Below the pieces are notes generated by a model. That model saw only the letters and a program-made list of their open reading frames with translations, did not search any database and had not been told where the DNA came from. 64,000 bases of DNA from assembly GCA_018402295.1 (NCBI GenBank), contig JAGYJI010000006.1, positions 186,001-250,000 of the forward strand, in the 5' to 3' direction. The DNA comes from Pontimonas sp. GTDB lineage: Bacteria > Actinomycetota > Actinomycetes > Actinomycetales > Microbacteriaceae. A program made the position numbers and the translations under genes. Positions 1-64,000 of this stretch are shown piece by piece (positions within the stretch are counted from its first letter, which is position 1; every line of letters begins with the position of its first letter).

Positions 1-22
1 CACTGTCCCCCGAGCTGGCATG

Positions 23-44
23 GTTCAGAGTCTAGACTCTGAAC
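23..44. promoter_or_regulatory. Perfect 22-bp palindrome with a -10-like hexamer on both strands
   Basis: Left arm GTTCAGAGTCT is exactly the reverse complement of the right arm AGACTCTGAAC. The centre contains TAGACT on the + strand (33-38) and the same TAGACT on the - strand (29-34), so overlapping divergent promoters are possible. It ends 3 nt before the cca start codon and leaves no room for a Shine-Dalgarno. It could be an operator or a bidirectional core promoter; the divergent partner would lie outside the window. Confidence 0.6.
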
Positions 45-47
45 ACT

Positions 48-1472
48 ATGTCGAGCGTTGCGAAAGCCGTGGAAATACTGCGTCTTGTCACCTCGGAAGA
101 GCCCATTAGGGGCCTGGCGCAGGCCTTCGCAGATGCTGGTTTCGAGTTGGCGCTGGTCGGCGGGCCCGTGCGTGATGCGTTCCTCGGACGACCCGTCCAC
201 GACCTTGATTTCACCACCTCAGCGACACCCGAGCAGAGTGAAAAAATTGTGAAACCCCTCGCCCAGGCGACCTGGGACGTCGGAAGGGCCTTTGGGACTA
301 TTGCGGCCCAAGTGGGCCAGCACACGGTGGAAATTACGACCTACCGGGCTGACACCTATGACGGGAGCACCCGGAAGCCAGACGTGGTGTTTGGAACCAG
401 TCTCGAGGAAGACCTCCACCGCCGAGATTTCACCATGAACGCGATGGCTCTCACGCTCCCGGAGGCAAAACTTGTCGACCCGTGCAACGGACTGGAAGAT
501 CTGCTTGCCGGGGTGTTGAGAACCCCTATTGAGCCCGAGATCTCCTTCCAGGACGACCCGCTGCGGATGATGCGGGGGGCCCGTTTCGTCAGCCAGCTGG
601 GGGCCACTATTCACCCTGAGACCCTGGCAGCAATGACGGCGCTAGCGCCTCGGATTGATGACATTTCGGCTGAGCGGGTTCGCGAGGAACTCACCCGTTT
701 GCTCGCCACCGATAGCCCTCGCGCCGGCCTCGAAGTCTTGGTGGAGAGCGGAATCGCGGAACGGGTTCTGCCTGAGCTTCCCGCCCTGCGTCTGGAAGCA
801 GACGAGCACGCCCACCACAAAGACGTGTACCAGCACACCTTGACCGTTCTGGAGCAAACAATTGACGAAGAGAAGCGCCGTTTTCCCGACCATGCCCCCG
901 ATGTTGCGCTCCGCGTTGCGGCACTCCTGCATGACATCGGGAAACCCGCGACAAGGCGTTTTGAAGCGGGCGGCGTGGTGACCTTTTACCATCACGATGC
1001 GGTCGGGGCGAAGCTGGCGAAAAAAAGGCTCAAGGCTTTGCGTTTTGACAACCAGACGATTGATTCCGTGGCAAAGCTCATTGAGCTCCACCTGCGCTTC
1101 TTTGGCTATTCGGAACAGGCGTGGACGGACTCCGCTGTTCGGCGCTATGTCCGAGACGCCGGGGAGGAGTTGGAGCGCCTCCACATCCTTGTGCGGGCCG
1201 ATGTGACGACCAGGAACAAGCGAAAAGCAGATCGCTTGTCGTTCGCGTATGACGACTTGGAGGCGCGGATCGCGGTGCTCTCTGAGCAAGAAGAACTCCA
1301 AGCAATCAGACCCGAATTGGATGGCGAGCAGATTATGGCGATTCTGGACCTGAAGCCGGGGCGCCACGTGGGAGAGGCTTACCGGTTCCTCCTCGAGCTC
1401 CGTTTGGAGGAGGGCGAGATTGGTGTGGACGAGGCCACCGCGCGTCTGAAGGCCTGGTGGGACAACCGCTAG
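48..1472 (+). CDS. cca: CCA tRNA nucleotidyltransferase
   Basis: Adds or repairs the 3'-terminal CCA of tRNAs in the cytoplasm. The 474-residue protein has the class II nucleotidyltransferase signature near residues 36-60 (GGPVRD followed by DLDF, the two metal-binding aspartates), the RRDFTMNAMAL motif around residue 126, and a C-terminal HD domain with LLHDIGKPATR near residue 292, the layout of actinobacterial PcnA/Cca enzymes. No Shine-Dalgarno precedes the ATG; the -10-like TAGACT ends 9 nt upstream, so the mRNA may be nearly leaderless. The enzyme is needed here because the tRNA-Gly gene at 21.5 kb does not encode CCA. It lies immediately before the rpsF operon, the usual order near the actinobacterial origin. 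Confidence 0.93.
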   Translation: MSSVAKAVEILRLVTSEEPIRGLAQAFADAGFELALVGGPVRDAFLGRPVHDLDFTTSATPEQSEKIVKPLAQATWDVGRAFGTIAAQVGQHTVEITTYRADTYDGSTRKPDVVFGTSLEEDLHRRDFTMNAMALTLPEAKLVDPCNGLEDLLAGVLRTPIEPEISFQDDPLRMMRGARFVSQLGATIHPETLAAMTALAPRIDDISAERVREELTRLLATDSPRAGLEVLVESGIAERVLPELPALRLEADEHAHHKDVYQHTLTVLEQTIDEEKRRFPDHAPDVALRVAALLHDIGKPATRRFEAGGVVTFYHHDAVGAKLAKKRLKALRFDNQTIDSVAKLIELHLRFFGYSEQAWTDSAVRRYVRDAGEELERLHILVRADVTTRNKRKADRLSFAYDDLEARIAVLSEQEELQAIRPELDGEQIMAILDLKPGRHVGEAYRFLLELRLEEGEIGVDEATARLKAWWDNR

Positions 1473-1475
1473 TTG

Positions 1476-1504
1476 TTGCCCTGGTGCTCCCCGGCGCCTA
1501 GACT
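1476..1504 (+). promoter_or_regulatory. Probable sigma70-type promoter of the rpsF operon
   Basis: TTGCCC (1476-1481), a 17-bp spacer and TAGACT (1499-1504) sit just after the cca stop codon. The start site would be near 1511, giving a leader of about 84 nt before rpsF. Inferred from spacing and hexamer match only. Confidence 0.5.
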
Positions 1505-1594
1505 GTTGCAGTTGTCTCGCTCGCGGGGCACAGCACTAATCCCTCCTGTTGCAGAAATCCTGTAACCGCTGAGTCCGAAGGAGGTGGGGTAGTC

Positions 1595-1969
1595 GTGCAC
1601 GATTATGAACTGATGGTCATCCTTGACCCAGAGACAGATGAGCGCACCGTTGCTCCCAGTCTCGAAGCGTTCCTCGAGGTCATCCGTAAAGACGGTGGCA
1701 CCATCGAGAACCTCGACATCTGGGGTAAGCGTCGGTTGGCTTACGAAATCAAGAAGAAGAGCGAAGGCATCTATGCCGTCGTGAACTTCACGGCATCATC
1801 AGAGGCCACCGCTGAGCTTGACCGCCAGCTGCGCCTGAGTGAGGCCGTTATGCGCACCAAGGTTTTGCGCCAGGACGAAGCAGCTGTTCGCCTGGGCGCA
1901 CCCGAGGAAGCACCCGTTGCCCAGAAGGTGTCGCTGTCTGGTGGCAGCAAGCGCCGCAAGCCGGAGTAG
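1595..1969 (+). CDS. rpsF: 30S ribosomal protein bS6
   Basis: Component of the small subunit platform that binds bS18. The N-terminus [19 protein letters not shown] is the conserved bS6 start and the 124-residue length includes a basic C-terminal tail ending in RRKPE. The GTG start is supported by the AAGGAGG Shine-Dalgarno at 1578-1584. It is the first gene of the rpsF-ssb-rpsR-rplI operon; ssb follows after 3 nt. Confidence 0.97.
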
Positions 1970-1972
1970 ATC

Positions 1973-2461
1973 ATGGCTGGAGAAACAATCATCACTGTGG
2001 TCGGAAACCTTACTGCCGACCCTGAGTTGCGCTACACCCAGAACGGCGTAGCGGTCGCAAACTTCACCATTGCCTCGACCCCTCGTAACTTCGATCGGGC
2101 CTCCGGTGAATGGAAAGACGGCGATGCTCTCTTCATGCGCGCAAGCGTATGGCGCGAATTCGCAGAGCACGTGGCATCCACTCTCACTAAGGGAGCTCGG
2201 GTTGTCGCTATTGGCCGCCTCCGTCAGCGCTCCTACGAGACCAAAGAGGGCGAAAAGCGCACCTCCATTGAGCTCGAGGTTGACGAGATTGGCCCCAGCC
2301 TTCGTTACGCAACCGCACAGGTTCAGCGTCAATCCGGTGGTGGCGCTAAAGCTGCTGTGGATGACGCGTGGAGCGCTCCCGCCTCTGGCGGAGCTACCCA
2401 GGACCCGTGGGCGAGTGCAGCTCCCGCAGATCAGGCGCCCGTTGAGGACGCACCCTTCTAA
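1973..2461 (+). CDS. ssb: Single-stranded DNA-binding protein
   Basis: Binds and protects ssDNA during replication and repair. The 162 residues comprise an N-terminal OB fold ([19 protein letters not shown] near residue 5; the conserved [12 protein letters not shown] stretch) and a flexible Gly/Ala-rich tail. The C-terminal tip is EDAPF, a weaker version of the acidic DDDIPF tip that recruits partner proteins. It is translated from ATG 3 nt after rpsF, typical of the rpsF-ssb-rpsR cluster. Confidence 0.95.
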
Positions 2462-2520
2462 CCGACCTATGAGCGCTGCGGAGATTTTCTCCCCAGCGCC
2501 AGAGTAGAAAGAACATCACC

Positions 2521-2781
2521 ATGGCAGGAAAATCCAGCGGCGATCGCCGCAAACCACGGATGGGTAAAGGCGGCAAGCCCGCAGCTCCCGTCAAGTCCAT
2601 CACCGTGGGCGTTATCGACTACAAGGATGTCGCGACGCTGCGCCGGTTCATTTCGGAGCGCGGGAAGATCCGTAGTCGCCGAATCACCGGTGTCTCTGTC
2701 CAGGAGCAGCGTTTGCTCGCCAAGGCCATCAAGAACGCACGCGAGATGGCCCTGTTGCCCTACGCCGGCGCTGGACGCTAA
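2521..2781 (+). CDS. rpsR: 30S ribosomal protein bS18, cysteine-free form
   Basis: 86-residue bS18; [19 protein letters not shown] and the C-terminal [10 protein letters not shown] are family signatures. The zinc-binding CxxC and third cysteine of the C+ form are absent (the N-terminal region reads [13 protein letters not shown]), so this is the zinc-independent C- form, although it sits in the primary rpsF-ssb-rpsR-rplI operon rather than in a Zur-controlled paralogue cluster. The start has only a weak GAAAG ribosome-binding site. Confidence 0.95.
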
Positions 2782-2792
2782 GGAGAGTACTG

Positions 2793-3245
2793 ATGACAAA
2801 GCTCATTTTGACTAACGAGGTCGCTGGTCTCGGCTCTGCCGGAGACGTTGTGGACGTGAAGAATGGTTATGCACGTAACTTCCTCATCCCTCAGGGTTTC
2901 GCCGTAGCGTGGAGCAACGGTGGCCAGAAGCAGGTTGACCAGATTCGCTCCGCTCGCGAAGCGAAGGTTATGGCATCCCAGGAGGAAGCACAGTCGCTGA
3001 AGGACCGGCTCGAGAAGGCGCCCATTGTGTTGAGCGCTAAAGCGGGTAGCGAAGGCCGACTGTTTGGGTCCATCACCCGCAACGACATTGCCGGGGCCAT
3101 TGAGGCCGCAGGAATCACCGGCGTTGACAAGCGCGCTATCGAAATCCTTAAGCCGATTAAGTCAGTTGGCTCGGCTGACGTCGTGATCAAAATTCACGAC
3201 GGAGTTATCGCCAACGTTACGCTTTCGGTAAAAGGGCAAAAATAG
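2793..3245 (+). CDS. rplI: 50S ribosomal protein bL9
   Basis: 150-residue bL9, which binds 23S rRNA and projects from the L1 side of the 50S subunit. The N-terminal RNA-binding domain carries the NGYARNFLIPQGFA signature (about residues 23-36), followed by the long connecting helix and the C-terminal domain. AGGAG upstream of the ATG supports the start. It is the last gene of the operon; a strong hairpin follows. Confidence 0.97.
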   Translation: MTKLILTNEVAGLGSAGDVVDVKNGYARNFLIPQGFAVAWSNGGQKQVDQIRSAREAKVMASQEEAQSLKDRLEKAPIVLSAKAGSEGRLFGSITRNDIAGAIEAAGITGVDKRAIEILKPIKSVGSADVVIKIHDGVIANVTLSVKGQK

Positions 3246-3261
3246 CGTATTTCTCTCTCCT

Positions 3262-3292
3262 GTGAAGGCTCCTCATCCTGAGGGGCCTTCAC
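3262..3292 (+). terminator. Hairpin terminator of the rpsF-rplI operon
   Basis: A 14-bp stem with a 3-nt loop: GTGAAGGC pairs perfectly with GCCTTCAC, then one T-G wobble, then CCTCA with TGAGG. It starts 17 nt after the rplI stop. There is no real U tract, as is common in actinobacteria. Confidence 0.75.
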
Positions 3293-3300
3293 CATTTAAG

Positions 3301-3540
3301 GGTTATTTCTCCACATAGAGGCTCTTACCACACCTAACTCTAAACCGGTGCTTTATACAGATTCCCACAGCGGGAAATGTAAGTTCTCAAACTCGGTAAA
3401 TGGTAATTTTTTTGGCAATATTGATTCAATATTGCTCACATAATCCCCATTTTATCCACAGGGCTCTCGGCGTTTCTCGACAATAGTGCACAGAGTTATC
3501 CACAGGCTCAATTGTGCCCGGGGAGCGGCATCTCTAGGGT
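3301..3540. other. AT-rich intergenic region with DnaA boxes upstream of dnaB
   Basis: This is the heart of the only gene-free gap above 300 bp in the window (3246-3673). It is visibly AT-rich compared with its neighbours and holds two perfect DnaA boxes TTATCCACA at 3452-3460 and 3496-3504, same orientation, 44 bp apart, plus a one-mismatch copy TTCTCCACA at 3307-3315. A run of seven Ts and an AT-rich inverted repeat lie just upstream of the boxes. It could be a DnaA-responsive dnaB promoter or an origin-like element. The remainder of the gap (3541-3673) shows no further signal except the dnaB ribosome-binding site. Confidence 0.55.
3415..3435. repeat. 21-bp AT-rich inverted repeat in the dnaB upstream region
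   Basis: Arms GCAATATTGA and TCAATATTGC are exact reverse complements around a single central T. It lies 16 bp before the first perfect DnaA box. It could be an operator, a cruciform or part of a duplex-unwinding element. Confidence 0.6.
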
Positions 3541-3673
3541 GAGAACAAGCTTTGAGAGCGGGGTCCCGGAGGGGCCACCGAGAGTCTCCCAGCAGTGTCG
3601 GTCGATGCTGATAGACCTAGGGGAGACACAACATAACTGCGTGCTTTTGCGCGCACAGAGGAGGGGGTGACGC

Positions 3674-5047
3674 GTGTCGATAGCTCAACTCGGCATTGTT
3701 CCTGACTCCCCGGCGGATCGCGGATATGGCGGTGACCGCACCCCTCCCCACGATGTGCTCGCAGAGCAAAGCACTCTGGGGGGAATGCTCCTGAGCAAGG
3801 ACGCTGTTGCCGATGTGATTGAGGCCGTTCGAGGCCGCGACTTTTATTTGCCCAAGCACGAAATCATTTTTGACGCGTTGCTCAACCTGTATTCGCACGG
3901 TGAGCCCACCGACGTCATTACAGTCTCTGAAGAGCTCACCAAGACGGGCATGCTGTCTCGAGCAGGTGGCGTTGACTATCTGCACACGATCGTGTCCGTG
4001 GTTCCGACAGCAGCGAGTGCGGGGCACTACGCAGCCATCGTGGCCGATAAGGCGGTTCTTCGTCGGCTTGTCGACGCGGGAACCCGGATAGCCAATATGG
4101 GCTACACCAGCGAGGGTGAGGTGTCAGACCTCGTCAACTCTGCCCAAACAGAGATCTATCAAGTTGCCGGTGGGGTCGAGGCCGAAGACTATGTGCCGCT
4201 CACCGAAGCTGTCTCTGCTGCGGTGGATGAGATTGAAGCGGCGCGGGGTCGCGACGGTGAGATGGTCGGTGTTCCCACCGGTTTTTCCGAACTGGATGGG
4301 TTGCTCAACGGGCTCCACCCCGGTCAGCTTGTGCTGATTGCTGCTCGCCCCGCTCTGGGTAAGTCGACTTTGGCTCTGGACTTGGCCAGGAGTGCCGCCA
4401 TTCGCTACAAGCAACCCACGATTTTCTTCTCTCTCGAAATGGGCAGGTCTGAAATAGCGATGCGTTTGCTCTCTGCAGAGACCTCGATTCCTCTGCAGAA
4501 ATTGCGCAAGGGAATGGTGGAAGCGCGGGACTGGACGACGATTGCCTCGACCCGGGGGCGCATCGAATCAGCACCGCTCTACATCGATGACAGCCCCAAC
4601 ATGACCCTGGTGGAGATTCGCGCCAAAGCTCGTCGACTGAAACAGCGAGTGGGACTCCAAATGATTGTCATCGACTACTTGCAGCTGATGACCGCCGGAA
4701 AAAGAGTGGAGTCTCGCCAGCAGGAAGTGAGCGAGTTCTCCCGTGCACTCAAGCTCCTCGCTAAGGAACTCCAGGTTCCGGTCGTGGCGTTGTCACAGCT
4801 CAACCGTGGTCCCGAGCAGCGCGCGGACCGCAAACCGCAGTTGAGTGACTTGCGTGAATCGGGATCCTTGGAGCAGGACGCCGATGTCGTGATTTTGCTC
4901 CATCGCGATAGCGCGTACGAGAAAGACACTCCGCGAGCTGGAGAGGCTGATCTGATTGTGGCCAAGCACCGTAACGGTCCCACCGACACTGTGGTCGTCG
5001 GGTTCCAGGGTCACTACTCGCGCTTTGCCGATATGCCCAAGGTCTAA
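3674..5047 (+). CDS. dnaB: Replicative DNA helicase DnaB
   Basis: Hexameric 5'-3' helicase that unwinds DNA at the replication fork. The 457 residues contain the N-terminal primase-interacting domain (VLAEQSTLGGMLLSKDA near residue 30), Walker A ARPALGKST near residue 223 and Walker B VIDYLQLM near residue 331, then the C-terminal SQLNRG motif. There is no intein, unlike many mycobacterial DnaB proteins. The GTG start has a GAGGAGGGGG ribosome-binding site. Confidence 0.96.
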   Translation: MSIAQLGIVPDSPADRGYGGDRTPPHDVLAEQSTLGGMLLSKDAVADVIEAVRGRDFYLPKHEIIFDALLNLYSHGEPTDVITVSEELTKTGMLSRAGGVDYLHTIVSVVPTAASAGHYAAIVADKAVLRRLVDAGTRIANMGYTSEGEVSDLVNSAQTEIYQVAGGVEAEDYVPLTEAVSAAVDEIEAARGRDGEMVGVPTGFSELDGLLNGLHPGQLVLIAARPALGKSTLALDLARSAAIRYKQPTIFFSLEMGRSEIAMRLLSAETSIPLQKLRKGMVEARDWTTIASTRGRIESAPLYIDDSPNMTLVEIRAKARRLKQRVGLQMIVIDYLQLMTAGKRVESRQQEVSEFSRALKLLAKELQVPVVALSQLNRGPEQRADRKPQLSDLRESGSLEQDADVVILLHRDSAYEKDTPRAGEADLIVAKHRNGPTDTVVVGFQGHYSRFADMPKV

Positions 5048-5050
5048 CTG

Positions 5051-5656
5051 GTGCCCCCTGGTCGCAACCCTCATTACGCTGGAGGGGTGGCAGCCGATTC
5101 TCGAGCGACGCAGGCGCTTCCCTACTATGTGGTCTCAGCGCTTCGTTCCCTCATACTGATCATCACGGGGCTTGTCATTACCTTCACCCCTGGGCACACC
5201 GCACAATTTGGTCTGGTGGCGCTGGGAATTCTGGGAATTGTGACCGCAGTGGGACTCGGTTTGGCGGCTTTGGGGCTTGCCACCACCAAGACGGGCCGAG
5301 GGCTTCACCTCTGGCAGGCACTGGTGTCCCTTGTTGTGGGTGCGCTGGCGTTGGCTCTCCAGGAGGCGGGGATGATTCTGCTGCTGTGGGCTCTCGTGTT
5401 TTGGGCTCTGTTGGTGGGTGTTGCGGAGATTTTCTTTGGGGCTCGGTTAGCTGCAGGTGACGCTCTTCGTCGCGACTGGATGACCCAGGGTGGGATGACG
5501 GTGGTGCTTGCCCTTGTCGTCCTCTTTCAACCCGCAGACAGTGTTGCTGTGGTGGGTTTCTTAGGTGCGTGGGCTATCGTCCAGGGTGTCTATATGGCCA
5601 TTGCCAGTGTTGCCCTGAGGTTCCCCACCACGACAAAGGATCACTCCCATGACTGA
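5051..5656 (+). CDS. DUF308/HdeD-like membrane protein
   Basis: 201 residues with about six hydrophobic helices arranged in pairs, the DUF308 (HdeD family) pattern; function in actinobacteria is unknown. The GTG starts 3 nt after dnaB. An in-frame GTG at 5087 is an alternative but its GGAGG is too close. It overlaps the next small membrane protein by 8 nt, so the two are probably co-translated. Confidence 0.65.
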   Translation: MPPGRNPHYAGGVAADSRATQALPYYVVSALRSLILIITGLVITFTPGHTAQFGLVALGILGIVTAVGLGLAALGLATTKTGRGLHLWQALVSLVVGALALALQEAGMILLLWALVFWALLVGVAEIFFGARLAAGDALRRDWMTQGGMTVVLALVVLFQPADSVAVVGFLGAWAIVQGVYMAIASVALRFPTTTKDHSHD

Positions 5657-5891
5657 GCCCACACGGCGCGAGAAGCTTCGCCCAGTTGAATACGTGATGC
5701 TCTCGGGAGTGATGGCGTTGTTTGCGGGACTTGTGGTGTTGATGGTGACCCGTGACCCACTGATGGCTTTCGTCGGCAGCGGTGTGGTGTTCATCGTGGT
5801 GATCATCGGAATTGCCATGTTGCTCTTGGCGGTATCCCCCAACTCAACCCCTGATGGCGAAAAGAGTGCCCCGGGAACAGGCAACGACTAG
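5649..5891 (+). CDS. Small two-helix membrane protein, unknown function
   Basis: 80 residues with a charged N-terminus (MTEPTRREKLRPVEY), two hydrophobic helices at about residues 16-33 and 39-62, and a polar tail. I do not recognise a family. It overlaps the DUF308 gene by 8 nt and ends 3 nt before the convergent purB stop. Confidence 0.6.
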   Translation: MTEPTRREKLRPVEYVMLSGVMALFAGLVVLMVTRDPLMAFVGSGVVFIVVIIGIAMLLLAVSPNSTPDGEKSAPGTGND

Positions 5892-5894
5892 GTC

Positions 5895-7277
5895 TCAGTC
5901 GAGATAGTCAACGAGCGCGGAGGCCAGGCCTACATACTGCTGGGGGGTCAGCTCCGAGAGGCGCTTCTTCGCGTCGGCAGAGATGTCTAGTCCCTCGACA
6001 AACGACGTGAGCGCTGTCGCATCCACTGCGTGTCCTCGGGTCAGTTCCTTGACGATTGCGTAGGGATCGGTCTCCTGGGAGTTGCCGCGCACAATTTCCG
6101 CACGCATCACGGTTTGGATGGCTTCGGCAAGAACTTCCCAGTTGGCCTGGAGATCAGCCATCAGAGCATCGTCGTTGAGTGAAATCTCGTGGAGCCCCTT
6201 CTGGAGATTGGTCAGCGCAACCAGAGAGTGCCCAAATCCCACACCGATGTTTCGTTGAGTGCTCGAATCAGTCAGATCGCGCTGCAGACGGGAGGTGACG
6301 AGCGTTGCCGCCAAACCATCCAGAAGAGAGCTGGAGATCTCGAGGTTTGCCTCGGCGTTCTCGAACCGGATGGGGTTGATCTTGTGGGGCATGGTCGAGG
6401 ATCCGGTGGCTCCGGGTTCGGGAATCTGGGTCAGGTAGCCCACGGAAATATAGGTCCACACGTCAGTGGCGAGGTTGTGCAGAATGCGGTTGGCATGCGA
6501 GATCGCGGTGAACAGCTCTGCCGCGCCATCGTGGGATTCAATTTGGGTGGTCAGGGGGTTCCAGGTGAGGCCGAGACCTTCGACAAAGTTCTTGCTCACG
6601 ATAGGCCAGTTGATTCCTGGCTCCGCCACCACGTGAGCGGAGAAAGTTCCGGTGGCACCCGAGAACTTTGCCAGGTAGGGAACCCGGACAATTCGTTCCC
6701 TTACCCGGGCGAGGCGACCAGCAAACACTGCAAGTTCTTTTCCAAAGGTGGTGGGGGTGGCGGGCTGCCCATGAGTTTTGGCCAACATGGGGGCGTCACG
6801 CCAGGTCCGCGCAAGTTCGGTGAGGCGGGCAGCCACACTGTCGAAGGCCGGCAGCCACACCTGAGCAACAGCATCCCTGGTGACCAGGGCGTAGGACACA
6901 TTGTTGATGTCCTCACTGGTGCAGCCAAAGTGGACCAGTTCACTCAGCTTGCCGAGCCCGTGAGTCGCGAGGACATCGCGCACGTAATACTCGACGGCTT
7001 TCACATCATGCTTGGTGACCGCCTCGAAGGCAGCAATCTGGGCAATGTCGTCGGGGCCAAAATTATCGACAACCGCCCGCAGAGCTGCCACGGTCTTCGC
7101 TGGTAGAGCAGTTGACCCCGCAACTCCCTCTGCACAGAGCGTGATCAGCCATTCGATTTCCACCCTGACTCGAGCTCGATTGAGCGCTGCTTCAGAGAAG
7201 TACTCGCCGAGGGCTTCGGTTGCTTCGCGGTAGCGTCCATCCAGTGGACTGAGGGGTTGGTGGCCCAAGGGCGACAT
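5895..7277 (-). CDS. purB: Adenylosuccinate lyase
   Basis: Catalyses two steps of purine synthesis: SAICAR to AICAR plus fumarate, and adenylosuccinate to AMP plus fumarate. About 460 residues; the fumarase/aspartase superfamily signature GSSTMPHKINPIRFENAE lies near residue 292 and the TSEDINNVSYAL segment near residue 122. I chose ATG 7277 (MSPLGHQPLSPLDGRYR) because AGGAAGG is correctly spaced from it; an in-frame GTG at 7283 abuts that ribosome-binding site. It stands apart from the large pur cluster at 46-58 kb. Confidence 0.95.
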   Translation of the reverse strand: MSPLGHQPLSPLDGRYREATEALGEYFSEAALNRARVRVEIEWLITLCAEGVAGSTALPAKTVAALRAVVDNFGPDDIAQIAAFEAVTKHDVKAVEYYVRDVLATHGLGKLSELVHFGCTSEDINNVSYALVTRDAVAQVWLPAFDSVAARLTELARTWRDAPMLAKTHGQPATPTTFGKELAVFAGRLARVRERIVRVPYLAKFSGATGTFSAHVVAEPGINWPIVSKNFVEGLGLTWNPLTTQIESHDGAAELFTAISHANRILHNLATDVWTYISVGYLTQIPEPGATGSSTMPHKINPIRFENAEANLEISSSLLDGLAATLVTSRLQRDLTDSSTQRNIGVGFGHSLVALTNLQKGLHEISLNDDALMADLQANWEVLAEAIQTVMRAEIVRGNSQETDPYAIVKELTRGHAVDATALTSFVEGLDISADAKKRLSELTPQQYVGLASALVDYLD

Positions 7278-7387
7278 GGTCACCTTCCTGTCTGGGAGAT
7301 TTCCCTCTCTCTATTCTTCCCTATTTTGCTGTCCACGGGGGAGTCATCGAGCGAAAAGTTGCCTCCTGAGGCGCAGCTGAACAACGA

Positions 7388-7420
7388 CTCCCGAGCCCTC
7401 CACCACACTCCTCTCGGGAG
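7388..7420 (+). promoter_or_regulatory. Hairpin that can hide the ribosome-binding site of the 7428 gene
   Basis: CTCCCGAG (7388-7395) is the perfect complement of CTCGGGAG (7413-7420) across a 17-nt loop. The right arm contains the GGGAG that forms the Shine-Dalgarno of the ORF at 7428. The pairing is seen directly; a translational switch is inference. Confidence 0.4.
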
Positions 7421-7427
7421 AAGACAG

Positions 7428-7619
7428 ATGGACGATGCACATCCTGGCTGGCACGCCAGCCAGATTCGACGCGTGGCGCTCGAGCTCGAGGATGCCCTTC
7501 CCTCAGGGCAGTGGCAGGGCCCGTCCCAGCTTGAATGTCGAGCGCGCATCATGGACATCCGAGATGATCTGCATCGCGTTGCCCGATTGTTGGACATCGC
7601 CGCCCGCGAGAGGGCCTGA
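7428..7619 (+). CDS. Small helical protein, unknown function
   Basis: 63 residues (MDDAHPGWHASQIRRVALELED...), predicted mostly helical and charged, with no membrane segment. GGGAGAAG is well spaced from the ATG. Its stop overlaps the start of the next gene by one nucleotide (TGATG), so it is translationally coupled to the hydrolase-like protein. The pairing of a small helical protein with a larger partner resembles WXG100-type arrangements, but no WxG motif is visible, so I assign no function. Confidence 0.55.
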   Translation: MDDAHPGWHASQIRRVALELEDALPSGQWQGPSQLECRARIMDIRDDLHRVARLLDIAARERA

Positions 7620-8746
7620 TGAGCGGCAATCCGTTCTGGATTCACGACCCCGGTTCGGTGACCGTGTGTGATGAGTTTGTCTATGCGCTTATCGTGACGC
7701 TTGAGCGAAGCTCCGCGGCGTTGCACTCAAGTTGGGTGGGGCTTGCGCCCCGGGAGGCACGCACCTCAGAGAGCCTTGGCATCCCTGCGCTACCCCCGGT
7801 GGACTACGGTCAAGCTCGCGCAGCGCTGGGCACCAGCCTGGATGACCTGTCGTGGTTGCGAAGCGCGCTCGTGCGCTTTGCGGAAGCCACTGCGGCACAG
7901 GAGAGGGCTCGGGCTCTGGTGTGGGGGGAACCCGCGGAACGTGCCCTTGCGCTGTGGGTTGCGGTTTTTGCAGGGGCTGACACCCAGGGTGCACTCGGGC
8001 CTAACCCGGTGGGTCACGCTGCCCACAGCGCAAGCCAAGACTTTCCTCGCACCCACGAGGTGGTGGTTCGGGAGCGCCAGGGTGCCCCGCTGATCGCTGA
8101 CGCTCCGCAATCCCTGGGGGATCGAGTGAGTCGGATTCCCGTGGCCGAGAGCCCTATCCGGATTGAGCGTTACCTCGATGGGGACGGACAACCACACTCG
8201 GAGGTCTATATCGCGGGGACCCATGATTGGGGGGTGGGCTCCACCCCAAATCCGTTCGACATGCAAAGCAATATTGCGTTGATGGCGGGTCTGCCTGCTG
8301 CATCGTTGGTGAGCGTTCAGATTGCGATGACGCGCGCAGGTATCAAGCCTGGTGAGCGAGTGACCTTCACCGGACACTCACAGGGCGGCGTTATCGCGAC
8401 CCGTTTGGCGGAGTCAGGTAGATATCACACCACGGGTTTGCTTGTTGTGGGATCTCCCACGGGAACCCTGACCGTCGAGGGTCGCTATCCCGCGGTGGCA
8501 CTGCGCCACACGGATGATGTTGTGCCGCGTTTGGGCGGAAGCGACAGAGGTTCAGGGTTCACGACTGTTGAGCGTGCCAGCGGGCGTCGTCCGGGAGACG
8601 TCGCGGGCGCGCACGAAAAGGTTGGATATGTCCACATGGCCCGCGATCTTGATGCCTCGCCAGCCAGTCCTCATCTGCCCGAATTACCCAGCCCGTCGGG
8701 AACCGCAACCCCGCGGGTGTTTAGCGCCAGCCGAGCAGGTAGTTAG
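7619..8746 (+). CDS. Alpha/beta-hydrolase-fold protein
   Basis: 375 residues. The first half is Ala-rich and probably helical. The second half has a lipase-like nucleophile elbow GHSQGG near residue 251, a plausible acid in RHTDDVVPRL near residue 299 and a histidine in GYVHMARDL near residue 339, so a Ser-Asp-His triad can be assembled. No signal peptide or membrane helix is seen. It follows the 63-residue helical protein with a 1-nt overlap. The substrate is unknown. Its stop shares TTAG with the convergent downstream gene. Confidence 0.6.
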   Translation: MSGNPFWIHDPGSVTVCDEFVYALIVTLERSSAALHSSWVGLAPREARTSESLGIPALPPVDYGQARAALGTSLDDLSWLRSALVRFAEATAAQERARALVWGEPAERALALWVAVFAGADTQGALGPNPVGHAAHSASQDFPRTHEVVVRERQGAPLIADAPQSLGDRVSRIPVAESPIRIERYLDGDGQPHSEVYIAGTHDWGVGSTPNPFDMQSNIALMAGLPAASLVSVQIAMTRAGIKPGERVTFTGHSQGGVIATRLAESGRYHTTGLLVVGSPTGTLTVEGRYPAVALRHTDDVVPRLGGSDRGSGFTTVERASGRRPGDVAGAHEKVGYVHMARDLDASPASPHLPELPSPSGTATPRVFSASRAGS

Positions 8747-9162
8747 CGGCGCTTGCTGACAAAGGGACGCAGCACCATGCCGATTACCCAGCTTGTGAGG
8801 CTGAGGACGAGAGCCCCAATGATTCCCCAATAAAAGTCCTGGACGAAAAGCCCAAAGCCCAACCACTGCGACACCAGAGTCACTAAGAGGAGCAAGAGAG
8901 CGTTGACCACCAGGGCAATCAAACCCAGCGTCACGACATAGAGCGGGAAGGCAACAATGCGGATGGCGTTGCCGACAATGCCGTTGATGAGGCCAAAAAC
9001 GAACGCAATGAAGACGTAACTGACCAGGAGTTCGAGGCTTGGGCCACCGGCAATGACGGGCTCCCCTTCTGCATAAGCAACCATCGTGAGGCCTGGAACA
9101 ATCCAGACTGCAACGGCGAGAGCTAGGGAGTTAACGATGAGTCGGATGAGAAAACGAAGCAT
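8743..9162 (-). CDS. Holin-4-family-like membrane protein
   Basis: 139 residues with four hydrophobic helices and a conserved-looking INGIVGNAIRIVAFPLYVVTLGL core, matching the 'phage holin family' (Phage_holin_4_2, pfam04020) common in actinobacterial chromosomes. It is a housekeeping membrane protein of unknown role; no phage genes are nearby. CATAGT on the - strand (9169-9174) ends 6 nt before the ATG, so it is probably leaderless. Confidence 0.7.
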   Translation of the reverse strand: MLRFLIRLIVNSLALAVAVWIVPGLTMVAYAEGEPVIAGGPSLELLVSYVFIAFVFGLINGIVGNAIRIVAFPLYVVTLGLIALVVNALLLLLVTLVSQWLGFGLFVQDFYWGIIGALVLSLTSWVIGMVLRPFVSKRR

Positions 9163-9168
9163 GGTCTA

Positions 9169-9174
9169 ACTATG
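9169..9174 (-). promoter_or_regulatory. -10 element of the holin-like gene
   Basis: CATAGT read on the - strand, 6 nt before the ATG at 9162, with no Shine-Dalgarno between. Part of the leaderless pattern described in the findings. Confidence 0.45.
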
Positions 9175-9271
9175 CCCGTTTGGTCCGAGTTCCGCCAATA
9201 ATGTCGAGAGCGGACAGCAGGTGGGGGCTGTCGTTGTGCCAGAGAATGGCTCGTGGGAACGAGTGCCCCGC

Positions 9272-9277
9272 TAGATT
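9272..9277 (+). promoter_or_regulatory. -10 element of the E1alpha gene
   Basis: TAGATT followed by exactly 6 nt and the ATG at 9284. There is no Shine-Dalgarno, so the transcript should start at or next to the AUG. Confidence 0.6.
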
Positions 9278-9283
9278 AGAGCC

Positions 9284-10402
9284 ATGCCCTACACCGATGC
9301 CACCGTGCGCCTTCTGGCACAGGATGGGCAACTCGTTCACACTGATCGCAACGAGATGTATCACCAGGCGATTGCTCACCTGACGGAGGCCGAGCTCCTC
9401 GAGTTTTATCGAGTGATGACCGTGGTTCGTCGCTTCGACGTCGAGGCTGGCAACCTGCAACGACAAGGACAAATGGCGCTCTGGGTGCCGAGCATTGGCC
9501 AGGAGGCAGGTCAGGTGGGGTCTGGATTTGCGACTCGATCGCAGGACCACATTTTTCCGGCCTATCGGGAGCACTCCGTTGCGTACCTGAAAGGCCTCGA
9601 CCTGGTCGACATCATTCGGATGCTGCGTGGCGTCACGAATGGTGGGTGGGATCCCAAGAAGACCAACAACTTCCACCTCTACACACTGGTCATCGGGTCC
9701 CACACCCTGCACGCCACCGGCTATGCCATGGGCATTGGTTTTGATGGTGCCTGCGGCTCGGGAAACGTGGATTCTGATGAAGCGGTTCTGGTGTATTTCG
9801 GAGATGGCGCTACAAGCCAGGGTGACACCAACGAAGCGTTGATATTCGCCCAGAGTTATCAAACACCGCAGGTCTTCTTCCTGCAAAACAACCACTGGGC
9901 AATTTCTGTCCCCGTGCGTGTTCAGTCCAGAACACCGCTGTTTGAGCGCGCGGCAGGGTTCGGAATGCCCAGTATTCAAATTGATGGCAACGACGTGCTG
10001 ATGAGTTACGCCGCCACCCGCTTGGCGATGGATGCTGCCCGGTCCGGCCAAGGACCGCACTTCATTGAGGCGCTCACCTATCGAATTGGCGCTCACACCA
10101 CGAGCGATGACCCCTCGAAGTATCAGGATGAGGATGAGCTTGCCTTCTGGCAAGCTCACGATCCGATTGATCGCTTCCGCGCCTATCTTCAGGGCTTGGG
10201 TGTCCAGGAGAGCTACTTCGAGGGGGTCGCGACAGAGGCGGAGGATTATGCCGCGGATATTCGCCGCCGAACCCTCGCCTTGGAGTCACCGCCGGTGGCG
10301 GAGATGTTCCAGCACGTATTCACCGACCCTCATCCGGTGATCCAAGCGGAGCGCGAAGCGCTGGAGAGCTATTTGGCGTCCTTCGAGGAGGCTGGCGAGT
10401 GA
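9284..10402 (+). CDS. 2-oxoacid dehydrogenase E1 component, alpha subunit
   Basis: Thiamine-diphosphate-dependent decarboxylase subunit of a pyruvate or branched-chain 2-oxoacid dehydrogenase complex. In 372 residues the TPP motif GDGATSQGDTNEA followed by QNNHWAIS is clear near residues 171-205, and the phosphorylation-loop region RIGAHTTSDDPSKYQ lies near residue 266. E1beta starts with a 4-nt GTGA overlap. Whether the substrate is pyruvate or branched-chain keto acids cannot be settled from sequence alone. Confidence 0.9.
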   Translation: MPYTDATVRLLAQDGQLVHTDRNEMYHQAIAHLTEAELLEFYRVMTVVRRFDVEAGNLQRQGQMALWVPSIGQEAGQVGSGFATRSQDHIFPAYREHSVAYLKGLDLVDIIRMLRGVTNGGWDPKKTNNFHLYTLVIGSHTLHATGYAMGIGFDGACGSGNVDSDEAVLVYFGDGATSQGDTNEALIFAQSYQTPQVFFLQNNHWAISVPVRVQSRTPLFERAAGFGMPSIQIDGNDVLMSYAATRLAMDAARSGQGPHFIEALTYRIGAHTTSDDPSKYQDEDELAFWQAHDPIDRFRAYLQGLGVQESYFEGVATEAEDYAADIRRRTLALESPPVAEMFQHVFTDPHPVIQAEREALESYLASFEEAGE

Positions 10403-11373
10403 CCGAATTTCCGCTAGCCAAGGCCATAACTGAGGGGCTTCGAGCCGCTATGGTCAAGGACCCCTCGGTGATGCTGATGGGTGAAGACATTGCCCAACTG
10501 GGTGGAGTGTTTCGTGTGACCGAGGGTCTCCAGGAGGAGTTTGGTCCGAACCGCGTTATCGACACCCCACTGGCTGAGTCGGGAATTGTGGGAACCGCCA
10601 TCGGACTGGCCATGAGGGGATATCGCCCGGTCTGTGAGATCCAGTTCGATGGTTTTGTCTACCCAGCGTTTGACCAGATTGTGACGCAGCTGGCCAAGCT
10701 GACCGCTCGACACGAGGGGACACAGTCGTTCCCGGTGGTCATCCGTATTCCCTATGGCGGACACATTGGTGCGGTTGAGCATCACCAGGAGAGCCCGGAA
10801 GCGTATTTCGCGCACACTGCTGGCCTCCGTGTGGTCTCACCGGCGACCCCCCACGATGCCTACTGGTTGATGCAAGACGCGATTGAGTCCAATGACCCGG
10901 TGATTTATCTGGAGCCCAAGAGCCGTTACTGGCACAAAGGCCCCATCGACAGGGAGAGTGCTGGCGCCCAGATGGGCGAGGCTCGCGTGGTGCGCCAGGG
11001 AACCGATGTGACCGTCATTGGCCATGGCGCGATGGTCAGCGTCATGCATCAGGCCGCCGAGATCGCAGACAGCGAGGGTGTGAGCCTGGAGCTGATTGAC
11101 CTTCGTTCGCTCTCCCCCATCGACTACGACACGATCCTGGAGTCGGTGCGGCGCACCGGTCGTGCGATTGTGGCGCAGGAAGCCCCCGGCAATGTGAGCG
11201 TGGGGAGCGAAATAGCGGCCACTCTGATGGAGAAAGCGTTCTATGTCATGGAGGCCCCGGTGTTGCGGGTGAGCGGCTTTAACACACCTTTCCCACCGGC
11301 TCGACTCGAGGCCCTGTACTTGCCCGACGCTGACCGCATACTTGACGCGGTGGATAGAAGCCTGGCTTACTGA
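10399..11373 (+). CDS. 2-oxoacid dehydrogenase E1 component, beta subunit
   Basis: Partner of the alpha subunit; forms the alpha2beta2 E1 that decarboxylates the 2-oxoacid and acylates lipoyl-E2. 324 residues with the N-terminal pyrimidine-binding domain (MGEDIAQLGGVFRVTEGL near residue 27, DTPLAESGIVGTAIGLA near 55) and the C-terminal transketolase domain. The GTG start overlaps the E1alpha stop by 4 nt. The E2 gene begins 23 nt downstream. Confidence 0.92.
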   Translation: MTEFPLAKAITEGLRAAMVKDPSVMLMGEDIAQLGGVFRVTEGLQEEFGPNRVIDTPLAESGIVGTAIGLAMRGYRPVCEIQFDGFVYPAFDQIVTQLAKLTARHEGTQSFPVVIRIPYGGHIGAVEHHQESPEAYFAHTAGLRVVSPATPHDAYWLMQDAIESNDPVIYLEPKSRYWHKGPIDRESAGAQMGEARVVRQGTDVTVIGHGAMVSVMHQAAEIADSEGVSLELIDLRSLSPIDYDTILESVRRTGRAIVAQEAPGNVSVGSEIAATLMEKAFYVMEAPVLRVSGFNTPFPPARLEALYLPDADRILDAVDRSLAY

Positions 11374-11396
11374 TGACTAAGGCGTAAGGAGCAACC

Positions 11397-12712
11397 GTGT
11401 CGCAATTCACCTTTCCCTTGCCGGATGTCGGCGAAGGCTTGACCGAAGCCGAAATCGTGAGTTGGCGGGTCAAGCCGGGTGACGAGGTCACGGTCAATCA
11501 GGTGGTGTGTGAGATTGAGACCGCCAAGTCCCTCGTGGAACTGCCCTCTCCCTTCCAGGGAGTGGTCAAAGAGCTCCTGGTCAACGAGGGTGACACCGTC
11601 TTGGTGGGAACTCCCATCATTAGCGTGGAGGGGATGGCGGCGACTCCTCACCCGATACCGGTGTCACGGACGCGGTGGGTGATGCTGAGAGCAGTGTGAC
11701 GCAGGAAACTGCGGAACCGAAGAACCTGGTCGGCTATGGCACCGGCCCCACGACTCCCACCTCACGGCGCAAGCGCGCTCAGGCCCCCGCGGACGCTCCG
11801 GTCGTTACTCCCCCACCCCCAGCGAGGGCGGATCTTCCCCTTACGGACTCGGTGCCCGTGATAGCTAAGCCCCCTATTCGTAAGCTGGCAAAAGACCTGG
11901 GCGTTGATCTGGAGTCGGTCACAGGAAGTGGAATCGGCGGCGAAATTCTGCGCGACGACGTTATCCGTCATGCTGGCCAGGCCACAGTCTTCCGAAACCT
12001 CGCAACCCCGGAATGGCCCGAGAACCGCGAGGACCGAATCCCGGTGAAGGGTGTGCGCAAAGCTATCGCTCAAGCGATGGTGAAGAGCATGTTCACAGCC
12101 CCTCACGTCTCCGTGTTCGTGGATGTTGATGCCACCAGAACGATGGATTTTGTGAAGCGTTTGAAAGCGTCCCCCGATTTCGCCGGCATCAAGGTGTCCC
12201 CGCTTCTGGTGATGGTGAAGGCCATGATCTGGGCGGTTCAACGAAACCCCACGGTCAACTCAACCTGGACCGAAGAAGAAATTATTGTCCACCACTTTGT
12301 GAACATGGGTGTTGCTGCGGCAACCCCGCGAGGATTAATTGTGCCCAACGTCAAGGAGGCTCAGTCCCTGAGCCTTCGAGACCTGGCGATGGCTTTGGAA
12401 CAATTGACGGTGACTGCCCGCGAGGGAAAGACAACGCCGGAGGAAATGTCGGGCGGAACGATCACCATTACCAACCTCGGATCTTTTGGTGTTGACACCG
12501 GAACGCCCATTTTGAATCCGGGCGAGGTCACGATCGTGGCGCTTGGAACCATCAAGCCCAAGCCCTGGGTGGTCAACGGTGAAATACGCGCTCGCATGGT
12601 GACGACCGTTGCGGCGAGTTTCGATCATCGAGTCGTGGATGGCGATGTGGCGAGCAAATTTGTGGCCGATGTGGCCGCAGTAATGGAGGAACCAGCTCTC
12701 CTACTTGATTGA
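11397..12712 (+). CDS. Dihydrolipoamide acyltransferase E2, frameshifted in the linker
   Basis: Core acyltransferase of the complex. The N-terminal lipoyl domain (lipoyl lysine in [11 protein letters not shown] near residue 43) is read in one frame up to about 11640; the peripheral subunit-binding domain ([19 protein letters not shown]) and the catalytic domain with [11 protein letters not shown] are read in another. Adding one G to the GGGG at 11631-11634 gives a continuous acidic Ser/Thr/Pro linker ([16 protein letters not shown]), so a lost homopolymer base is likely. The repaired protein has about 438 residues. AAGGAGC precedes the GTG start. No E3 gene is in the window. Confidence 0.9.
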
Positions 12713-12714
12713 GT

Positions 12715-12744
12715 TTGACAATCATTCTCATTAAGGGTTACGCT
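12715..12744 (+). promoter_or_regulatory. znu promoter with overlapping Zur box
   Basis: A consensus -35 TTGACA (12715-12720), an 18-bp spacer and -10 TACGCT (12739-12744) end 7 nt before the znuA ATG. A 7-1-7 inverted repeat TGACAAT-C-ATTCTCA (12716-12730, one mismatch between arms) matches the actinobacterial Zur/Fur operator and covers the -35 and part of the spacer, so bound Zur would block RNA polymerase. Confidence 0.85.
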
Positions 12745-12751
12745 CGGCCCT

Positions 12752-13828
12752 ATGAGAAATTCACTTCTAAGCGCAGGCGTAGCCGCCACCGTCCTTGTCC
12801 TCGCATCGTGCTCTCCCACTACCCCGGATGAGCCAGCAGACGCGTCCGCAGAGACTTCTCCCACCACCGCACAAGCGCAGGACGCTCCTTTAGTGGTGGT
12901 CACGACAACTGTGCTGGGTAGCGTGGTGGGAGAGATTCTTACCTGTGCGCTCGGTGATGATTCATCGATGACTGTCCTCATGCCTATTGGCGCAGACCCC
13001 CATGACTTCCAGGCATCCTCAGCCCAGGTCGCTCTCATGGCCGGCGCAGATCTTGTGGTTGTCAATGGGTTGGGCCTGGAGGAGGGCGTCTTGGATGCCG
13101 TCGAGAATATTGAGGCAGATGGCGTATCCGTTCTCGAGATCGCATCCCTCGTTGACCCCTTGCCCTTTGGAGACGACCACGGGGATGAGAAAGCTGACAA
13201 AGAATCTCACGATGATCACGGGCACGATGAGCACGAGGATGAGCACTCTGAGGAAGAAGATCACTCCGACGAAGAGTCCCACGACGACCACGGGCACGGA
13301 GAGTTTGACCCACACTTCTGGTTCGACATGGAGCGCATGGCACTGGCTGCAGAGCTGATTGGTGCGAAGCTTGCGGAGAACGGCGACGAGAGCTTTGCGT
13401 CCTGCGGTGAGAGCGTTGCCGCAGAGATTCGCGCCAGTGAGGTCCTCGTGGCAGAAACTCTCGCGAGCGTTCCCGAAGCCAACCGAGTTTTGGTGACCGA
13501 TCACGATGCACTGGGTTACTTTGCTGAGCGCTACGAGTACAACGTTGTCGGTGTGGTGATTCCTGGTGGCTCAACCTTGGGTGACCCCAACTCTCAAGAG
13601 CTAGCGGCCCTGGTATCAACGATTCGCTCAGAGAACGTGCGAGCCATCTTTGGTAACACGGCTGACTCACCTGCACTCTTGGAGACCCTCGCCGGCGAGG
13701 TGGGCGGAAACGTCCAGGTTGTCGAGCTCTTTGTGGGGAGTTTGGGTGGGCCCGGCTCTGGCGCTGAGAGTTACGTCTTGATGATGACCACCAACGCAAC
13801 ACGGATTGCCTCCGCGCTGGCAGACTGA
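12752..13828 (+). CDS. znuA: Zinc ABC transporter substrate-binding lipoprotein
   Basis: Binds Zn2+ outside the membrane and delivers it to ZnuBC. 358 residues: a lipoprotein signal peptide with lipobox-like VLASC near residue 20, a metal-binding lobe, and a long His/Asp/Glu-rich loop (about residues 145-185) typical of zinc-specific members, followed by HFWFDMERM. No Shine-Dalgarno precedes the ATG and the -10 hexamer lies 7 nt upstream, so it is probably leaderless. It is first in a znuA-znuB-znuC-zur operon under a Zur box. Confidence 0.93.
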   Translation: MRNSLLSAGVAATVLVLASCSPTTPDEPADASAETSPTTAQAQDAPLVVVTTTVLGSVVGEILTCALGDDSSMTVLMPIGADPHDFQASSAQVALMAGADLVVVNGLGLEEGVLDAVENIEADGVSVLEIASLVDPLPFGDDHGDEKADKESHDDHGHDEHEDEHSEEEDHSDEESHDDHGHGEFDPHFWFDMERMALAAELIGAKLAENGDESFASCGESVAAEIRASEVLVAETLASVPEANRVLVTDHDALGYFAERYEYNVVGVVIPGGSTLGDPNSQELAALVSTIRSENVRAIFGNTADSPALLETLAGEVGGNVQVVELFVGSLGGPGSGAESYVLMMTTNATRIASALAD

Positions 13829-13833
13829 GCACC

Positions 13834-14670
13834 GTGGAGTGGTGGTTAGCGCCTTTTGAGCTGGGGTTTCAACAGCGTGCGCTGATCGGTGGGATGCTTG
13901 CTGCCCTGATGGCCTCCACCGTCGGAACCTGGTTAGTTCTGCGAGGGATGAGTTTCTTCGGTGACGCCTTTGTCCACGGTGTCATCCCGGGGGTCGCAGC
14001 CGCAGTTGTCCTCGACATCAACCCACTCCTGGGAGCAGCGGTGGCGGCAGCGATCATGGTGTTCGCTATTGAGTTGGTGCAACGCAAGACTGTTCTGGGC
14101 GAGGACACGTCCATTGGTTTGTTATTTGTGGGAATGCTGGCGCTGGGTGTCGTGATCATTTCCCGCCTGGATTCGTACTCGGGCAGTCTCACCAGCATCC
14201 TCTTTGGTGATGCCCTAGGCGTCACCTGGGATGACATCGCGGGGCAACTGGTGGTGTTGGCCATTGTCGTGATTGTGTCTACGGTTCTCTACCGCCCCCT
14301 CATTGCCCTGAGCCTGTCTCGCGACAAAGCCGAGCTGTTGGGTATGCGACCGGGCCTCGCCCACGCGGCTCTGTTGGTTTTGATTGCGCTTGCCGTTATC
14401 GGCAGCTATCAATCGGTGGGAACGCTCTTGGTCCTTGGTCTGCTGATCGGACCTCCGGCAACAGCGAGTCTTCTGTCCCGGACTATCTCTCGCATGATGC
14501 TCATCGCGGCAGTCATTGGCGTCGTATCGGTCTGGCTGGGCCTCACCATCAGTTACTACTGGGGAACGGCCGCATCCGCCACGATGGCGCTTGTTCCGAT
14601 TGTTCTGTTTTTTGCCGTGTTGAGCGTGAAGAACGTCGTTGAATCAGCCAGAGCTCGGGTGAGCGCATGA
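13834..14670 (+). CDS. znuB: Zinc ABC transporter permease
   Basis: Membrane subunit of the zinc importer. 278 residues with about eight hydrophobic helices and the ABC-3 family feature LRGMSFFGDAFVHGVIPG near residue 28, where histidine and aspartate are conserved. The GTG start lies 5 nt after znuA; the end overlaps znuC by 4 nt (ATGA). Confidence 0.93.
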   Translation: MEWWLAPFELGFQQRALIGGMLAALMASTVGTWLVLRGMSFFGDAFVHGVIPGVAAAVVLDINPLLGAAVAAAIMVFAIELVQRKTVLGEDTSIGLLFVGMLALGVVIISRLDSYSGSLTSILFGDALGVTWDDIAGQLVVLAIVVIVSTVLYRPLIALSLSRDKAELLGMRPGLAHAALLVLIALAVIGSYQSVGTLLVLGLLIGPPATASLLSRTISRMMLIAAVIGVVSVWLGLTISYYWGTAASATMALVPIVLFFAVLSVKNVVESARARVSA

Positions 14671-15455
14671 GCGCCGTCATCACGGGACGAGATGTCGTCG
14701 TGGTTCGAGATGGGCAGGTCGCTCTCGCCGCCTCCACCTTTACGGTTCCAGAGGCAGCCATTACAGCGGTGATCGGGCCCAATGGCAGCGGGAAATCCAC
14801 CCTCTTGCACGCTGCCACTGGATTGTTGCCGCTGGAGTCGGGCACCCTTGAGGTGTTGGGCAAGACTCCTGTGGAGGGGCGCAGCGACGTTGCCTACGTC
14901 GTGCAGCACATGAACGTGAATCCTGGGATTCCGATGACGGTTCGCGAAGTGGTCTCCATGGGCCGCTACCCCACGGTGGGCCTGCTCAGGCCGCTCTCCG
15001 CAGCGGACAAAGCACTCGTTAATGACGCCATTGCTCTGCTGCGCATTGAGGACCTCGCAGATCGGCAAGTGGCCAAACTTTCCGGAGGGCAACGGCAACG
15101 AGTGTTCGTGGCCCAAGCACTTGCGCAAGACCACACAATCTTGTTCATGGACGAGCCCCTGACGGGGCTCGATATTCAGTCAGCGCAGACTATTGATGAC
15201 ATCATGCACGAGGAGCCTGCCCGGGGATGCTCGGTAGTGTTCACCACGCACGACCTCGAGGAGGCGCGAGCAGCCGACCACGTCATTTTGGTCAGTGGGT
15301 ATGTGGTTGCCGAGGGAGCACCCGAGGATGTGTTGACGTCGGAAAACCTGGCGAGGGCATACGGTTTAGGTTTGCTTCACCCGGAGAACACAGCGGGACT
15401 TGGGATAATCGATGACGCCCACGATCCGCACCACACCCACGATCACGAGAAATAG
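14667..15455 (+). CDS. znuC: Zinc ABC transporter ATPase with His-rich tail
   Basis: Energises zinc import. 262 residues with Walker A GPNGSGKST near residue 35, signature LSGGQRQR near residue 139, Walker B LFMDEP near residue 160 and the H-loop FTTHDLEEA. The last residues (DDAHDPHHTHDHEK) form a short His/Asp-rich cytosolic tail that is unusual for an ATPase and could sense or buffer zinc. zur starts 2 nt downstream. Confidence 0.92.
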   Translation: MSAVITGRDVVVVRDGQVALAASTFTVPEAAITAVIGPNGSGKSTLLHAATGLLPLESGTLEVLGKTPVEGRSDVAYVVQHMNVNPGIPMTVREVVSMGRYPTVGLLRPLSAADKALVNDAIALLRIEDLADRQVAKLSGGQRQRVFVAQALAQDHTILFMDEPLTGLDIQSAQTIDDIMHEEPARGCSVVFTTHDLEEARAADHVILVSGYVVAEGAPEDVLTSENLARAYGLGLLHPENTAGLGIIDDAHDPHHTHDHEK

Positions 15456-15457
15456 CC

Positions 15458-15868
15458 ATGAAGCGCAACACGAAACAGCGAGAAGAAGTCTGGCAGGCCC
15501 TGGAATCAACCCCCGAGTTTGTCAGCGCTCAGGAGTTGCACCAGAAACTGCGCACTGGTGGTTCCACCATTGGGTTGGCCACGGTCTATCGAACACTGAA
15601 CGCTCTCGCCGACGAGGGAAGTGCTGATGCACTCAGTATCGAGGGCGAAAACCTCTACCGGGCGTGCTCACCGGGTCACCACCACCACCTGATCTGCCGG
15701 GTGTGTGGGGCGACCACAGAGATTGAGGCCGGAGAAGTGGAAGCGTGGGCCAAGAAAATTGCTGCCGAACACGGTTATGGGGATCCGCAACACATCGTGG
15801 ACATCTTTGGAACCTGCCCGAGCTGCCAATGCAGGGGTTGCTCCCAGCCCTTAGAGCGCGTACAGTAG
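15458..15868 (+). CDS. zur: Fur-family zinc uptake regulator
   Basis: Zinc-responsive repressor. 136 residues with the winged-helix DNA-binding domain (TIGLATVYRTLNALADEG near residue 39), the metal-binding segment HHHHLICRVCGATTEIE near residue 69, and a second CxxC pair in CPSCQCRGC near the C-terminus. Being last in the operon it probably represses, with the operator at 12716-12730 it autoregulates. The assignment to Zur rather than Fur rests on the operon and operator. Confidence 0.9.
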   Translation: MKRNTKQREEVWQALESTPEFVSAQELHQKLRTGGSTIGLATVYRTLNALADEGSADALSIEGENLYRACSPGHHHHLICRVCGATTEIEAGEVEAWAKKIAAEHGYGDPQHIVDIFGTCPSCQCRGCSQPLERVQ

Positions 15869-15876
15869 GGCTTTGG

Positions 15877-15937
15877 TTCAGCCACATAGTGCTGAATCTT
15901 GTGCGCACAGAAGCCTCTCTTCGGATGAAAGCTTCTG
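15877..15937 (+). other. Two small hairpins between zur and rpmB
   Basis: TTCAGC/GCTGAA (15877-15896) just after the zur stop could act as a weak terminator; CAGAAGC/GCTTCTG (15908-15937) follows and could be part of the rpmB leader. No Zur box is visible in this 134-bp gap. Low confidence in function. Confidence 0.3.
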
Positions 15938-16002
15938 ATTGCGTGCCGACAAGTGACCTTGGGTAGGGCAGTAGTCCTACGGTAGTGATAACAGGAGGAA
16001 AC

Positions 16003-16239
16003 ATGGCAGCAGTCTGCCAAGTGACCGGAGCCATCCCTGGTTTTGGACACAACATCTCGCACTCGCACCGCCGCACGAAGCGTCGGTTCGACCCGAACAT
16101 CCAGAAGAAGACGTACTTTGTTCCGTCTCTGAAGCGGAAGGTAACGCTGACGCTCTCCGTCAAGGGAATCAAGACCATTGATGCCCGCGGTATTGAGTCT
16201 GTCGTTGCCGAGCTTCTCGCTCGTGGGGAGAAGATCTAA
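16003..16239 (+). CDS. rpmB: 50S ribosomal protein bL28, zinc-independent form
   Basis: 78 residues; [20 protein letters not shown] and [15 protein letters not shown] are bL28 signatures. Only one cysteine remains (residue 5) and the two CxxC pairs of the zinc-binding C+ form are missing. AGGAGGA is well spaced from ATG 16003. It overlaps rpmG by one nucleotide. Confidence 0.95.
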
Positions 16240-16406
16240 TGGCTAAAGCACAAGATGTTCGCCCCATCATCAAGCTTCGTTCCACCGCTGGTACGGGCTA
16301 CACCTACGTCACCCGTAAGAACCGTCGTAACGATCCTGACCGCCTGGTTTTGAAGAAGTACGACCCCGTAGTGCGCAAGCACGTTGAATTCCGCGAGGAG
16401 CGTTAA
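16239..16406 (+). CDS. rpmG: 50S ribosomal protein bL33, zinc-independent form
   Basis: 55 residues starting [20 protein letters not shown], with [25 protein letters not shown] and no cysteine, the C- form of bL33. The ATG overlaps the rpmB stop TAA by one nucleotide; rpsN begins 2 nt after the stop. Confidence 0.95.
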
Positions 16407-16408
16407 GC

Positions 16409-16714
16409 ATGGCTAAGAAAAGCAAGATTGCGCGCAATGAGCAGCGCAAAGTGATTGTTGAGCGGTACGCCGAGAAGCGTCTCGAGCTCAAGAAGGCACT
16501 GGTTGACCCCAATGGCACCGACGAGTCGCGCGATGCAGCTCGTTTGGGGCTGCAGAAGCTTCCCCGTAACGCGTCACCCGTTCGCGTTCGTGGACGCGAC
16601 GCCATCGATGGACGCCCCCGTGGTTTCCTGAGCAAATATGGCGTTTCTCGTGTCAGATTCCGCGAAATGGCACACCGGGGCGAATTGCCGGGCATTACCA
16701 AGTCGAGCTGGTAA
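16409..16714 (+). CDS. rpsN: 30S ribosomal protein uS14, long zinc-independent form
   Basis: 101 residues starting [14 protein letters not shown], ending in the conserved [19 protein letters not shown]. It is the long form of uS14 without the CxxC-CxxC zinc ribbon and has no cysteine. It completes the rpmB-rpmG-rpsN cluster that in many actinobacteria holds the zinc-sparing paralogues. Confidence 0.95.
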
Positions 16715-16784
16715 CTTTTTTGGTGGCTCGGGAGTGTTTCTGGGCCGAGCCGAAATACCTACCAAGTCCGAGGAGGACACAGAT

Positions 16785-17057
16785 ATGAATCGCTCAGAAC
16801 TTGTTGCAGCAGTTGCTGCGCACACTGGCCACAGCCAGGCAGCAGTGAACGGCGTCGTTGACGCTATCTTCACCGTGGTGTCCAAGGAAGTTGCCCAGGG
16901 CAACAAGGTCACCATCCCCGGTTGGGTTTCCTTCGACCGCACCCACCGTGCCGCTCGTATGGGACGCAACCCCCAGACCGGTGCGACAATCCAGATTGCC
17001 GCATCCAAGAGTGTCAAGGTTTCTGCTGGTAGCAAGCTGAAGGCTGCTGTCAAGTAG
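16785..17057 (+). CDS. hup: HU-family nucleoid protein
   Basis: 90-residue histone-like DNA-bending protein: MNRSELVAAVAAHTGHS, then GWVSFDRTHRAARMGRNPQTGATIQIAASK, the beta-arm region that wraps DNA. It lacks the long Lys/Ala-rich tail of mycobacterial HU. ATG 16785 was chosen because GAGGAGG (16770-16776) is correctly spaced. A strong hairpin follows. Confidence 0.95.
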   Translation: MNRSELVAAVAAHTGHSQAAVNGVVDAIFTVVSKEVAQGNKVTIPGWVSFDRTHRAARMGRNPQTGATIQIAASKSVKVSAGSKLKAAVK

Positions 17058-17072
17058 TTTCCCCTAACTCAC

Positions 17073-17108
17073 ACATCAGGGACGACCACTGTTGGTCGTC
17101 CCTGATGT
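17073..17108 (+). terminator. Strong hairpin terminator after hup
   Basis: A perfect 16-bp stem (ACATCAGGGACGACCA pairing with TGGTCGTCCCTGATGT) with a CTGT loop, 15 nt after the hup stop. No U tract. Confidence 0.85.
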
Positions 17109-17145
17109 CGTTAACGCCTGAGTAAGCGCCCTCAGGCCCCTCGCC

Positions 17146-17151
17146 TACACT
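17146..17151 (+). promoter_or_regulatory. -10 element of the copD-ctaG fusion gene
   Basis: TACACT, exactly 6 nt before the GTG at 17158, no Shine-Dalgarno. Confidence 0.55.
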
Positions 17152-17157
17152 TTTGAT

Positions 17158-19164
17158 GTGACAAACCGGTGGCCCCTTTCCCTCGTGGGCGTGCTCTCAC
17201 TCCTCTCTGGAGGAATGCTGGTTGCCCTGGTGGTGGGTCTCGCTGTGGGGGGTGGAGCAGACCCTCTGCTCCTGGTGGATCCGGGTGATGCTGTCCGCTA
17301 CGGCATCCCTACCGCTAAAGCACTCGTCCACCTGGGTGCGGCGCTTGCGGTGGGTAGCCTGATGCTGGCGGCCTTTGCGCTGAGCCCCCGCGACCCAGGC
17401 TTTGATGTCTCTTTGGTGGTGGCCGCTGCCGGGGCCGCTCTGATGACTCTCGCCTCGGCAGCCAGCGCTTTCTTTACCTTCTTGGCGATCTATCTGGAGC
17501 CGGTCGCTCTGACCCAGCAGTTTGGGGACATTCTCTGGTTGTTCGTTCTGGAGACAGAGATTGGCCGGGCCTGGCTGATCTCCACGATGCTTTCCGCCAT
17601 CGTCACGGTGTTGGCCCTGCTGATTCGCTCCCACACGGGAGTTTTCTTTGCCGGTGTGGTGGCGGTGGCGTCTGTGTGGCCTTTGGCGGAGCTCGGGCAC
17701 GCGGCCGGCACCGCCAACCACGAAGCTGCGGTGAGTGCATCCTTCACCCACAGCGTGTTTGCGGCGATGTGGGTGGGCGGCCTCGCCATGGTGGCGATCC
17801 TCGGCTGGCTGGCCCCCCAGAAAGCACTGCCATTTCCGGATGTCTTTCGTAGGTTCTCCACCATTGCTCTGGTGAGCTTTGCCGTGGTGGCTGTGTCTGG
17901 GGCCACAAACGCCTGGCTTCGAGTCGGTGAACTCCAGGGGCTCTTCACCCCCTATGGAGCTTTGGTTATGGCCAAGGTGGGGGCATTGGTGCTGCTTGGC
18001 ACCATGGGGGCGCTGTATCGGATGCGGCTCATTCGGCAACTAGAGGGCACCGGCACTGGCCCCAGGTCCATCACTCTTCGCCTGGTGGCAGCGGAGCTTG
18101 CCCTGATGGGAATCGCCACAGGCCTCGCAAGTGCGTTGGCGAGAACACAAACGCCTGTTCCGCAGATTCCGGCAACAGAAATCGCCCAAGCCACTCCCGC
18201 GGAGATTCTGACCGGAGAACCATTACCGCCTGAGTTCACGTGGGGGAGGGTCTTTACGCAGTGGCAATTCGATGTGGTGTGGGCTCTGGTGGTCGTGTTT
18301 GGAGTGCTGTTCTATGTCTGGGGTCACCTCCGATTGGCGAAGAGGGGCGACAGCTGGCCCCTCTCTCGCACGATCATGTGGGTGTCCGGAATGGTCATTC
18401 TGGGGCTTTCCACCAATTCTGGTCTTGCCGTCTATGGGACCTACCTTTTCAGCGTTCACATGGTGGCCCACATGCTGCTTTCCATGGCGATCCCGTTGCT
18501 GTTGGTTCTCAGCGCCCCGGTGACGATGGCGTCGCGGGCGATAGCTGCTCGCAAGGATGGGTCCAGGGGTGCCAGGGAATGGATTCTTCTCGCCGTGCAC
18601 TCCAAATACTTGGCAGTTCTTGGTCACCCGCTGGTCGCGGCTGTGATTTTCGGGGTATCGCTGATTGTCTTCTACTACTCACCACTGTTTGAGTGGGCGC
18701 TCGAAGAGCATCTGGGTCATCAGTGGATGATCCTGCACTTCCTGTTCACCGGATACCTTTTTGCGCAATCGCTGGTGGGTGTGGACCCCTCTCCGCACAA
18801 CCCCCCCTATCCGCTGCGGCTCATCATTGTGTTGGCCACCATGGCATTCCACGCCTTCTTTGGCATCGGCCTGATTTATGGAACGGGGTTGTTAGCCCCC
18901 GAATGGTATGGAGCGATGGGGCGCGAGTGGGGTCTTGACCCGCTGAGTGATCAACAGCAAGGGGGCGAGCTTGCCTGGGGCCTCGGGGAGATCCCCACCT
19001 TGCTCTTGGCCATCGTGGTCACCTGGTCGTGGAGTAAGAGTGACGATCGAAAGAACAAGAGGCGCGATCGCGCCGCTGACCGTGATGGTGACCGAGAACT
19101 CACCGCCTACAACGAGATGCTGGGGAACTTGGCGAAACGGGACAAGAAGCTCAGTAGAGGTTGA
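17158..19164 (+). CDS. CopD-CtaG fusion: copper resistance / cytochrome c oxidase assembly membrane protein
   Basis: 668 residues with about 15 hydrophobic helices. The N-terminal half matches CopD (copper-resistance D domain, conserved histidines in ELGHAAGTANHEAA and SFTHSVFAAMWVGG near residues 180-210). The C-terminal half matches Caa3-type CtaG (HMVAHMLLSMAIPLLLVLSAP near residue 438, HQWMILHFLFTGYLF near residue 521). Such fusions are common in actinobacteria and serve copper delivery to oxidase. The tail is charged (KNKRRDRAADRD). The 3' end overlaps the convergent gene by 14 nt. Confidence 0.88.
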   Translation: MTNRWPLSLVGVLSLLSGGMLVALVVGLAVGGGADPLLLVDPGDAVRYGIPTAKALVHLGAALAVGSLMLAAFALSPRDPGFDVSLVVAAAGAALMTLASAASAFFTFLAIYLEPVALTQQFGDILWLFVLETEIGRAWLISTMLSAIVTVLALLIRSHTGVFFAGVVAVASVWPLAELGHAAGTANHEAAVSASFTHSVFAAMWVGGLAMVAILGWLAPQKALPFPDVFRRFSTIALVSFAVVAVSGATNAWLRVGELQGLFTPYGALVMAKVGALVLLGTMGALYRMRLIRQLEGTGTGPRSITLRLVAAELALMGIATGLASALARTQTPVPQIPATEIAQATPAEILTGEPLPPEFTWGRVFTQWQFDVVWALVVVFGVLFYVWGHLRLAKRGDSWPLSRTIMWVSGMVILGLSTNSGLAVYGTYLFSVHMVAHMLLSMAIPLLLVLSAPVTMASRAIAARKDGSRGAREWILLAVHSKYLAVLGHPLVAAVIFGVSLIVFYYSPLFEWALEEHLGHQWMILHFLFTGYLFAQSLVGVDPSPHNPPYPLRLIIVLATMAFHAFFGIGLIYGTGLLAPEWYGAMGREWGLDPLSDQQQGGELAWGLGEIPTLLLAIVVTWSWSKSDDRKNKRRDRAADRDGDRELTAYNEMLGNLAKRDKKLSRG

Positions 19165-20098
19165 GCACTGGCTGATCGGTGGTGGTCCCCCGCACAATTC
19201 CCACCACGTCAAAGGTTTCCGTGTCGCGAAACTCGGAGATAGTGCCATCAAAGAGCGATTGCACCTGAACGGAGACTTCGGCGAGACCCTCTTTAGCCAC
19301 CATTGTCCAGCTTGCGCGGTCGGCTGAGAGCCTCAACTCGACGGCCGGGTAGTCGAGGATGGTCCATTGCGGAACCCCCACAACCCGGTCGCTAATGGAC
19401 ACGCCAAAGGGACATTCGGCGGGCTGGAGCACGCCCTGGTCCACACAGCCATCGAGGTAAGCCTCGACGGCGTTCATTGTGGTCTCCATAAGCGAGCTGG
19501 TGGGAGACACGACAAGTCGCACGGACGCGGGCGCTCCCACCTCGGTCATCGTGGAGACCACGGGATCAGCTCGAACCCACTCCGTCTCCAGCGTGGAGGT
19601 ATAGATACCGGGGACAAACACGGTGGTGCGGGGAGGAACCCCCAGATTTCTCACATCCAACTCGGTGTCATTGATGCTGACGCGTTGATCGCCGATGACG
19701 GCGAACTGCAGGGAGGCCACCGGCTGGCGAGAGAACCGCCAGGTGTCAAAAAACCAGAGAACCGGTTCACCCTGAGCGACCACAAAGACGGTCGATTCGG
19801 TCGTCTCACCCAGTTCATACTCGGCCTGGATAACCAACTCCCCGGTCGGCAGCGAGGAGGTCCCCACAATCCGAGGGTTGTCCAGGGAATTCGTTGCCAG
19901 GGGAAGTATCTGCGGTGCTCGGGATAGCCCTGCCTTCGAGGCGGCAAGGCCGTAGTCGCTGGATTCCAGAGCCTTCAGGTAGGAGGTGACAAAACTGGTT
20001 CCGGAATACACCGTGACGTTGAGTGCCAAGACGGTGAGAAGCCATAATGCGACAACTCCGAGTGCGAGGAGGCCAAACCTCCGCACGATTGCCCACAT
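19151..20098 (-). CDS. Membrane-anchored extracytoplasmic protein, unknown function
   Basis: About 315 residues with one N-terminal membrane helix (RFGLLALGVVALWLLTVLAL) and a large, mostly beta-rich outer domain; no family recognised. I place the start at ATG 20098 because TAGGAT on the - strand ends 7 nt before it, whereas the ATG three codons upstream would overlap that -10 element. Divergent from the PIF1-like helicase. Confidence 0.6.
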   Translation of the reverse strand: MWAIVRRFGLLALGVVALWLLTVLALNVTVYSGTSFVTSYLKALESSDYGLAASKAGLSRAPQILPLATNSLDNPRIVGTSSLPTGELVIQAEYELGETTESTVFVVAQGEPVLWFFDTWRFSRQPVASLQFAVIGDQRVSINDTELDVRNLGVPPRTTVFVPGIYTSTLETEWVRADPVVSTMTEVGAPASVRLVVSPTSSLMETTMNAVEAYLDGCVDQGVLQPAECPFGVSISDRVVGVPQWTILDYPAVELRLSADRASWTMVAKEGLAEVSVQVQSLFDGTISEFRDTETFDVVGIVRGTTTDQPVLNLY

Positions 20099-20105
20099 AG
20101 ATGCC

Positions 20106-20111
20106 ATCCTA
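20106..20111 (-). promoter_or_regulatory. -10 element of the membrane-anchored protein gene
   Basis: TAGGAT on the - strand, 7 nt before ATG 20098; this decides the start codon. Confidence 0.4.
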
Positions 20112-20155
20112 GGTTGGTTGACCTCGCGCGTTTTCGGTCACACGATGAGGAGTCT

Positions 20156-21461
20156 GTGGTGAGTGACGTTGTCCTGAGTGACGAGCAACGCCGGGTTCTC
20201 GACCAGATGGAGCATTCCCAGGACCACGTCTTCGTCACGGGACGTGCGGGAACCGGGAAATCCACCCTGTCTGCAAGCCTTTGTGGCCAGCACGGCCAAA
20301 ATTGTGGCGGTCTGTGCTCCCACCGGGGTAGCAGCACTTGCCGTGGGCGGCCAAACGATTCACTCCCTGCTGCGCTTGCCGATTGGGATTATCGAGTCCA
20401 GAGAGTTGGGCTTTATTCCCAAAGAATCCCTCGCGGTGTTGGCAAACTTGGACGCCCTCGTCATTGATGAGGTGTCGATGGTGTCCGCTGACGTGCTCGA
20501 TGCGATGGATCGACGGCTCCGTCAAGCCAAGCGGCGCAAGAACACTCCGTTTGGTGGAGTGCAGTTGATTATGTTTGGTGACCCTTTCCAATTGGCTCCT
20601 GTGGTGTCGGGGCAGGCGGAGAAGGCTTACTACCAGGACCACTACCGCTCCCCGTGGTTCTTTGACGCTGCCGTATGGCGGGACACGGAAATGGACATCC
20701 ACGAGTTGGACATCATCCATCGTCAAGCCGACTCCGAGTTCCGGGCGGTGCTGAATGCTCTGCGTGAGGGTCGCATGGATCCCGAGATGGGTCGCATGCT
20801 GAACGAGCACGGGATGCGTGAGCCGGAAGACCCCGAGCTCATTACCTTGGCCACGACCAACCACGCGGTGACGCGCATCAACTCACTGGCACTGGAGAGA
20901 CTCCCCGGCAAAGGAAAGATCGCTCAGGCGGCCATCGATGGGGACTTTGGGTCCACCAGCGCCTATCCGGCGGATGAGGAGCTTGTCCTCAAACCCGGGG
21001 CCAGAGTCATGTTCTTGCGCAATGACACTCAGGGCACCGATGGGCCTCGGTTCGTCAATGGGACTCTCGGAACCATCGTGAAAATCACTGACACTGTCAC
21101 CGTTGACGTCGACGGGGAGAGCGTCCTCGTGGAGCCGGTCACCTGGGAAAAAGTGAAGTATGAGTACCAATCCGCGACAAAGACGCTCACCCAGGACGTT
21201 GTCGCCGAGTTCACCCAGTTCCCGTTGCGCTTAGCCTGGGCGGTCACCATCCATAAAGCCCAGGGGAAGACCCTGGACGCCGCAGTAATCGATCTGGGAC
21301 AGCGGGCTTTTGCTCCCGGGCAGACCTATGTGGCGTTTAGCCGGTTGACGAGCCTCGACGGGCTCTACCTCAAGAGACCACTCACGCCAGCGGACATCAT
21401 CGTGGATGACCACGTGGTGCGATTCCTCAGTGAGGACCGAGGGAGTAACCGCTTAATCTGA
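20156..21461 (+). CDS. PIF1-like helicase, frameshifted after the P-loop
   Basis: Superfamily 1 DNA helicase of the PIF1/RecD2 type. Walker A GRAGTGKST is read in one frame; from about 20270 the frame changes and continues with VAVCAPTGVAALAVGGQTIHS, Walker B ALVIDEVSM, GDPFQLAPV, and the C-terminal TIHKAQGKTLDAAVIDLGQ...TYVAFSRL. One extra base in the stretch CCCTGTCTGC restores a continuous STLLQAFVAS reading. About 434 residues when repaired. GAGGAG supports the GTG pair at 20156/20159 as the start rather than the TTG further upstream. Confidence 0.85.
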
Positions 21462-21462
21462 G

Positions 21463-21533
21463 AGCGAGTGACGGGAATCGAACCCGCGCTATCAGCTTGG
21501 GAAGCTGAAGTTCTGCCACTGAACTACACTCGC
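21463..21533 (-). tRNA. tRNA-Gly (CCC anticodon)
   Basis: 71 nt on the - strand. Acceptor arms GCGAGTG and CACTCGC pair fully; the anticodon stem TCAGC/GCTGA encloses the 7-nt loop TTCCCAA, anticodon CCC for the GGG codon; the T arm is GCGGG TTCGATT CCCGT. CCA is not encoded (discriminator T is followed by CT), so the CCA-adding enzyme at 48-1472 must finish it. Confidence 0.93.
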
Positions 21534-21565
21534 ATCGCCGTTTCTAGGCTGGTTCGGGAGTCTAC

Positions 21566-21571
21566 TAGTCT
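21566..21571 (+). promoter_or_regulatory. -10 element of dcd
   Basis: TAGTCT, exactly 6 nt before the GTG at 21578, no Shine-Dalgarno. Confidence 0.55.
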
Positions 21572-21577
21572 GGTCTC

Positions 21578-22162
21578 GTGCTTCTCTCAGACCGCGATAT
21601 TCGCAGCGAACTAGACTCCGGCCGGATTGGCTTAGACCCGCTTGAGCTCGATATGGTCCAGCCTTCCAGCGTGGATGTCCGACTGGATCGGTTCTTCCGC
21701 CTCTTCGACAATCACAAGTATCAACACATCGATCCAGCGACCGACCAGCCCGATTTGACGAGGCTTGTCGAGGTGGACCCCACCGAGGCGTTCGTGCTCC
21801 ACCCGGGTGAGTTTGTTCTGGGCGCCACCTTCGAAGTGGTCAGCTTGCCCGATGACATTGCCGCTCGCCTGGAGGGAAAGAGTTCGCTGGGACGCTTGGG
21901 GTTGCTGACCCACTCCACGGCCGGCTTCATTGACCCAGGCTTCTCCGGTCACGTCACCTTGGAGCTCTCCAACGTGGCAACGCTCCCGATTACGTTGTGG
22001 CCGGGTATGAAGATTGGCCAGTTGTGTTTCTTCCGCTTGACCTCGCCCGCTGAGCACCCTTATGGGTCCAAGAAATACGGCAGTCGTTACCAGGGCCAGC
22101 GCGGCCCGACGGCGTCACGGTCGTTTCAGAACTTTCACCGCACCGACGTCTCAAAGCCGTAG
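21578..22162 (+). CDS. dcd: dCTP deaminase
   Basis: Deaminates dCTP toward dUTP/dUMP for thymidylate synthesis. 194 residues; [14 protein letters not shown] near residue 30, the conserved [28 protein letters not shown] near residue 105 (catalytic glutamate region in the Dcd family) and a C-terminal GPTASRSF tail. Probably leaderless. It converges on idi with a 28-nt overlap. Confidence 0.93.
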
Positions 22163-22680
22163 CGATCGCCCCACTGGTTCATTTGGTCGACCAACCAGGG
22201 ACTAAAGGCAAACGGGGTCTGTCCCACTGAGCTTTGCAATGCTGCGGGCTCGACCCATTCCCACTCACACACTTCCTCGGCCTGGGGGACGGGTCTGATG
22301 CTGTCCGCGCGACAAACACAGGACATATCTCGTTTTCCACGATTCCTGAGGCGTCGACCGCTCGGTATCGAAAGTCAGGCAGGGCCTCGGTAATGATCTC
22401 CAGCTCCAACCCGAGCTCGTCCCTTGGCCCTGCGACGAATGGCGTCCTCCATGGACTCTCCCGGACCGGGATGACCACAGGCAGAGTTCGTCCACACCCC
22501 CGGCCAGGTCTTCTTCGAGAGAGCCCGGCGGGTGATGAGGACCTTGCCCTCGGTGTTGAAGATGTGACACGAGAACGCCAAGTGGAGCGGTGTGTCCGTG
22601 GTGTGCACGGTCGCTTTGTCGGCCGTGCCAATCTCGGCACCGTCCTCGTTGACGAGGATGACTAGCTCGGAGGTTTTCAT
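22135..22680 (-). CDS. idi: Isopentenyl-diphosphate isomerase type 1, two frameshifts
   Basis: Interconverts IPP and DMAPP for isoprenoid and carotenoid synthesis. The Nudix-type protein is split over three frames: [20 protein letters not shown] plus [13 protein letters not shown] (catalytic cysteine and histidine), then [10 protein letters not shown]...[10 protein letters not shown], then [11 protein letters not shown]. An extra C at 22421-22423 and a lost base near 22301-22312 explain the breaks; the repaired length is about 181 residues, normal for the family. It is divergent from crtB, with which it functions. Confidence 0.85.
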
Positions 22681-22787
22681 CGTCTACTCGCGCTACTGTG
22701 CAAGGGTAAGAAGTACTGTGTGTCGCTCTGGGGCGACCAGCACAGCCTAGCTAATGGGTGTGGAAATATCTCGGGAAGGACCCCACT

Positions 22788-23699
22788 GTGGCGGTTGAGT
22801 TAGATACCCGGATTGACCTTTATACCCGGGTGGCCGAGGAAACCTCGCAGGGCGTCATCAAGCGCTATTCCACGTCATTTGGTCTCGCCTCGAAGCTTCT
22901 GGAACCTCGGGTGCGCACCCACATCGGAAATCTCTACGCTCTCGTGCGTCTCGCCGACGAAATCGTCGACGGTGTTGCCGCAGAAGCTGGTGTCTCTACC
23001 GCCGAAGCCGGAGCCATGTTGGACGCTTTAGAAGCGGACACCGAGCGCGCGCTTCAGGTGGGGTACAGCACAAACCTGATTGTGCACGCGTTTGCCTGCT
23101 CGGCGAGAACGGTGGGGGTGACGGCTGAGCTCACCAGGCCGTTCTTTAGCTCAATGCGGATGGATCTCACGCAGACCCAACACACACCCGAAACGTTTGA
23201 AGAATACGTGTATGGCTCAGCGGAGGTTGTCGGATTGATGTGCCTCGAGGCCTTCCTCGAGGGTCGAGAGGTGTCCTCTGCTGATCGCGAGGTCATGGTC
23301 ACGGGTGCGAGGGCTTTGGGGGCAGCCTTTCAGAAGGTCAACTTCTTGAGGGATTTGGGCGCAGACGTCCAAGCGCTCGGACGCAGCTACTTCCCCGGTG
23401 TTTCAGTTGACGCCTTCGACGAGGAGACCAAACACCGCCTGCTGGATGACATCGACCAGGATCTTGCCGCCTCAGCAGCGGCCCTGCCGTTGCTTCCGCC
23501 CAGTGCCAGGCGGGCAGTGTCACTGGCACACGCGCTGTTTGAGGCTTTGGGTGAGCGAATCCGGAAGACACCTGCCACCGTTCTCCAAACTTCACGGATT
23601 AGTGTTCCTGATGTGACCAAGGCAGTCCTCGCGCTGCGGGTCCTCACCGGTTTTGTTCCTTCCCCTCCGCCAAGCATCAGAAAGGCTCCCCGTGTCTAA
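22788..23699 (+). CDS. crtB: Phytoene synthase
   Basis: Condenses two GGPP to phytoene. About 303 residues from GTG 22788, chosen because GGGAAGGA (22773-22780) is correctly spaced; the longer in-frame start at 22758 lacks one. Squalene/phytoene synthase signatures include YALVRLADEIVDG near residue 50 (aspartate-rich region) and FQKVNFLRDLGADVQALGRSYFP near residue 184. The end overlaps crtI by 8 nt. No crtE/GGPP synthase is in the window, so that enzyme must be encoded elsewhere. Confidence 0.92.
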   Translation: MAVELDTRIDLYTRVAEETSQGVIKRYSTSFGLASKLLEPRVRTHIGNLYALVRLADEIVDGVAAEAGVSTAEAGAMLDALEADTERALQVGYSTNLIVHAFACSARTVGVTAELTRPFFSSMRMDLTQTQHTPETFEEYVYGSAEVVGLMCLEAFLEGREVSSADREVMVTGARALGAAFQKVNFLRDLGADVQALGRSYFPGVSVDAFDEETKHRLLDDIDQDLAASAAALPLLPPSARRAVSLAHALFEALGERIRKTPATVLQTSRISVPDVTKAVLALRVLTGFVPSPPPSIRKAPRV

Positions 23700-25278
23700 G
23701 TCGGTTGTCGTCGTTGGTGGGGGAATCGGTGGCATCGCTACCGCCGGCCTTCTCGCTCGGGATGGTTACCAGGTCACCCTGGTCGAAGCTCACGCCAGGT
23801 TGGGTGGTCGAGCAGGCCTGTGGGAGAAAGACGGCTTCCGTTTCGATACCGGACCCTCCTGGTATTTGATGCCCGAGGTTTTTGACCACTGGTACAAGCT
23901 GATGGGCACCTCGGCTGATGAGCACCTCAACCTGACCAAACTTGATCCGGGCTATCGCGTCTACTTTCAACCCCAGGGCGGCTCAGATGCCGAGTTCCTC
24001 GACGTTCGCGCCAACCGCGAAGACAACCTCGCGATGCTCGAAGAGATTGAACCTGGGTCCAGGGCCAATATGGAGAAGTATCTCGACTCGGCGAAAGAAA
24101 CGTATGAAATCGCCAAAGAGTATTTCTTGTATACCTCGTTCCAGAGCCTTCGCACCCTCTTCGTTCCCACGGTCCTGAAGCGAACGGGAACCCTCGTCCG
24201 CTTGTTGACCACGCCGATCATGACGTTCGTCAAGCGATACACGAAGAACCCGAAGATTCAACAGCTCCTGGGATACCCGGCAGTGTTCTTGGGCTCATCC
24301 CCCTACATCGCTCCCAGCATGTTCCACCTGATGTCCCACCTGGACCTCGAAGACGGTGTTCTCTATGCGGAGGGCGGATTCACCCGGGTTATTGATTCGA
24401 TGCGGACCGTGATCGAAGATCACGGCGTCACGATCCTGACCCAGGCCCGAGTGTCGGTGATTACGACCGAAAAGCGTTCCGGCAAGGCCCACGCGACCGG
24501 TGTGACCTATGAGGACTCTCATGGGGTCCAGCACACCCTCCACGCGGACTTTGTGGTCTCCACTACCGATCTGCACCACAGCGAAACGAAGCTTCTCCCT
24601 CAGGAGCTTCAGACCTACCCCCAGTCCTACTGGGATAAGAAGGTCTCCGGGCCCAGTGCCGTGCTCCTCTATCTCGGGGTGAAAGGCGAGGTTCCTGAGC
24701 TTCTTCACCACACTCTGTTCTTCACCGAAGACTGGGAGGACAACTTCTCCAAGATTTTTGCGGACAAGCCCACGGTTCCCAATCCCGCCTCGGTGTACGC
24801 CTGCAAGCCCAGTGCCACAGATGACTCCGTGGCACCTAAGGGCCACACCAACATCTTTGTGTTGGTCCCAATGCCTGCTGATGTGAGCCTTGGGCATGGA
24901 GGGATTGACGGTTCAGGGGATGCCGCGGTGGAGGCCATCGCGGATCGCGCCATCGCGCAGATTGCGGCCTGGAGTGGTGCGAGTGACCTGGCGGAGCGCA
25001 TTGTGCTGCGCCGCAGTGTTGGTCCGGCTGACTTCGCCGCAGACCTGAACGCGTGGATGGGTACCGCTCTTGGCCCCGCCCATACTCTGATGCAGAGTGC
25101 TCTGTTCCGCTCGGGAAACGTGTCCAAGAAGGTGGAGGGTCTCTATTTTGCGGGAAGCTCGACAATTCCTGGAATCGGACTGCCGATGTGTTTGATTAGT
25201 GCCGAAGTCTTGGTCAAGCGCGTCCGAGGGGACGTGTCAACAGCGCCACTGCCGGAACCCCTGATGCCGGTGGCCTAG
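23692..25278 (+). CDS. crtI: Phytoene desaturase
   Basis: FAD-dependent desaturase converting phytoene to lycopene. About 528 residues from GTG 23692; the dinucleotide-binding motif VVVVGGGIGGIATAGLLA opens the protein, LGGRAGLWEKDGFRFDTGPS follows near residue 41, and the C-terminal signature YFAGSSTIPGIGLPMCLISAE lies near residue 484. Upstream in-frame ATG 23653 would overlap crtB by 47 nt and is less likely. Confidence 0.94.
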   Translation: MSKSVVVVGGGIGGIATAGLLARDGYQVTLVEAHARLGGRAGLWEKDGFRFDTGPSWYLMPEVFDHWYKLMGTSADEHLNLTKLDPGYRVYFQPQGGSDAEFLDVRANREDNLAMLEEIEPGSRANMEKYLDSAKETYEIAKEYFLYTSFQSLRTLFVPTVLKRTGTLVRLLTTPIMTFVKRYTKNPKIQQLLGYPAVFLGSSPYIAPSMFHLMSHLDLEDGVLYAEGGFTRVIDSMRTVIEDHGVTILTQARVSVITTEKRSGKAHATGVTYEDSHGVQHTLHADFVVSTTDLHHSETKLLPQELQTYPQSYWDKKVSGPSAVLLYLGVKGEVPELLHHTLFFTEDWEDNFSKIFADKPTVPNPASVYACKPSATDDSVAPKGHTNIFVLVPMPADVSLGHGGIDGSGDAAVEAIADRAIAQIAAWSGASDLAERIVLRRSVGPADFAADLNAWMGTALGPAHTLMQSALFRSGNVSKKVEGLYFAGSSTIPGIGLPMCLISAEVLVKRVRGDVSTAPLPEPLMPVA

Positions 25279-25286
25279 GAGTCCTC

Positions 25287-25613
25287 GTGTCTTTTCTCTA
25301 CCTGGGAGCACTGCTCATCTCGTTGGCGGGGATTGGTTTGTTGGATTTTCGACACAAGCTGGCATTTTTCGGGGGAGCGGTGGTCCGCTCCTCGGTGATT
25401 ATGGTGGTGTCCGTTTCGTTCTTTCTGGTCTGGGATGTTGTGGGAATTGCCACCGGTGTTTTCTTCCGGGGTGGTGGACCGTGGATGACCGGAGTCTTGC
25501 TGGGGCCTGAGTTACCCCTGGAGGAGTTGTTCTTCCTGATGGTGTTGACCTATTCGACGTTGGTCTCGTATCTATGGGCTGGGAAAGCGCTCGGAGCGAG
25601 GCGCCAGGCATGA
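25287..25613 (+). CDS. crtYe: Lycopene cyclase subunit (CrtYe/CrtYc type)
   Basis: 108 residues with three hydrophobic helices; WDVVGIATGVFF and LPLEELFFLMVLTY are the heterodimeric lycopene cyclase signature. Acts with the next gene product to cyclise the ends of the C50 backbone. AGGAG precedes the GTG start. The stop overlaps the crtYf start (ATGA). Confidence 0.88.
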   Translation: MSFLYLGALLISLAGIGLLDFRHKLAFFGGAVVRSSVIMVVSVSFFLVWDVVGIATGVFFRGGGPWMTGVLLGPELPLEELFFLMVLTYSTLVSYLWAGKALGARRQA

Positions 25614-25918
25614 CCTATTGGTTGATCAACATTCCCTTCCTTCTGGTGGCAGCCCTCGTGTTGGGTGTTGCGCTGGGACGCAAGGCGTCACCACGGGCAC
25701 TCCCCTGGCTGATATCGGCGGTGGTCATGATGGCGTTGACCGCGATTTTTGACAACGCCATCATTGGTTCTGGTCTTGTTGCCTATGACCCGGAGCTTCT
25801 CAGCGGGGTTATGGTGGGGGTGGCTCCTCTGGAAGATTTCTCCTACACGTTGGCTGCACTCATGATGATTCCCGCGCTATGGCACCTGTTGGAGCGGCGG
25901 AGCCCCGAAAGCTCATGA
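25610..25918 (+). CDS. crtYf: Lycopene cyclase subunit (CrtYf/CrtYd type)
   Basis: 102 residues with three hydrophobic helices; IFDNAIIGSGLVAYD and VAPLEDFSYTLAALM match the second subunit of the heterodimeric cyclase. Start ATG 25610 lies in an ATGA overlap with crtYe; its own stop overlaps the next start in the same way, so three membrane proteins are translationally coupled. Confidence 0.87.
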   Translation: MTYWLINIPFLLVAALVLGVALGRKASPRALPWLISAVVMMALTAIFDNAIIGSGLVAYDPELLSGVMVGVAPLEDFSYTLAALMMIPALWHLLERRSPESS

Positions 25919-26781
25919 GTGCCCTTCGGACTCTGGTGCTGAGCTCCAGGCCGCTCAGCTGGGTCAACACGGCCTTCCCCTTCGGTCTCACCTACTACCT
26001 GTTTGTCGGGGAGTTTGATGCCCTGTTTGTGGTGGGCAGTTTGTTCTTCCTCATCCCCTACAACGTTCTGATGTATGGCATCAACGATGTTTTTGACTAC
26101 GAATCCGATCTCCGAAACCCGCGCAAAGGTGGTGTCGAGGGGGCGCTGCTTCCACCGGAGTTGCACCGCCCGATGCTTCTGGTGTCCACTCTGCTGCCAC
26201 TGCCGTTTCTCGTTCCCCTTGTGCTGTGGGGGTCTGTCGCCTCCACCGGTGTGCTCGCGCTGGCGCTCTTCTTTGTGGTCGCCTATTCGGCGAAGAACAT
26301 CCGTTTTAAAGAAGTGCCCTTTGTGGATTCGGTAACCTCGAGCCTGCACTTTGTCATGCCGGCTGTTTATGCGATGACCCTGGTGGGGGGAGAGCTCACC
26401 CCCTTGGCTCTCACACTCTTGGGTTCCTTCTTCTTCTGGGGGATGGCCTCGCATGCCTTTGGGGCAGTGCAGGATGTGGCGGCTGACCGGGAGGCCGGCG
26501 TCGGGTCACTTGCCACCGTCATTGGCGCCAAGGGAACGGTGCGCTTCGCCATTGGCCTCTATGTTCTGGCCGGTCTTCTGCTCGCGGTGACCCCGTGGCC
26601 CTTGCCGTTGATCGGACTGGTCGTGATTCTCTATGTGGGAGCGCTTGCCCCCTGGTGGTCGGTCAGCGACGAGGATTCCTGGAAAGCCAACCGCAGCTGG
26701 CGGTGGTTCTTAGGCCTTAACTTTGTGGCCGGCGCTGGTGTTGTCTTGGTGCTCTTTGAATGGTGGCAGGTCACCGGATAG
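25915..26781 (+). CDS. crtEb: Lycopene elongase, UbiA-type prenyltransferase
   Basis: About 288 residues with eight or nine hydrophobic helices and the prenyltransferase motif NDVFDYESDLRNP near residue 54; a second aspartate-rich segment QDVAADREAG lies near residue 182. In C50-carotenoid producers CrtEb adds two DMAPP units to lycopene. Position at the end of crtB-crtI-crtYe-crtYf supports a decaprenoxanthin-like end product, though ring type cannot be fixed from sequence. Confidence 0.88.
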   Translation: MSALRTLVLSSRPLSWVNTAFPFGLTYYLFVGEFDALFVVGSLFFLIPYNVLMYGINDVFDYESDLRNPRKGGVEGALLPPELHRPMLLVSTLLPLPFLVPLVLWGSVASTGVLALALFFVVAYSAKNIRFKEVPFVDSVTSSLHFVMPAVYAMTLVGGELTPLALTLLGSFFFWGMASHAFGAVQDVAADREAGVGSLATVIGAKGTVRFAIGLYVLAGLLLAVTPWPLPLIGLVVILYVGALAPWWSVSDEDSWKANRSWRWFLGLNFVAGAGVVLVLFEWWQVTG

Positions 26782-28164
26782 CGCGCGGGGGTGCTTTCAC
26801 GAAGAGCAACAGGACGCCTCCGACCAGCAGCACAAGCGAGATGCCGAGAAGACCAAACAGCGTTTGGTTGGCAGCCAGTGCGATGAACACTCCCCACGCT
26901 AGGGAGGCCATCCAGCCAGCAGCGCGACCGGTGGTCGCATACAGGCCAAACACTTCGCCCTCTTTCCCGACGGGTGTTACCCGGGCCAGGAATGACCGTG
27001 ATGCGGCCTGGGCGGGTCCGACAAACAATGCCAAAATCAGCCCGGCGACCCAGAACATCGGCGTTCCGAGGTCGACTAAGAAGAAGACTGCCAGCGTGCA
27101 AGCGACAAGGCCAAACACGGACACCACGATCACCGTTTTGGGCCCAAGGCGGTCATCGAGTCGCCCCGCCAGGATGGTGGCAACCCCCGCCACAAGATTG
27201 AGCGCGATGCCGAAAACGACGAGGTCAGTGAAGGTGAAACCGAAGACAATGCTCGCGATCACAGAGCCAAAGACAAACACAGCGGAGAGCCCATCTCGAT
27301 AGACGGCGCTGGCTAACAAGAACCAGAAGGTGGGCCGACTGTCTTTCCAGAGCCTCATGATGCTGCGGCCCAGCTCGACGTAGCTGCGGAAGAAGCCGAC
27401 CTTCTCAGCGGCAGTGAGCTTGGGGGGCTCGGGAACATTAACAAAAATGGGAATGACAAAGATGACGGTCCAGATGGTGGACCCGAGGGCGATCAGCTGG
27501 AAGGTGGTGGCAACAGTGCCATCCAAGACCCCGCCCAGAATGAGCCCCACCACAGTTGCCAGGGCAATAATGCCCCCCAGGTAGCCAAACCCCCAGCCCA
27601 AACCGGAGACTTTTCCGACAGTTTTCGGCGTTGCAATGGACACCAGGAGTGCGTTGTAACTGACGCCGGCGATTTCGCCAAAGACGCTGCCGATCGCAAT
27701 CAGTGCCACACCCATCCAGAACCATTCCGCGCCAGGCTGGACAAATACCATCCCCAGTTGAGCCGCGATGAGCAGAGCGGTAAAGAGAAGCAGTTGAGAC
27801 TTCTGTTGACCAGTTCTATCGGCTCGCTGCCCCAGAACGGGGGCGAGAAGAGCAATGAGGAGCCCGGCAGCGGTGATGCCGTATCCCAGGTTGCTGGCGA
27901 GCTGACCGAGTGCCGCATCTTCCCCCGCGGTTCCCACCACCTCGGGATCGAGGAAAAAGTGCTGGTGAGGAAGCTGGGAACCCAGACGAAGGTGATGAGG
28001 ACGGTGTTGAAAGGCTGGGTGGCCCAGTCCCAGAACGCCCATGACCAGACCCGTTTGCGCGGGATGACTTTGCCTTCGTTTCCGGTGAGCCCCACCACAG
28101 GCAAGGCGTCGGTGTCCATAAAGAAGGAGGGAGTCCCCTGCTGGGGCAAACCATCATTGGTCAT
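26771..28164 (-). CDS. MFS transporter of the UMF1 (Atg22-like) family, frameshifted
   Basis: Twelve-helix transporter, about 464 residues when repaired. The N-terminal WSWAFWDWATQPFNTVLITF is the UMF1 family hallmark and is in a different frame from the rest; one missing A in AAAAA (27954-27958) reunites FLTSTF with FLDPEVVG. Substrate unknown. The ATG at 28164 has TACGGT 6 nt upstream and no Shine-Dalgarno. The 3' end overlaps crtEb by 11 nt. Confidence 0.75.
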
Positions 28165-28170
28165 GAGAGA

Positions 28171-28176
28171 ACCGTA
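28171..28176 (-). promoter_or_regulatory. -10 element of the MFS transporter gene
   Basis: TACGGT on the - strand, exactly 6 nt before ATG 28164. Confidence 0.5.
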
Positions 28177-28231
28177 CTGCCTTTGAGCAAATTTGGGGTA
28201 AATAGCGGCAATCTAAATTCTCAAGACCCAC

Positions 28232-28257
28232 AATATGAGCCGATGCTGACTCATATT
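28232..28257. repeat. Inverted repeat AATATGAG-N10-CTCATATT upstream of dnaK
   Basis: Arms are perfect reverse complements. The TGAG/CTCA core is HAIR-like but the spacing is one base longer than in the HspR consensus, so it may be a third HspR site or a site for another regulator. Confidence 0.5.
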
Positions 28258-28269
28258 TTGGTGAGAGAA

Positions 28270-28290
28270 CTTGACAAGGGTCGACTCATG
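28270..28290 (+). promoter_or_regulatory. HAIR-like HspR operator 1, overlapping a TTGACA
   Basis: CTTGACA-N7-ACTCATG against the HspR-associated inverted repeat consensus CTTGAGT-N7-ACTCAAG. TTGACA at 28271-28276 within it could be the -35 of the dnaK promoter. Confidence 0.7.
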
Positions 28291-28297
28291 TTGCAAA

Positions 28298-28318
28298 CTT
28301 GAGTCACGCCGACTCAGA
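28298..28318 (+). promoter_or_regulatory. HAIR-like HspR operator 2
   Basis: CTTGAGT-N7-ACTCAGA: perfect left arm, two mismatches in the right arm. Its left arm starts 28 bp after that of operator 1. Supports repression of dnaK-grpE-dnaJ-hspR-clpB by HspR. Confidence 0.8.
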
Positions 28319-28341
28319 TTCGGCGACACTACAGATAGTAA

Positions 28342-30207
<1,866 letters not shown>

Positions 30208-30212
30208 GGCTG

Positions 30213-30809
30213 ATGTCACGCAAAGAGAAACCTCAGCCCGAGCGGGATGAGGAACCCCAGGAGCCACTCTTCACCGACAAGCGTCGTGTTGATCCGGACA
30301 CCGGAGATGTGCGACCCGAGGCAGCAGGATCTGCTGCCTCGGACGAGCTCTCCGAGGACGACATGGCGCTGCTCCAGGATGCCGAGCGTGATTTGGTCGC
30401 GGAATACCGCGATCGCGCCGCCCGTGCGGAAGCTGAGTTGCAAAATTTCCGGACTCGCGTGGAGCGAGACCGTCAGGCCAACCGGGACACCGTAATTGCT
30501 GAGGTGATTCGATCTCTGTTACCCGTGATGGATGACCTAGATCGCGCGGAAGCCCACGGAGATCTTGCGGGTACTCCGCTGGAACTGGTGGCACAGAAGT
30601 TGCGCTCAAGTTTTGAGCGATACGGCATCAAGCCCGTGGGCGAGGTGGGAGAAGTATTCAATCCCGCCCACCATGAAGCAGTGGTTCGCCTCCCAGAGGC
30701 CGGCGCCACAGGGGAAACAGTGGCGGAGGTCATCGAAGGTGGTTACACCATCGGTGAGCGGTTGATTCGACCCGCCAAGGTCGCCGTGAAGGTTCCTGCG
30801 GACGAGTAA
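30213..30809 (+). CDS. grpE: Nucleotide exchange factor GrpE
   Basis: 198 residues: charged N-terminus, long helical region with RAEAELQNFRTRVERDRQANRD near residue 71, and the C-terminal beta domain with EVGEVFNPAHHEAVVRLPE near residue 145. It releases ADP from DnaK. Starts 5 nt after the dnaK stop. Confidence 0.95.
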   Translation: MSRKEKPQPERDEEPQEPLFTDKRRVDPDTGDVRPEAAGSAASDELSEDDMALLQDAERDLVAEYRDRAARAEAELQNFRTRVERDRQANRDTVIAEVIRSLLPVMDDLDRAEAHGDLAGTPLELVAQKLRSSFERYGIKPVGEVGEVFNPAHHEAVVRLPEAGATGETVAEVIEGGYTIGERLIRPAKVAVKVPADE

Positions 30810-30822
30810 GGGAGGTGGGTGA

Positions 30823-31776
30823 ATGGCGAGCCAAGATTGGTTAGAGAAGGACTTCTATCAGGTCCTCGGGGTGTCGAAAGATGTCAGCGAGTCTGAACTG
30901 AAGAAGACCTATCGGTCGCTTGCCCGGAAATTCCACCCCGACTCCAACCCGGATGACGCATCCGCGGAAGCTCGGTTCAAGGAAATCTCAGAGGCGTACT
31001 CGGTGCTCTCCGATCCGCAGCAGCGATCAGAGTATGACCAGATCCGCGCGATGCAAGCGGGTCGACCTCGCTTCACCGCCGGTGGTGGGTCGGGCGGTTT
31101 TGATGACGTCTTTGGCGGAATGTTTGGCGGGGTGCCCCGGGGTGGGCAAAGCGCAGACTTTGGCGACTTGTTCTCAGGGCTTTTTGGTGCTGGCCAGGGG
31201 GGCTACTCCGGATACCGGGAGCCCACCAAAGGCCGCGATGTCATTTCCCGAGTGACTCTTGAATTGCCCACAGCCCTGAGGGGAACTGAGATTTCCCTGG
31301 AGGGCCCTGGAGGCAAGAAAATTACTGCCCGAGTCCCTGCTGGGGTGAAAGATGGTCAGAAGGTTCGTCTGCGCGGAAAAGGCCACCCCAGCCCTGATGG
31401 GGGAAAACCTGGTGATGTCATCATCACGGTGGGCGTTCCTAAACACCAGATCTTTGGTCGCGATGGTGACAACCTGCGCATTGAGGTTCCCATCACGTTT
31501 GGCGAAGCGACGCTCGGTGCCACCATCGAGGTTCCGACAATCGAGGGTGAGATTGTGAAGGTCAAGGTGCCCGCGGGCACCCCCAGCGGCAAAGTCCTTC
31601 GGGTGAAGGGCCACGGCGTTCGCGGGGGCGCAGCGCTGGGTGACCTGTTGGTGGAATTGCAGGTGGCGGTCCCCGCGCACCTCTCCAAGATTGCTCAAGG
31701 CCACCTCGAGAAGCTCATGACGGCGTTACCGAAGGAGAATCCTCGGGCGGACCTGCTGAAGAGAGCGGGGGTGTAG
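30823..31776 (+). CDS. dnaJ: DnaJ co-chaperone without zinc finger
   Basis: 317 residues: J domain with the HPD motif in ARKFHPDSNPDD near residue 37, a Gly/Phe-rich linker, and two C-terminal beta domains. The four CxxCxGxG repeats of canonical DnaJ are absent and the protein contains no cysteine, so it is a type B (CbpA/DnaJ2-like) co-chaperone although it occupies the dnaJ position of the operon. GGGAGGT ribosome-binding site. Confidence 0.93.
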   Translation: MASQDWLEKDFYQVLGVSKDVSESELKKTYRSLARKFHPDSNPDDASAEARFKEISEAYSVLSDPQQRSEYDQIRAMQAGRPRFTAGGGSGGFDDVFGGMFGGVPRGGQSADFGDLFSGLFGAGQGGYSGYREPTKGRDVISRVTLELPTALRGTEISLEGPGGKKITARVPAGVKDGQKVRLRGKGHPSPDGGKPGDVIITVGVPKHQIFGRDGDNLRIEVPITFGEATLGATIEVPTIEGEIVKVKVPAGTPSGKVLRVKGHGVRGGAALGDLLVELQVAVPAHLSKIAQGHLEKLMTALPKENPRADLLKRAGV

Positions 31777-31779
31777 GCG

Positions 31780-32229
31780 ATGGAGATGGATGAGAGAACT
31801 CCCCTGTTTGCCATCACTGCGGCAGCGGAACTCGCTGGGATGCACCCACAAACTCTGCGGCAATACGACCGCTTGGGACTGGTGAGTCCCACCCGAACCG
31901 CAGGAAGAACCAGGCGCTACTCGATGAAGGACGTGGTCCAGCTTCGAGAAATTTCTCGTCTCAGTGCTGAGGGGCTCAACCTGGAGGGCATCAAGCGAAT
32001 CTTGGAGTTGGAGTCACAGGTTGATGTGCTCCAGCGCAGGGTGCGAGCCTTGGAGGCCACGCTGGCCGATGAACTCTTACAGAAATCGGGACGCCGCGTT
32101 TTTGCAGCCGGATCAGAGGGGGATGTCATTCCTTTGCGCCAGGGTGAGCGGGCCAAGAAACACAACCAGGTGGTCGTGTGGAACCCCTTTGCCTGGACTC
32201 CACCGCCCATCCAGAAGCTTGAGAAGTAG
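31780..32229 (+). CDS. hspR: MerR-family heat-shock repressor HspR
   Basis: 149 residues. Winged-helix start [29 protein letters not shown], then [17 protein letters not shown] and a coiled-coil ([15 protein letters not shown]). HspR binds HAIR sequences with DnaK as co-repressor; two HAIR-like sites lie upstream of dnaK. Begins 3 nt after dnaJ. Confidence 0.95.
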
Positions 32230-32240
32230 AGGGGGACACC

Positions 32241-34385
<2,145 letters not shown>

Positions 34386-34435
34386 ATTCCACCTGATCGG
34401 TGTTTAGCCCAGAGTGACCCTGTGAAAGGAACAAC

Positions 34436-35020
34436 ATGAGCCACGATCATGAACCGCACGAGTTCGCGCTGACCGACATCCTCGAACAACGCTGGAGCCC
34501 TCGCGCCTTTGCCCGTGATGAAGTTCTCGACCAGACCCTGCTGGGTCCCGCTCTTGAAGCAGCGAGGTGGTCACCGTCCTCGGGAAACTCGCAGCCCTGG
34601 TCGTTCGTCGTGGGGTTCCGGGGTGACAACACCTTTTCGACAATCCTCGAGACGCTGGCATCGGGCAATCAGGTGTGGGCGGAGCACGCGGCAGTTCTTG
34701 TGGCCAATATCGCGTCCGTTGTGGATGCCGAAGGCAACCCCCAGTCCCACGCTGTTTATGACCTAGGCCAAGCGGTAGCGCACTTCACTGTGCAGGCCAC
34801 TGCCGAGGGTCTGATGGTCCACCAGATGGGGGGTTTTGATGCTCAAACTCTCGGTCGCGAACTCGAGATTGAGTCATCCCAGCGAGTCGTCACGGTGATG
34901 GCCGTGGGGTCGATGGGGGATCCCACTGACCTTCCCGAAAAACTTCAGGAGAGAGAGGCTAAGCCTCGCGAGCGAAAACCGCTCTCCGAGATTGTGGGCG
35001 GAAGCGCCGATTACGCCTGA
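34436..35020 (+). CDS. Nitroreductase-family flavoprotein
   Basis: 194 residues with the family N-terminus LEQRWSPRAFARDEV near residue 17 and ARWSPSSGNSQPWSF near residue 43, which contact FMN and NAD(P)H. Substrate unknown. GAAAGGAAC precedes the ATG. Converges on the threonine aldolase gene. Confidence 0.85.
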   Translation: MSHDHEPHEFALTDILEQRWSPRAFARDEVLDQTLLGPALEAARWSPSSGNSQPWSFVVGFRGDNTFSTILETLASGNQVWAEHAAVLVANIASVVDAEGNPQSHAVYDLGQAVAHFTVQATAEGLMVHQMGGFDAQTLGRELEIESSQRVVTVMAVGSMGDPTDLPEKLQEREAKPRERKPLSEIVGGSADYA

Positions 35021-36074
35021 AGCTCGCTGGTAATTTTTCCACGAATCCTGCGATGTCGGCGTCGGTGGTGTCAAACGAACACATCCACCGGACCTCTCCG
35101 GCAGAGCGATCCCAGTCATAGAAGCGGAAAGTTTCCCGGATCCGGTCTGACACCTGAGGATCCAGAACAGCAAAAATCGCGTTGGCGTCCGTGGGAGCAC
35201 TGAAACTCAGGCCCGTAATGACTCCTGAAGCGATTCTTTCGTCGAGAGCGTCACGCAGCCGACGTGCCATGGTGTTGGCATGCGTGGCTGAGGTGAGACC
35301 CAGGTTGTTCTCGAAGAGGGCCAGAAGTTGGGCACTGACGAAACGCATTTTGCTCGAGAGCTGCATGCTCATTTTGCGCAGATAGATCAGGCCATCGACT
35401 GCGTCAGGGTTGATAACGACGATGGCCTCGGCACCCAACACGCCGTTTTTGGTGCCACCAAGGCTGACGATGTCGACACCCACATCAGTGGTGAACGCAC
35501 CAAACGGGAGGCCGAGGCTCGCTGCCGCGTTCCACAGACGAGCCCCATCCATGTGAAGCAGCATTCCTTTGTCGTGGGCGAAGTCTGCGATGGCCTTAAT
35601 CTCAGTTGGCGTATAGACGGTACCGAGCTCGGAGCTCTGGGTGATGGACACGACAGCCGGTTGTGCCCTGTGCTCATCACCAAACCCGAAAGCCTCCGTC
35701 GCGATATCGCTCGGGGTGATTTTGCCCTCGTGGTGGGCAACGGTGAACAGCTTGAGACCGGAGACTCGCTCGGGTGCCCCACCTTCGTCAGTATGGATGT
35801 GCGCGAGCGAGCTGCAGATGACTGCTCCCCAGCGAGGCATCATGGCGGTGAGTGAGAGAACGTTGGCCCCGGTCCCGTTGAAGACCGGGAAAACCTCTGC
35901 GGCAGCACCAAAGTGTTCGCGGACGACTTCGCCCAGACGAGCTGTGTAGTCATCTTCGCCGTAGGACACTTGGTGACCCACGTTGGCGTCTGCGAGCGCT
36001 GCCATAACTTCCGGGTGCACGCCGGCGTAATTGTCGCTGGCAAAGCCGCGCCAATCGGGGTCATGGAGTCTCAC
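34959..36074 (-). CDS. ltaE: Low-specificity L-threonine aldolase; 3' end probably frameshifted
   Basis: PLP enzyme cleaving threonine to glycine and acetaldehyde. SDNYAGVHPEVM opens the protein, HMDGARLWNAA lies near residue 173 and the PLP lysine is in SLGGTKNG near residue 205. As read, a basic tail overlaps the nitroreductase gene by 62 nt. Adding one T to TTTTT (35034-35038) would instead give FVEKITSELQA and a stop at 35011-35013, a normal ending of about 354 residues. Lies 21 nt after DUF6421 on the same strand; CAGGAT sits 6 nt before its GTG. Confidence 0.85.
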   Translation of the reverse strand: MRLHDPDWRGFASDNYAGVHPEVMAALADANVGHQVSYGEDDYTARLGEVVREHFGAAAEVFPVFNGTGANVLSLTAMMPRWGAVICSSLAHIHTDEGGAPERVSGLKLFTVAHHEGKITPSDIATEAFGFGDEHRAQPAVVSITQSSELGTVYTPTEIKAIADFAHDKGMLLHMDGARLWNAAASLGLPFGAFTTDVGVDIVSLGGTKNGVLGAEAIVVINPDAVDGLIYLRKMSMQLSSKMRFVSAQLLALFENNLGLTSATHANTMARRLRDALDERIASGVITGLSFSAPTDANAIFAVLDPQVSDRIRETFRFYDWDRSAGEVRWMCSFDTTDADIAGFVEKLPASFRRNRRFRPQSRRAVFAREA

Positions 36075-36095
36075 GAGACCATCCTGACAGGTCTC

Positions 36096-37504
36096 CTAGG
36101 TGTCTGCGCCAAGGCCTGTGATGCCGGCAGTTGCCACGATTGTCGGCCCAAGTTTCTTCGCCAGAGCCTCATAGAACATCGACAGCGGGAACTCATCATC
36201 GTGAACCTGATCGGTGATCTCGCTCGGGGTTCCCTCGAGAGGAATATCGCCGGAGAGAAACTGTGAGGCGGGGTGGGGTGCGAGCACCTCCGCAATCAGC
36301 GCGTGCGCGGCAAGCCAGTGCACAATCTTGGGTCGATCGATGCTCCGCCAGTAGAGGTCATTAATGCGGTCGGAGAGTGCCACCACCACATCGGGCAGGG
36401 CATCCCAGTCAAGAGTGAGTTGTGTGTCTGTCCAGTGCAGAACGCGGTGTTGGTGCAGCCACGCGAAAAGCAACTGACCCGCAACACTGTCGTAGTTTCG
36501 CACCCGGGTGCCCGACAGGGGAAGCGGAAAATCCGGTCAAACACCACCGCGTAGAGAACCAGTTGCGCGTGCTTGCGTGTTGTCGCATCGGTCTTTTTTG
36601 CCCGGAGGAGGGAGACAGCCTCGCGGAACGCCGTGAGGTCACAGCGGAGCTCTTCCAACCCATACAGGTAGAAGGGCATCCTCTGTTTGATCATGAAGGG
36701 GTCAAACGGGAGATCCCCGCGCATGTGGGTGCGATCGTGGATCAGATCCCACATCACAAAAGTCTTTTCCGCCAGTTCTTGATCCTCCAGCAGTGCTAGG
36801 GCGTCCTCGGGTAGCTCCAATTTGGTGATCTCCACTGCGTGCCGAACCACTCTGCGAAACCTCGCAGCCTCTCGGTCCGCAAAGATGCCACCCCAGGTGA
36901 ATTCCGGCAACACAGCGGGAGCTCCATCCGGGGACCCGGCCGGGACTCGAGGAGTGACCGCTACTGATTCGGGGAACAAGACGGCCGAGTTGGTGTCATA
37001 ACCGGGCGTGTAGTCAAGGAACCGCAGAGGAACAAACAGGGCGTTGCTATACGCACCCGATTCGAGGGACGCGACATAGTCAGGCCAGATGGTTTCGCAG
37101 AGCACTGCTTCGAAGTACCGGTTCGTGGAGCCGTTTTGGGTGTACATCGGAAAGACCACGAGGTGGGCCGTGCCATCAACGCGAGTGCGTGCGGGGTGGA
37201 ACAACGACAGTGACTGGTAAAAATCAGGAACACCGAAACCGGAAGCGTCCCACGCTTCGCAATCCGCCACCACGGCGTGGAGGTAGTCCTCCTCGTGGGG
37301 GAAATGAGGCGCTAGGTCGCCAATAGCGTGAGTCATCAGGCGGATGGCATCTCGGGCCCTGGCATGATCCTTCGCTTTCGGGACGCTTCCATCTGTCACC
37401 TGAAGAGACTGAAGAGTGACGCAGGCATCCTTGAGTTGGGTCCAGGACGCATGAGTGATGAGGTCTCGACCACTGGTGGCAGCGCGTTCCATGACCATCG
37501 ACAT
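36096..37504 (-). CDS. DUF6421 family protein, frameshifted
   Basis: About 469 residues when repaired. The N-terminal two thirds and the C-terminal third are in different frames; one missing G in GGGG (36518-36521) joins VFDRIFRFP to RVRNYDSVAGQLLFAWLH. It resembles an actinobacterial family of unknown function with many conserved aromatic and histidine residues (MWDLIHDRTHMRGDLPFDPFMIKQR). No membrane segments. AGGAGG precedes the ATG. Confidence 0.6.
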
Positions 37505-37642
37505 GGCGACCTCCTGACGTGTTAGAGGTCAGTGTAAAGCGGGGGTTTGGTGCGCATGGGTGTTTTTGGCGCCATCCTGGTGCGTGTTTTGAGGGGCTGC
37601 GCAACTTTATTGCGTGTACTTCTGTGCTCGGAGAATAGAGCA

Positions 37643-37648
37643 GACTAT
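37643..37648 (+). promoter_or_regulatory. Possible -10 element of the AEC transporter gene
   Basis: GACTAT, 6 nt before GTG 37655. Matches the conserved A at position 2 and T at position 6 only; used to prefer the shorter start. Confidence 0.35.
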
Positions 37649-37654
37649 TCCCTC

Positions 37655-38581
37655 GTGACGGAAGTTTTTGTGGGGTTCGCGATCGTGACTCTCGTGGTCG
37701 CCACCGGCTATGTCACCGGCCGAATGGGAATACTCGGACCCACGGCATTGGATGTTTTATCCAAGGCCGCGTTCTTTGTTTTTTCTCCGGCATTGCTGTT
37801 CATTGTCTTGGGGGATGCCGACATTCAGGTCCTGTTCTCTGCGCTGTTGCCGGTGTCGGCGCTTGCCGCAACCTTTGCCTTGGTGATCTATCTGGTGGTG
37901 GCCGCGCTCTCGAAGGTTCGTGGCGCTGGGCGGTTAACCGTGGGAGGGCTTGCCGCGTCCTACGTGAACTCCAACAACATTGGATTGCCCCTCGCCGCCT
38001 ACATCCTGGGAGACCCTGCACTAGCCGCCCCTGTGTTGTTGTTCCAGCTGATTGTGATGTCCCCCATTGCGCTGACAATTTTGGACGTGACCCATCAGGG
38101 GTCGGTGTCGCTGCGCCGGATAGTGTCTGGTCCGATCCGTAATCCGCTGATTATTGGCTCTATGCTCGGCGTGCTGGTGTCGTGGTGGGGGATCACCCTC
38201 CCCGACATTGTTCATGAACCCCTCGAGCTTCTCGGCCAGGCAGCAGTCCCCACGTTGCTTTTTGCCCTAGGACTGTCTCTCGCCTCTCAGCGTCTCTGGG
38301 AGGCACACGAATACCGCCGGGAAATCACGGTGGCGGCCATCATCAAGCTCACGGTGATGCCGCTGATTGCCTGGTTGCTGGGGGTTTTTGTGTTCTCCTT
38401 GGAGCCCCACGCGCTCTTCACGGTGGTCATTCTGGCCGCGTTACCCAGTGCGCAAAACGTCTTCAACTATTCCCAGCGTTACGGAGTTGCGACGCCCTTA
38501 GCGAGAGATTCGGTGGTCCTGACCACCGTGGTCTCGTTGCCCATCATGATGGGCCTCGCGTTTCTTTTGGCCCCGGTTTAG
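37655..38581 (+). CDS. AEC-family (auxin efflux carrier) transporter
   Basis: About 308 residues, ten hydrophobic helices, with NSNNIGLPLAAYILGD near residue 101 as in membrane transport protein family PF03547. Substrate unknown. An in-frame ATG at 37547 would add 36 mostly basic residues with no ribosome-binding site; GTG 37655 gives a normal N-terminus (MTEVFVGFAIVTLVV). The stop shares TTAG with xthA. Confidence 0.8.
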   Translation: MTEVFVGFAIVTLVVATGYVTGRMGILGPTALDVLSKAAFFVFSPALLFIVLGDADIQVLFSALLPVSALAATFALVIYLVVAALSKVRGAGRLTVGGLAASYVNSNNIGLPLAAYILGDPALAAPVLLFQLIVMSPIALTILDVTHQGSVSLRRIVSGPIRNPLIIGSMLGVLVSWWGITLPDIVHEPLELLGQAAVPTLLFALGLSLASQRLWEAHEYRREITVAAIIKLTVMPLIAWLLGVFVFSLEPHALFTVVILAALPSAQNVFNYSQRYGVATPLARDSVVLTTVVSLPIMMGLAFLLAPV

Positions 38582-39411
38582 AACACCATCGGGCGGTCAA
38601 AGTCATCGTCCCCGCCCACCTCCACGACGACCGGGACGTGATCGCTGGGACCCTCGCCGTTGCGCTGGTCCTTCTCAATGGAGGCATGGCTGACCTGAGA
38701 GACGAAACTCTCGGAACCATAGATAAAGTCGATCCTCATCCCGTGGTCCTTAGGAAACTTGCCCTGCTTGTAATCCCAGTAGGTATACCCGGTGGGCACT
38801 AGGGGGCGAACAGTGTCCTGCAGTCCTGCTCGAGCCAGGAACGACTGGAGTGCTCCTCGCTCAAGCTCAGAGGTGTGGGTAGTTCCTGGAACTAGGAACG
38901 CTGGGTCCCCCACGTCGCTGTCGTCCGGTGCCACATTGAAGTCTCCGCCGATGGCGACGGGAAGGGCTCCGGGGAGCTCCTGGTAGGAGCGGTAGTGCTC
39001 TCCCAGGGCTTCGATAAAGCGCAGCTTGTAGTCGAGGTGTGGATCATCAAGAGCGCGACCGTTGGGAACATAGACCGAGCACAGACGAAACCCCTCGACA
39101 GTGGCGGAGAGCGCCCGGGCTTCGAGTGCTGGTTCCTCAGTGGGGTCTTTGCTAAAACCTGGCATTCCAGGGAAACCCTGCTCGATGTCCTGGAGGGGAA
39201 GCCTAGAGGCTATGCCCACGCCATTCCATTGGTTGAGGCCAAAGTGCGCCACCTCATATCCCGCGGCCTCGAAGTCCTCGACAGGAAACTGGTCGTCGCG
39301 ACACTTGGTTTCCTGCATCAACACAACGTCGATGTCGGAGGTGTGAAGAAAATCTATGACCAAGGCTTTCCTGGTGCGAATGGAGTTGACGTTCCAGGTC
39401 GCGATTCTCAT
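38578..39411 (-). CDS. xthA: Exodeoxyribonuclease III
   Basis: AP endonuclease and 3'-5' exonuclease of base-excision repair. 277 residues with ATWNVNSIRTR, catalytic glutamate in MQETKC, AIGGDFNVAPDDSDV near residue 152 and the C-terminal SDHVPV. TAGGCT on the - strand is 6 nt before the ATG, so leaderless; divergent from pyrE with only 35 bp between starts. Confidence 0.93.
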   Translation of the reverse strand: MRIATWNVNSIRTRKALVIDFLHTSDIDVVLMQETKCRDDQFPVEDFEAAGYEVAHFGLNQWNGVGIASRLPLQDIEQGFPGMPGFSKDPTEEPALEARALSATVEGFRLCSVYVPNGRALDDPHLDYKLRFIEALGEHYRSYQELPGALPVAIGGDFNVAPDDSDVGDPAFLVPGTTHTSELERGALQSFLARAGLQDTVRPLVPTGYTYWDYKQGKFPKDHGMRIDFIYGSESFVSQVSHASIEKDQRNGEGPSDHVPVVVEVGGDDDFDRPMVF

Positions 39412-39417
39412 GAGGCA

Positions 39418-39440
39418 AGCCTAAAGCGCGAAGCTAGACT
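39418..39440. promoter_or_regulatory. Back-to-back leaderless promoters of xthA and pyrE
   Basis: TAGGCT on the - strand (39418-39423) ends 6 nt before the xthA ATG and TAGACT on the + strand (39435-39440) ends 6 nt before the pyrE GTG. Eleven bp separate the hexamers, so the -35 regions lie around or inside the opposing gene's start. Confidence 0.65.
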
Positions 39441-39446
39441 GAGGGT

Positions 39447-39992
39447 GTGGGCAGCGCACGAGAACACCTCATCCAGTTCATTTCCCGAGACGCCGTCCAC
39501 CACGGGGATTTCACCCTCACCAGCGGCCAGAAAGCGTCGTTTTATATCGACTTGCGTCAGGTAAGCCTGGACCATCGGGTTGCCCCGCTGATCGGCGATG
39601 TGATGCTGGAGATGCTCGAAGAGTTCGAGCCGATTGATGCCATCGGCGGACTGACCATGGGAGCCGACCCGATAGCGTCCGCGATCATGCATCGCGGACT
39701 CCTCGCGGGGAAGACCTATGACGCCCTTGTTGTGCGCAAAGAAGCCAAAGACCACGGGCGAGGTCGCCAAATCGAGGGCCCCGATGTGCGAGGCAAGCGC
39801 ATTGTGGTGGTGGAGGACACCTCGACCACGGGTGGGTCACCTCTGACGGCGGCCCGGGCAATCGAAAAAGCTGGAGGAGAAGTTGTCGCCGTCTGTGTTG
39901 TGGTCGACCGCAACACTGGAGCGGACCGAGTGATTGAAGAAGCGGGGTATCCCTACCGAGCAGCACTGGGATTGGGCGACCTAGGTTTGTGA
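39447..39992 (+). CDS. pyrE: Orotate phosphoribosyltransferase
   Basis: Converts orotate plus PRPP to OMP in pyrimidine synthesis. 181 residues with FTLTSGQKASFYIDLRQ near residue 22, AIGGLTMGADPIA near residue 65 and the PRPP loop IVVVEDTSTTGGS near residue 118. GTG start without Shine-Dalgarno. The next gene starts right at its stop. Confidence 0.93.
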   Translation: MGSAREHLIQFISRDAVHHGDFTLTSGQKASFYIDLRQVSLDHRVAPLIGDVMLEMLEEFEPIDAIGGLTMGADPIASAIMHRGLLAGKTYDALVVRKEAKDHGRGRQIEGPDVRGKRIVVVEDTSTTGGSPLTAARAIEKAGGEVVAVCVVVDRNTGADRVIEEAGYPYRAALGLGDLGL

Positions 39993-40598
39993 ATGACTGA
40001 ACAGAGTGAACCCGGCACACCTCCCAAACCCCGCCTCACCCAGACAGCTCGCGGGCAGACCATCTTTGTCAGCCTGTGGGTTCTGGGGACGCTTGTCACC
40101 CTGGGGTTGTGGGTCGGAGCTTTTGTTCTCGGGCAGAGTGTGGGCGCACCCGAGGATGTCGCAATCGAAGAAGTCATTGACGTTGTGGAGATTGCCGCGG
40201 AGTTCCCTGAACTGGGCCCTCCAGCTCAGGCACCGGGGACCTGGGCGTGGGATGAGCTTCGCGGTGGGGAATGCCTCACGGGTTTTCGTGACGCCTTTGC
40301 CGAGCAATTCCAGGTGGTGAGCTGTTCCTCACCCCATAATGCTGAGCTACTGCATGCCGAACTGCTCTCGAGGGAATCTTCCGAGCCCTATCCGGGAGAT
40401 CCGGCGGTGCTGGCGGCGGCACGGGCTGCGTGTGATGTGCGAGACCTGGTGAACATTGAGGTTGCCCAGGAATTCAGTGACCTGCGGACGAGCTACTCCT
40501 ACCCGGTGAGTCAGGATCAGTGGGATGCCGGTGAGCGAGGGGTTTATTGCTTCGTGTACTCAGAGAGTGGAGCCACCTTCAGAAGCTCCCTGCGCTAG
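39993..40598 (+). CDS. Septum-formation-domain-like membrane protein
   Basis: 201 residues: one membrane helix at about residues 24-49, then an outer domain with VVSCSSPHNAELLHAELL near residue 106, the Cys-x2-Pro-His-x2-Glu pattern of the actinobacterial 'septum formation' family, and two further cysteines (ARAACD, GVYCF). Function unproven. Follows pyrE without a gap and shares CTAG with the convergent methyltransferase. Confidence 0.6.
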   Translation: MTEQSEPGTPPKPRLTQTARGQTIFVSLWVLGTLVTLGLWVGAFVLGQSVGAPEDVAIEEVIDVVEIAAEFPELGPPAQAPGTWAWDELRGGECLTGFRDAFAEQFQVVSCSSPHNAELLHAELLSRESSEPYPGDPAVLAAARAACDVRDLVNIEVAQEFSDLRTSYSYPVSQDQWDAGERGVYCFVYSESGATFRSSLR

Positions 40599-41440
40599 CT
40601 GAGGTAGTGCCCCAGGCGTCGTTCCATGATGGTGAGGGCTTCCGGATTGGAGTCCATCACCACAAACTTTCGGCCCAATTCTGCCGCCGCATGGGCTGTC
40701 GTTCCACTGCCGGCGAAGGGATCCAGCACCCAGTCTCCGGGTCGGGATGAGGCGCGAATGATGCGGGTGAGAATACCCAGTGGCTTCTGGGTCGCATACC
40801 CGGTCTTCTCCTTGCCGGTGGGCGAGACGATGGTGTGCCACCAGACGTCGGTAGGGAGTTTGCCCCTGGCAGCTTTCTCGGGGCCTACCAACCCTGGTGC
40901 CATGTAGGGTTCACGGTCGATGTCGTCGCTATTGAAAATGTACGCCTGGGGGTCTTTGACGTAGACCAGAATCGTGTCGTGTTTGGTGGGCCAGCGGCTC
41001 TTTGACTTTGCCCCATAGTCATACGCCCAGATGATTTCGTTCAGAAAGTTCTCACGACCAAACATTTGGTCCATCGCGACCTTGGCGTAGTGGACCTCTC
41101 GCCAGTCCAGGTGCAGATAGAGGGTTCCTTCAGGTCCCAGCAGGCGCCACGCCTCGATGAGCCTCGGTGCAAGAAATTCCCAGTAGTTGGCAAACGTGTC
41201 GTCATAACTGGTCACAGAGTGCAGGGTGAAGTCGTAGGTTTTGCCCCCAAAACCCTGCCTTCCCGACTCACTCGACCCCGTAACGGTGGAGGTTGTGCGC
41301 TGTTGTGTTCGACCGGTGTTGAACGGAGGATCCAGGTAGCACAGTGTGAAAGAGCCCTCGGGTAAAGACTTCATCAGCTCCAGGTTGTCGCCCTCGAGGA
41401 GTAGCGAGGGACCCTCGGGACTCCAGGAAGCGTTAGGCAC
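40595..41440 (-). CDS. Orphan DNA methyltransferase, DPPF type
   Basis: Site-specific N6-adenine or N4-cytosine methyltransferase, 281 residues. Catalytic motif DPPFNTG near residue 36 precedes the AdoMet motif DPFAGSGTT near residue 241, i.e. beta-class order. No restriction enzyme or specificity subunit is adjacent, so it is probably an epigenetic or housekeeping methylase. GTG start with TAACCT 7 nt upstream. Confidence 0.85.
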   Translation of the reverse strand: MPNASWSPEGPSLLLEGDNLELMKSLPEGSFTLCYLDPPFNTGRTQQRTTSTVTGSSESGRQGFGGKTYDFTLHSVTSYDDTFANYWEFLAPRLIEAWRLLGPEGTLYLHLDWREVHYAKVAMDQMFGRENFLNEIIWAYDYGAKSKSRWPTKHDTILVYVKDPQAYIFNSDDIDREPYMAPGLVGPEKAARGKLPTDVWWHTIVSPTGKEKTGYATQKPLGILTRIIRASSRPGDWVLDPFAGSGTTAHAAAELGRKFVVMDSNPEALTIMERRLGHYLS

Positions 41441-41447
41441 AGGGGAA

Positions 41448-41472
41448 AGGTTATCGAAAGGGTGCCTAGGCT
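41448..41472. promoter_or_regulatory. Back-to-back leaderless promoters of the methyltransferase and TrmH genes
   Basis: TAACCT on the - strand (41448-41453) is 7 nt from the methyltransferase GTG; TAGGCT on the + strand (41467-41472) is 6 nt from the TrmH-type GTG. Only 38 bp separate the two start codons. Confidence 0.6.
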
Positions 41473-41478
41473 AGGTGC

Positions 41479-42117
41479 GTGACCGAGGACAATCCCCACC
41501 CCGAAGCCACCACCTGGGGAGTGGGACCCTGGCAGGGGACGTGGCCCGAGGGTGACCACTTTGACCCTGAGCTCTTGGAGAAGGGGGACTCGAGGAACGT
41601 GGTCGACCAGTATCGATACTGGTCGATGGACGCCATCATCGAGGATCTGAACACGAAGAGGCATCCGTTCCACGTTGCTATCGAGAACTGGCAACACGAC
41701 CTAAACATTGGGTCGATTGTGCGCAGTGCGAATGCTTTTCTCGCGGACACCGTCCACATCGTGGGTCGCAAACGCTGGAATCGGCGGGGAGCGATGGTCA
41801 CCGATCGGTACCAGCGGGTGATGCACCACCCCACGATTGATGACCTGGTGGGCTATGCCCGCGAGCACGCGTTACCGATTGTGGCCATTGACAATGTGGA
41901 GGGATCGAAACCCCTCGAGACGACCCCATTACCTCGAGAATGCATCATTCTTTTTGGTCAAGAAGGCCCCGGCCTCTCTGCCGAAGCACTGGCTGCTGCG
42001 GACATGGCAGTGGAGATCACGCAGTATGGCTCCACACGCTCACTCAACGCCAGTGCGGCAGCAGCCATTGTCCTGTATCAGTGGATCATGACCCACCGAG
42101 GATCAGCGGGAGACTGA
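41479..42117 (+). CDS. TrmH/SpoU-family RNA methyltransferase
   Basis: AdoMet-dependent 2'-O-methyltransferase of rRNA or tRNA, 212 residues. Motif 1 HDLNIGSIVRSANAF near residue 74, motif 2 ILFGQEGPGLS near residue 155 and motif 3 RSLNASAAAAIVLYQW near residue 188 form the knotted SPOUT site. The exact target is unknown. The end overlaps the histidine kinase gene by 15 nt. Confidence 0.88.
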   Translation: MTEDNPHPEATTWGVGPWQGTWPEGDHFDPELLEKGDSRNVVDQYRYWSMDAIIEDLNTKRHPFHVAIENWQHDLNIGSIVRSANAFLADTVHIVGRKRWNRRGAMVTDRYQRVMHHPTIDDLVGYAREHALPIVAIDNVEGSKPLETTPLPRECIILFGQEGPGLSAEALAAADMAVEITQYGSTRSLNASAAAAIVLYQWIMTHRGSAGD

Positions 42118-43851
42118 CACGGCGGGGAGAGCTGACTCCTCGAGCCTCACCAAAAGCTGGGTCATTTCTCGAGAGTTGCGCAACAAGCTCCACTTGTCAG
42201 GAGCATAGAGGTCCAGGTGGGCAGTTCCTAGGCCTGATCGCCCACCCTGTTTGGGCTGACCATTATTTTGAACTGTCACCAGTAGGGCGCCTGGTTCGGT
42301 GGCGAAGCCAATCCGAATCCAGTCCGCTTTCCCGTGTCGGACCGCGTTGTTGACGGCGTCCACCACGATGGTGTGGACCACGGGGAGGTATTTTTCTGGC
42401 ACGGCAGACAGGGGCTGGTCGAGTGCAATATCGACCAGCGCGCTCCAGTTCGTCACAAATTTCTCCAGGTCACCTCGTGAGTCCTCCGTCACGGGAGACA
42501 CCCCCTGGGGCTCCAGGAGGATGTTTCTGAGCTGCTGAATTTCGGAGGCCGCCGACGCAGTGTCGCCTGTGACGATGTGGTCCTGAAGTTTGAGAATTGC
42601 AGCGAGAAAGTTTCCTCGGACATCACCGTGGAGTCGACTGGCCATTTTGTGGGACAGAACCTTCAGTTGACTCTCCACATGGAGCTTCTCCAGTGTGGTG
42701 CTGTCTAAAGATCTCTTCAGGCCCGCGAGTATTCGATCCCTGGCGGTAGACGCCGGGGAGGGAAGTGATGTTGAGAGGGCTACCAAAACGGACAGTGCGT
42801 GAACGCTCACGACCCGCCACGGCTCATCGGTTCCCTGTCCCCAAAAATCCGCGAGCGCAAGGAGGGGAATGGAAGAGAAAAGGAACACGACGACGAGCAC
42901 GAGGAACGTGGGCACCGAGAATTTCTGCAGTGATGGCAGAAGCCAGTTTCCAAGACTCCCCACCGCGAGCGCTCCTGCCATCCAGATTCCTACCAAGGCG
43001 GCACCCACCGCCAGATCGAATGTTCGGCCATACACGAGGGTTAAGAGGAAGAACCCCACCAAGACTAGATAGAGCAGAGAAAAAGGGCGAGAGCTGGCAT
43101 ACAGCTGCACAAACTCGCGCAGACGAATCCTCGGGGCTTCGGAGGGTGCTGAATTCCACAGGTCCTGACTGATGCGCTGCCAGGTGGAATCCGAGAGGCT
43201 CCTGAGCTCATCTAGTGCAGGGAGAGCTTGTGGGCTTGAGGCAAGGGACTGCTCCAGCTGATCTAGGGCGTCGATGGTCGTGTCCTGGGACTTCTGCAGT
43301 CTCTTGCCGACGCGAGCGACCAATGCCTCCTGCATGGACTGCACGGCTGCTCTGTGCGCAGAGAGCTGGTCCTCGCCCTGCAGCAAAACCTCCAGGACTT
43401 CCGCGCGGGCTGACACAAATCGATCGATTGCATCGAGCGCGTACGCCGCGACAGCGAATCCCACAATGGCCATCAGCGCAGAGAAGATAATGCGCTGGGG
43501 AGTGGGGACAGCGTTCGTAACATCGAGCAGGGTGAGCCCCGCAATGAGGCAGAGGGCTCTCGTTGCCCCCGCTAGCCCCCACACGGTGACGACAATGCGC
43601 AGCGGGACGGGGGTTTTTGCTCGATTGCGGAGCACCGTGAGGTGGGCGAGGAGGAAAACCGCACCCAAGCCGAGGTGCCCAAAGGTGGCAATCACGAAAA
43701 CGCTCAGTGCGTTATCCCACGACTCGTAGGTGACCGCCTCGTTGAAGAGAAAACCAAGAATCCAGAACGGCGCCGCCAGAAGATATCCGGTCATCGAGAC
43801 CGCTCGGCGGCCTCCCATTCGGGAGGCTGCGTCCGCCCAGCCAGAGTTCAC
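42103..43851 (-). CDS. Membrane histidine kinase with split membrane module
   Basis: 582 residues. Four hydrophobic helices (about 20-145) are followed by a charged helical stretch (about 150-240), a second block of four helices (about 250-365), a dimerisation region with LSHKMASRLHGDVRGNF (candidate phospho-histidine) and a C-terminal HATPase (DAVNNAVRHGKADWIRIG, SGLGTAHLDLY). NarL-type kinases usually look like this but the two-block membrane part is unfamiliar. Overlaps the response regulator stop by one base (TAGTG). Confidence 0.75.
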   Translation of the reverse strand: MNSGWADAASRMGGRRAVSMTGYLLAAPFWILGFLFNEAVTYESWDNALSVFVIATFGHLGLGAVFLLAHLTVLRNRAKTPVPLRIVVTVWGLAGATRALCLIAGLTLLDVTNAVPTPQRIIFSALMAIVGFAVAAYALDAIDRFVSARAEVLEVLLQGEDQLSAHRAAVQSMQEALVARVGKRLQKSQDTTIDALDQLEQSLASSPQALPALDELRSLSDSTWQRISQDLWNSAPSEAPRIRLREFVQLYASSRPFSLLYLVLVGFFLLTLVYGRTFDLAVGAALVGIWMAGALAVGSLGNWLLPSLQKFSVPTFLVLVVVFLFSSIPLLALADFWGQGTDEPWRVVSVHALSVLVALSTSLPSPASTARDRILAGLKRSLDSTTLEKLHVESQLKVLSHKMASRLHGDVRGNFLAAILKLQDHIVTGDTASAASEIQQLRNILLEPQGVSPVTEDSRGDLEKFVTNWSALVDIALDQPLSAVPEKYLPVVHTIVVDAVNNAVRHGKADWIRIGFATEPGALLVTVQNNGQPKQGGRSGLGTAHLDLYAPDKWSLLRNSREMTQLLVRLEESALPAVSVSR

Positions 43852-44477
43852 TAGCTTGCACCGATCATGTCGAAATACGACTGAAGGAGCGCAGCGCGAG
43901 GATTCACGCTGGAGTTCTGGGCAATCCCCAAGCGTTTCAGCATTCGGTTGATGGCCTTCGAGACGGAGTCCTCTGTGATGGACAGCTCCCCCGCTATTGC
44001 CTGATTGGAGAGGCCTTTGGCCACAAGTCGAAGAACTGAGATTTGTGCTGAGGTGAGATTGATGACGGGGAGATCCCCTTGTTCGGCTTTCGCCGCTTTG
44101 TCGATGGAGGACACAATTGCGTCCGCCAGCTGGGATGTTGACCCCACCTGTTGCTTGATGAGATAAATGAGTCCGGCCGGTGCGCTGACCAGGCTCTCGG
44201 AGTGAAGGCGTGGGTCGCCGTAAGCACTCAACAGCACGATGCCAAGCTTCGGAAAGCGTGAGCGCAAACTGGTGGCGATATCGAGACCGGTGGGACCGGG
44301 TCCGAAGTCCAAATCGGTCACCAACGCATCCGGTGTGTGTTCCGTGACGAGGGATACCGCTTCAGCCGCGCTCTGGCCTCGACCCACGATGGAGATTCCG
44401 TGAGACAGCAACGAGTCAGACACCCCTTGAAGGGTGAGGTTGTGGTCGTCTGCCACGACAACGCGGAGAGAATTCAC
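43851..44477 (-). CDS. NarL/FixJ-type response regulator
   Basis: About 208 residues from GTG 44477 (MNSLRVVVADDHNLTLQG). Receiver domain with ADDH, phospho-acceptor aspartate in VTDLDFGPGPTG and conserved lysine in IYLIKQQ; LuxR-type helix-turn-helix LTSAQISVLRLVAKGLSNQAIAGELSITEDSVSKAINRML. A longer in-frame start at 44528 is possible; CATACT lies 7 nt before 44477. Pairs with the downstream kinase; target genes are not evident. Confidence 0.82.
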   Translation of the reverse strand: MNSLRVVVADDHNLTLQGVSDSLLSHGISIVGRGQSAAEAVSLVTEHTPDALVTDLDFGPGPTGLDIATSLRSRFPKLGIVLLSAYGDPRLHSESLVSAPAGLIYLIKQQVGSTSQLADAIVSSIDKAAKAEQGDLPVINLTSAQISVLRLVAKGLSNQAIAGELSITEDSVSKAINRMLKRLGIAQNSSVNPRAALLQSYFDMIGAS

Positions 44478-44572
44478 GCCTCTGAGTATGTCCCATTTTT
44501 GTCCTGACGATAGAGAAGGACGGGTCATAATCTGCCGTAATCGGTAGACTTGGCAAGTTGTTCAGGCCTTAA

Positions 44573-45872
<1,300 letters not shown>

Positions 45873-45892
45873 CACCGGGCAGTCTGGCTCGG

Positions 45893-45898
45893 TAGGGT
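45893..45898 (+). promoter_or_regulatory. -10 element of the chorismate mutase gene
   Basis: TAGGGT, exactly 6 nt before ATG 45905, no Shine-Dalgarno. Confidence 0.55.
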
Positions 45899-45904
45899 CG
45901 CTCT

Positions 45905-46198
45905 ATGGATTCGATTCCCCCGGAGCTTCATCAGTTGCGAAAAAGCATCGACAACATTGATGCTGCGCTCATCCATCTGTTGGCGGAGCGGTTTCGCACC
46001 ACACAGCAGGTGGGGCGGCTCAAAGCGGAGCTTCAGATGGTTCCCTCGGATCCTGCCCGGGAAGCTGCGCAGATTGAACGCCTTCGCGCGCTAGCGAAAG
46101 AGGCAGATCTGGATCCCGAGTTTGCCGAGAAGTTCTTGGGGTTCATCCTCGCGGAAGTGATTCAGCACCACGAGGAGCTAGCTGCTGGCGAGGGGTAG
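45905..46198 (+). CDS. Chorismate mutase, AroQ type
   Basis: 97 all-helical residues: LRKSIDNIDAALIHLLAERFRTTQQVGRLKAE carries the conserved Arg/Asp/Lys residues of AroQ-class chorismate mutases, which convert chorismate to prephenate. Stand-alone, with no fused domain. The 3' end overlaps the YqaJ gene by 21 nt. Confidence 0.85.
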   Translation: MDSIPPELHQLRKSIDNIDAALIHLLAERFRTTQQVGRLKAELQMVPSDPAREAAQIERLRALAKEADLDPEFAEKFLGFILAEVIQHHEELAAGEG

Positions 46199-46783
46199 TT
46201 CCCGGTAGAGGTTGCCCGCAACCTCGATAAGACGCTCAATGAGTGCATCGTCTCGTTCCACGACGACGAACTTGGGGCCCGGCCACCCGGGAACCATCTC
46301 GCCGTTCTTCTTTTCCCGGAGCATCCAGCCAAACACGCAGGCGTTGGCACCGGTCACATAGAGCTGCCACTGAACCTGGCGGTGGTAGTTGCCGGGAACA
46401 TTGCGCCATTCACCCCAGTCCCGTCCGGTGGTCTTGACCTCCGCAATGAGATCGTGTCCCGGGGAGAGACCATCCGGTGTGGCCATCTGCCACCGCAATG
46501 CCTCGGAATCTTTGGCAATCAGCCAATCATTGGGTTCAAGTTCGAACTGGGTCCCGAGCTTTTCCATGAGCGCCGCTTCTTGCTCTCGACCAAAGCGCAT
46601 GTAGTCGTTGTCAGGAATGGGGGTGGGGTTGCGCATCTGGTCTATCACTTCCCGAAAACCCTCGGGAGTGACTGCTTTGGATACCGCTGTCGCGGTGACG
46701 CCGCTGGCGCGAACAGCGAGCCACGCATCGTAATCCGAGGAAGAGACGAGAAAACGTGCGGAATCAATCATGAGTTCTTCCAC
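46178..46783 (-). CDS. YqaJ-like (phage exonuclease type) nuclease
   Basis: 201 residues resembling YqaJ viral recombinase family nucleases: RASGVTATAVSKAV near residue 26, FGREQEAALMEKLG near residue 64, catalytic H-D-x3-EVKTTGRDW near residue 108 and YHRQVQWQLYVTG near residue 132. Usually a lambda-exonuclease-like partner of a RecT annealase, but none is nearby. ATG 46771 is an alternative start. Downstream of purL on the same strand. Confidence 0.7.
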   Translation of the reverse strand: MEELMIDSARFLVSSSDYDAWLAVRASGVTATAVSKAVTPEGFREVIDQMRNPTPIPDNDYMRFGREQEAALMEKLGTQFELEPNDWLIAKDSEALRWQMATPDGLSPGHDLIAEVKTTGRDWGEWRNVPGNYHRQVQWQLYVTGANACVFGWMLREKKNGEMVPGWPGPKFVVVERDDALIERLIEVAGNLYRELPLASS

Positions 46784-46821
46784 CGTAGCGGGGTCCGGCG
46801 ACGCCCAACCCTCCCCCGAGG

Positions 46822-49118
46822 CTAGGGCTGGTATCCAACAACCGGTCCGAGGATTGCAGGCAGTGTTCCGCGGTGGAGATTATCGAGTTCTTCCAGATCA
46901 AAGCTGAAGTGGTCGGCGATGTCGAGGCCGTGAAGAGAAAGGTCGGTGACGCCAATTCGAGCCACCGGAACACCACGGCCCTCACACAAACCTCGGAACT
47001 TCACATCGTCTTCGCGGGCGACACTGACGACCATTCGAGCGACAGACTCTGAGAACAAGGCTTCGGTGATGTCCAGGCCGGCGTCTTCCATGACCTCGGA
47101 GAGCCACACTCGTGCCCCCACCCGGCGACGAAGAACACCCTCCACCAGGGTCTGGAGGAGTCCACCGGTAGAGACATCGTGGGCGCTGGTGACCAGACCA
47201 TCTTTCGCAGCGACAACCATCAAACCCGCAAGAGCTTTCTCGGCGGGAAGATCAGGCCGAGGTGGTAGCCCACCCAGGTGGCCATGGATGACATCAGCCC
47301 AGGCTGACCCATCGAGCTCTGCTCGGGTGCTGCCCAGCAGGTAGAGGTTTTCCCCATCGTCTTGCCAGCCGCTGGGCAGTCGACGCTCCACGGTGTCGAT
47401 CACCCCCATGACGGCCACCACGGGGGTGGGGTGAATCGGAGTGGTTCCGGTTTGGTTATACAAGCTGACGTTTCCGCCGGTGACCGGAACGCCGAGCTCC
47501 ATGCAGGCATCTGCAAGGCCGCGGACAGCCTCGGCGAATTGCCACATGACTTCAGGATCTTCAGGGCTACCAAAGTTCAGGCAGTCACTGACGGCTCGAG
47601 GATTAGCTCCGGTGGCAGCGACGTTCCGATAAGCCTCAGACAGGGCCAGCTGTGCGCCGGTGTAGGGGTCTAGGTAGCTGTAACGGCCGTTGGCGTCGGT
47701 GGCGAGAGCGACACCGAGCCCTGACTCTTCGTCCACGCGAATCATGCCGGCGTCATCAGGGAAAGCAAGTGCCGTGTTTCCCATCACGTAGCGGTCGTAC
47801 TGGTTGGTAATCCATTCGGGATTAGCCAAGTTGGGGGAGGACACAACCTGGGCGACCTGATCGCGCAACTCCTCGGGGGTGGTGGCTCGTGGTTTGCCGG
47901 CCACCGAGTCCGCTTGGATGCCATCCAGCCAGGGTGGGCGGTGGTAGGGGCGTTCATAGACGGGGGAGTCAATCGCGACAGTCTTGGGGTCAACATCGAC
48001 GATGGTTTCGCCCTGCCAGTGAATGATGAGCCGACCGGTGTCGGTCACCTCCCCCAACACGCTGGTCTCTACCTCCCACTTAGCGGTGATGGCGAGGAAA
48101 TCATCGAGCTTTTCGGGCCGAACAATCGCCATCATGCGTTCTTGGCTTTCCGACATCAAAATTTCTTCGGCGGTGAGGGTGTCATCCCGGAGCAGGACGT
48201 TGTCGAGCGTGACCTCCATCCCGCTGTCACCGTTTGCCGCCAGCTCAGAGGTGGCGCAGCTGATTCCGGCTGCTCCCAGGTCTTGGATGCCCTCGACGAC
48301 ACCGTTCTGGAAAAGCTCGAGACAGCATTCGATCAGGACCTTCTCGGCAAAGGGGTCGCCCACTTGGACGGAGGGGCGTTTGGTGGGGCCACCCTCATCA
48401 AAGGTTTCGCTGGCAAGTATGGAGGCCCCGCCGATTCCATCGCCCCCGGTTCGGGCCCCAAAAAGAACCACTTTGTTGCCGGGACCCTTGGCGTTGGCGA
48501 GGTGCAGGTCTTCGTGGCGGAGAACCCCACGGCTAACGCGTTCACCAAGGGGTTGTTCTGATACACCGGGTCAAACCAGGTCTCACCACCGATGTTGGGC
48601 AGACCGAGGCAGTTGCCGTAGAAGCTGATTCCACTGACCACACCGGGTGCAACTCTTTTCGTGTCGGGGTGGTCAAGTGCACCAAAGCGAAGCGCATCCA
48701 TCACCGCAACCGGCCTGGCACCCATGGAGATAATGTCGCGGACGATTCCTCCCACCCCGGTGGCGGCCCCTTGGAAGGGCTCTATGAAGCTGGGGTGGTT
48801 GTGGCTTTCGATCTTGAAGGTGACCGCCCAGCCCTCACCCACGTCGACGACGCCCGCGTTTTCTCCCATACCGACCATGAGGTGGGTACGCATGTCGTCG
48901 GTGACTTTCTGGCCGAACTGGCGCAGGTGAACTTTGGAGGATTTGTACGAGCAGTGCTCGCTCCACATCACCGAATACATGGCCAGTTCGCCTGACGTGG
49001 GGCGACGACCCAGAAGGCGGCGAATTTCCTCATACTCATCTGTTTTGAGACCCAACGCCTCGTAAGGCTGCTCCTTCTCGGGGGTGCCCTCCGCGTGAGA
49101 TACCGAGTCGACCGCCAT
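46822..49118 (-). CDS. purL: FGAM synthase subunit PurL, frameshifted
   Basis: Makes formylglycinamidine ribonucleotide with PurS and PurQ. Small-type PurL, about 765 residues when repaired. The N-terminal part ([22 protein letters not shown]) and the remainder ([27 protein letters not shown]) are in different frames; one missing C in CCCC (48525-48528) joins [15 protein letters not shown]. The ATG overlaps the DUF3817 stop by one base (TAATG). Confidence 0.94.
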
Positions 49119-49591
49119 TACTGCGAACCCCACTCAGTGGGTGAGCCCAGCGCCAAGAGCACACTGATCACCAGCGCCATCCCGAGCACAATGATGACAA
49201 ACGACCACACGGGGTGGCGCAGGCCCAGTCGCACAACTCGGTCACTCCAGTGGCGGTCGCGAGGGTCTCCGGAATCCTCCAGTCGCCACTCACCCTCGAG
49301 CTTGTTTCTTTTCTCGAGCCAGCGGTCACAAGGCAGGGTGACCCACGGTGGAATGGCGGAGAGCACAGCCAAAACGATGGTGCCAAAACCCCACCGCAGA
49401 TTGATTCCGATGATGACGGCGGTGATGCAGTAGGCGATGAAGATGATTCCGTGGCTGAGACCGGCAGCAAAGAACAGCGGGCCGTCATAGGCGAAGCCGT
49501 ATCGGGCGACCATGGCCGCAATCAAGAGCGTCCAGGTCACCATCTCGGCAAGCGCCATTACGCGATAGAGCGAACCGGGTGTCTTTGTCAC
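49118..49591 (-). CDS. DUF3817 membrane protein inside the pur operon
   Basis: 157 residues with about four hydrophobic helices; [20 protein letters not shown] and [16 protein letters not shown] match DUF3817. Role unknown. Overlaps purQ by 4 nt and purL by 1 nt, so it is coupled to purine synthesis enzymes. Confidence 0.7.
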
Positions 49592-50283
49592 GCGTTCACG
49601 ACCTGGGTCAGCACCGACTGGAACATGGCAAGACCGTCCATCCCCGACTTCATGGCCACGTCGGTGTCGGGACCAAAGCCCGCCTCCACCGCGTGCTCGG
49701 GGTGGGGCATCAATCCCACAATCCGGCCGGTGTCGTTGCGTAATCCGGCGATGTCGTGGGCGGAGCCATTCGGGTTGACTTCCAGGTAGCGGAAGACCAC
49801 GAGGTTCTCTCCCTCAATCCTTTTCAGGGACTCCTCGTCGGCGATGAAGCCGCCCTCGCCGTTCTTCAGGGGAATCACAATCTCCTGATTGGTCTCATAT
49901 CCCGACGTCCAGGCTGTCTCGGTGTTCTCGACACGCAGTTTTTGATCACGGCAGATGAAATCTCCGTGATCGTTGCGAATCAGACCACCGGGCAGCAGGC
50001 CCGCTTCGACAAGAATCTGAAAGCCGTTGCAGATGCCCAAAATGGGCAGGCCCTTCTTGGCCTCTGCCACCACCTCCGACATGATCGGGGAGTGTGCGGC
50101 GATAGCACCGCAACGAAGGTAGTCACCGTAACTGAAGCCACCGGGAAGAATCAGAGCGTCAACGCCGTCTAGGTCGGCAGCGCCATGCCAGAGTGGAACA
50201 GGCGTTCCACCGGCAAGGCGGACGGCGCGGAGCGCGTCGCGATCATCGAGTGATCCAGGGAACGTGACAACCCCGACCCTCAT
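49588..50283 (-). CDS. purQ: FGAM synthase subunit PurQ (glutaminase)
   Basis: 231 residues. VGVVTFPGSLDDRDA start, class I glutamine amidotransferase nucleophile in ILGICNGFQIL near residue 84, and MPHPEHAVE near residue 203 supplying His/Glu. Gives ammonia to PurL. ATG overlaps the purS stop (ATGA). Confidence 0.95.
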   Translation of the reverse strand: MRVGVVTFPGSLDDRDALRAVRLAGGTPVPLWHGAADLDGVDALILPGGFSYGDYLRCGAIAAHSPIMSEVVAEAKKGLPILGICNGFQILVEAGLLPGGLIRNDHGDFICRDQKLRVENTETAWTSGYETNQEIVIPLKNGEGGFIADEESLKRIEGENLVVFRYLEVNPNGSAHDIAGLRNDTGRIVGLMPHPEHAVEAGFGPDTDVAMKSGMDGLAMFQSVLTQVVNA

Positions 50284-50538
50284 GCCGGGGAGTCCTCCAC
50301 ACGAACATCCAGCACATCCTCGATCACGCCATTGGAGAGCAAATCATCCGCCATTCGTGCGGGCATCAGCGAGGTGAGCGTCGGTCACCGCGCCCTCAAC
50401 GTGAAGTTCGAAGCGCTTGCCGATGCGCACTTCGTGAAATCCGGTGATTCCGCTGCGGTGAAGAGCACCGAGGACAGCTTTCCCGGCAGGATCGAGGAGT
50501 TCGCGCTTGGGCATGACTTCCACAACGATGATGGCCAC
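50280..50538 (-). CDS. purS: FGAM synthase subunit PurS, frameshifted
   Basis: Small bridging subunit of the PurLSQ complex. IIVVEVMPKRELLDPAGKAV and VRIGKRFELHVEG are clear; the final third is in another frame. One extra G in GGG (50361-50363) restores ARMADDLLSNGVIEDVLDVRVED and an 85-residue protein. GTG start with GGAG 9 nt upstream. Confidence 0.88.
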
Positions 50539-50541
50539 TAA

Positions 50542-51369
50542 TCACGCTCCGAGAAATTGGCTCCGCAGTACACAGCGCCCCCAGTCTATCGAGCGCCCAG
50601 AGCTCGAGCGCGCCACGCTCGAGGGCGTCCTCGAGAGCCCAGCGAGCCCAGTCCCGGTATCCGGTTTCGCTCGGGTGGAAACCATCGGAGGCAAAGAATT
50701 CGTCGTGATATCCCGTGGGGGGAGGCGACATCATCGCAAACGGGTGGGACTCAATGAGCGGTCTAATCGAGCGCTCAATTGCTTGAGAGTGCGCGTAGAT
50801 GATGGAGCGCAAAGGTTGGGGCAAAGTGGGGAACAGATAGAAAGCGGGCAGTGACGAGAAAATCAGCACAGCCTCTGGGTGGCCATCGTGCAATGCACGA
50901 ATAAGACGCTCAAACCGCGCAATCGTCGCGCCGAGAGGCTTGAGATCTTTTGCATCATTTGCCCCCAGCGACACCATCACGATGTCGGCCGGTGTCGCGA
51001 GAGCAGGGGCGAGGAACCTGCGGAGAATGTCTTTCGAGGTGGCGCCACTCTCGCCGACCGAGCGCCAGGAGACACCCCTCTGAGTGGAGTCGTGCAGAGC
51101 GAGAGAGAACTGTGGAATGAGCCCGTGGAGGGGTCACTGACCCCCACGCCAGCAATCGTGGAATCCCCCACGCCAAGAACTGAAAGCGGTTGTGGGCCGG
51201 GAGCTTCGCCCTCCCACGGTCCCGGGGCGTGGGGAAGCCGTGGCGATTGTGTGCGCACCCATTTGCCCTGGGCATAGAGGAGCGGACTGAGCCCCACCGC
51301 AACGGGCCAGGCGGCCCTGTGCGCCGCCGTGGGCGGACGCATCTGGAGGGTGGGTGGTGTGAGAGTCAT
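50542..51369 (-). CDS. SGNH/GDSL-type hydrolase, frameshifted
   Basis: Esterase-like protein between purC and purS. Block I GVGDSTIAGVG near residue 66 and block III VSLGANDAKDL are in different frames; a duplicated GA in GAGAGAGA (51101-51108) explains this (SLALHDST). Block V is SDGFHPSETGY. The reading frame runs on into purS, which suggests a second indel; one fewer base at GCCC near 50598 would stop it at 50542, 4 nt before purS. Substrate unknown. Confidence 0.7.
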
Positions 51370-51381
51370 CAGACCTACTGT

Positions 51382-52255
51382 TTAGAACGTCTTCCCGGTA
51401 AGACGCTGAAAAAGCTCCCGATAGCGCTCCATGGTGTGGGTCACCAGGTCAGCGGGAAGCTCAGGAGGCGACCCCGTCTGGTCCCAGTTCTGCTGCAACC
51501 AGTTCCGAATAAGCTGCTTGTCAAAACTGTCCAGCCGATTTATTCCACCAGCGGAATATAACTCACCGTCCCAGTATCGGCTGCTGTCGGAGGTGAGAAC
51601 CTCATCACCCAGAGTGATGGCTCCGGTCGTCCGGTGTCGCCCAAACTCGAGCTTGGTGTCGGCAAGAATCACACCGCGAGAGTGCGCCAGGTCGCGGGCA
51701 CGGGAGTAGATGGAGAGACTGAGATCGCGCAGTGCCGCAGCGTCGTCTTCGCCGATCAGCTCCACCATCTGATCAAAAGAGATGTTTTCGTCGTGATCTC
51801 CGACCGCGGCTTTTGTCGCGGGGGTAAAGAGTGGGTCAGGGAGCTCATCACCCTCAGACAGTCCGGGAGGGAGAGCGATGCCACAGACGCTCGAGGTCGC
51901 TTGGTATTCCTTCCAGCCGCTACCGGCCAGGTATCCGCGGACGACGCACTCCACCGGGAACATGTCCAGGGGTTCCACCACCATGCCGCGGTCAGCGACC
52001 TCCTCGGGAGGACTCTCGGGCATCAGGTGGTTGGGCATATCCGCTAGCTGGTCACACCACCACCGGGTGAGGGAGCTGAGAATCGCGCCCTTGCCGGGGA
52101 CCTCGGGGCTGAGTATGTGGTCGAAGGCGCTGACCCGGTCGGTTGCCACAATCAGAAGCTTGTCGGCCTCAGTCGATGCTAGATGCTGATTCTGGAATAT
52201 AAAGCTCGCGCACTTTTCCGGAATAGACCGGAGTCCAGCCAGCAAGCGTCGTCAT
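51382..52255 (-). CDS. purC: SAICAR synthetase, frameshifted near the N-terminus
   Basis: Ligates aspartate to CAIR. From ATG 52255 the protein begins [19 protein letters not shown], the canonical PurC start, but hits a stop after 28 codons; the rest (LLIVATDRVSAFDHIL, VRGYLAGSGWKEY, DTKLEFGRH) is in another frame. The indel lies near 52165-52185 in a GATGCTAGATGCT repeat. About 290 residues when repaired. The start overlaps the purD stop (ATGA). Confidence 0.93.
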
Positions 52256-53504
52256 GACGCAACGCGCAGCGCAATGTCACGACGGTAGTGAGAGCCTTCC
52301 AGTGTGATGCTCTCCAACGTGGCATAGGCCGACTCTCGGGCTGTGGCAAAGGTGGGTCCGGTGGCAATCACGCTCATCACGCGACCGCCGGTGGCGAGGA
52401 GATCTGAACCATCCCACGCGGTTGCCGCGTGGGCGATGCTGACGTGGGGATCATCGGGAAGAGAGTCAAGGCCCTCAATCTCACGACCCGTGATCGGGTT
52501 CTCGGGGTAACCCTCGCTCGCCAGAACCACGGTGAGAGCGCACTGGTCGCTGAAGCGTGGTGCTTCAACACTGTCCAGCATTTCGGTGGCCGCTGCATAG
52601 AGCAGCGGAGCAAGGGGTGACTCGAGGCGGGCCAAGACCACTTGGGTCTCGGGGTCTCCAAACCGGGCGTTGAACTCGATGACCTTGAATGCCCTGGTCA
52701 GTGATAATGAGTCCGCAATAGAGAAGACCAATGAAGGGTGTGCCCCGGGACGCTAGTTCATCCACGACCGGCTGGGCAATGGTGTGTCGTGACCGTCTCG
52801 ACAAAGTTGTCCTCGAGCCAGGGAAGAGGAGAGTAAGCGCCCATGCCTCCGGTGTTGGGTCCTTCGTCATCGTCGAAGGCTCTCTTGTAGTCCTGGGCTG
52901 GGCTGAGCGGAACAATCCGGCTCCCATCGCTCACGAAGAACAGCGAAACCTCTGGACCATCCAGGAATTCTTCGACGAGGACGTCTCCGTGCTGGAGATA
53001 GAAGGTGGCGTGCTCGATGGCGGCGTCTTTATCGTCCGTCACCAGCACCCCTTTGCCGGCAGCGAGACCATCTGCTTTCACGACGTAGGGTGCTCCAGCG
53101 CTGGCGAGGGCATCCAGCAGTTCCTTCTCGCTCGACACAGTCCACGCTGTGCCGGTGGGAACCTTCGCGGCCGCCATTATCTCTTTGGCAAAAGACTTCG
53201 ACCCTTCGATGGCAGCCGCTTCTTTGTCGGGACCAAAGACGGCCACACCGGCTTTTCGCAGAGCGTTGGCCACGCCGGCAACAAGGGGGGCCTCTGGGCC
53301 GATGATGACCAAGTCAACATCGGAGGTGGCGGCAAACTCGGTGACCACTTTGGGGTTGGAAGGGTCGAGGGCAACGATGTCGGCGTCAGCCGATATTCCG
53401 GCGTTACCGGGTGCCGCGAGAATCTCGTGTTCCTCCGGGTCGCGGCGGAGAGCTTTGATGATGGTGTGCTCTCTGGCGCCCGACCCGATGACCAAAATCT
53501 TCAC
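52252..53504 (-). CDS. purD: Phosphoribosylamine-glycine ligase, two frameshifts
   Basis: ATP-grasp enzyme forming [36 protein letters not shown] and [11 protein letters not shown] are in the first frame; [22 protein letters not shown] in a second; [18 protein letters not shown] in a third. One extra base at GG 52781-52782 and one at AA 52688-52689 account for both; repaired length about 416. Leaderless GTG start, first gene of the pur cluster. Confidence 0.94.
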
Positions 53505-53510
53505 GCGCTT

Positions 53511-53537
53511 ACCCTACCCGCGGGAGATTGCTAGCGT
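53511..53537. promoter_or_regulatory. Back-to-back leaderless promoters of purD and the SCP-like gene
   Basis: TAGGGT on the - strand (53511-53516) ends 6 nt before the purD GTG; TAGCGT on the + strand (53532-53537) ends 7 nt before GTG 53545. Forty bp separate the start codons; the hexamers are 15 bp apart. Confidence 0.65.
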
Positions 53538-53544
53538 GTGGTGA

Positions 53545-53907
53545 GTGGCCGCCAGACGCATTCCTGAAGACGCCGGAAGGTCTGCTCTTGAGCGTTGGAA
53601 GGCCGGCACCCCCGAGGCAGATGATGAAGCCTTGTCAGTGCGTTTCACGTTGCAAATCTTGAAGCAGAGGGCACCGGGGTCCAGCGTGGAGGTGCGCGTT
53701 CCGCCCTGGGGAGCAGTGCAAGCCATCGAGGGACCCACTCATACGCGAGGGACCCCGCCCGCTGTGGTGGAAATGTCTCCTACGGTCTGGCTGGAGGTGG
53801 CAACGGGCGCCCAAACTTTTGAGGAGGCACTCACTCAGGGGTTGATTCAGGCGTCAGGGGAGCGCTCAAATCTCTCAGCCTGGTTACCGCTGCTCCGGTT
53901 ACCCTGA
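53545..53907 (+). CDS. Sterol-carrier-family-like protein
   Basis: 120 residues, no membrane segment, with RVPPWGAVQAIEGPTHTRGTPPAVVEMSPTVWLEVATG, matching the small actinobacterial 'sterol carrier family protein' that commonly sits beside purF/purM. Biochemical role unknown. Divergent from purD. Confidence 0.65.
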   Translation: MAARRIPEDAGRSALERWKAGTPEADDEALSVRFTLQILKQRAPGSSVEVRVPPWGAVQAIEGPTHTRGTPPAVVEMSPTVWLEVATGAQTFEEALTQGLIQASGERSNLSAWLPLLRLP

Positions 53908-53911
53908 GACT

Positions 53912-54205
53912 ATGACCACCGATAAGCCGGCCCCCAACAGAGAGTCGCCATCCGCCGATCCCCGAGGCTCGCAGCCTTTGTCGTGGTCTTTGGCGCGGTG
54001 GGGTTTTTCGGGACCCTGATCGTGACCGGGCTCTATGAGGCGGACCCCTCCCTGGGGTTTGGAACTGTTTTTGCGTATTTCTCGCTCTATGGAATCACCG
54101 GGTCAGTTGCCGTGGGGATTGTGGTGTGGTTGCTGCTCGATCTGCGCTCGAAGCGCAGGGCAACAGAAACAACAATGGCCAGAGAAGACGCGCAGCGACG
54201 ACTAG
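53912..54205 (+). CDS. Small two-helix membrane protein, probably frameshifted
   Basis: ATG 53912 lies 4 nt after the SCP-like stop. One missing C in CCCCC (53931-53935) would lead into a frame with two hydrophobic helices (AAFVVVFGAVGFFGTLIV and VFAYFSLYGITGSVAVGIVVWLLL) and a basic/helical tail ending near AREDAQRRLAR. That frame has no stop before purF antisense sequence, so the 3' end given is tentative. Function unknown. Confidence 0.45.
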
Positions 54206-55659
54206 CTAGATTGGTGGGTTTCCACCCAGGAGAGATACTCGTCGCTCACGGTGCCGGTGACGTACTCACCGGTGAAGCAACTCATGTCGAGATCCGTCAC
54301 GGTGGAACCCTGGATGATGGCTTCTTTCATGTCGTCCACCTCCTGATAGATCAGGTGGTCTGCGCCAATTTCGCGAGCAATCTCGGGAATAGTTCGACCA
54401 GCGGCGACAAGCTCCCCCTTGTTGGGCATATTGATGCCATAGACGTGAGGGAACCGAACGGGTGGGGCGGCGGAGGTGAAGGTGACAGTCTTTGCTCCGG
54501 CTTCGCGCGCCATTTCCACAATTTCGCGCGAGGTGGTGCCCCGAACAATGGAGTCATCGACAATGAGAACGTTCTTGCCGGCGAACTCGCTCGACATGGC
54601 GTTGAGCTTTTGCCGGACACTCTTGGTCCGCTGGGCTTGCCCCGGCATGATGAAGGTTCGACCGACGTATTTGTTCTTATAGAAACCCTCGCGGTACTCA
54701 ATGCCGAGCTTTCTTGCGACCTGCATCGCGGCGGGCCTGGCAGAGTCTGGGATGGGCATCACGACGTCGATGTTGTCTGTGGGCGCATACCGGGCGATGG
54801 TGTCGGCCAGCTTGTCGCCTAAGCGCAAACGTGCTTCATAGACGGAAATGCCATTCATGATGGAGTCTGGTCGTGCGAGGTAGACATACTCAAACGAGCA
54901 GGGCACTAAGCGCGGGTTCTCCGCACACTGCTTCTGGTGCAGGGTGCCATCGCGGGAAATGAAGATTGCCTCCCCAGGCTCCACGTCTCGGACAATCTCA
55001 TACCCGGAGGCTTCGAGAACGAGCGATTCGCTCGCCACGATCCACTCGTCACCCACCAAACCCGCCTGCCGGCGACCCAGAATCAGGGGCCGGATTCCAA
55101 ACGGGTCCCTAAACGCGAGAACTCCCTGACCGGCGATCACGGCAATGGCGGCATAGGAGCCCTCCACTCTGCGGTGCAGGGAGGTCACGGCATCAAACGC
55201 GGTGTCCGGGGTGAACGATGTTCCCGACTCAGCTGACTGCAGCTCACTCGCGAGAACGTTAACCAACATCTCCGTATCCGAGGTGGTGTTGAGGTGGCGA
55301 CGATCCTTCTCGGCCAGTTCCGTTGTCAGCTCCCGAGTGTTGGTGAGGTTTCCGTTGTGGACCAACACAATGCCGTAGGGCGCATTCACATAGAACGGTT
55401 GAGCTTCTTGTTCCTTCTTCGCGTTGCCCCGGGTGGCATAACGAACGTGCCCCAAACCGATGGTCCCCTGGAGGGTTCGCATGTCCCGGGTGCGGTATCC
55501 CTCTCGGACTTGACCCCGGGATTTGCGAATGTGGAGGGTGTGCTCATCCGATGTCGCAATACCGGTGGAGTCTTGTCCGCGGTGCTGAAGGAGAGCTAAG
55601 GCGTCATACACCTGTTGGTTGACGGGTGACGATGAAACAATTCCCACGATCCCACACAT
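54202..55659 (-). CDS. purF: Amidophosphoribosyltransferase
   Basis: Committed step of purine synthesis. 485 residues: Cys2 nucleophile after Met (MCGIVGIV), glutaminase motifs LLQHRGQDSTGIA and LGHVRYATRG, and the PRPP loop VLIVDDSIVRGTTS near residue 366. The - strand sequence TAGGCTTGCCTCAT upstream (55694-55707) is identical to the xthA -10/start segment; here it would give a leader of roughly 33 nt carrying GAGGAG. Confidence 0.95.
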   Translation of the reverse strand: MCGIVGIVSSSPVNQQVYDALALLQHRGQDSTGIATSDEHTLHIRKSRGQVREGYRTRDMRTLQGTIGLGHVRYATRGNAKKEQEAQPFYVNAPYGIVLVHNGNLTNTRELTTELAEKDRRHLNTTSDTEMLVNVLASELQSAESGTSFTPDTAFDAVTSLHRRVEGSYAAIAVIAGQGVLAFRDPFGIRPLILGRRQAGLVGDEWIVASESLVLEASGYEIVRDVEPGEAIFISRDGTLHQKQCAENPRLVPCSFEYVYLARPDSIMNGISVYEARLRLGDKLADTIARYAPTDNIDVVMPIPDSARPAAMQVARKLGIEYREGFYKNKYVGRTFIMPGQAQRTKSVRQKLNAMSSEFAGKNVLIVDDSIVRGTTSREIVEMAREAGAKTVTFTSAAPPVRFPHVYGINMPNKGELVAAGRTIPEIAREIGADHLIYQEVDDMKEAIIQGSTVTDLDMSCFTGEYVTGTVSDEYLSWVETHQSS

Positions 55660-55723
55660 TGAAGGGGGTCATCTCCTCGTCTTGCAGCCGATGATGAGGC
55701 AAGCCTATCGGGCAAACGGGAGC

Positions 55724-57280
55724 TCAGTCGATACGCTCCAGTGTCTCGGCTTGGGCATCATCGGCGCGACGGAATCGACGCCGCAGAGCGGCAAGAATTC
55801 CACCGCTGGCGAGCAACCCTGTTCCCAGCCCCCACCATGCACCAGCGCCCAGCGGTTCAGGAATCACAGGTCCCAGTTCTCCAGCGCTCCGGGGGACCCG
55901 CTCCAGGGATAGCGGCGACGGTGGCTCCACAATCGCGCCGGCGGGGGACGGCAGGATGAGGGGAATATCCAGGGTTTGAGTGACCCGAGCAGGGACGCGC
56001 ACTGGCGCCTCGGGCTCTTGAACCACTACCGGCACGGGAGACGATTCAGAGCTTTTTCCGGACGGGGTACTCGCCGCGGGGGCAGCGACTGTTGGTTCGG
56101 GTTCGGGAGCAGGGGGTGGTGCCGCGAGAACCGTCAGGGCCGCACTTCCAGACGACGGGCGTGAGAGCGATGTCACTCCGCCGTTATCTGTGCTGTGGGT
56201 GGAGGACCAGGTGAGAGCGTAGGTGCCAGGCGTCACAGTGGTGGGGGCGGTGAGCCTCACCTGCAGAGATGTCCCGGAATCCTGCGCTCGCTCCCAGGTG
56301 ACTCCGTCGGGAAGCCCCTGGATGTCGAGCGTTCTGGTCGTCGGTGGGGTGGGTGCCACATAGGGGGAGCTGAAATCAAGCAACAAGAGATCTGACTCGT
56401 CGCCATCAGCGGTGACGCTCCAGGTCGCATCGGTTGCGCAGGAGGTGATGCTCTCCCACACCTGACCGAAGACACCTCCCTGGGACCCAGCAAAGGAGGA
56501 AGCTGCGCTTGCCGAACAGGGGTCGGCATCAAGAATGCCGACCGTGATCTCCATGGTGAAGTCGATGGAGTCCCCGGGCAGCACGTACATGGTGGGGCTT
56601 CGGTCGCCATCGACGAGAGGTGTGTAGAGAGACTCCCCGCCTTCGAACGTTGCGGTGCCCGCAGCCGTGGTGACATGCAGAATGATCGTCGGGTGCACTC
56701 CTGAGGCATCGGTGATGATCACGCTCGATGTTCCGGCACCGGAATACACCGGGTCATAGCCCGCGGCGAGCTCTGCAATCCAGAACAGGCGTCGATTGAG
56801 TGCCGACTCGTCCCCCAGGGAGCGGTGGCGCATGGAGAAGCGCACCTGATTGCCGCTGAGGCTGATTGTTTTCTCGGTGTAAATCTGGTTTTGGGGGTTT
56901 GCGCTCAGGTATCCCGGTGTCGTCCACGATGACTCCCCTCCGGGGGAGGGATTCGATGTCCCGGGGTCTGGAGAGATGTCTCGACGTGTCTCCGTCTGAA
57001 CCGCGGTCGTCCACTCCACCCCCATCATGCCCAGTGACTCAAAGGCGGGTCCCTGCCAACCCTCGATTCCGGTGACGAAGTCCTTCTGTTTTCCACCGTT
57101 GAGAATTCCGAAGAAGTCATCGAATCCGGAGAATTCGATACTCGCGCTCTGGGGTCCGAGGGAGGTTGCTTGGCCAGGTGGCAGCCCCATCTGGGTGAGG
57201 CCTGCTCCCAGCAGAAGCACCCCCACCCACGATGTGGTGGTGGAAAAGGCGGTTGGTCGAGGTCGGGTCTGCTGTCTCAT
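55724..57280 (-). CDS. Large secreted, membrane-anchored surface protein
   Basis: 518 residues, no family recognised. An N-terminal signal-like helix (WVGVLLLGAGLTQMG), a beta-rich Ser/Thr/Gly ectodomain with one cysteine pair (about residues 255 and 278), an Ig-like stretch (LDIQGLPDGVTWE...LTAPTTVTPGTYALTWSS), a Pro/Ala/Glu-rich stalk (about 390-460), then a C-terminal helix (WWGLGTGLLASGGILAAL) and an RRRFRR stop-transfer. No LPxTG. Intact frame. It separates purF from purM and looks like an accessory gene. Confidence 0.6.
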   Translation of the reverse strand: MRQQTRPRPTAFSTTTSWVGVLLLGAGLTQMGLPPGQATSLGPQSASIEFSGFDDFFGILNGGKQKDFVTGIEGWQGPAFESLGMMGVEWTTAVQTETRRDISPDPGTSNPSPGGESSWTTPGYLSANPQNQIYTEKTISLSGNQVRFSMRHRSLGDESALNRRLFWIAELAAGYDPVYSGAGTSSVIITDASGVHPTIILHVTTAAGTATFEGGESLYTPLVDGDRSPTMYVLPGDSIDFTMEITVGILDADPCSASAASSFAGSQGGVFGQVWESITSCATDATWSVTADGDESDLLLLDFSSPYVAPTPPTTRTLDIQGLPDGVTWERAQDSGTSLQVRLTAPTTVTPGTYALTWSSTHSTDNGGVTSLSRPSSGSAALTVLAAPPPAPEPEPTVAAPAASTPSGKSSESSPVPVVVQEPEAPVRVPARVTQTLDIPLILPSPAGAIVEPPSPLSLERVPRSAGELGPVIPEPLGAGAWWGLGTGLLASGGILAALRRRFRRADDAQAETLERID

Positions 57281-57286
57281 TCTGGA

Positions 57287-57356
57287 AGGCTAGAAGCGAT
57301 CGAGGGGACCCCGTCAAAGTTATCCACAGCGGCCTGGGTGGGTGCTCCAGTAGACT
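57287..57356. promoter_or_regulatory. Divergent leaderless promoters of the surface protein and purM
   Basis: TAGCCT on the - strand (57287-57292) ends 6 nt before ATG 57280; TAGACT on the + strand (57351-57356) ends 6 nt before the purM GTG. A lone DnaA box TTATCCACA lies between at 57320-57328. Confidence 0.6.
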
Positions 57357-57362
57357 GATTTT

Positions 57363-58485
57363 GTGCCGGATTCCTCCCCCTATCGCTCGAGTGGAGTGGA
57401 CACCAGCGCCGGCGATCGCGCAGTGGAATTGATGAAAGCTGCGGTGACCAAGAGTCACTCCTCTCGCGTTATCGGTGGTGTCGGAGGATTTGCGGGACTC
57501 TATGACGCATCGTTCCTCACCTCCTACACGGCGCCGATTTTGGCGACCTCGACGGACGGTGTCGGAACAAAGGTCGCCATTGCTCAGGCGATGGACGTCC
57601 ACGACACCATCGGATATGACCTGGTGGGCATGGTCGTGGACGACATTGTGGTCGTGGGCGCAACCCCGCTGTTTATGACCGACTACATCGCCTGCGGACG
57701 TGTTGTCCCGGAGCGAATTGCCGCCATTGTCCGGGGTATTGCCGAGGCCGCAACGAGTTGCGGCGTGTCACTGGTGGGTGGGGAAACTGCCGAGCACCCG
57801 GGTTTGCTCGAACCGGACGAATACGATGTCGCCGGCGCGGCCACCGGGGTTGTCGAGGCAGATCAGATGCTGGACCCCAGCAAAGTTCAGCGTGGGCGAT
57901 GTGGTCATCGCGATGGCCTCCAGTGGGCTGCACAGCAACGGGTTTTCCCTGGTGCGCAAGATTGTGGCCGATCAGGGCTGGGATCTGCAGGCCACCAGGC
58001 CTGAATTTTCCCGGGAACTGGGTCTGGAGCTGCTCGAGCCCACCATGCTCTACACCTCCGCAATTCTTGAGCTCATGGCCACTCACCCCGGATCTCTGCA
58101 CATGCTGAGTCATGTGACAGGTGGAGGTATTGCGCAAAACCTTTCGCGCGTGATCCCGCGAGGTTTCGCCATCGATGTTGATCGCTCCACCTGGTCGCCA
58201 CCGGCTGTGATGCAGGTGTTGGCGGATGCGGGTGGGTTTACCCCGGGTCAGGTCGAGGACACCTGGAACATGGGAATTGGGATGGTGGCCGTGGTGGATC
58301 CTCCTCAAGCCTCAGCGGTGGTTGCGTCGCTGCATAAGTCGGGTCACCGGGCATGGCAGGTCGGTGTTGTTCGCGATGACGACGGAGACATGTCCCAGGA
58401 CGCCATCAGAAGCGCTAAAGGTGTTGAGGGTGGCGCAATCCGGTTAGTCGGAGACTACGCAGATTCTTCCTCGGCGTCGTCGTAA
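57363..58485 (+). CDS. purM: AIR synthetase, frameshifted
   Basis: Converts FGAM to AIR. TDGVGTKVAIAQAMDVHDTIGYDLVGMVVDDI and VGGETAEHPG are in the first frame; SVGDVVIAMASSGLHSNGFSLVRK and TGGGIAQNLSRV in another. One extra T in TT near 57886-57887 (KVSVGD) accounts for the break; about 373 residues repaired. GTG start without Shine-Dalgarno. Confidence 0.94.
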
Positions 58486-58629
58486 TCCGCCCACTTGTCC
58501 TCATACTGGTCATCGCCCTGTCGATGAGGCGAGTTCTTTTTCCAGTTGCGACAGGTCAGTGTCGGGCGAGTAGTACTTCAATTCGCGCGCCACTTTGGTG
58601 TGCTTTGCTTTTTGCCGACCGCGACCCAT
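58455..58629 (-). CDS. DUF3073-like small protein, probably frameshifted
   Basis: MGRGRQKAKHTKVARELKYY SPDTDLSQLE is the DUF3073 start, a short highly charged actinobacterial protein of unknown role. As read it stops at 58510 after 39 residues. One fewer T in TTTTT (58537-58541) leads into GDDQYEDKWADYDDAEEESA and a stop at 58455, the acidic C-terminus expected of the family. Confidence 0.7.
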
Positions 58630-58738
58630 CGGTCACCCCTTTGCTTCTGTTCGACGAGGGCGTCTGTGACCAGAACCTGCCGTGTCAGGGATAGAGAATG
58701 CAGGGAGTTTATCACGCAGACCTTGGCGCTTTGATGAC

Positions 58739-59092
58739 TTAGAGCACCGCCTGGGTGGCAACAAATCCGAGGGCACACCCGGCAATTCCGAGCCCCAAGT
58801 GCAGCGCGAGAGGCCAGAGCGCTCGTCGAGCAATGTTCTCTGTGGTGGGGGGAACCATGAGCACCGCGAGCGTGGAAAACGTGGTGAGGCCTCCCGCCAA
58901 ACCCACCATGAGTGGGTAGGTCCAGAACGTCTCGGGGAGGGCGGCCAGAACCCCGACTGTCGCGGATCCGGTCACGTTCACGATCCCCAGTGACCACCAG
59001 GGCGCCCTTGGCACAAGCTGGCCTACCAGCCAGCGCAGGAGAGCGCCGAGCGCCCCCAGAAGAACGGTTGCACCCAGCGCTAGCGGAGTCAC
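58739..59092 (-). CDS. crcB: Fluoride exporter subunit CrcB (second copy)
   Basis: 117 residues, four hydrophobic helices, with IVNVTGSATVGVLAAL and GLAGGLTTFSTLAVL, the CrcB/Fluc asparagine and TTFST motifs. Overlaps the upstream crcB by 4 nt; such tandem genes encode heterodimeric Fluc channels. Confidence 0.88.
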   Translation of the reverse strand: MTPLALGATVLLGALGALLRWLVGQLVPRAPWWSLGIVNVTGSATVGVLAALPETFWTYPLMVGLAGGLTTFSTLAVLMVPPTTENIARRALWPLALHLGLGIAGCALGFVATQAVL

Positions 59093-59466
59093 GGTCTAGC
59101 TCCTTTTCCCGCAAGGACGCCGAGAGCCCGGCCGATAAGAACTCCCGCTACTCCGGCAACCAGGGTGATGGCGAGATAACCAAGACCCAGCGCCATGGTG
59201 TCCGTCACGGCAATGAGCGCCACCGCAGAGAAGGTTGTGTAGGAGCCAAAGAACCCGACAGTGATTCCTGGCCTGAGCCAGGAAGGAAATTCAGGCAAGC
59301 CTCGAGCGAGGACAAACGCTAAGCCCAGTGCTCCCAGAGTGTTGGCGGCCAGAGTGGCAATGAGTTCGCCCTGGGGCAGGTGGTCGGTGGCCTCTAACGC
59401 CCCCACTCGGGTGAGAGTCCCCACAGCCCCACCGAATGCCACAGCAACCATTTCGCGAAAGCGCAC
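59089..59466 (-). CDS. crcB: Fluoride exporter subunit CrcB (first copy)
   Basis: 125 residues with AVAFGGAVGTLTRVGALE, LAANTLGALGLAFVLAR and ITVGFFGSYTTFSAVAL. GTG start with TAGCCT 6 nt upstream and no leader, so no fluoride riboswitch can precede it. Confidence 0.88.
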   Translation of the reverse strand: MRFREMVAVAFGGAVGTLTRVGALEATDHLPQGELIATLAANTLGALGLAFVLARGLPEFPSWLRPGITVGFFGSYTTFSAVALIAVTDTMALGLGYLAITLVAGVAGVLIGRALGVLAGKGARP

Positions 59467-59472
59467 ACGGGA

Positions 59473-59499
59473 AGGCTACTCTTCCCACGGAAATAGACT
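59473..59499. promoter_or_regulatory. Back-to-back leaderless promoters of crcB and the secreted-protein gene
   Basis: TAGCCT on the - strand (59473-59478) ends 6 nt before the crcB GTG; TAGACT on the + strand (59494-59499) ends 6 nt before ATG 59506. Start codons are 39 bp apart, hexamers 15 bp apart, the same geometry as purD/SCP. Confidence 0.65.
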
Positions 59500-59505
59500 G
59501 AGCCC

Positions 59506-60153
59506 ATGACCTCCCCTCAGCGACCTTTTATGCGTGTCTTCGCCTGGGTCGGGGGGATCGGGCTAACCGTGGCGGCTTTGATCACGGCCTGGATTGTGGT
59601 GCCCATCGTGACCAGTTCGCCGGCAGGATCCTCCGGAGCACAACTCGATGTTGCGGGATACCCCTTCAGCGTCAGTGCCACCGGGGATGACGGGCGAACT
59701 CGGACACTGGAAGCAGTTTTTGCGAGTGGAGACTCCCGTGATTTTTCTGCCCTTGTCCCCGGTGATCGCCTCATCGTGTCGGGCTCTGGATTCGACCCAG
59801 CTAAGGGACTCTACGTTGCCGTGTGCAAGGTTCCTGATGCCGTTGATGAGAAGCCCGGTCCCTGCCTCGGGGGAGTTCCGAGCACGGAGGAGGATGGCGA
59901 TTCCACCGCGGGCGCCATCGAGTACGCAGCATCCAACTGGGTTAATGATGACTGGGCATGGCGCCTTTTTGGGGCGCGCAGTTTCGATGACCGCAGCGCG
60001 GGAACGTTTACTGCCTACATCGAAATACCGGCCAGCGCTGATGAGAACGTGGACTGCACGGAGGTTCGCTGCGGGCTCTACACCCGCAATGACCACACGG
60101 CTCTCGAGGACCGTGTGCAGGATCTCTACCTGCCGGTGTCCTTCGCCAGATAA
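59506..60153 (+). CDS. Membrane-anchored secreted protein, neocarzinostatin-like features
   Basis: 215 residues: N-terminal helix (GGIGLTVAALITAWIVVPIV) and an outer domain with LVPGDRLIVSGSGFDPAKGLYVAVCKV and a second cysteine set (GPCLGG, VDCTEVRCGLYTRNDH). This resembles the fold pattern of neocarzinostatin-type beta-sandwich proteins in actinobacteria, tentatively. No neighbours suggest a role. Confidence 0.5.
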   Translation: MTSPQRPFMRVFAWVGGIGLTVAALITAWIVVPIVTSSPAGSSGAQLDVAGYPFSVSATGDDGRTRTLEAVFASGDSRDFSALVPGDRLIVSGSGFDPAKGLYVAVCKVPDAVDEKPGPCLGGVPSTEEDGDSTAGAIEYAASNWVNDDWAWRLFGARSFDDRSAGTFTAYIEIPASADENVDCTEVRCGLYTRNDHTALEDRVQDLYLPVSFAR

Positions 60154-60743
60154 TCCGGAACCCGGAACACTCGAATAGCTCGTTGGGCGATGGGCCCAAT
60201 AGCGAGCGCAAAGATGACGGTCCCCACACCGAAACTGCCCCCGAGGCTCCAGCCGATCGAGGAGCACGGTGACTTCCACGACGGTTCGGACCGCCCACAT
60301 GGGGTAGCCAAAGCGAGCATTGAACCCCACCATCAGGCCGTCCCGGGGCCAGGTCCAAATCGGGCGCCAATGTAGAGGCCACTCGCTATTCCCATCATGA
60401 GGAGCCCGGCCGCGTAGAGAAACACTCGCTGCATCACGGTCTCCGGGGTCTCAATGACGGCAAGCCCAACCTCCATGAAGGGTCCCACAAGCAGAGCGTT
60501 CAATACCGTTCCGATGCCGGGGCGTTGGCGCAGCGGAATCCAGATCAGCAACACCGCGAGACCGCTGACGACGATGACCCAGCCGATTCCAAAGCCCCAG
60601 GTGACGTGAAACCCTTCCGCAAACACTGTCCAGGGGTCCACCCCGAAGCCGGCGCGCAGCATCATGGCGGCAGCAAAACCGAAAAAGAAGAGCCCGGAGA
60701 GGAGTTGGCTCCACCGTCTGACGTAATGGAGTCCTCGATGCAC
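60126..60743 (-). CDS. YczE-like membrane protein, two frameshifts
   Basis: About 205 residues when repaired, five hydrophobic helices. RAGFGVDPWTVFAEGFH near residue 30 and YIGARFGPGPRDGLMVGF match the YczE/YitT-like family. A missing G in GGGG (60345-60348) and an extra base near 60258 split it over three frames. The 3' end overlaps the preceding gene by 28 nt. Function unknown. Confidence 0.65.
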
Positions 60744-60780
60744 GCGCTCACTCTACGCCCGCGGCGGGAGAAACTTTTCC

Positions 60781-60947
60781 CCCACACAACCGGTGTGGGT
60801 GGTACTCTGAGGCACGGAACAAGAGAACGCCATCGGTGGCGAACCTCGTGGGCCATCGCCTCACAGTTGTGAGAGCGGCCGCATGTGTAGACGAAACAGC
60901 CCCGGTCTGGCTACTGGTGATCTGGGCCTGGTGTCATGTGTGACACC
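60781..60947 (+). promoter_or_regulatory. Leader of the DEAD-box helicase gene with two hairpins
   Basis: CCCACAC/GTGTGGG (60781-60799) and GGTGTCA-TGTG-TGACACC (60930-60947) are perfect stems. A possible -10 TACTCT at 60803-60808 would give a leader of about 170 nt. Long leaders are typical of cold-regulated helicase genes; regulation here is inference. Confidence 0.4.
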
Positions 60948-60987
60948 TCTTCTCCCCATCTGATCACAAAGAAAGCTGACCTCATCC

Positions 60988-62542
60988 ATGCCATCTTCCA
61001 AGAAGGCTCCTTCATGGCGCCCACCCACCAAACGCACGTCCTTCCAGGATCAAAAGAAGCGCAGGCCCCAGGCCCACGCTGACGGTGAATCTCCTCGAGG
61101 CGAGCGTCGCCGCGACGACTCTGCGGATCGCAGGCCCGCAGAGAAAAGAGAAGGCGCGCCTTATCGCTCCTCCGAGAGCCGTCCCTACGCAAAGTCTGAT
61201 CGCAAGCCTGCCTCCGGTGAGCGTCGTCCCTATGGTCGGCGATGACCGCAGGCCTTCGCGTGACGGAGCTGCACGCAGGCCCGCGCGCACTGAGCGCTCC
61301 TCTGATGCTCCCCGTAAACAGTTCCCCGTGGTCAACCACAAGCCTCTTGAGGCCGTGGCGGTTGCCCCCGATGCTGGCGAGGGCTTGGAGTTCCAGGACT
61401 TGGGGCTCGGCGATCGCATCGCCGAGGCGATTCGCGAGCAGGGAGCCATCACCCCCTTCGCTTTGCAGGCGGTCACCATTCCTGTGGCACTGACGGGTCG
61501 ACACGTCTTGGGACGTGGTCGGACTGGTTCTGGAAAGACCATCGCGTTTAGTGCACCGCTGGTGGAGCGCCTCCTGAGGCTCTCCAAGAACGGTGTGAAG
61601 CGTGCTGTTGGTCGGGCACCAAGAGCTTTGATTCTTGCCCCCACGCGCGAGCTGGCGTTGCAGATTGATCGCACCGTTCAGCCCATCGCCAGGAGCGTCG
61701 GACTGTTCACCACCCAGATTTATGGTGGTGTTCCGCTCGGACGACAGATTGGCGCACTCGAGCGCGGTGTCGACATTGTGATCGGAACCCCCGGTCGCAT
61801 TGAAGACCTCATGGCCAGGGGCAAGCTCGATGTGTCCCAGGTCGTCATCTCTGTTGTCGACGAGGCAGACCACATGTCGGAGCTGGGGTTCATTGAGCCT
61901 TTGGGCCGAATCCTTCGCGCCACGTCGCCGAGCGGCCAGCGTTTGCTGTTCTCGGCAACTCTCGATGCCGGTGTTGCGGGAATCGTGGCAGAGTTCCTGC
62001 CCAACCCCGCAGTGTTTGAGGTTGCTGGTGAAAACCAGGAGTCCTCCAGCATTGACCACCGAGTGTGGGTTGTTGACCAGCGCCAGAAGCGTGACGTTGT
62101 GTTGGAGCTCGCTCAAGGACCGGGCAAGGTGCTGATGTTCACCAGGACTCGCGCCTTTGCTGAGGAGTTGGCAGATCACCTGGATGATCACGGTGTTCCC
62201 GCTGTCAGCCTTCACGGTGACCTGAACCAGGCGCGGCGAACCCGCAACCTGGAGAAGCTCACCTCAGGCCGCGTGAATGTTCTGGTTGCGACAGATGTCG
62301 CGGCCCGAGGAATCCACGTGGATGACATCGACACCGTCGTTCAGGTGGATCAGCCGGATGATTTCAAGTCCTACGTGCACCGCTCCGGTCGCACCGGTCG
62401 CGCGGGCAAGGAGGGTCGCGTCATCACGTTGACCACCCGTTCTCGTTCACGACGACTGGTGGACCTGCTGAAGCAGGCAGGTATTTCGTGTGAGCTGGAG
62501 GAGAAGAGCGCTAAGCCCTCTCGTCCGCTCGAGCGCGTCTAG
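60988..62542 (+). CDS. DEAD-box RNA helicase, frameshifted in the N-terminal tail
   Basis: About 517 residues when repaired. A long basic Arg/Lys/Pro-rich N-terminal extension breaks at 61245; one extra G near 61238 rejoins it to the core (Q motif FQDLGLGDRIAEAIREQG, Walker A GRTGSGKT, PTRELALQ, Walker B variant VVDEADHM, SAT, HRSGRTGRAGKEG). DEAD is replaced by DEAD within VVDEADHM as usual. Shares CTAG with the convergent EamA gene. Confidence 0.9.
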
Positions 62543-63407
62543 AAGGCGAGGAGTGCGCTGGCCACCAAGGCCAGCGCAAGCCCTGCCCACTGGATGGTCG
62601 CAATCCGCTCTTTGAGCACCACGCTGGCGAGAAGGATTGTTCCTGCCGGATAGAGGGCGATGAGCACGGAGACCACCGAAAGGTCGCCTGAGCGCAATCC
62701 ATAGATGACGGCGATGTTGGCGAGGACATCAAGGATTCCGCCGATCACAATCATGCTGCCCACGGTCTTGACCTGGGAGAGACCGGGAAGCCGCGGGGTC
62801 TTGGAGAGAACAACCCTGGTCAACACCAGTGCTCCGGTCGCGATGATGAGTGCGCTGGAGGACACCATGCGGTTGGCGAGAAGTGGAATCAGGCCGGAGT
62901 CCGCGGGGAGAGGTCAATAAGAATGACGGTGAATCCGATGAAAGTTCCCGAGCCCGCCGCCATCAGAAGCCCAATGGGTCGAGGTCGAACGGCACCCTTT
63001 TCGGGAACAAATCCCACCAGGACGACGGCGACAAGCGCCAACACAATCGCGATGTAGAAGGAGGCTCCGCCGCCTTCTCCCATCGACAGTCCCACGCTGA
63101 CCGGAACAATGGCGGAGATGAAAGCGGTGGCGGGCGAAAGGATACTCATCGGTCCAATCGCCAAACTGCCATAGAGCAGACCAATGCCGATCGCTCCGGC
63201 GAGACCAGATGCTGCCCCATAGAACCAGGCGTCATAGCTGGAGACAGCCGACACAAAAGGCGACGTCAGGGCAAGACCCACAAGCCCGACAAGCGCTACA
63301 CCCAGTGTGGTGAGGATGGTGGAGGAGCGTCTCGCGGCAAGTCCGCCGTAGAAGTCTGCTCCCCCATACGCGATAGCTCCGATGAGTCCGAGCGCGACAG
63401 TTAGCAC
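62539..63407 (-). CDS. EamA/DMT-family transporter, frameshifted
   Basis: About 289 residues with ten helices in two EamA repeats. The first repeat ends prematurely at SPRTPA; one missing G in GGGG (62905-62908) restores DLSPADSGLIPLLANR and the second repeat. Substrate unknown. GTG start with a weak GAAAG. Confidence 0.8.
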
Positions 63408-63513
63408 GAAGAAGCTTTCATCGACGTAACAGTATTACTTCTGAAGGTGGTGTTGTGACCATTCCGGAATAGCCTGGGTGCATTCCCTGTTGGGCTCACT
63501 AGGAGGAACACTC

Positions 63514-64000
63514 GTGTCACTCGTTTATGGAAACATCACCGAAGCTTTCGGTAACACTCCGCTGGTTCGTCTGAACAAGGTGACCGAGGGTTTGGGCGCG
63601 ACCGTCCTTGCCAAGCTTGAGTTCTATAACCCTTCCTCGTCAGTGAAGGACCGTCTCGCCATCGCCGTGGTGGATGCTGCCGAAGCGTCAGGGGAGTTGC
63701 AACCCGGTGGGACCATCGTGGAGGCAACCAGTGGAAACACAGGAATTGCCCTGGCTATGGTGGCCGCTGCCCGCGGATACAAGGCAATTCTGGCGATGCC
63801 GGACACGATGAGCAGTGAGCGTCGCATGTTGCTGCGGGCTTATGGGGCGACCTTGGTTCTCACCCCGGATCTGAGGGAATGACCGGAGCCATCAACAGAT
63901 CTTTGGAGATTGCAGCCGAGATTCCTGGTGCTGTTCTGGCTCGACAGTTTGAGAACCCGGCAAACCCGGAAATCCACCGCAAGACCACGGCGGAAGAGAT
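63514..64000 (+). CDS. cysK: Cysteine synthase, frameshifted and cut by the window end
   Basis: PLP enzyme making cysteine from O-acetylserine and sulfide. GTG 63514 with AGGAGGA upstream starts [22 protein letters not shown] lysine in [11 protein letters not shown] near residue 40 and [13 protein letters not shown] near residue 70. The frame stops at 63882; a missing G in GG (63867-63868) restores [18 protein letters not shown], which continues to the window end. Confidence 0.92.

Follow-up and report, generated by a model that had tools for sequence, protein, structure and literature searches.

Conserved DnaA boxes upstream of dnaB in Microbacteriaceae and a probable link between DnaA and replicative helicase expression

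Long intergenic gaps that carry binding sites for the initiator DnaA raise the question of whether they start replication or regulate a neighboring gene. The gap between rplI and the replicative helicase gene dnaB in a Pontimonas-like actinobacterium presents this question in a compact form. It lies in the stretch of DNA analyzed here as a whole (64,000 nucleotides; G000:C6:186001-250000), which we call the window; the genome to which it belongs, G000, is incomplete (893,649 bases, 59.75% complete), and its closest named records include Pontimonas, of the family Microbacteriaceae. A preliminary description, made from the sequence of the window, had noted DnaA boxes in this gap and proposed that it might be either a replication origin or a site of DnaA-controlled helicase expression. 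On the basis of the sequence comparisons described below, we consider it likely that the gap is the dnaB promoter region and that it is under DnaA control.

The gap is 428 bp long, and Pfam supports the identity of both flanking genes, rplI (2793-3245) and dnaB. Its length is typical of the family, in which 71 of 72 rplI-dnaB gaps measure 395-546 bp and one (L119) measures 2684 bp. It had been described as AT-rich, which is accurate in a relative sense, with 50% AT compared with 41% for the surrounding 5-kb stretch, but not in an absolute one. A hairpin directly downstream of rplI, with counterparts at the matching position in several relatives when the aligned rows are compared by eye, probably marks the end of rplI transcription despite having no clear T run. 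A generic scan of the gap for sigma-70 promoters and terminators returned a single candidate of each type, and in both cases it lay on the opposite strand. A search against Rfam gave two candidates, mir-4657 and COG2827, which scored far under their gathering thresholds and were taken as chance matches. The features discussed in the text are collected in Table 1.

Table 1. Positions of features in and around the rplI-dnaB gap, numbered from the first base of the window
Feature	Position	Strand	Basis
rplI-dnaB intergenic region, putative control region	3246..3673	+	ORFs; Pfam on both flanking genes
Hairpin with 14-bp arms directly 3' of rplI	3262..3292	+	Inverted repeat I2
Upstream DnaA-like box TTCTCCACA	3307..3315	+	Box search
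AACTCTAAACC, window variant of the conserved AACCCTCAA-like element	3336..3346	+	Alignment rows
Slot B2, degenerate TAATCCCCA	3441..3449	+	Slot positions
Slot B3, DnaA box TTATCCACA	3452..3460	+	Box search and slot positions
CGGCGTTTC between B3 and B4, strongly conserved in Microbacteriaceae	3468..3476	+	Alignment rows
Slot B4, weak box TAGTGCACA	3484..3492	+	Slot positions
Slot B5, DnaA box TTATCCACA, adjoining the putative promoter	3496..3504	+	Box search and slot positions
Inferred main promoter: -35 TTGTGC (3512-3517), 17-bp spacer, -10 TAGGGT (3535-3540)	3512..3540	+	By eye
PafBC-type promoter-like element TGTCGG-N10-TAGACC	3596..3617	+	Motif from PMC8151990
dnaB, replicative helicase, GTG start	3674..5047	+	Pfam DnaB N and C domains

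The individual elements that had been reported for the gap were all recovered: two perfect boxes 44 bp apart on the same strand, the near-match further upstream, a run of seven T residues (3407-3413), and a perfect 21-bp AT palindrome, GCAATATTGATTCAATATTGC, with 10-bp arms (3415-3435). The palindrome has no counterpart in the 16 other genus-level rows compared, among which some genomes are probably represented twice, and is missing even from a locus whose dnaB is 98% identical; it is probably incidental.

Could the boxes simply have arisen by chance in somewhat AT-richer DNA? Across the window as a whole, boxes with one mismatch are not enriched (8 observed versus 6.4 expected), as a chance origin would have it, and looser boxes matching TTNTCCACA number 43 genome-wide in G000 versus 18 for the reversed control, and 70 versus 51 in G001. 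Single boxes therefore carry little weight, and the signal is to be sought in the cluster. When the gap was shuffled with its dinucleotide composition preserved, 74 of 20,000 shuffles contained at least one exact box and none contained two. Our own genome, incomplete as it is, holds 14 exact boxes versus 3 matches to the reversed pattern, and places two exact boxes within 200 bp of each other only in the rplI-dnaB gap and in the gap between dnaA and dnaN. Together with the conservation across the family described below, these results leave a negligible probability for the chance explanation: the DnaA boxes upstream of dnaB exceed chance. Elsewhere in the window, a lone exact box lies at 57320-57328, 34 bp before an ORF at 57363 on the plus strand that by eye resembles purM, with a divergent ORF on its other side starting at 57280.

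To follow the gap across Microbacteriaceae we used 80 named loci, of which eight without rplI in the retrieved stretch (L054, L063, L097, L106, L108, L120, L124, and L126) were dropped, leaving 72 gaps; the 2684-bp gap was trimmed to its last 600 bases, and 18 genus loci (L017-L034), most of which seem to repeat L047-L061, were excluded from the family counts. All 14 genus-level gaps (L047-L061 minus L054) carry TTNTCCACA on the dnaB strand, as do 50 of the 58 other gaps of the family, and the remaining 8 lack it. The family set is uneven in that Cryobacterium contributes many rows. The 72 gaps contain 29 + 101 = 130 such sites on the dnaB strand and 0 on the opposite strand. On the dnaB strand the reversed pattern matches 0 + 9 times, and shuffles yield 0.17 and 0.82 sites on average. 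The upstream box in the window also has a counterpart in most of the genus-level gaps, 11 of the 14 having TTNTCCACA at a matching distance of 340-372 bp ahead of dnaB. Thus, the expectation under which the proposal would have fallen, that the boxes are not conserved before dnaB in relatives, is contradicted across the family.

Beyond their presence, the boxes share a geometry. They form a rigid, head-to-tail array of five slots, B1 to B5, at positions -67, -55, -44, -12, and 0 relative to B5. This arrangement emerged from 70 loci aligned on the last box-like site; L064 and L090, which do not even have TNNTNCACA near dnaB, were left out. In these loci NNNTNCACA occupies the slots at -67, -55, -44, and -12 in 33, 44, 53, and 39 cases, and the next best offset within 120 bp upstream of B5 is found in 4 loci. 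When box-like sites were compared without an anchor in the 58 loci outside the genus, their most frequent spacings were 55, 67, 44, 12, 32, and 23 bp. In 800 sampled pairs, identity averages 0.66 in the box columns and 0.38 elsewhere, a difference to which B5 makes an inflated contribution because it set the register. Since steps of 11-12 and 32 bp come close to an integral number of helical turns, the boxes may all lie on about the same face of the DNA. In the window, B1 is not box-like and overlaps the palindrome. A genome-wide search of 60 family genomes for CGGCGTTTCNCNCA yielded 38 places in 27 genomes versus 13 for the reversed pattern; G000 and G001 are without a match, as their copies deviate from the pattern. 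Between B3 and B4 lies CGGCGTTTC, which in the family ranks with the best-conserved parts of the gap outside the boxes, and we know of no protein that reads it.

Outside the family the boxes persist in a looser form. The order- and class-level pools gave a match in 69 of 79 and 74 of 98 genomes, and from these 60 loci were hand-picked to spread families, avoiding dnaB genes matched only C-terminally; after four Microbacteriaceae were excluded, 56 remained. In the 450 bp ahead of dnaB, 29 loci carry TTNTCCACA on the dnaB strand (40 sites) and 12 carry it on the opposite strand (18 sites), compared with shuffle means of 0.28 and 0.14; the other 27 loci have no forward copy. Three windows of 450 bp further upstream at the same loci contain 2 sites in total, although they are an imperfect control because they are probably mostly coding. 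Neither the five-slot geometry nor the fixed promoter distance is retained in these loci. Some actinobacterial dnaB genes match only N- or C-terminally within long open frames of about 640-1,550 aa, a pattern that points to inteins inserted in the helicase domain.

An alternative function for such a cluster, and one that had been put forward for this gap, is that of a chromosomal replication origin, whether main or secondary. Beyond the boxes, the AT-richer stretch and the helicase gene nearby would suit an origin, as would a AACCCTCAA-like element that certain genus-level genomes also have in their oriC gap. Yet dnaA (C6:172311-173711, minus strand) and dnaN (C6:170810-171955, minus strand), both supported by Pfam, lie on the same contig. 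The 355 bp between them contain two exact boxes and a near box, and dnaN is about 17.7 kb from the dnaB start. The cumulative GC skew within C6:80001-290000 (210 kb) has its minimum at C6:171764, whereas the rplI-dnaB gap lies at C6:189246-189673 and has positive skew in the 5-kb blocks on either side, so that no switch occurs there. Of the checks proposed for the gap, the GC skew and the position of dnaA-dnaN thus place a canonical oriC, with its boxes and the local skew minimum, elsewhere, and the origin reading is not borne out. Nor does the shared element do much for it: among 28 oriC gaps, only 6 contain it in the matching orientation and 1 in the reverse, and none of the 56 class loci has it ahead of dnaB. 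Overall, we regard an origin in the rplI-dnaB gap as very improbable.

The AACCCTCAA-like element itself lies towards the 5' end of the gap. Of the 72 family gaps, 57 match AA[CG][CGT][CT]TCAA on the dnaB strand and 1 on the opposite strand, compared with 5 sites across 86.4 kb of control sequence from the dnaB side; the copy in the window does not match this pattern. In several genus-level genomes the element also stands beside the oriC box pair (L013 12285). A further exact box at C6:173796 (L013 13796-13804), about 85 bp upstream of dnaA, fits autoregulation of that gene.

If the gap does not start replication, it may instead set the expression of dnaB, and here the position of the array is informative. 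In 58 of 70 family loci (13 of 14 genus-level), a TANNNT hexamer follows the start of B5 at a distance of 39-41 bp, whereas the second most frequent offset over the 110 bp searched accounts for 4. In the window this -10-like hexamer would belong to the promoter given in Table 1, with transcription predicted to start near 3547, which would put the center of B5 some 47 bp ahead of it. What is conserved in Microbacteriaceae is therefore the box slots, their one-sided orientation, their spacing, and their distance to a -10-like hexamer, and through the slots, the orientation, and the fixed distance the earlier suggestion of DnaA-controlled helicase expression gains indirect support. Against this reading, B1 and B2 are degenerate in the window, some gaps of the family lack TTNTCCACA, the geometry is lost outside the family, and the putative promoter is not among the sites of the generic consensus scan. 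Even so, DnaA probably binds at the gap.

A second element nearer dnaB resembles the PafBC (RecA-NDp) promoter motif, TGTCGG-N10-TA-N3-T in PMC8151990, and the window copy fits it save for the missing final T. Of the 70 family loci, 54 carry TGTCRG-N10-TA on the dnaB strand no more than 130 bases ahead of dnaB, and 0 carry it on the opposite strand; within 300 bases of dnaB it appears in 17 of 56 class loci, versus 0. Two adjacent ORFs with WYL domains on contig C4 of our genome are probably PafB and PafC, a naming that rests on these domains and on a gene order before tatC that we take to apply here, tatC itself having been named by eye. According to PMC8151990, dnaB is still over-expressed in M. 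tuberculosis with recA deleted and pafBC silenced, which counts against a role for PafBC.

DnaA could in principle repress dnaB rather than activate it. This is a special case of DnaA control, so its probability overlaps that of the reading we favor, and we hold it to be unlikely though worth serious consideration. The exact box before dnaA recalls autoregulation by DnaA, which a review reports for several bacteria (PMC8203912), and a repressor at dnaB would be in keeping with it. B5, however, is upstream of the predicted -35 and covers neither it nor the -10, and a published DnaA mutant effect (PMC7738170) indicates activation. Activation of dnaB by DnaA is thus most likely the direction of any such control.

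A different possibility is that the array acts mainly as a DnaA sink or a control of DnaA state near oriC, in the manner of datA, DARS, or the Streptomyces clusters, tuning the timing of initiation, with its position before dnaB of secondary importance. Several boxes do lie close to oriC, since dnaN and dnaB are 17-67 kb apart in 21 of 22 genomes that have both on one contig (14 chosen genomes, seven genus-level genomes, and one outlier, G083), and steps of 11-12 bp may suit cooperative assembly of DnaA. But a sink would need neither boxes confined to one strand nor a fixed distance from a -10-like hexamer, both of which are found in Microbacteriaceae, and the window array retains only two perfect boxes. 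In the outlier, a member of Microbacteriaceae (contig C5), dnaB lies 240 kb from dnaN, yet the boxes persist before dnaB (L130). The DnaA variant I282T, which lowers dnaB expression in M. tuberculosis (PMC7738170), likewise argues against this view, and we judge it quite improbable. A hybrid of these ideas, in which the array would be an oriC-like platform for DnaA assembly that sets helicase supply while competing with oriC and in which a second protein would read CGGCGTTTC, seems to us rather unlikely.

Our results can be considered alongside what has been published for mycobacteria. In PMC7738170, in vitro enrichment with M. tuberculosis DnaA recovered five regions (oriC, Rv0010c-Rv0011c, Rv0057, Rv3843c-RVnc0040, and rpmH-dnaA), of which the Rv0057 region is upstream of dnaB, and ChIP-seq in M. 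smegmatis found the homologues of the same five regions bound by DnaA in vivo, including that upstream of dnaB. The I282T variant binds this region more weakly and uniquely under-expresses dnaB (PMC7738170). The preliminary description had held that DnaA control before dnaB would be unexpected in actinobacteria; binding there had in fact already been reported, in M. tuberculosis and M. smegmatis. The two sites have in common that they precede dnaB in an actinobacterium and are bound by DnaA there or carry its boxes here, and the oriC and rpmH-dnaA regions that are bound in mycobacteria correspond to places where exact boxes occur here. Whereas binding has been demonstrated in mycobacteria, the boxes here are known from their sequence, and whereas the mycobacterial region bears the name Rv0057, the space from rplI to dnaB here shows no gene. 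Our comparison establishes the five-slot geometry for Microbacteriaceae and did not include mycobacterial loci by name.

Other systems offer partial parallels. The dnaB gene of Caulobacter likewise has predicted boxes and belongs to the DnaA regulon (Hottes 2005, per the review PMC8203912); the DnaA-dependent expression is that of Caulobacter, a distant lineage that we liken to ours by description and not by sequence comparison. Clusters of DnaA boxes outside oriC also include datA and DARS of E. coli, from which the present array differs in adjoining a promoter at a fixed distance. The same likeness and difference apply to Streptomyces, which has DnaA-box clusters outside oriC, although our literature search turned up no paper on them. 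Our search of the literature on DnaA binding upstream of dnaB found only PMC7738170, and found no evidence of DnaA binding or DnaA-dependent expression for Pontimonas or Microbacteriaceae. The matches listed, as titles and beginnings of abstracts, included no description of a five-slot array, which is weak evidence of novelty because only open-licence literature was covered. To that extent, no earlier account was found of the rigid array of Microbacteriaceae, the distance between box and promoter, or CGGCGTTTC between B3 and B4.

Considering these observations together, we can outline how DnaA control of dnaB might operate. DnaA would bind tightly at B5 and B3 and in a cooperative manner at the weak slots, and the resulting short head-to-tail assembly would end about 47 bp upstream of the transcription start. 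From there it could contact RNA polymerase, most likely activating dnaB, and helicase supply would thereby follow active DnaA. The PafBC-type element nearer dnaB may add a second promoter responsive to DNA damage.

Our findings suggest that DnaA boxes before dnaB are not peculiar to mycobacteria. The array is sharply defined, its boxes can be mutated one by one, and it includes a conserved element between the boxes. Given the fixed slots across Microbacteriaceae and the presence of boxes in about half of the other loci sampled in the class, the link between helicase supply and the initiator may be an ancient one in this class of bacteria.
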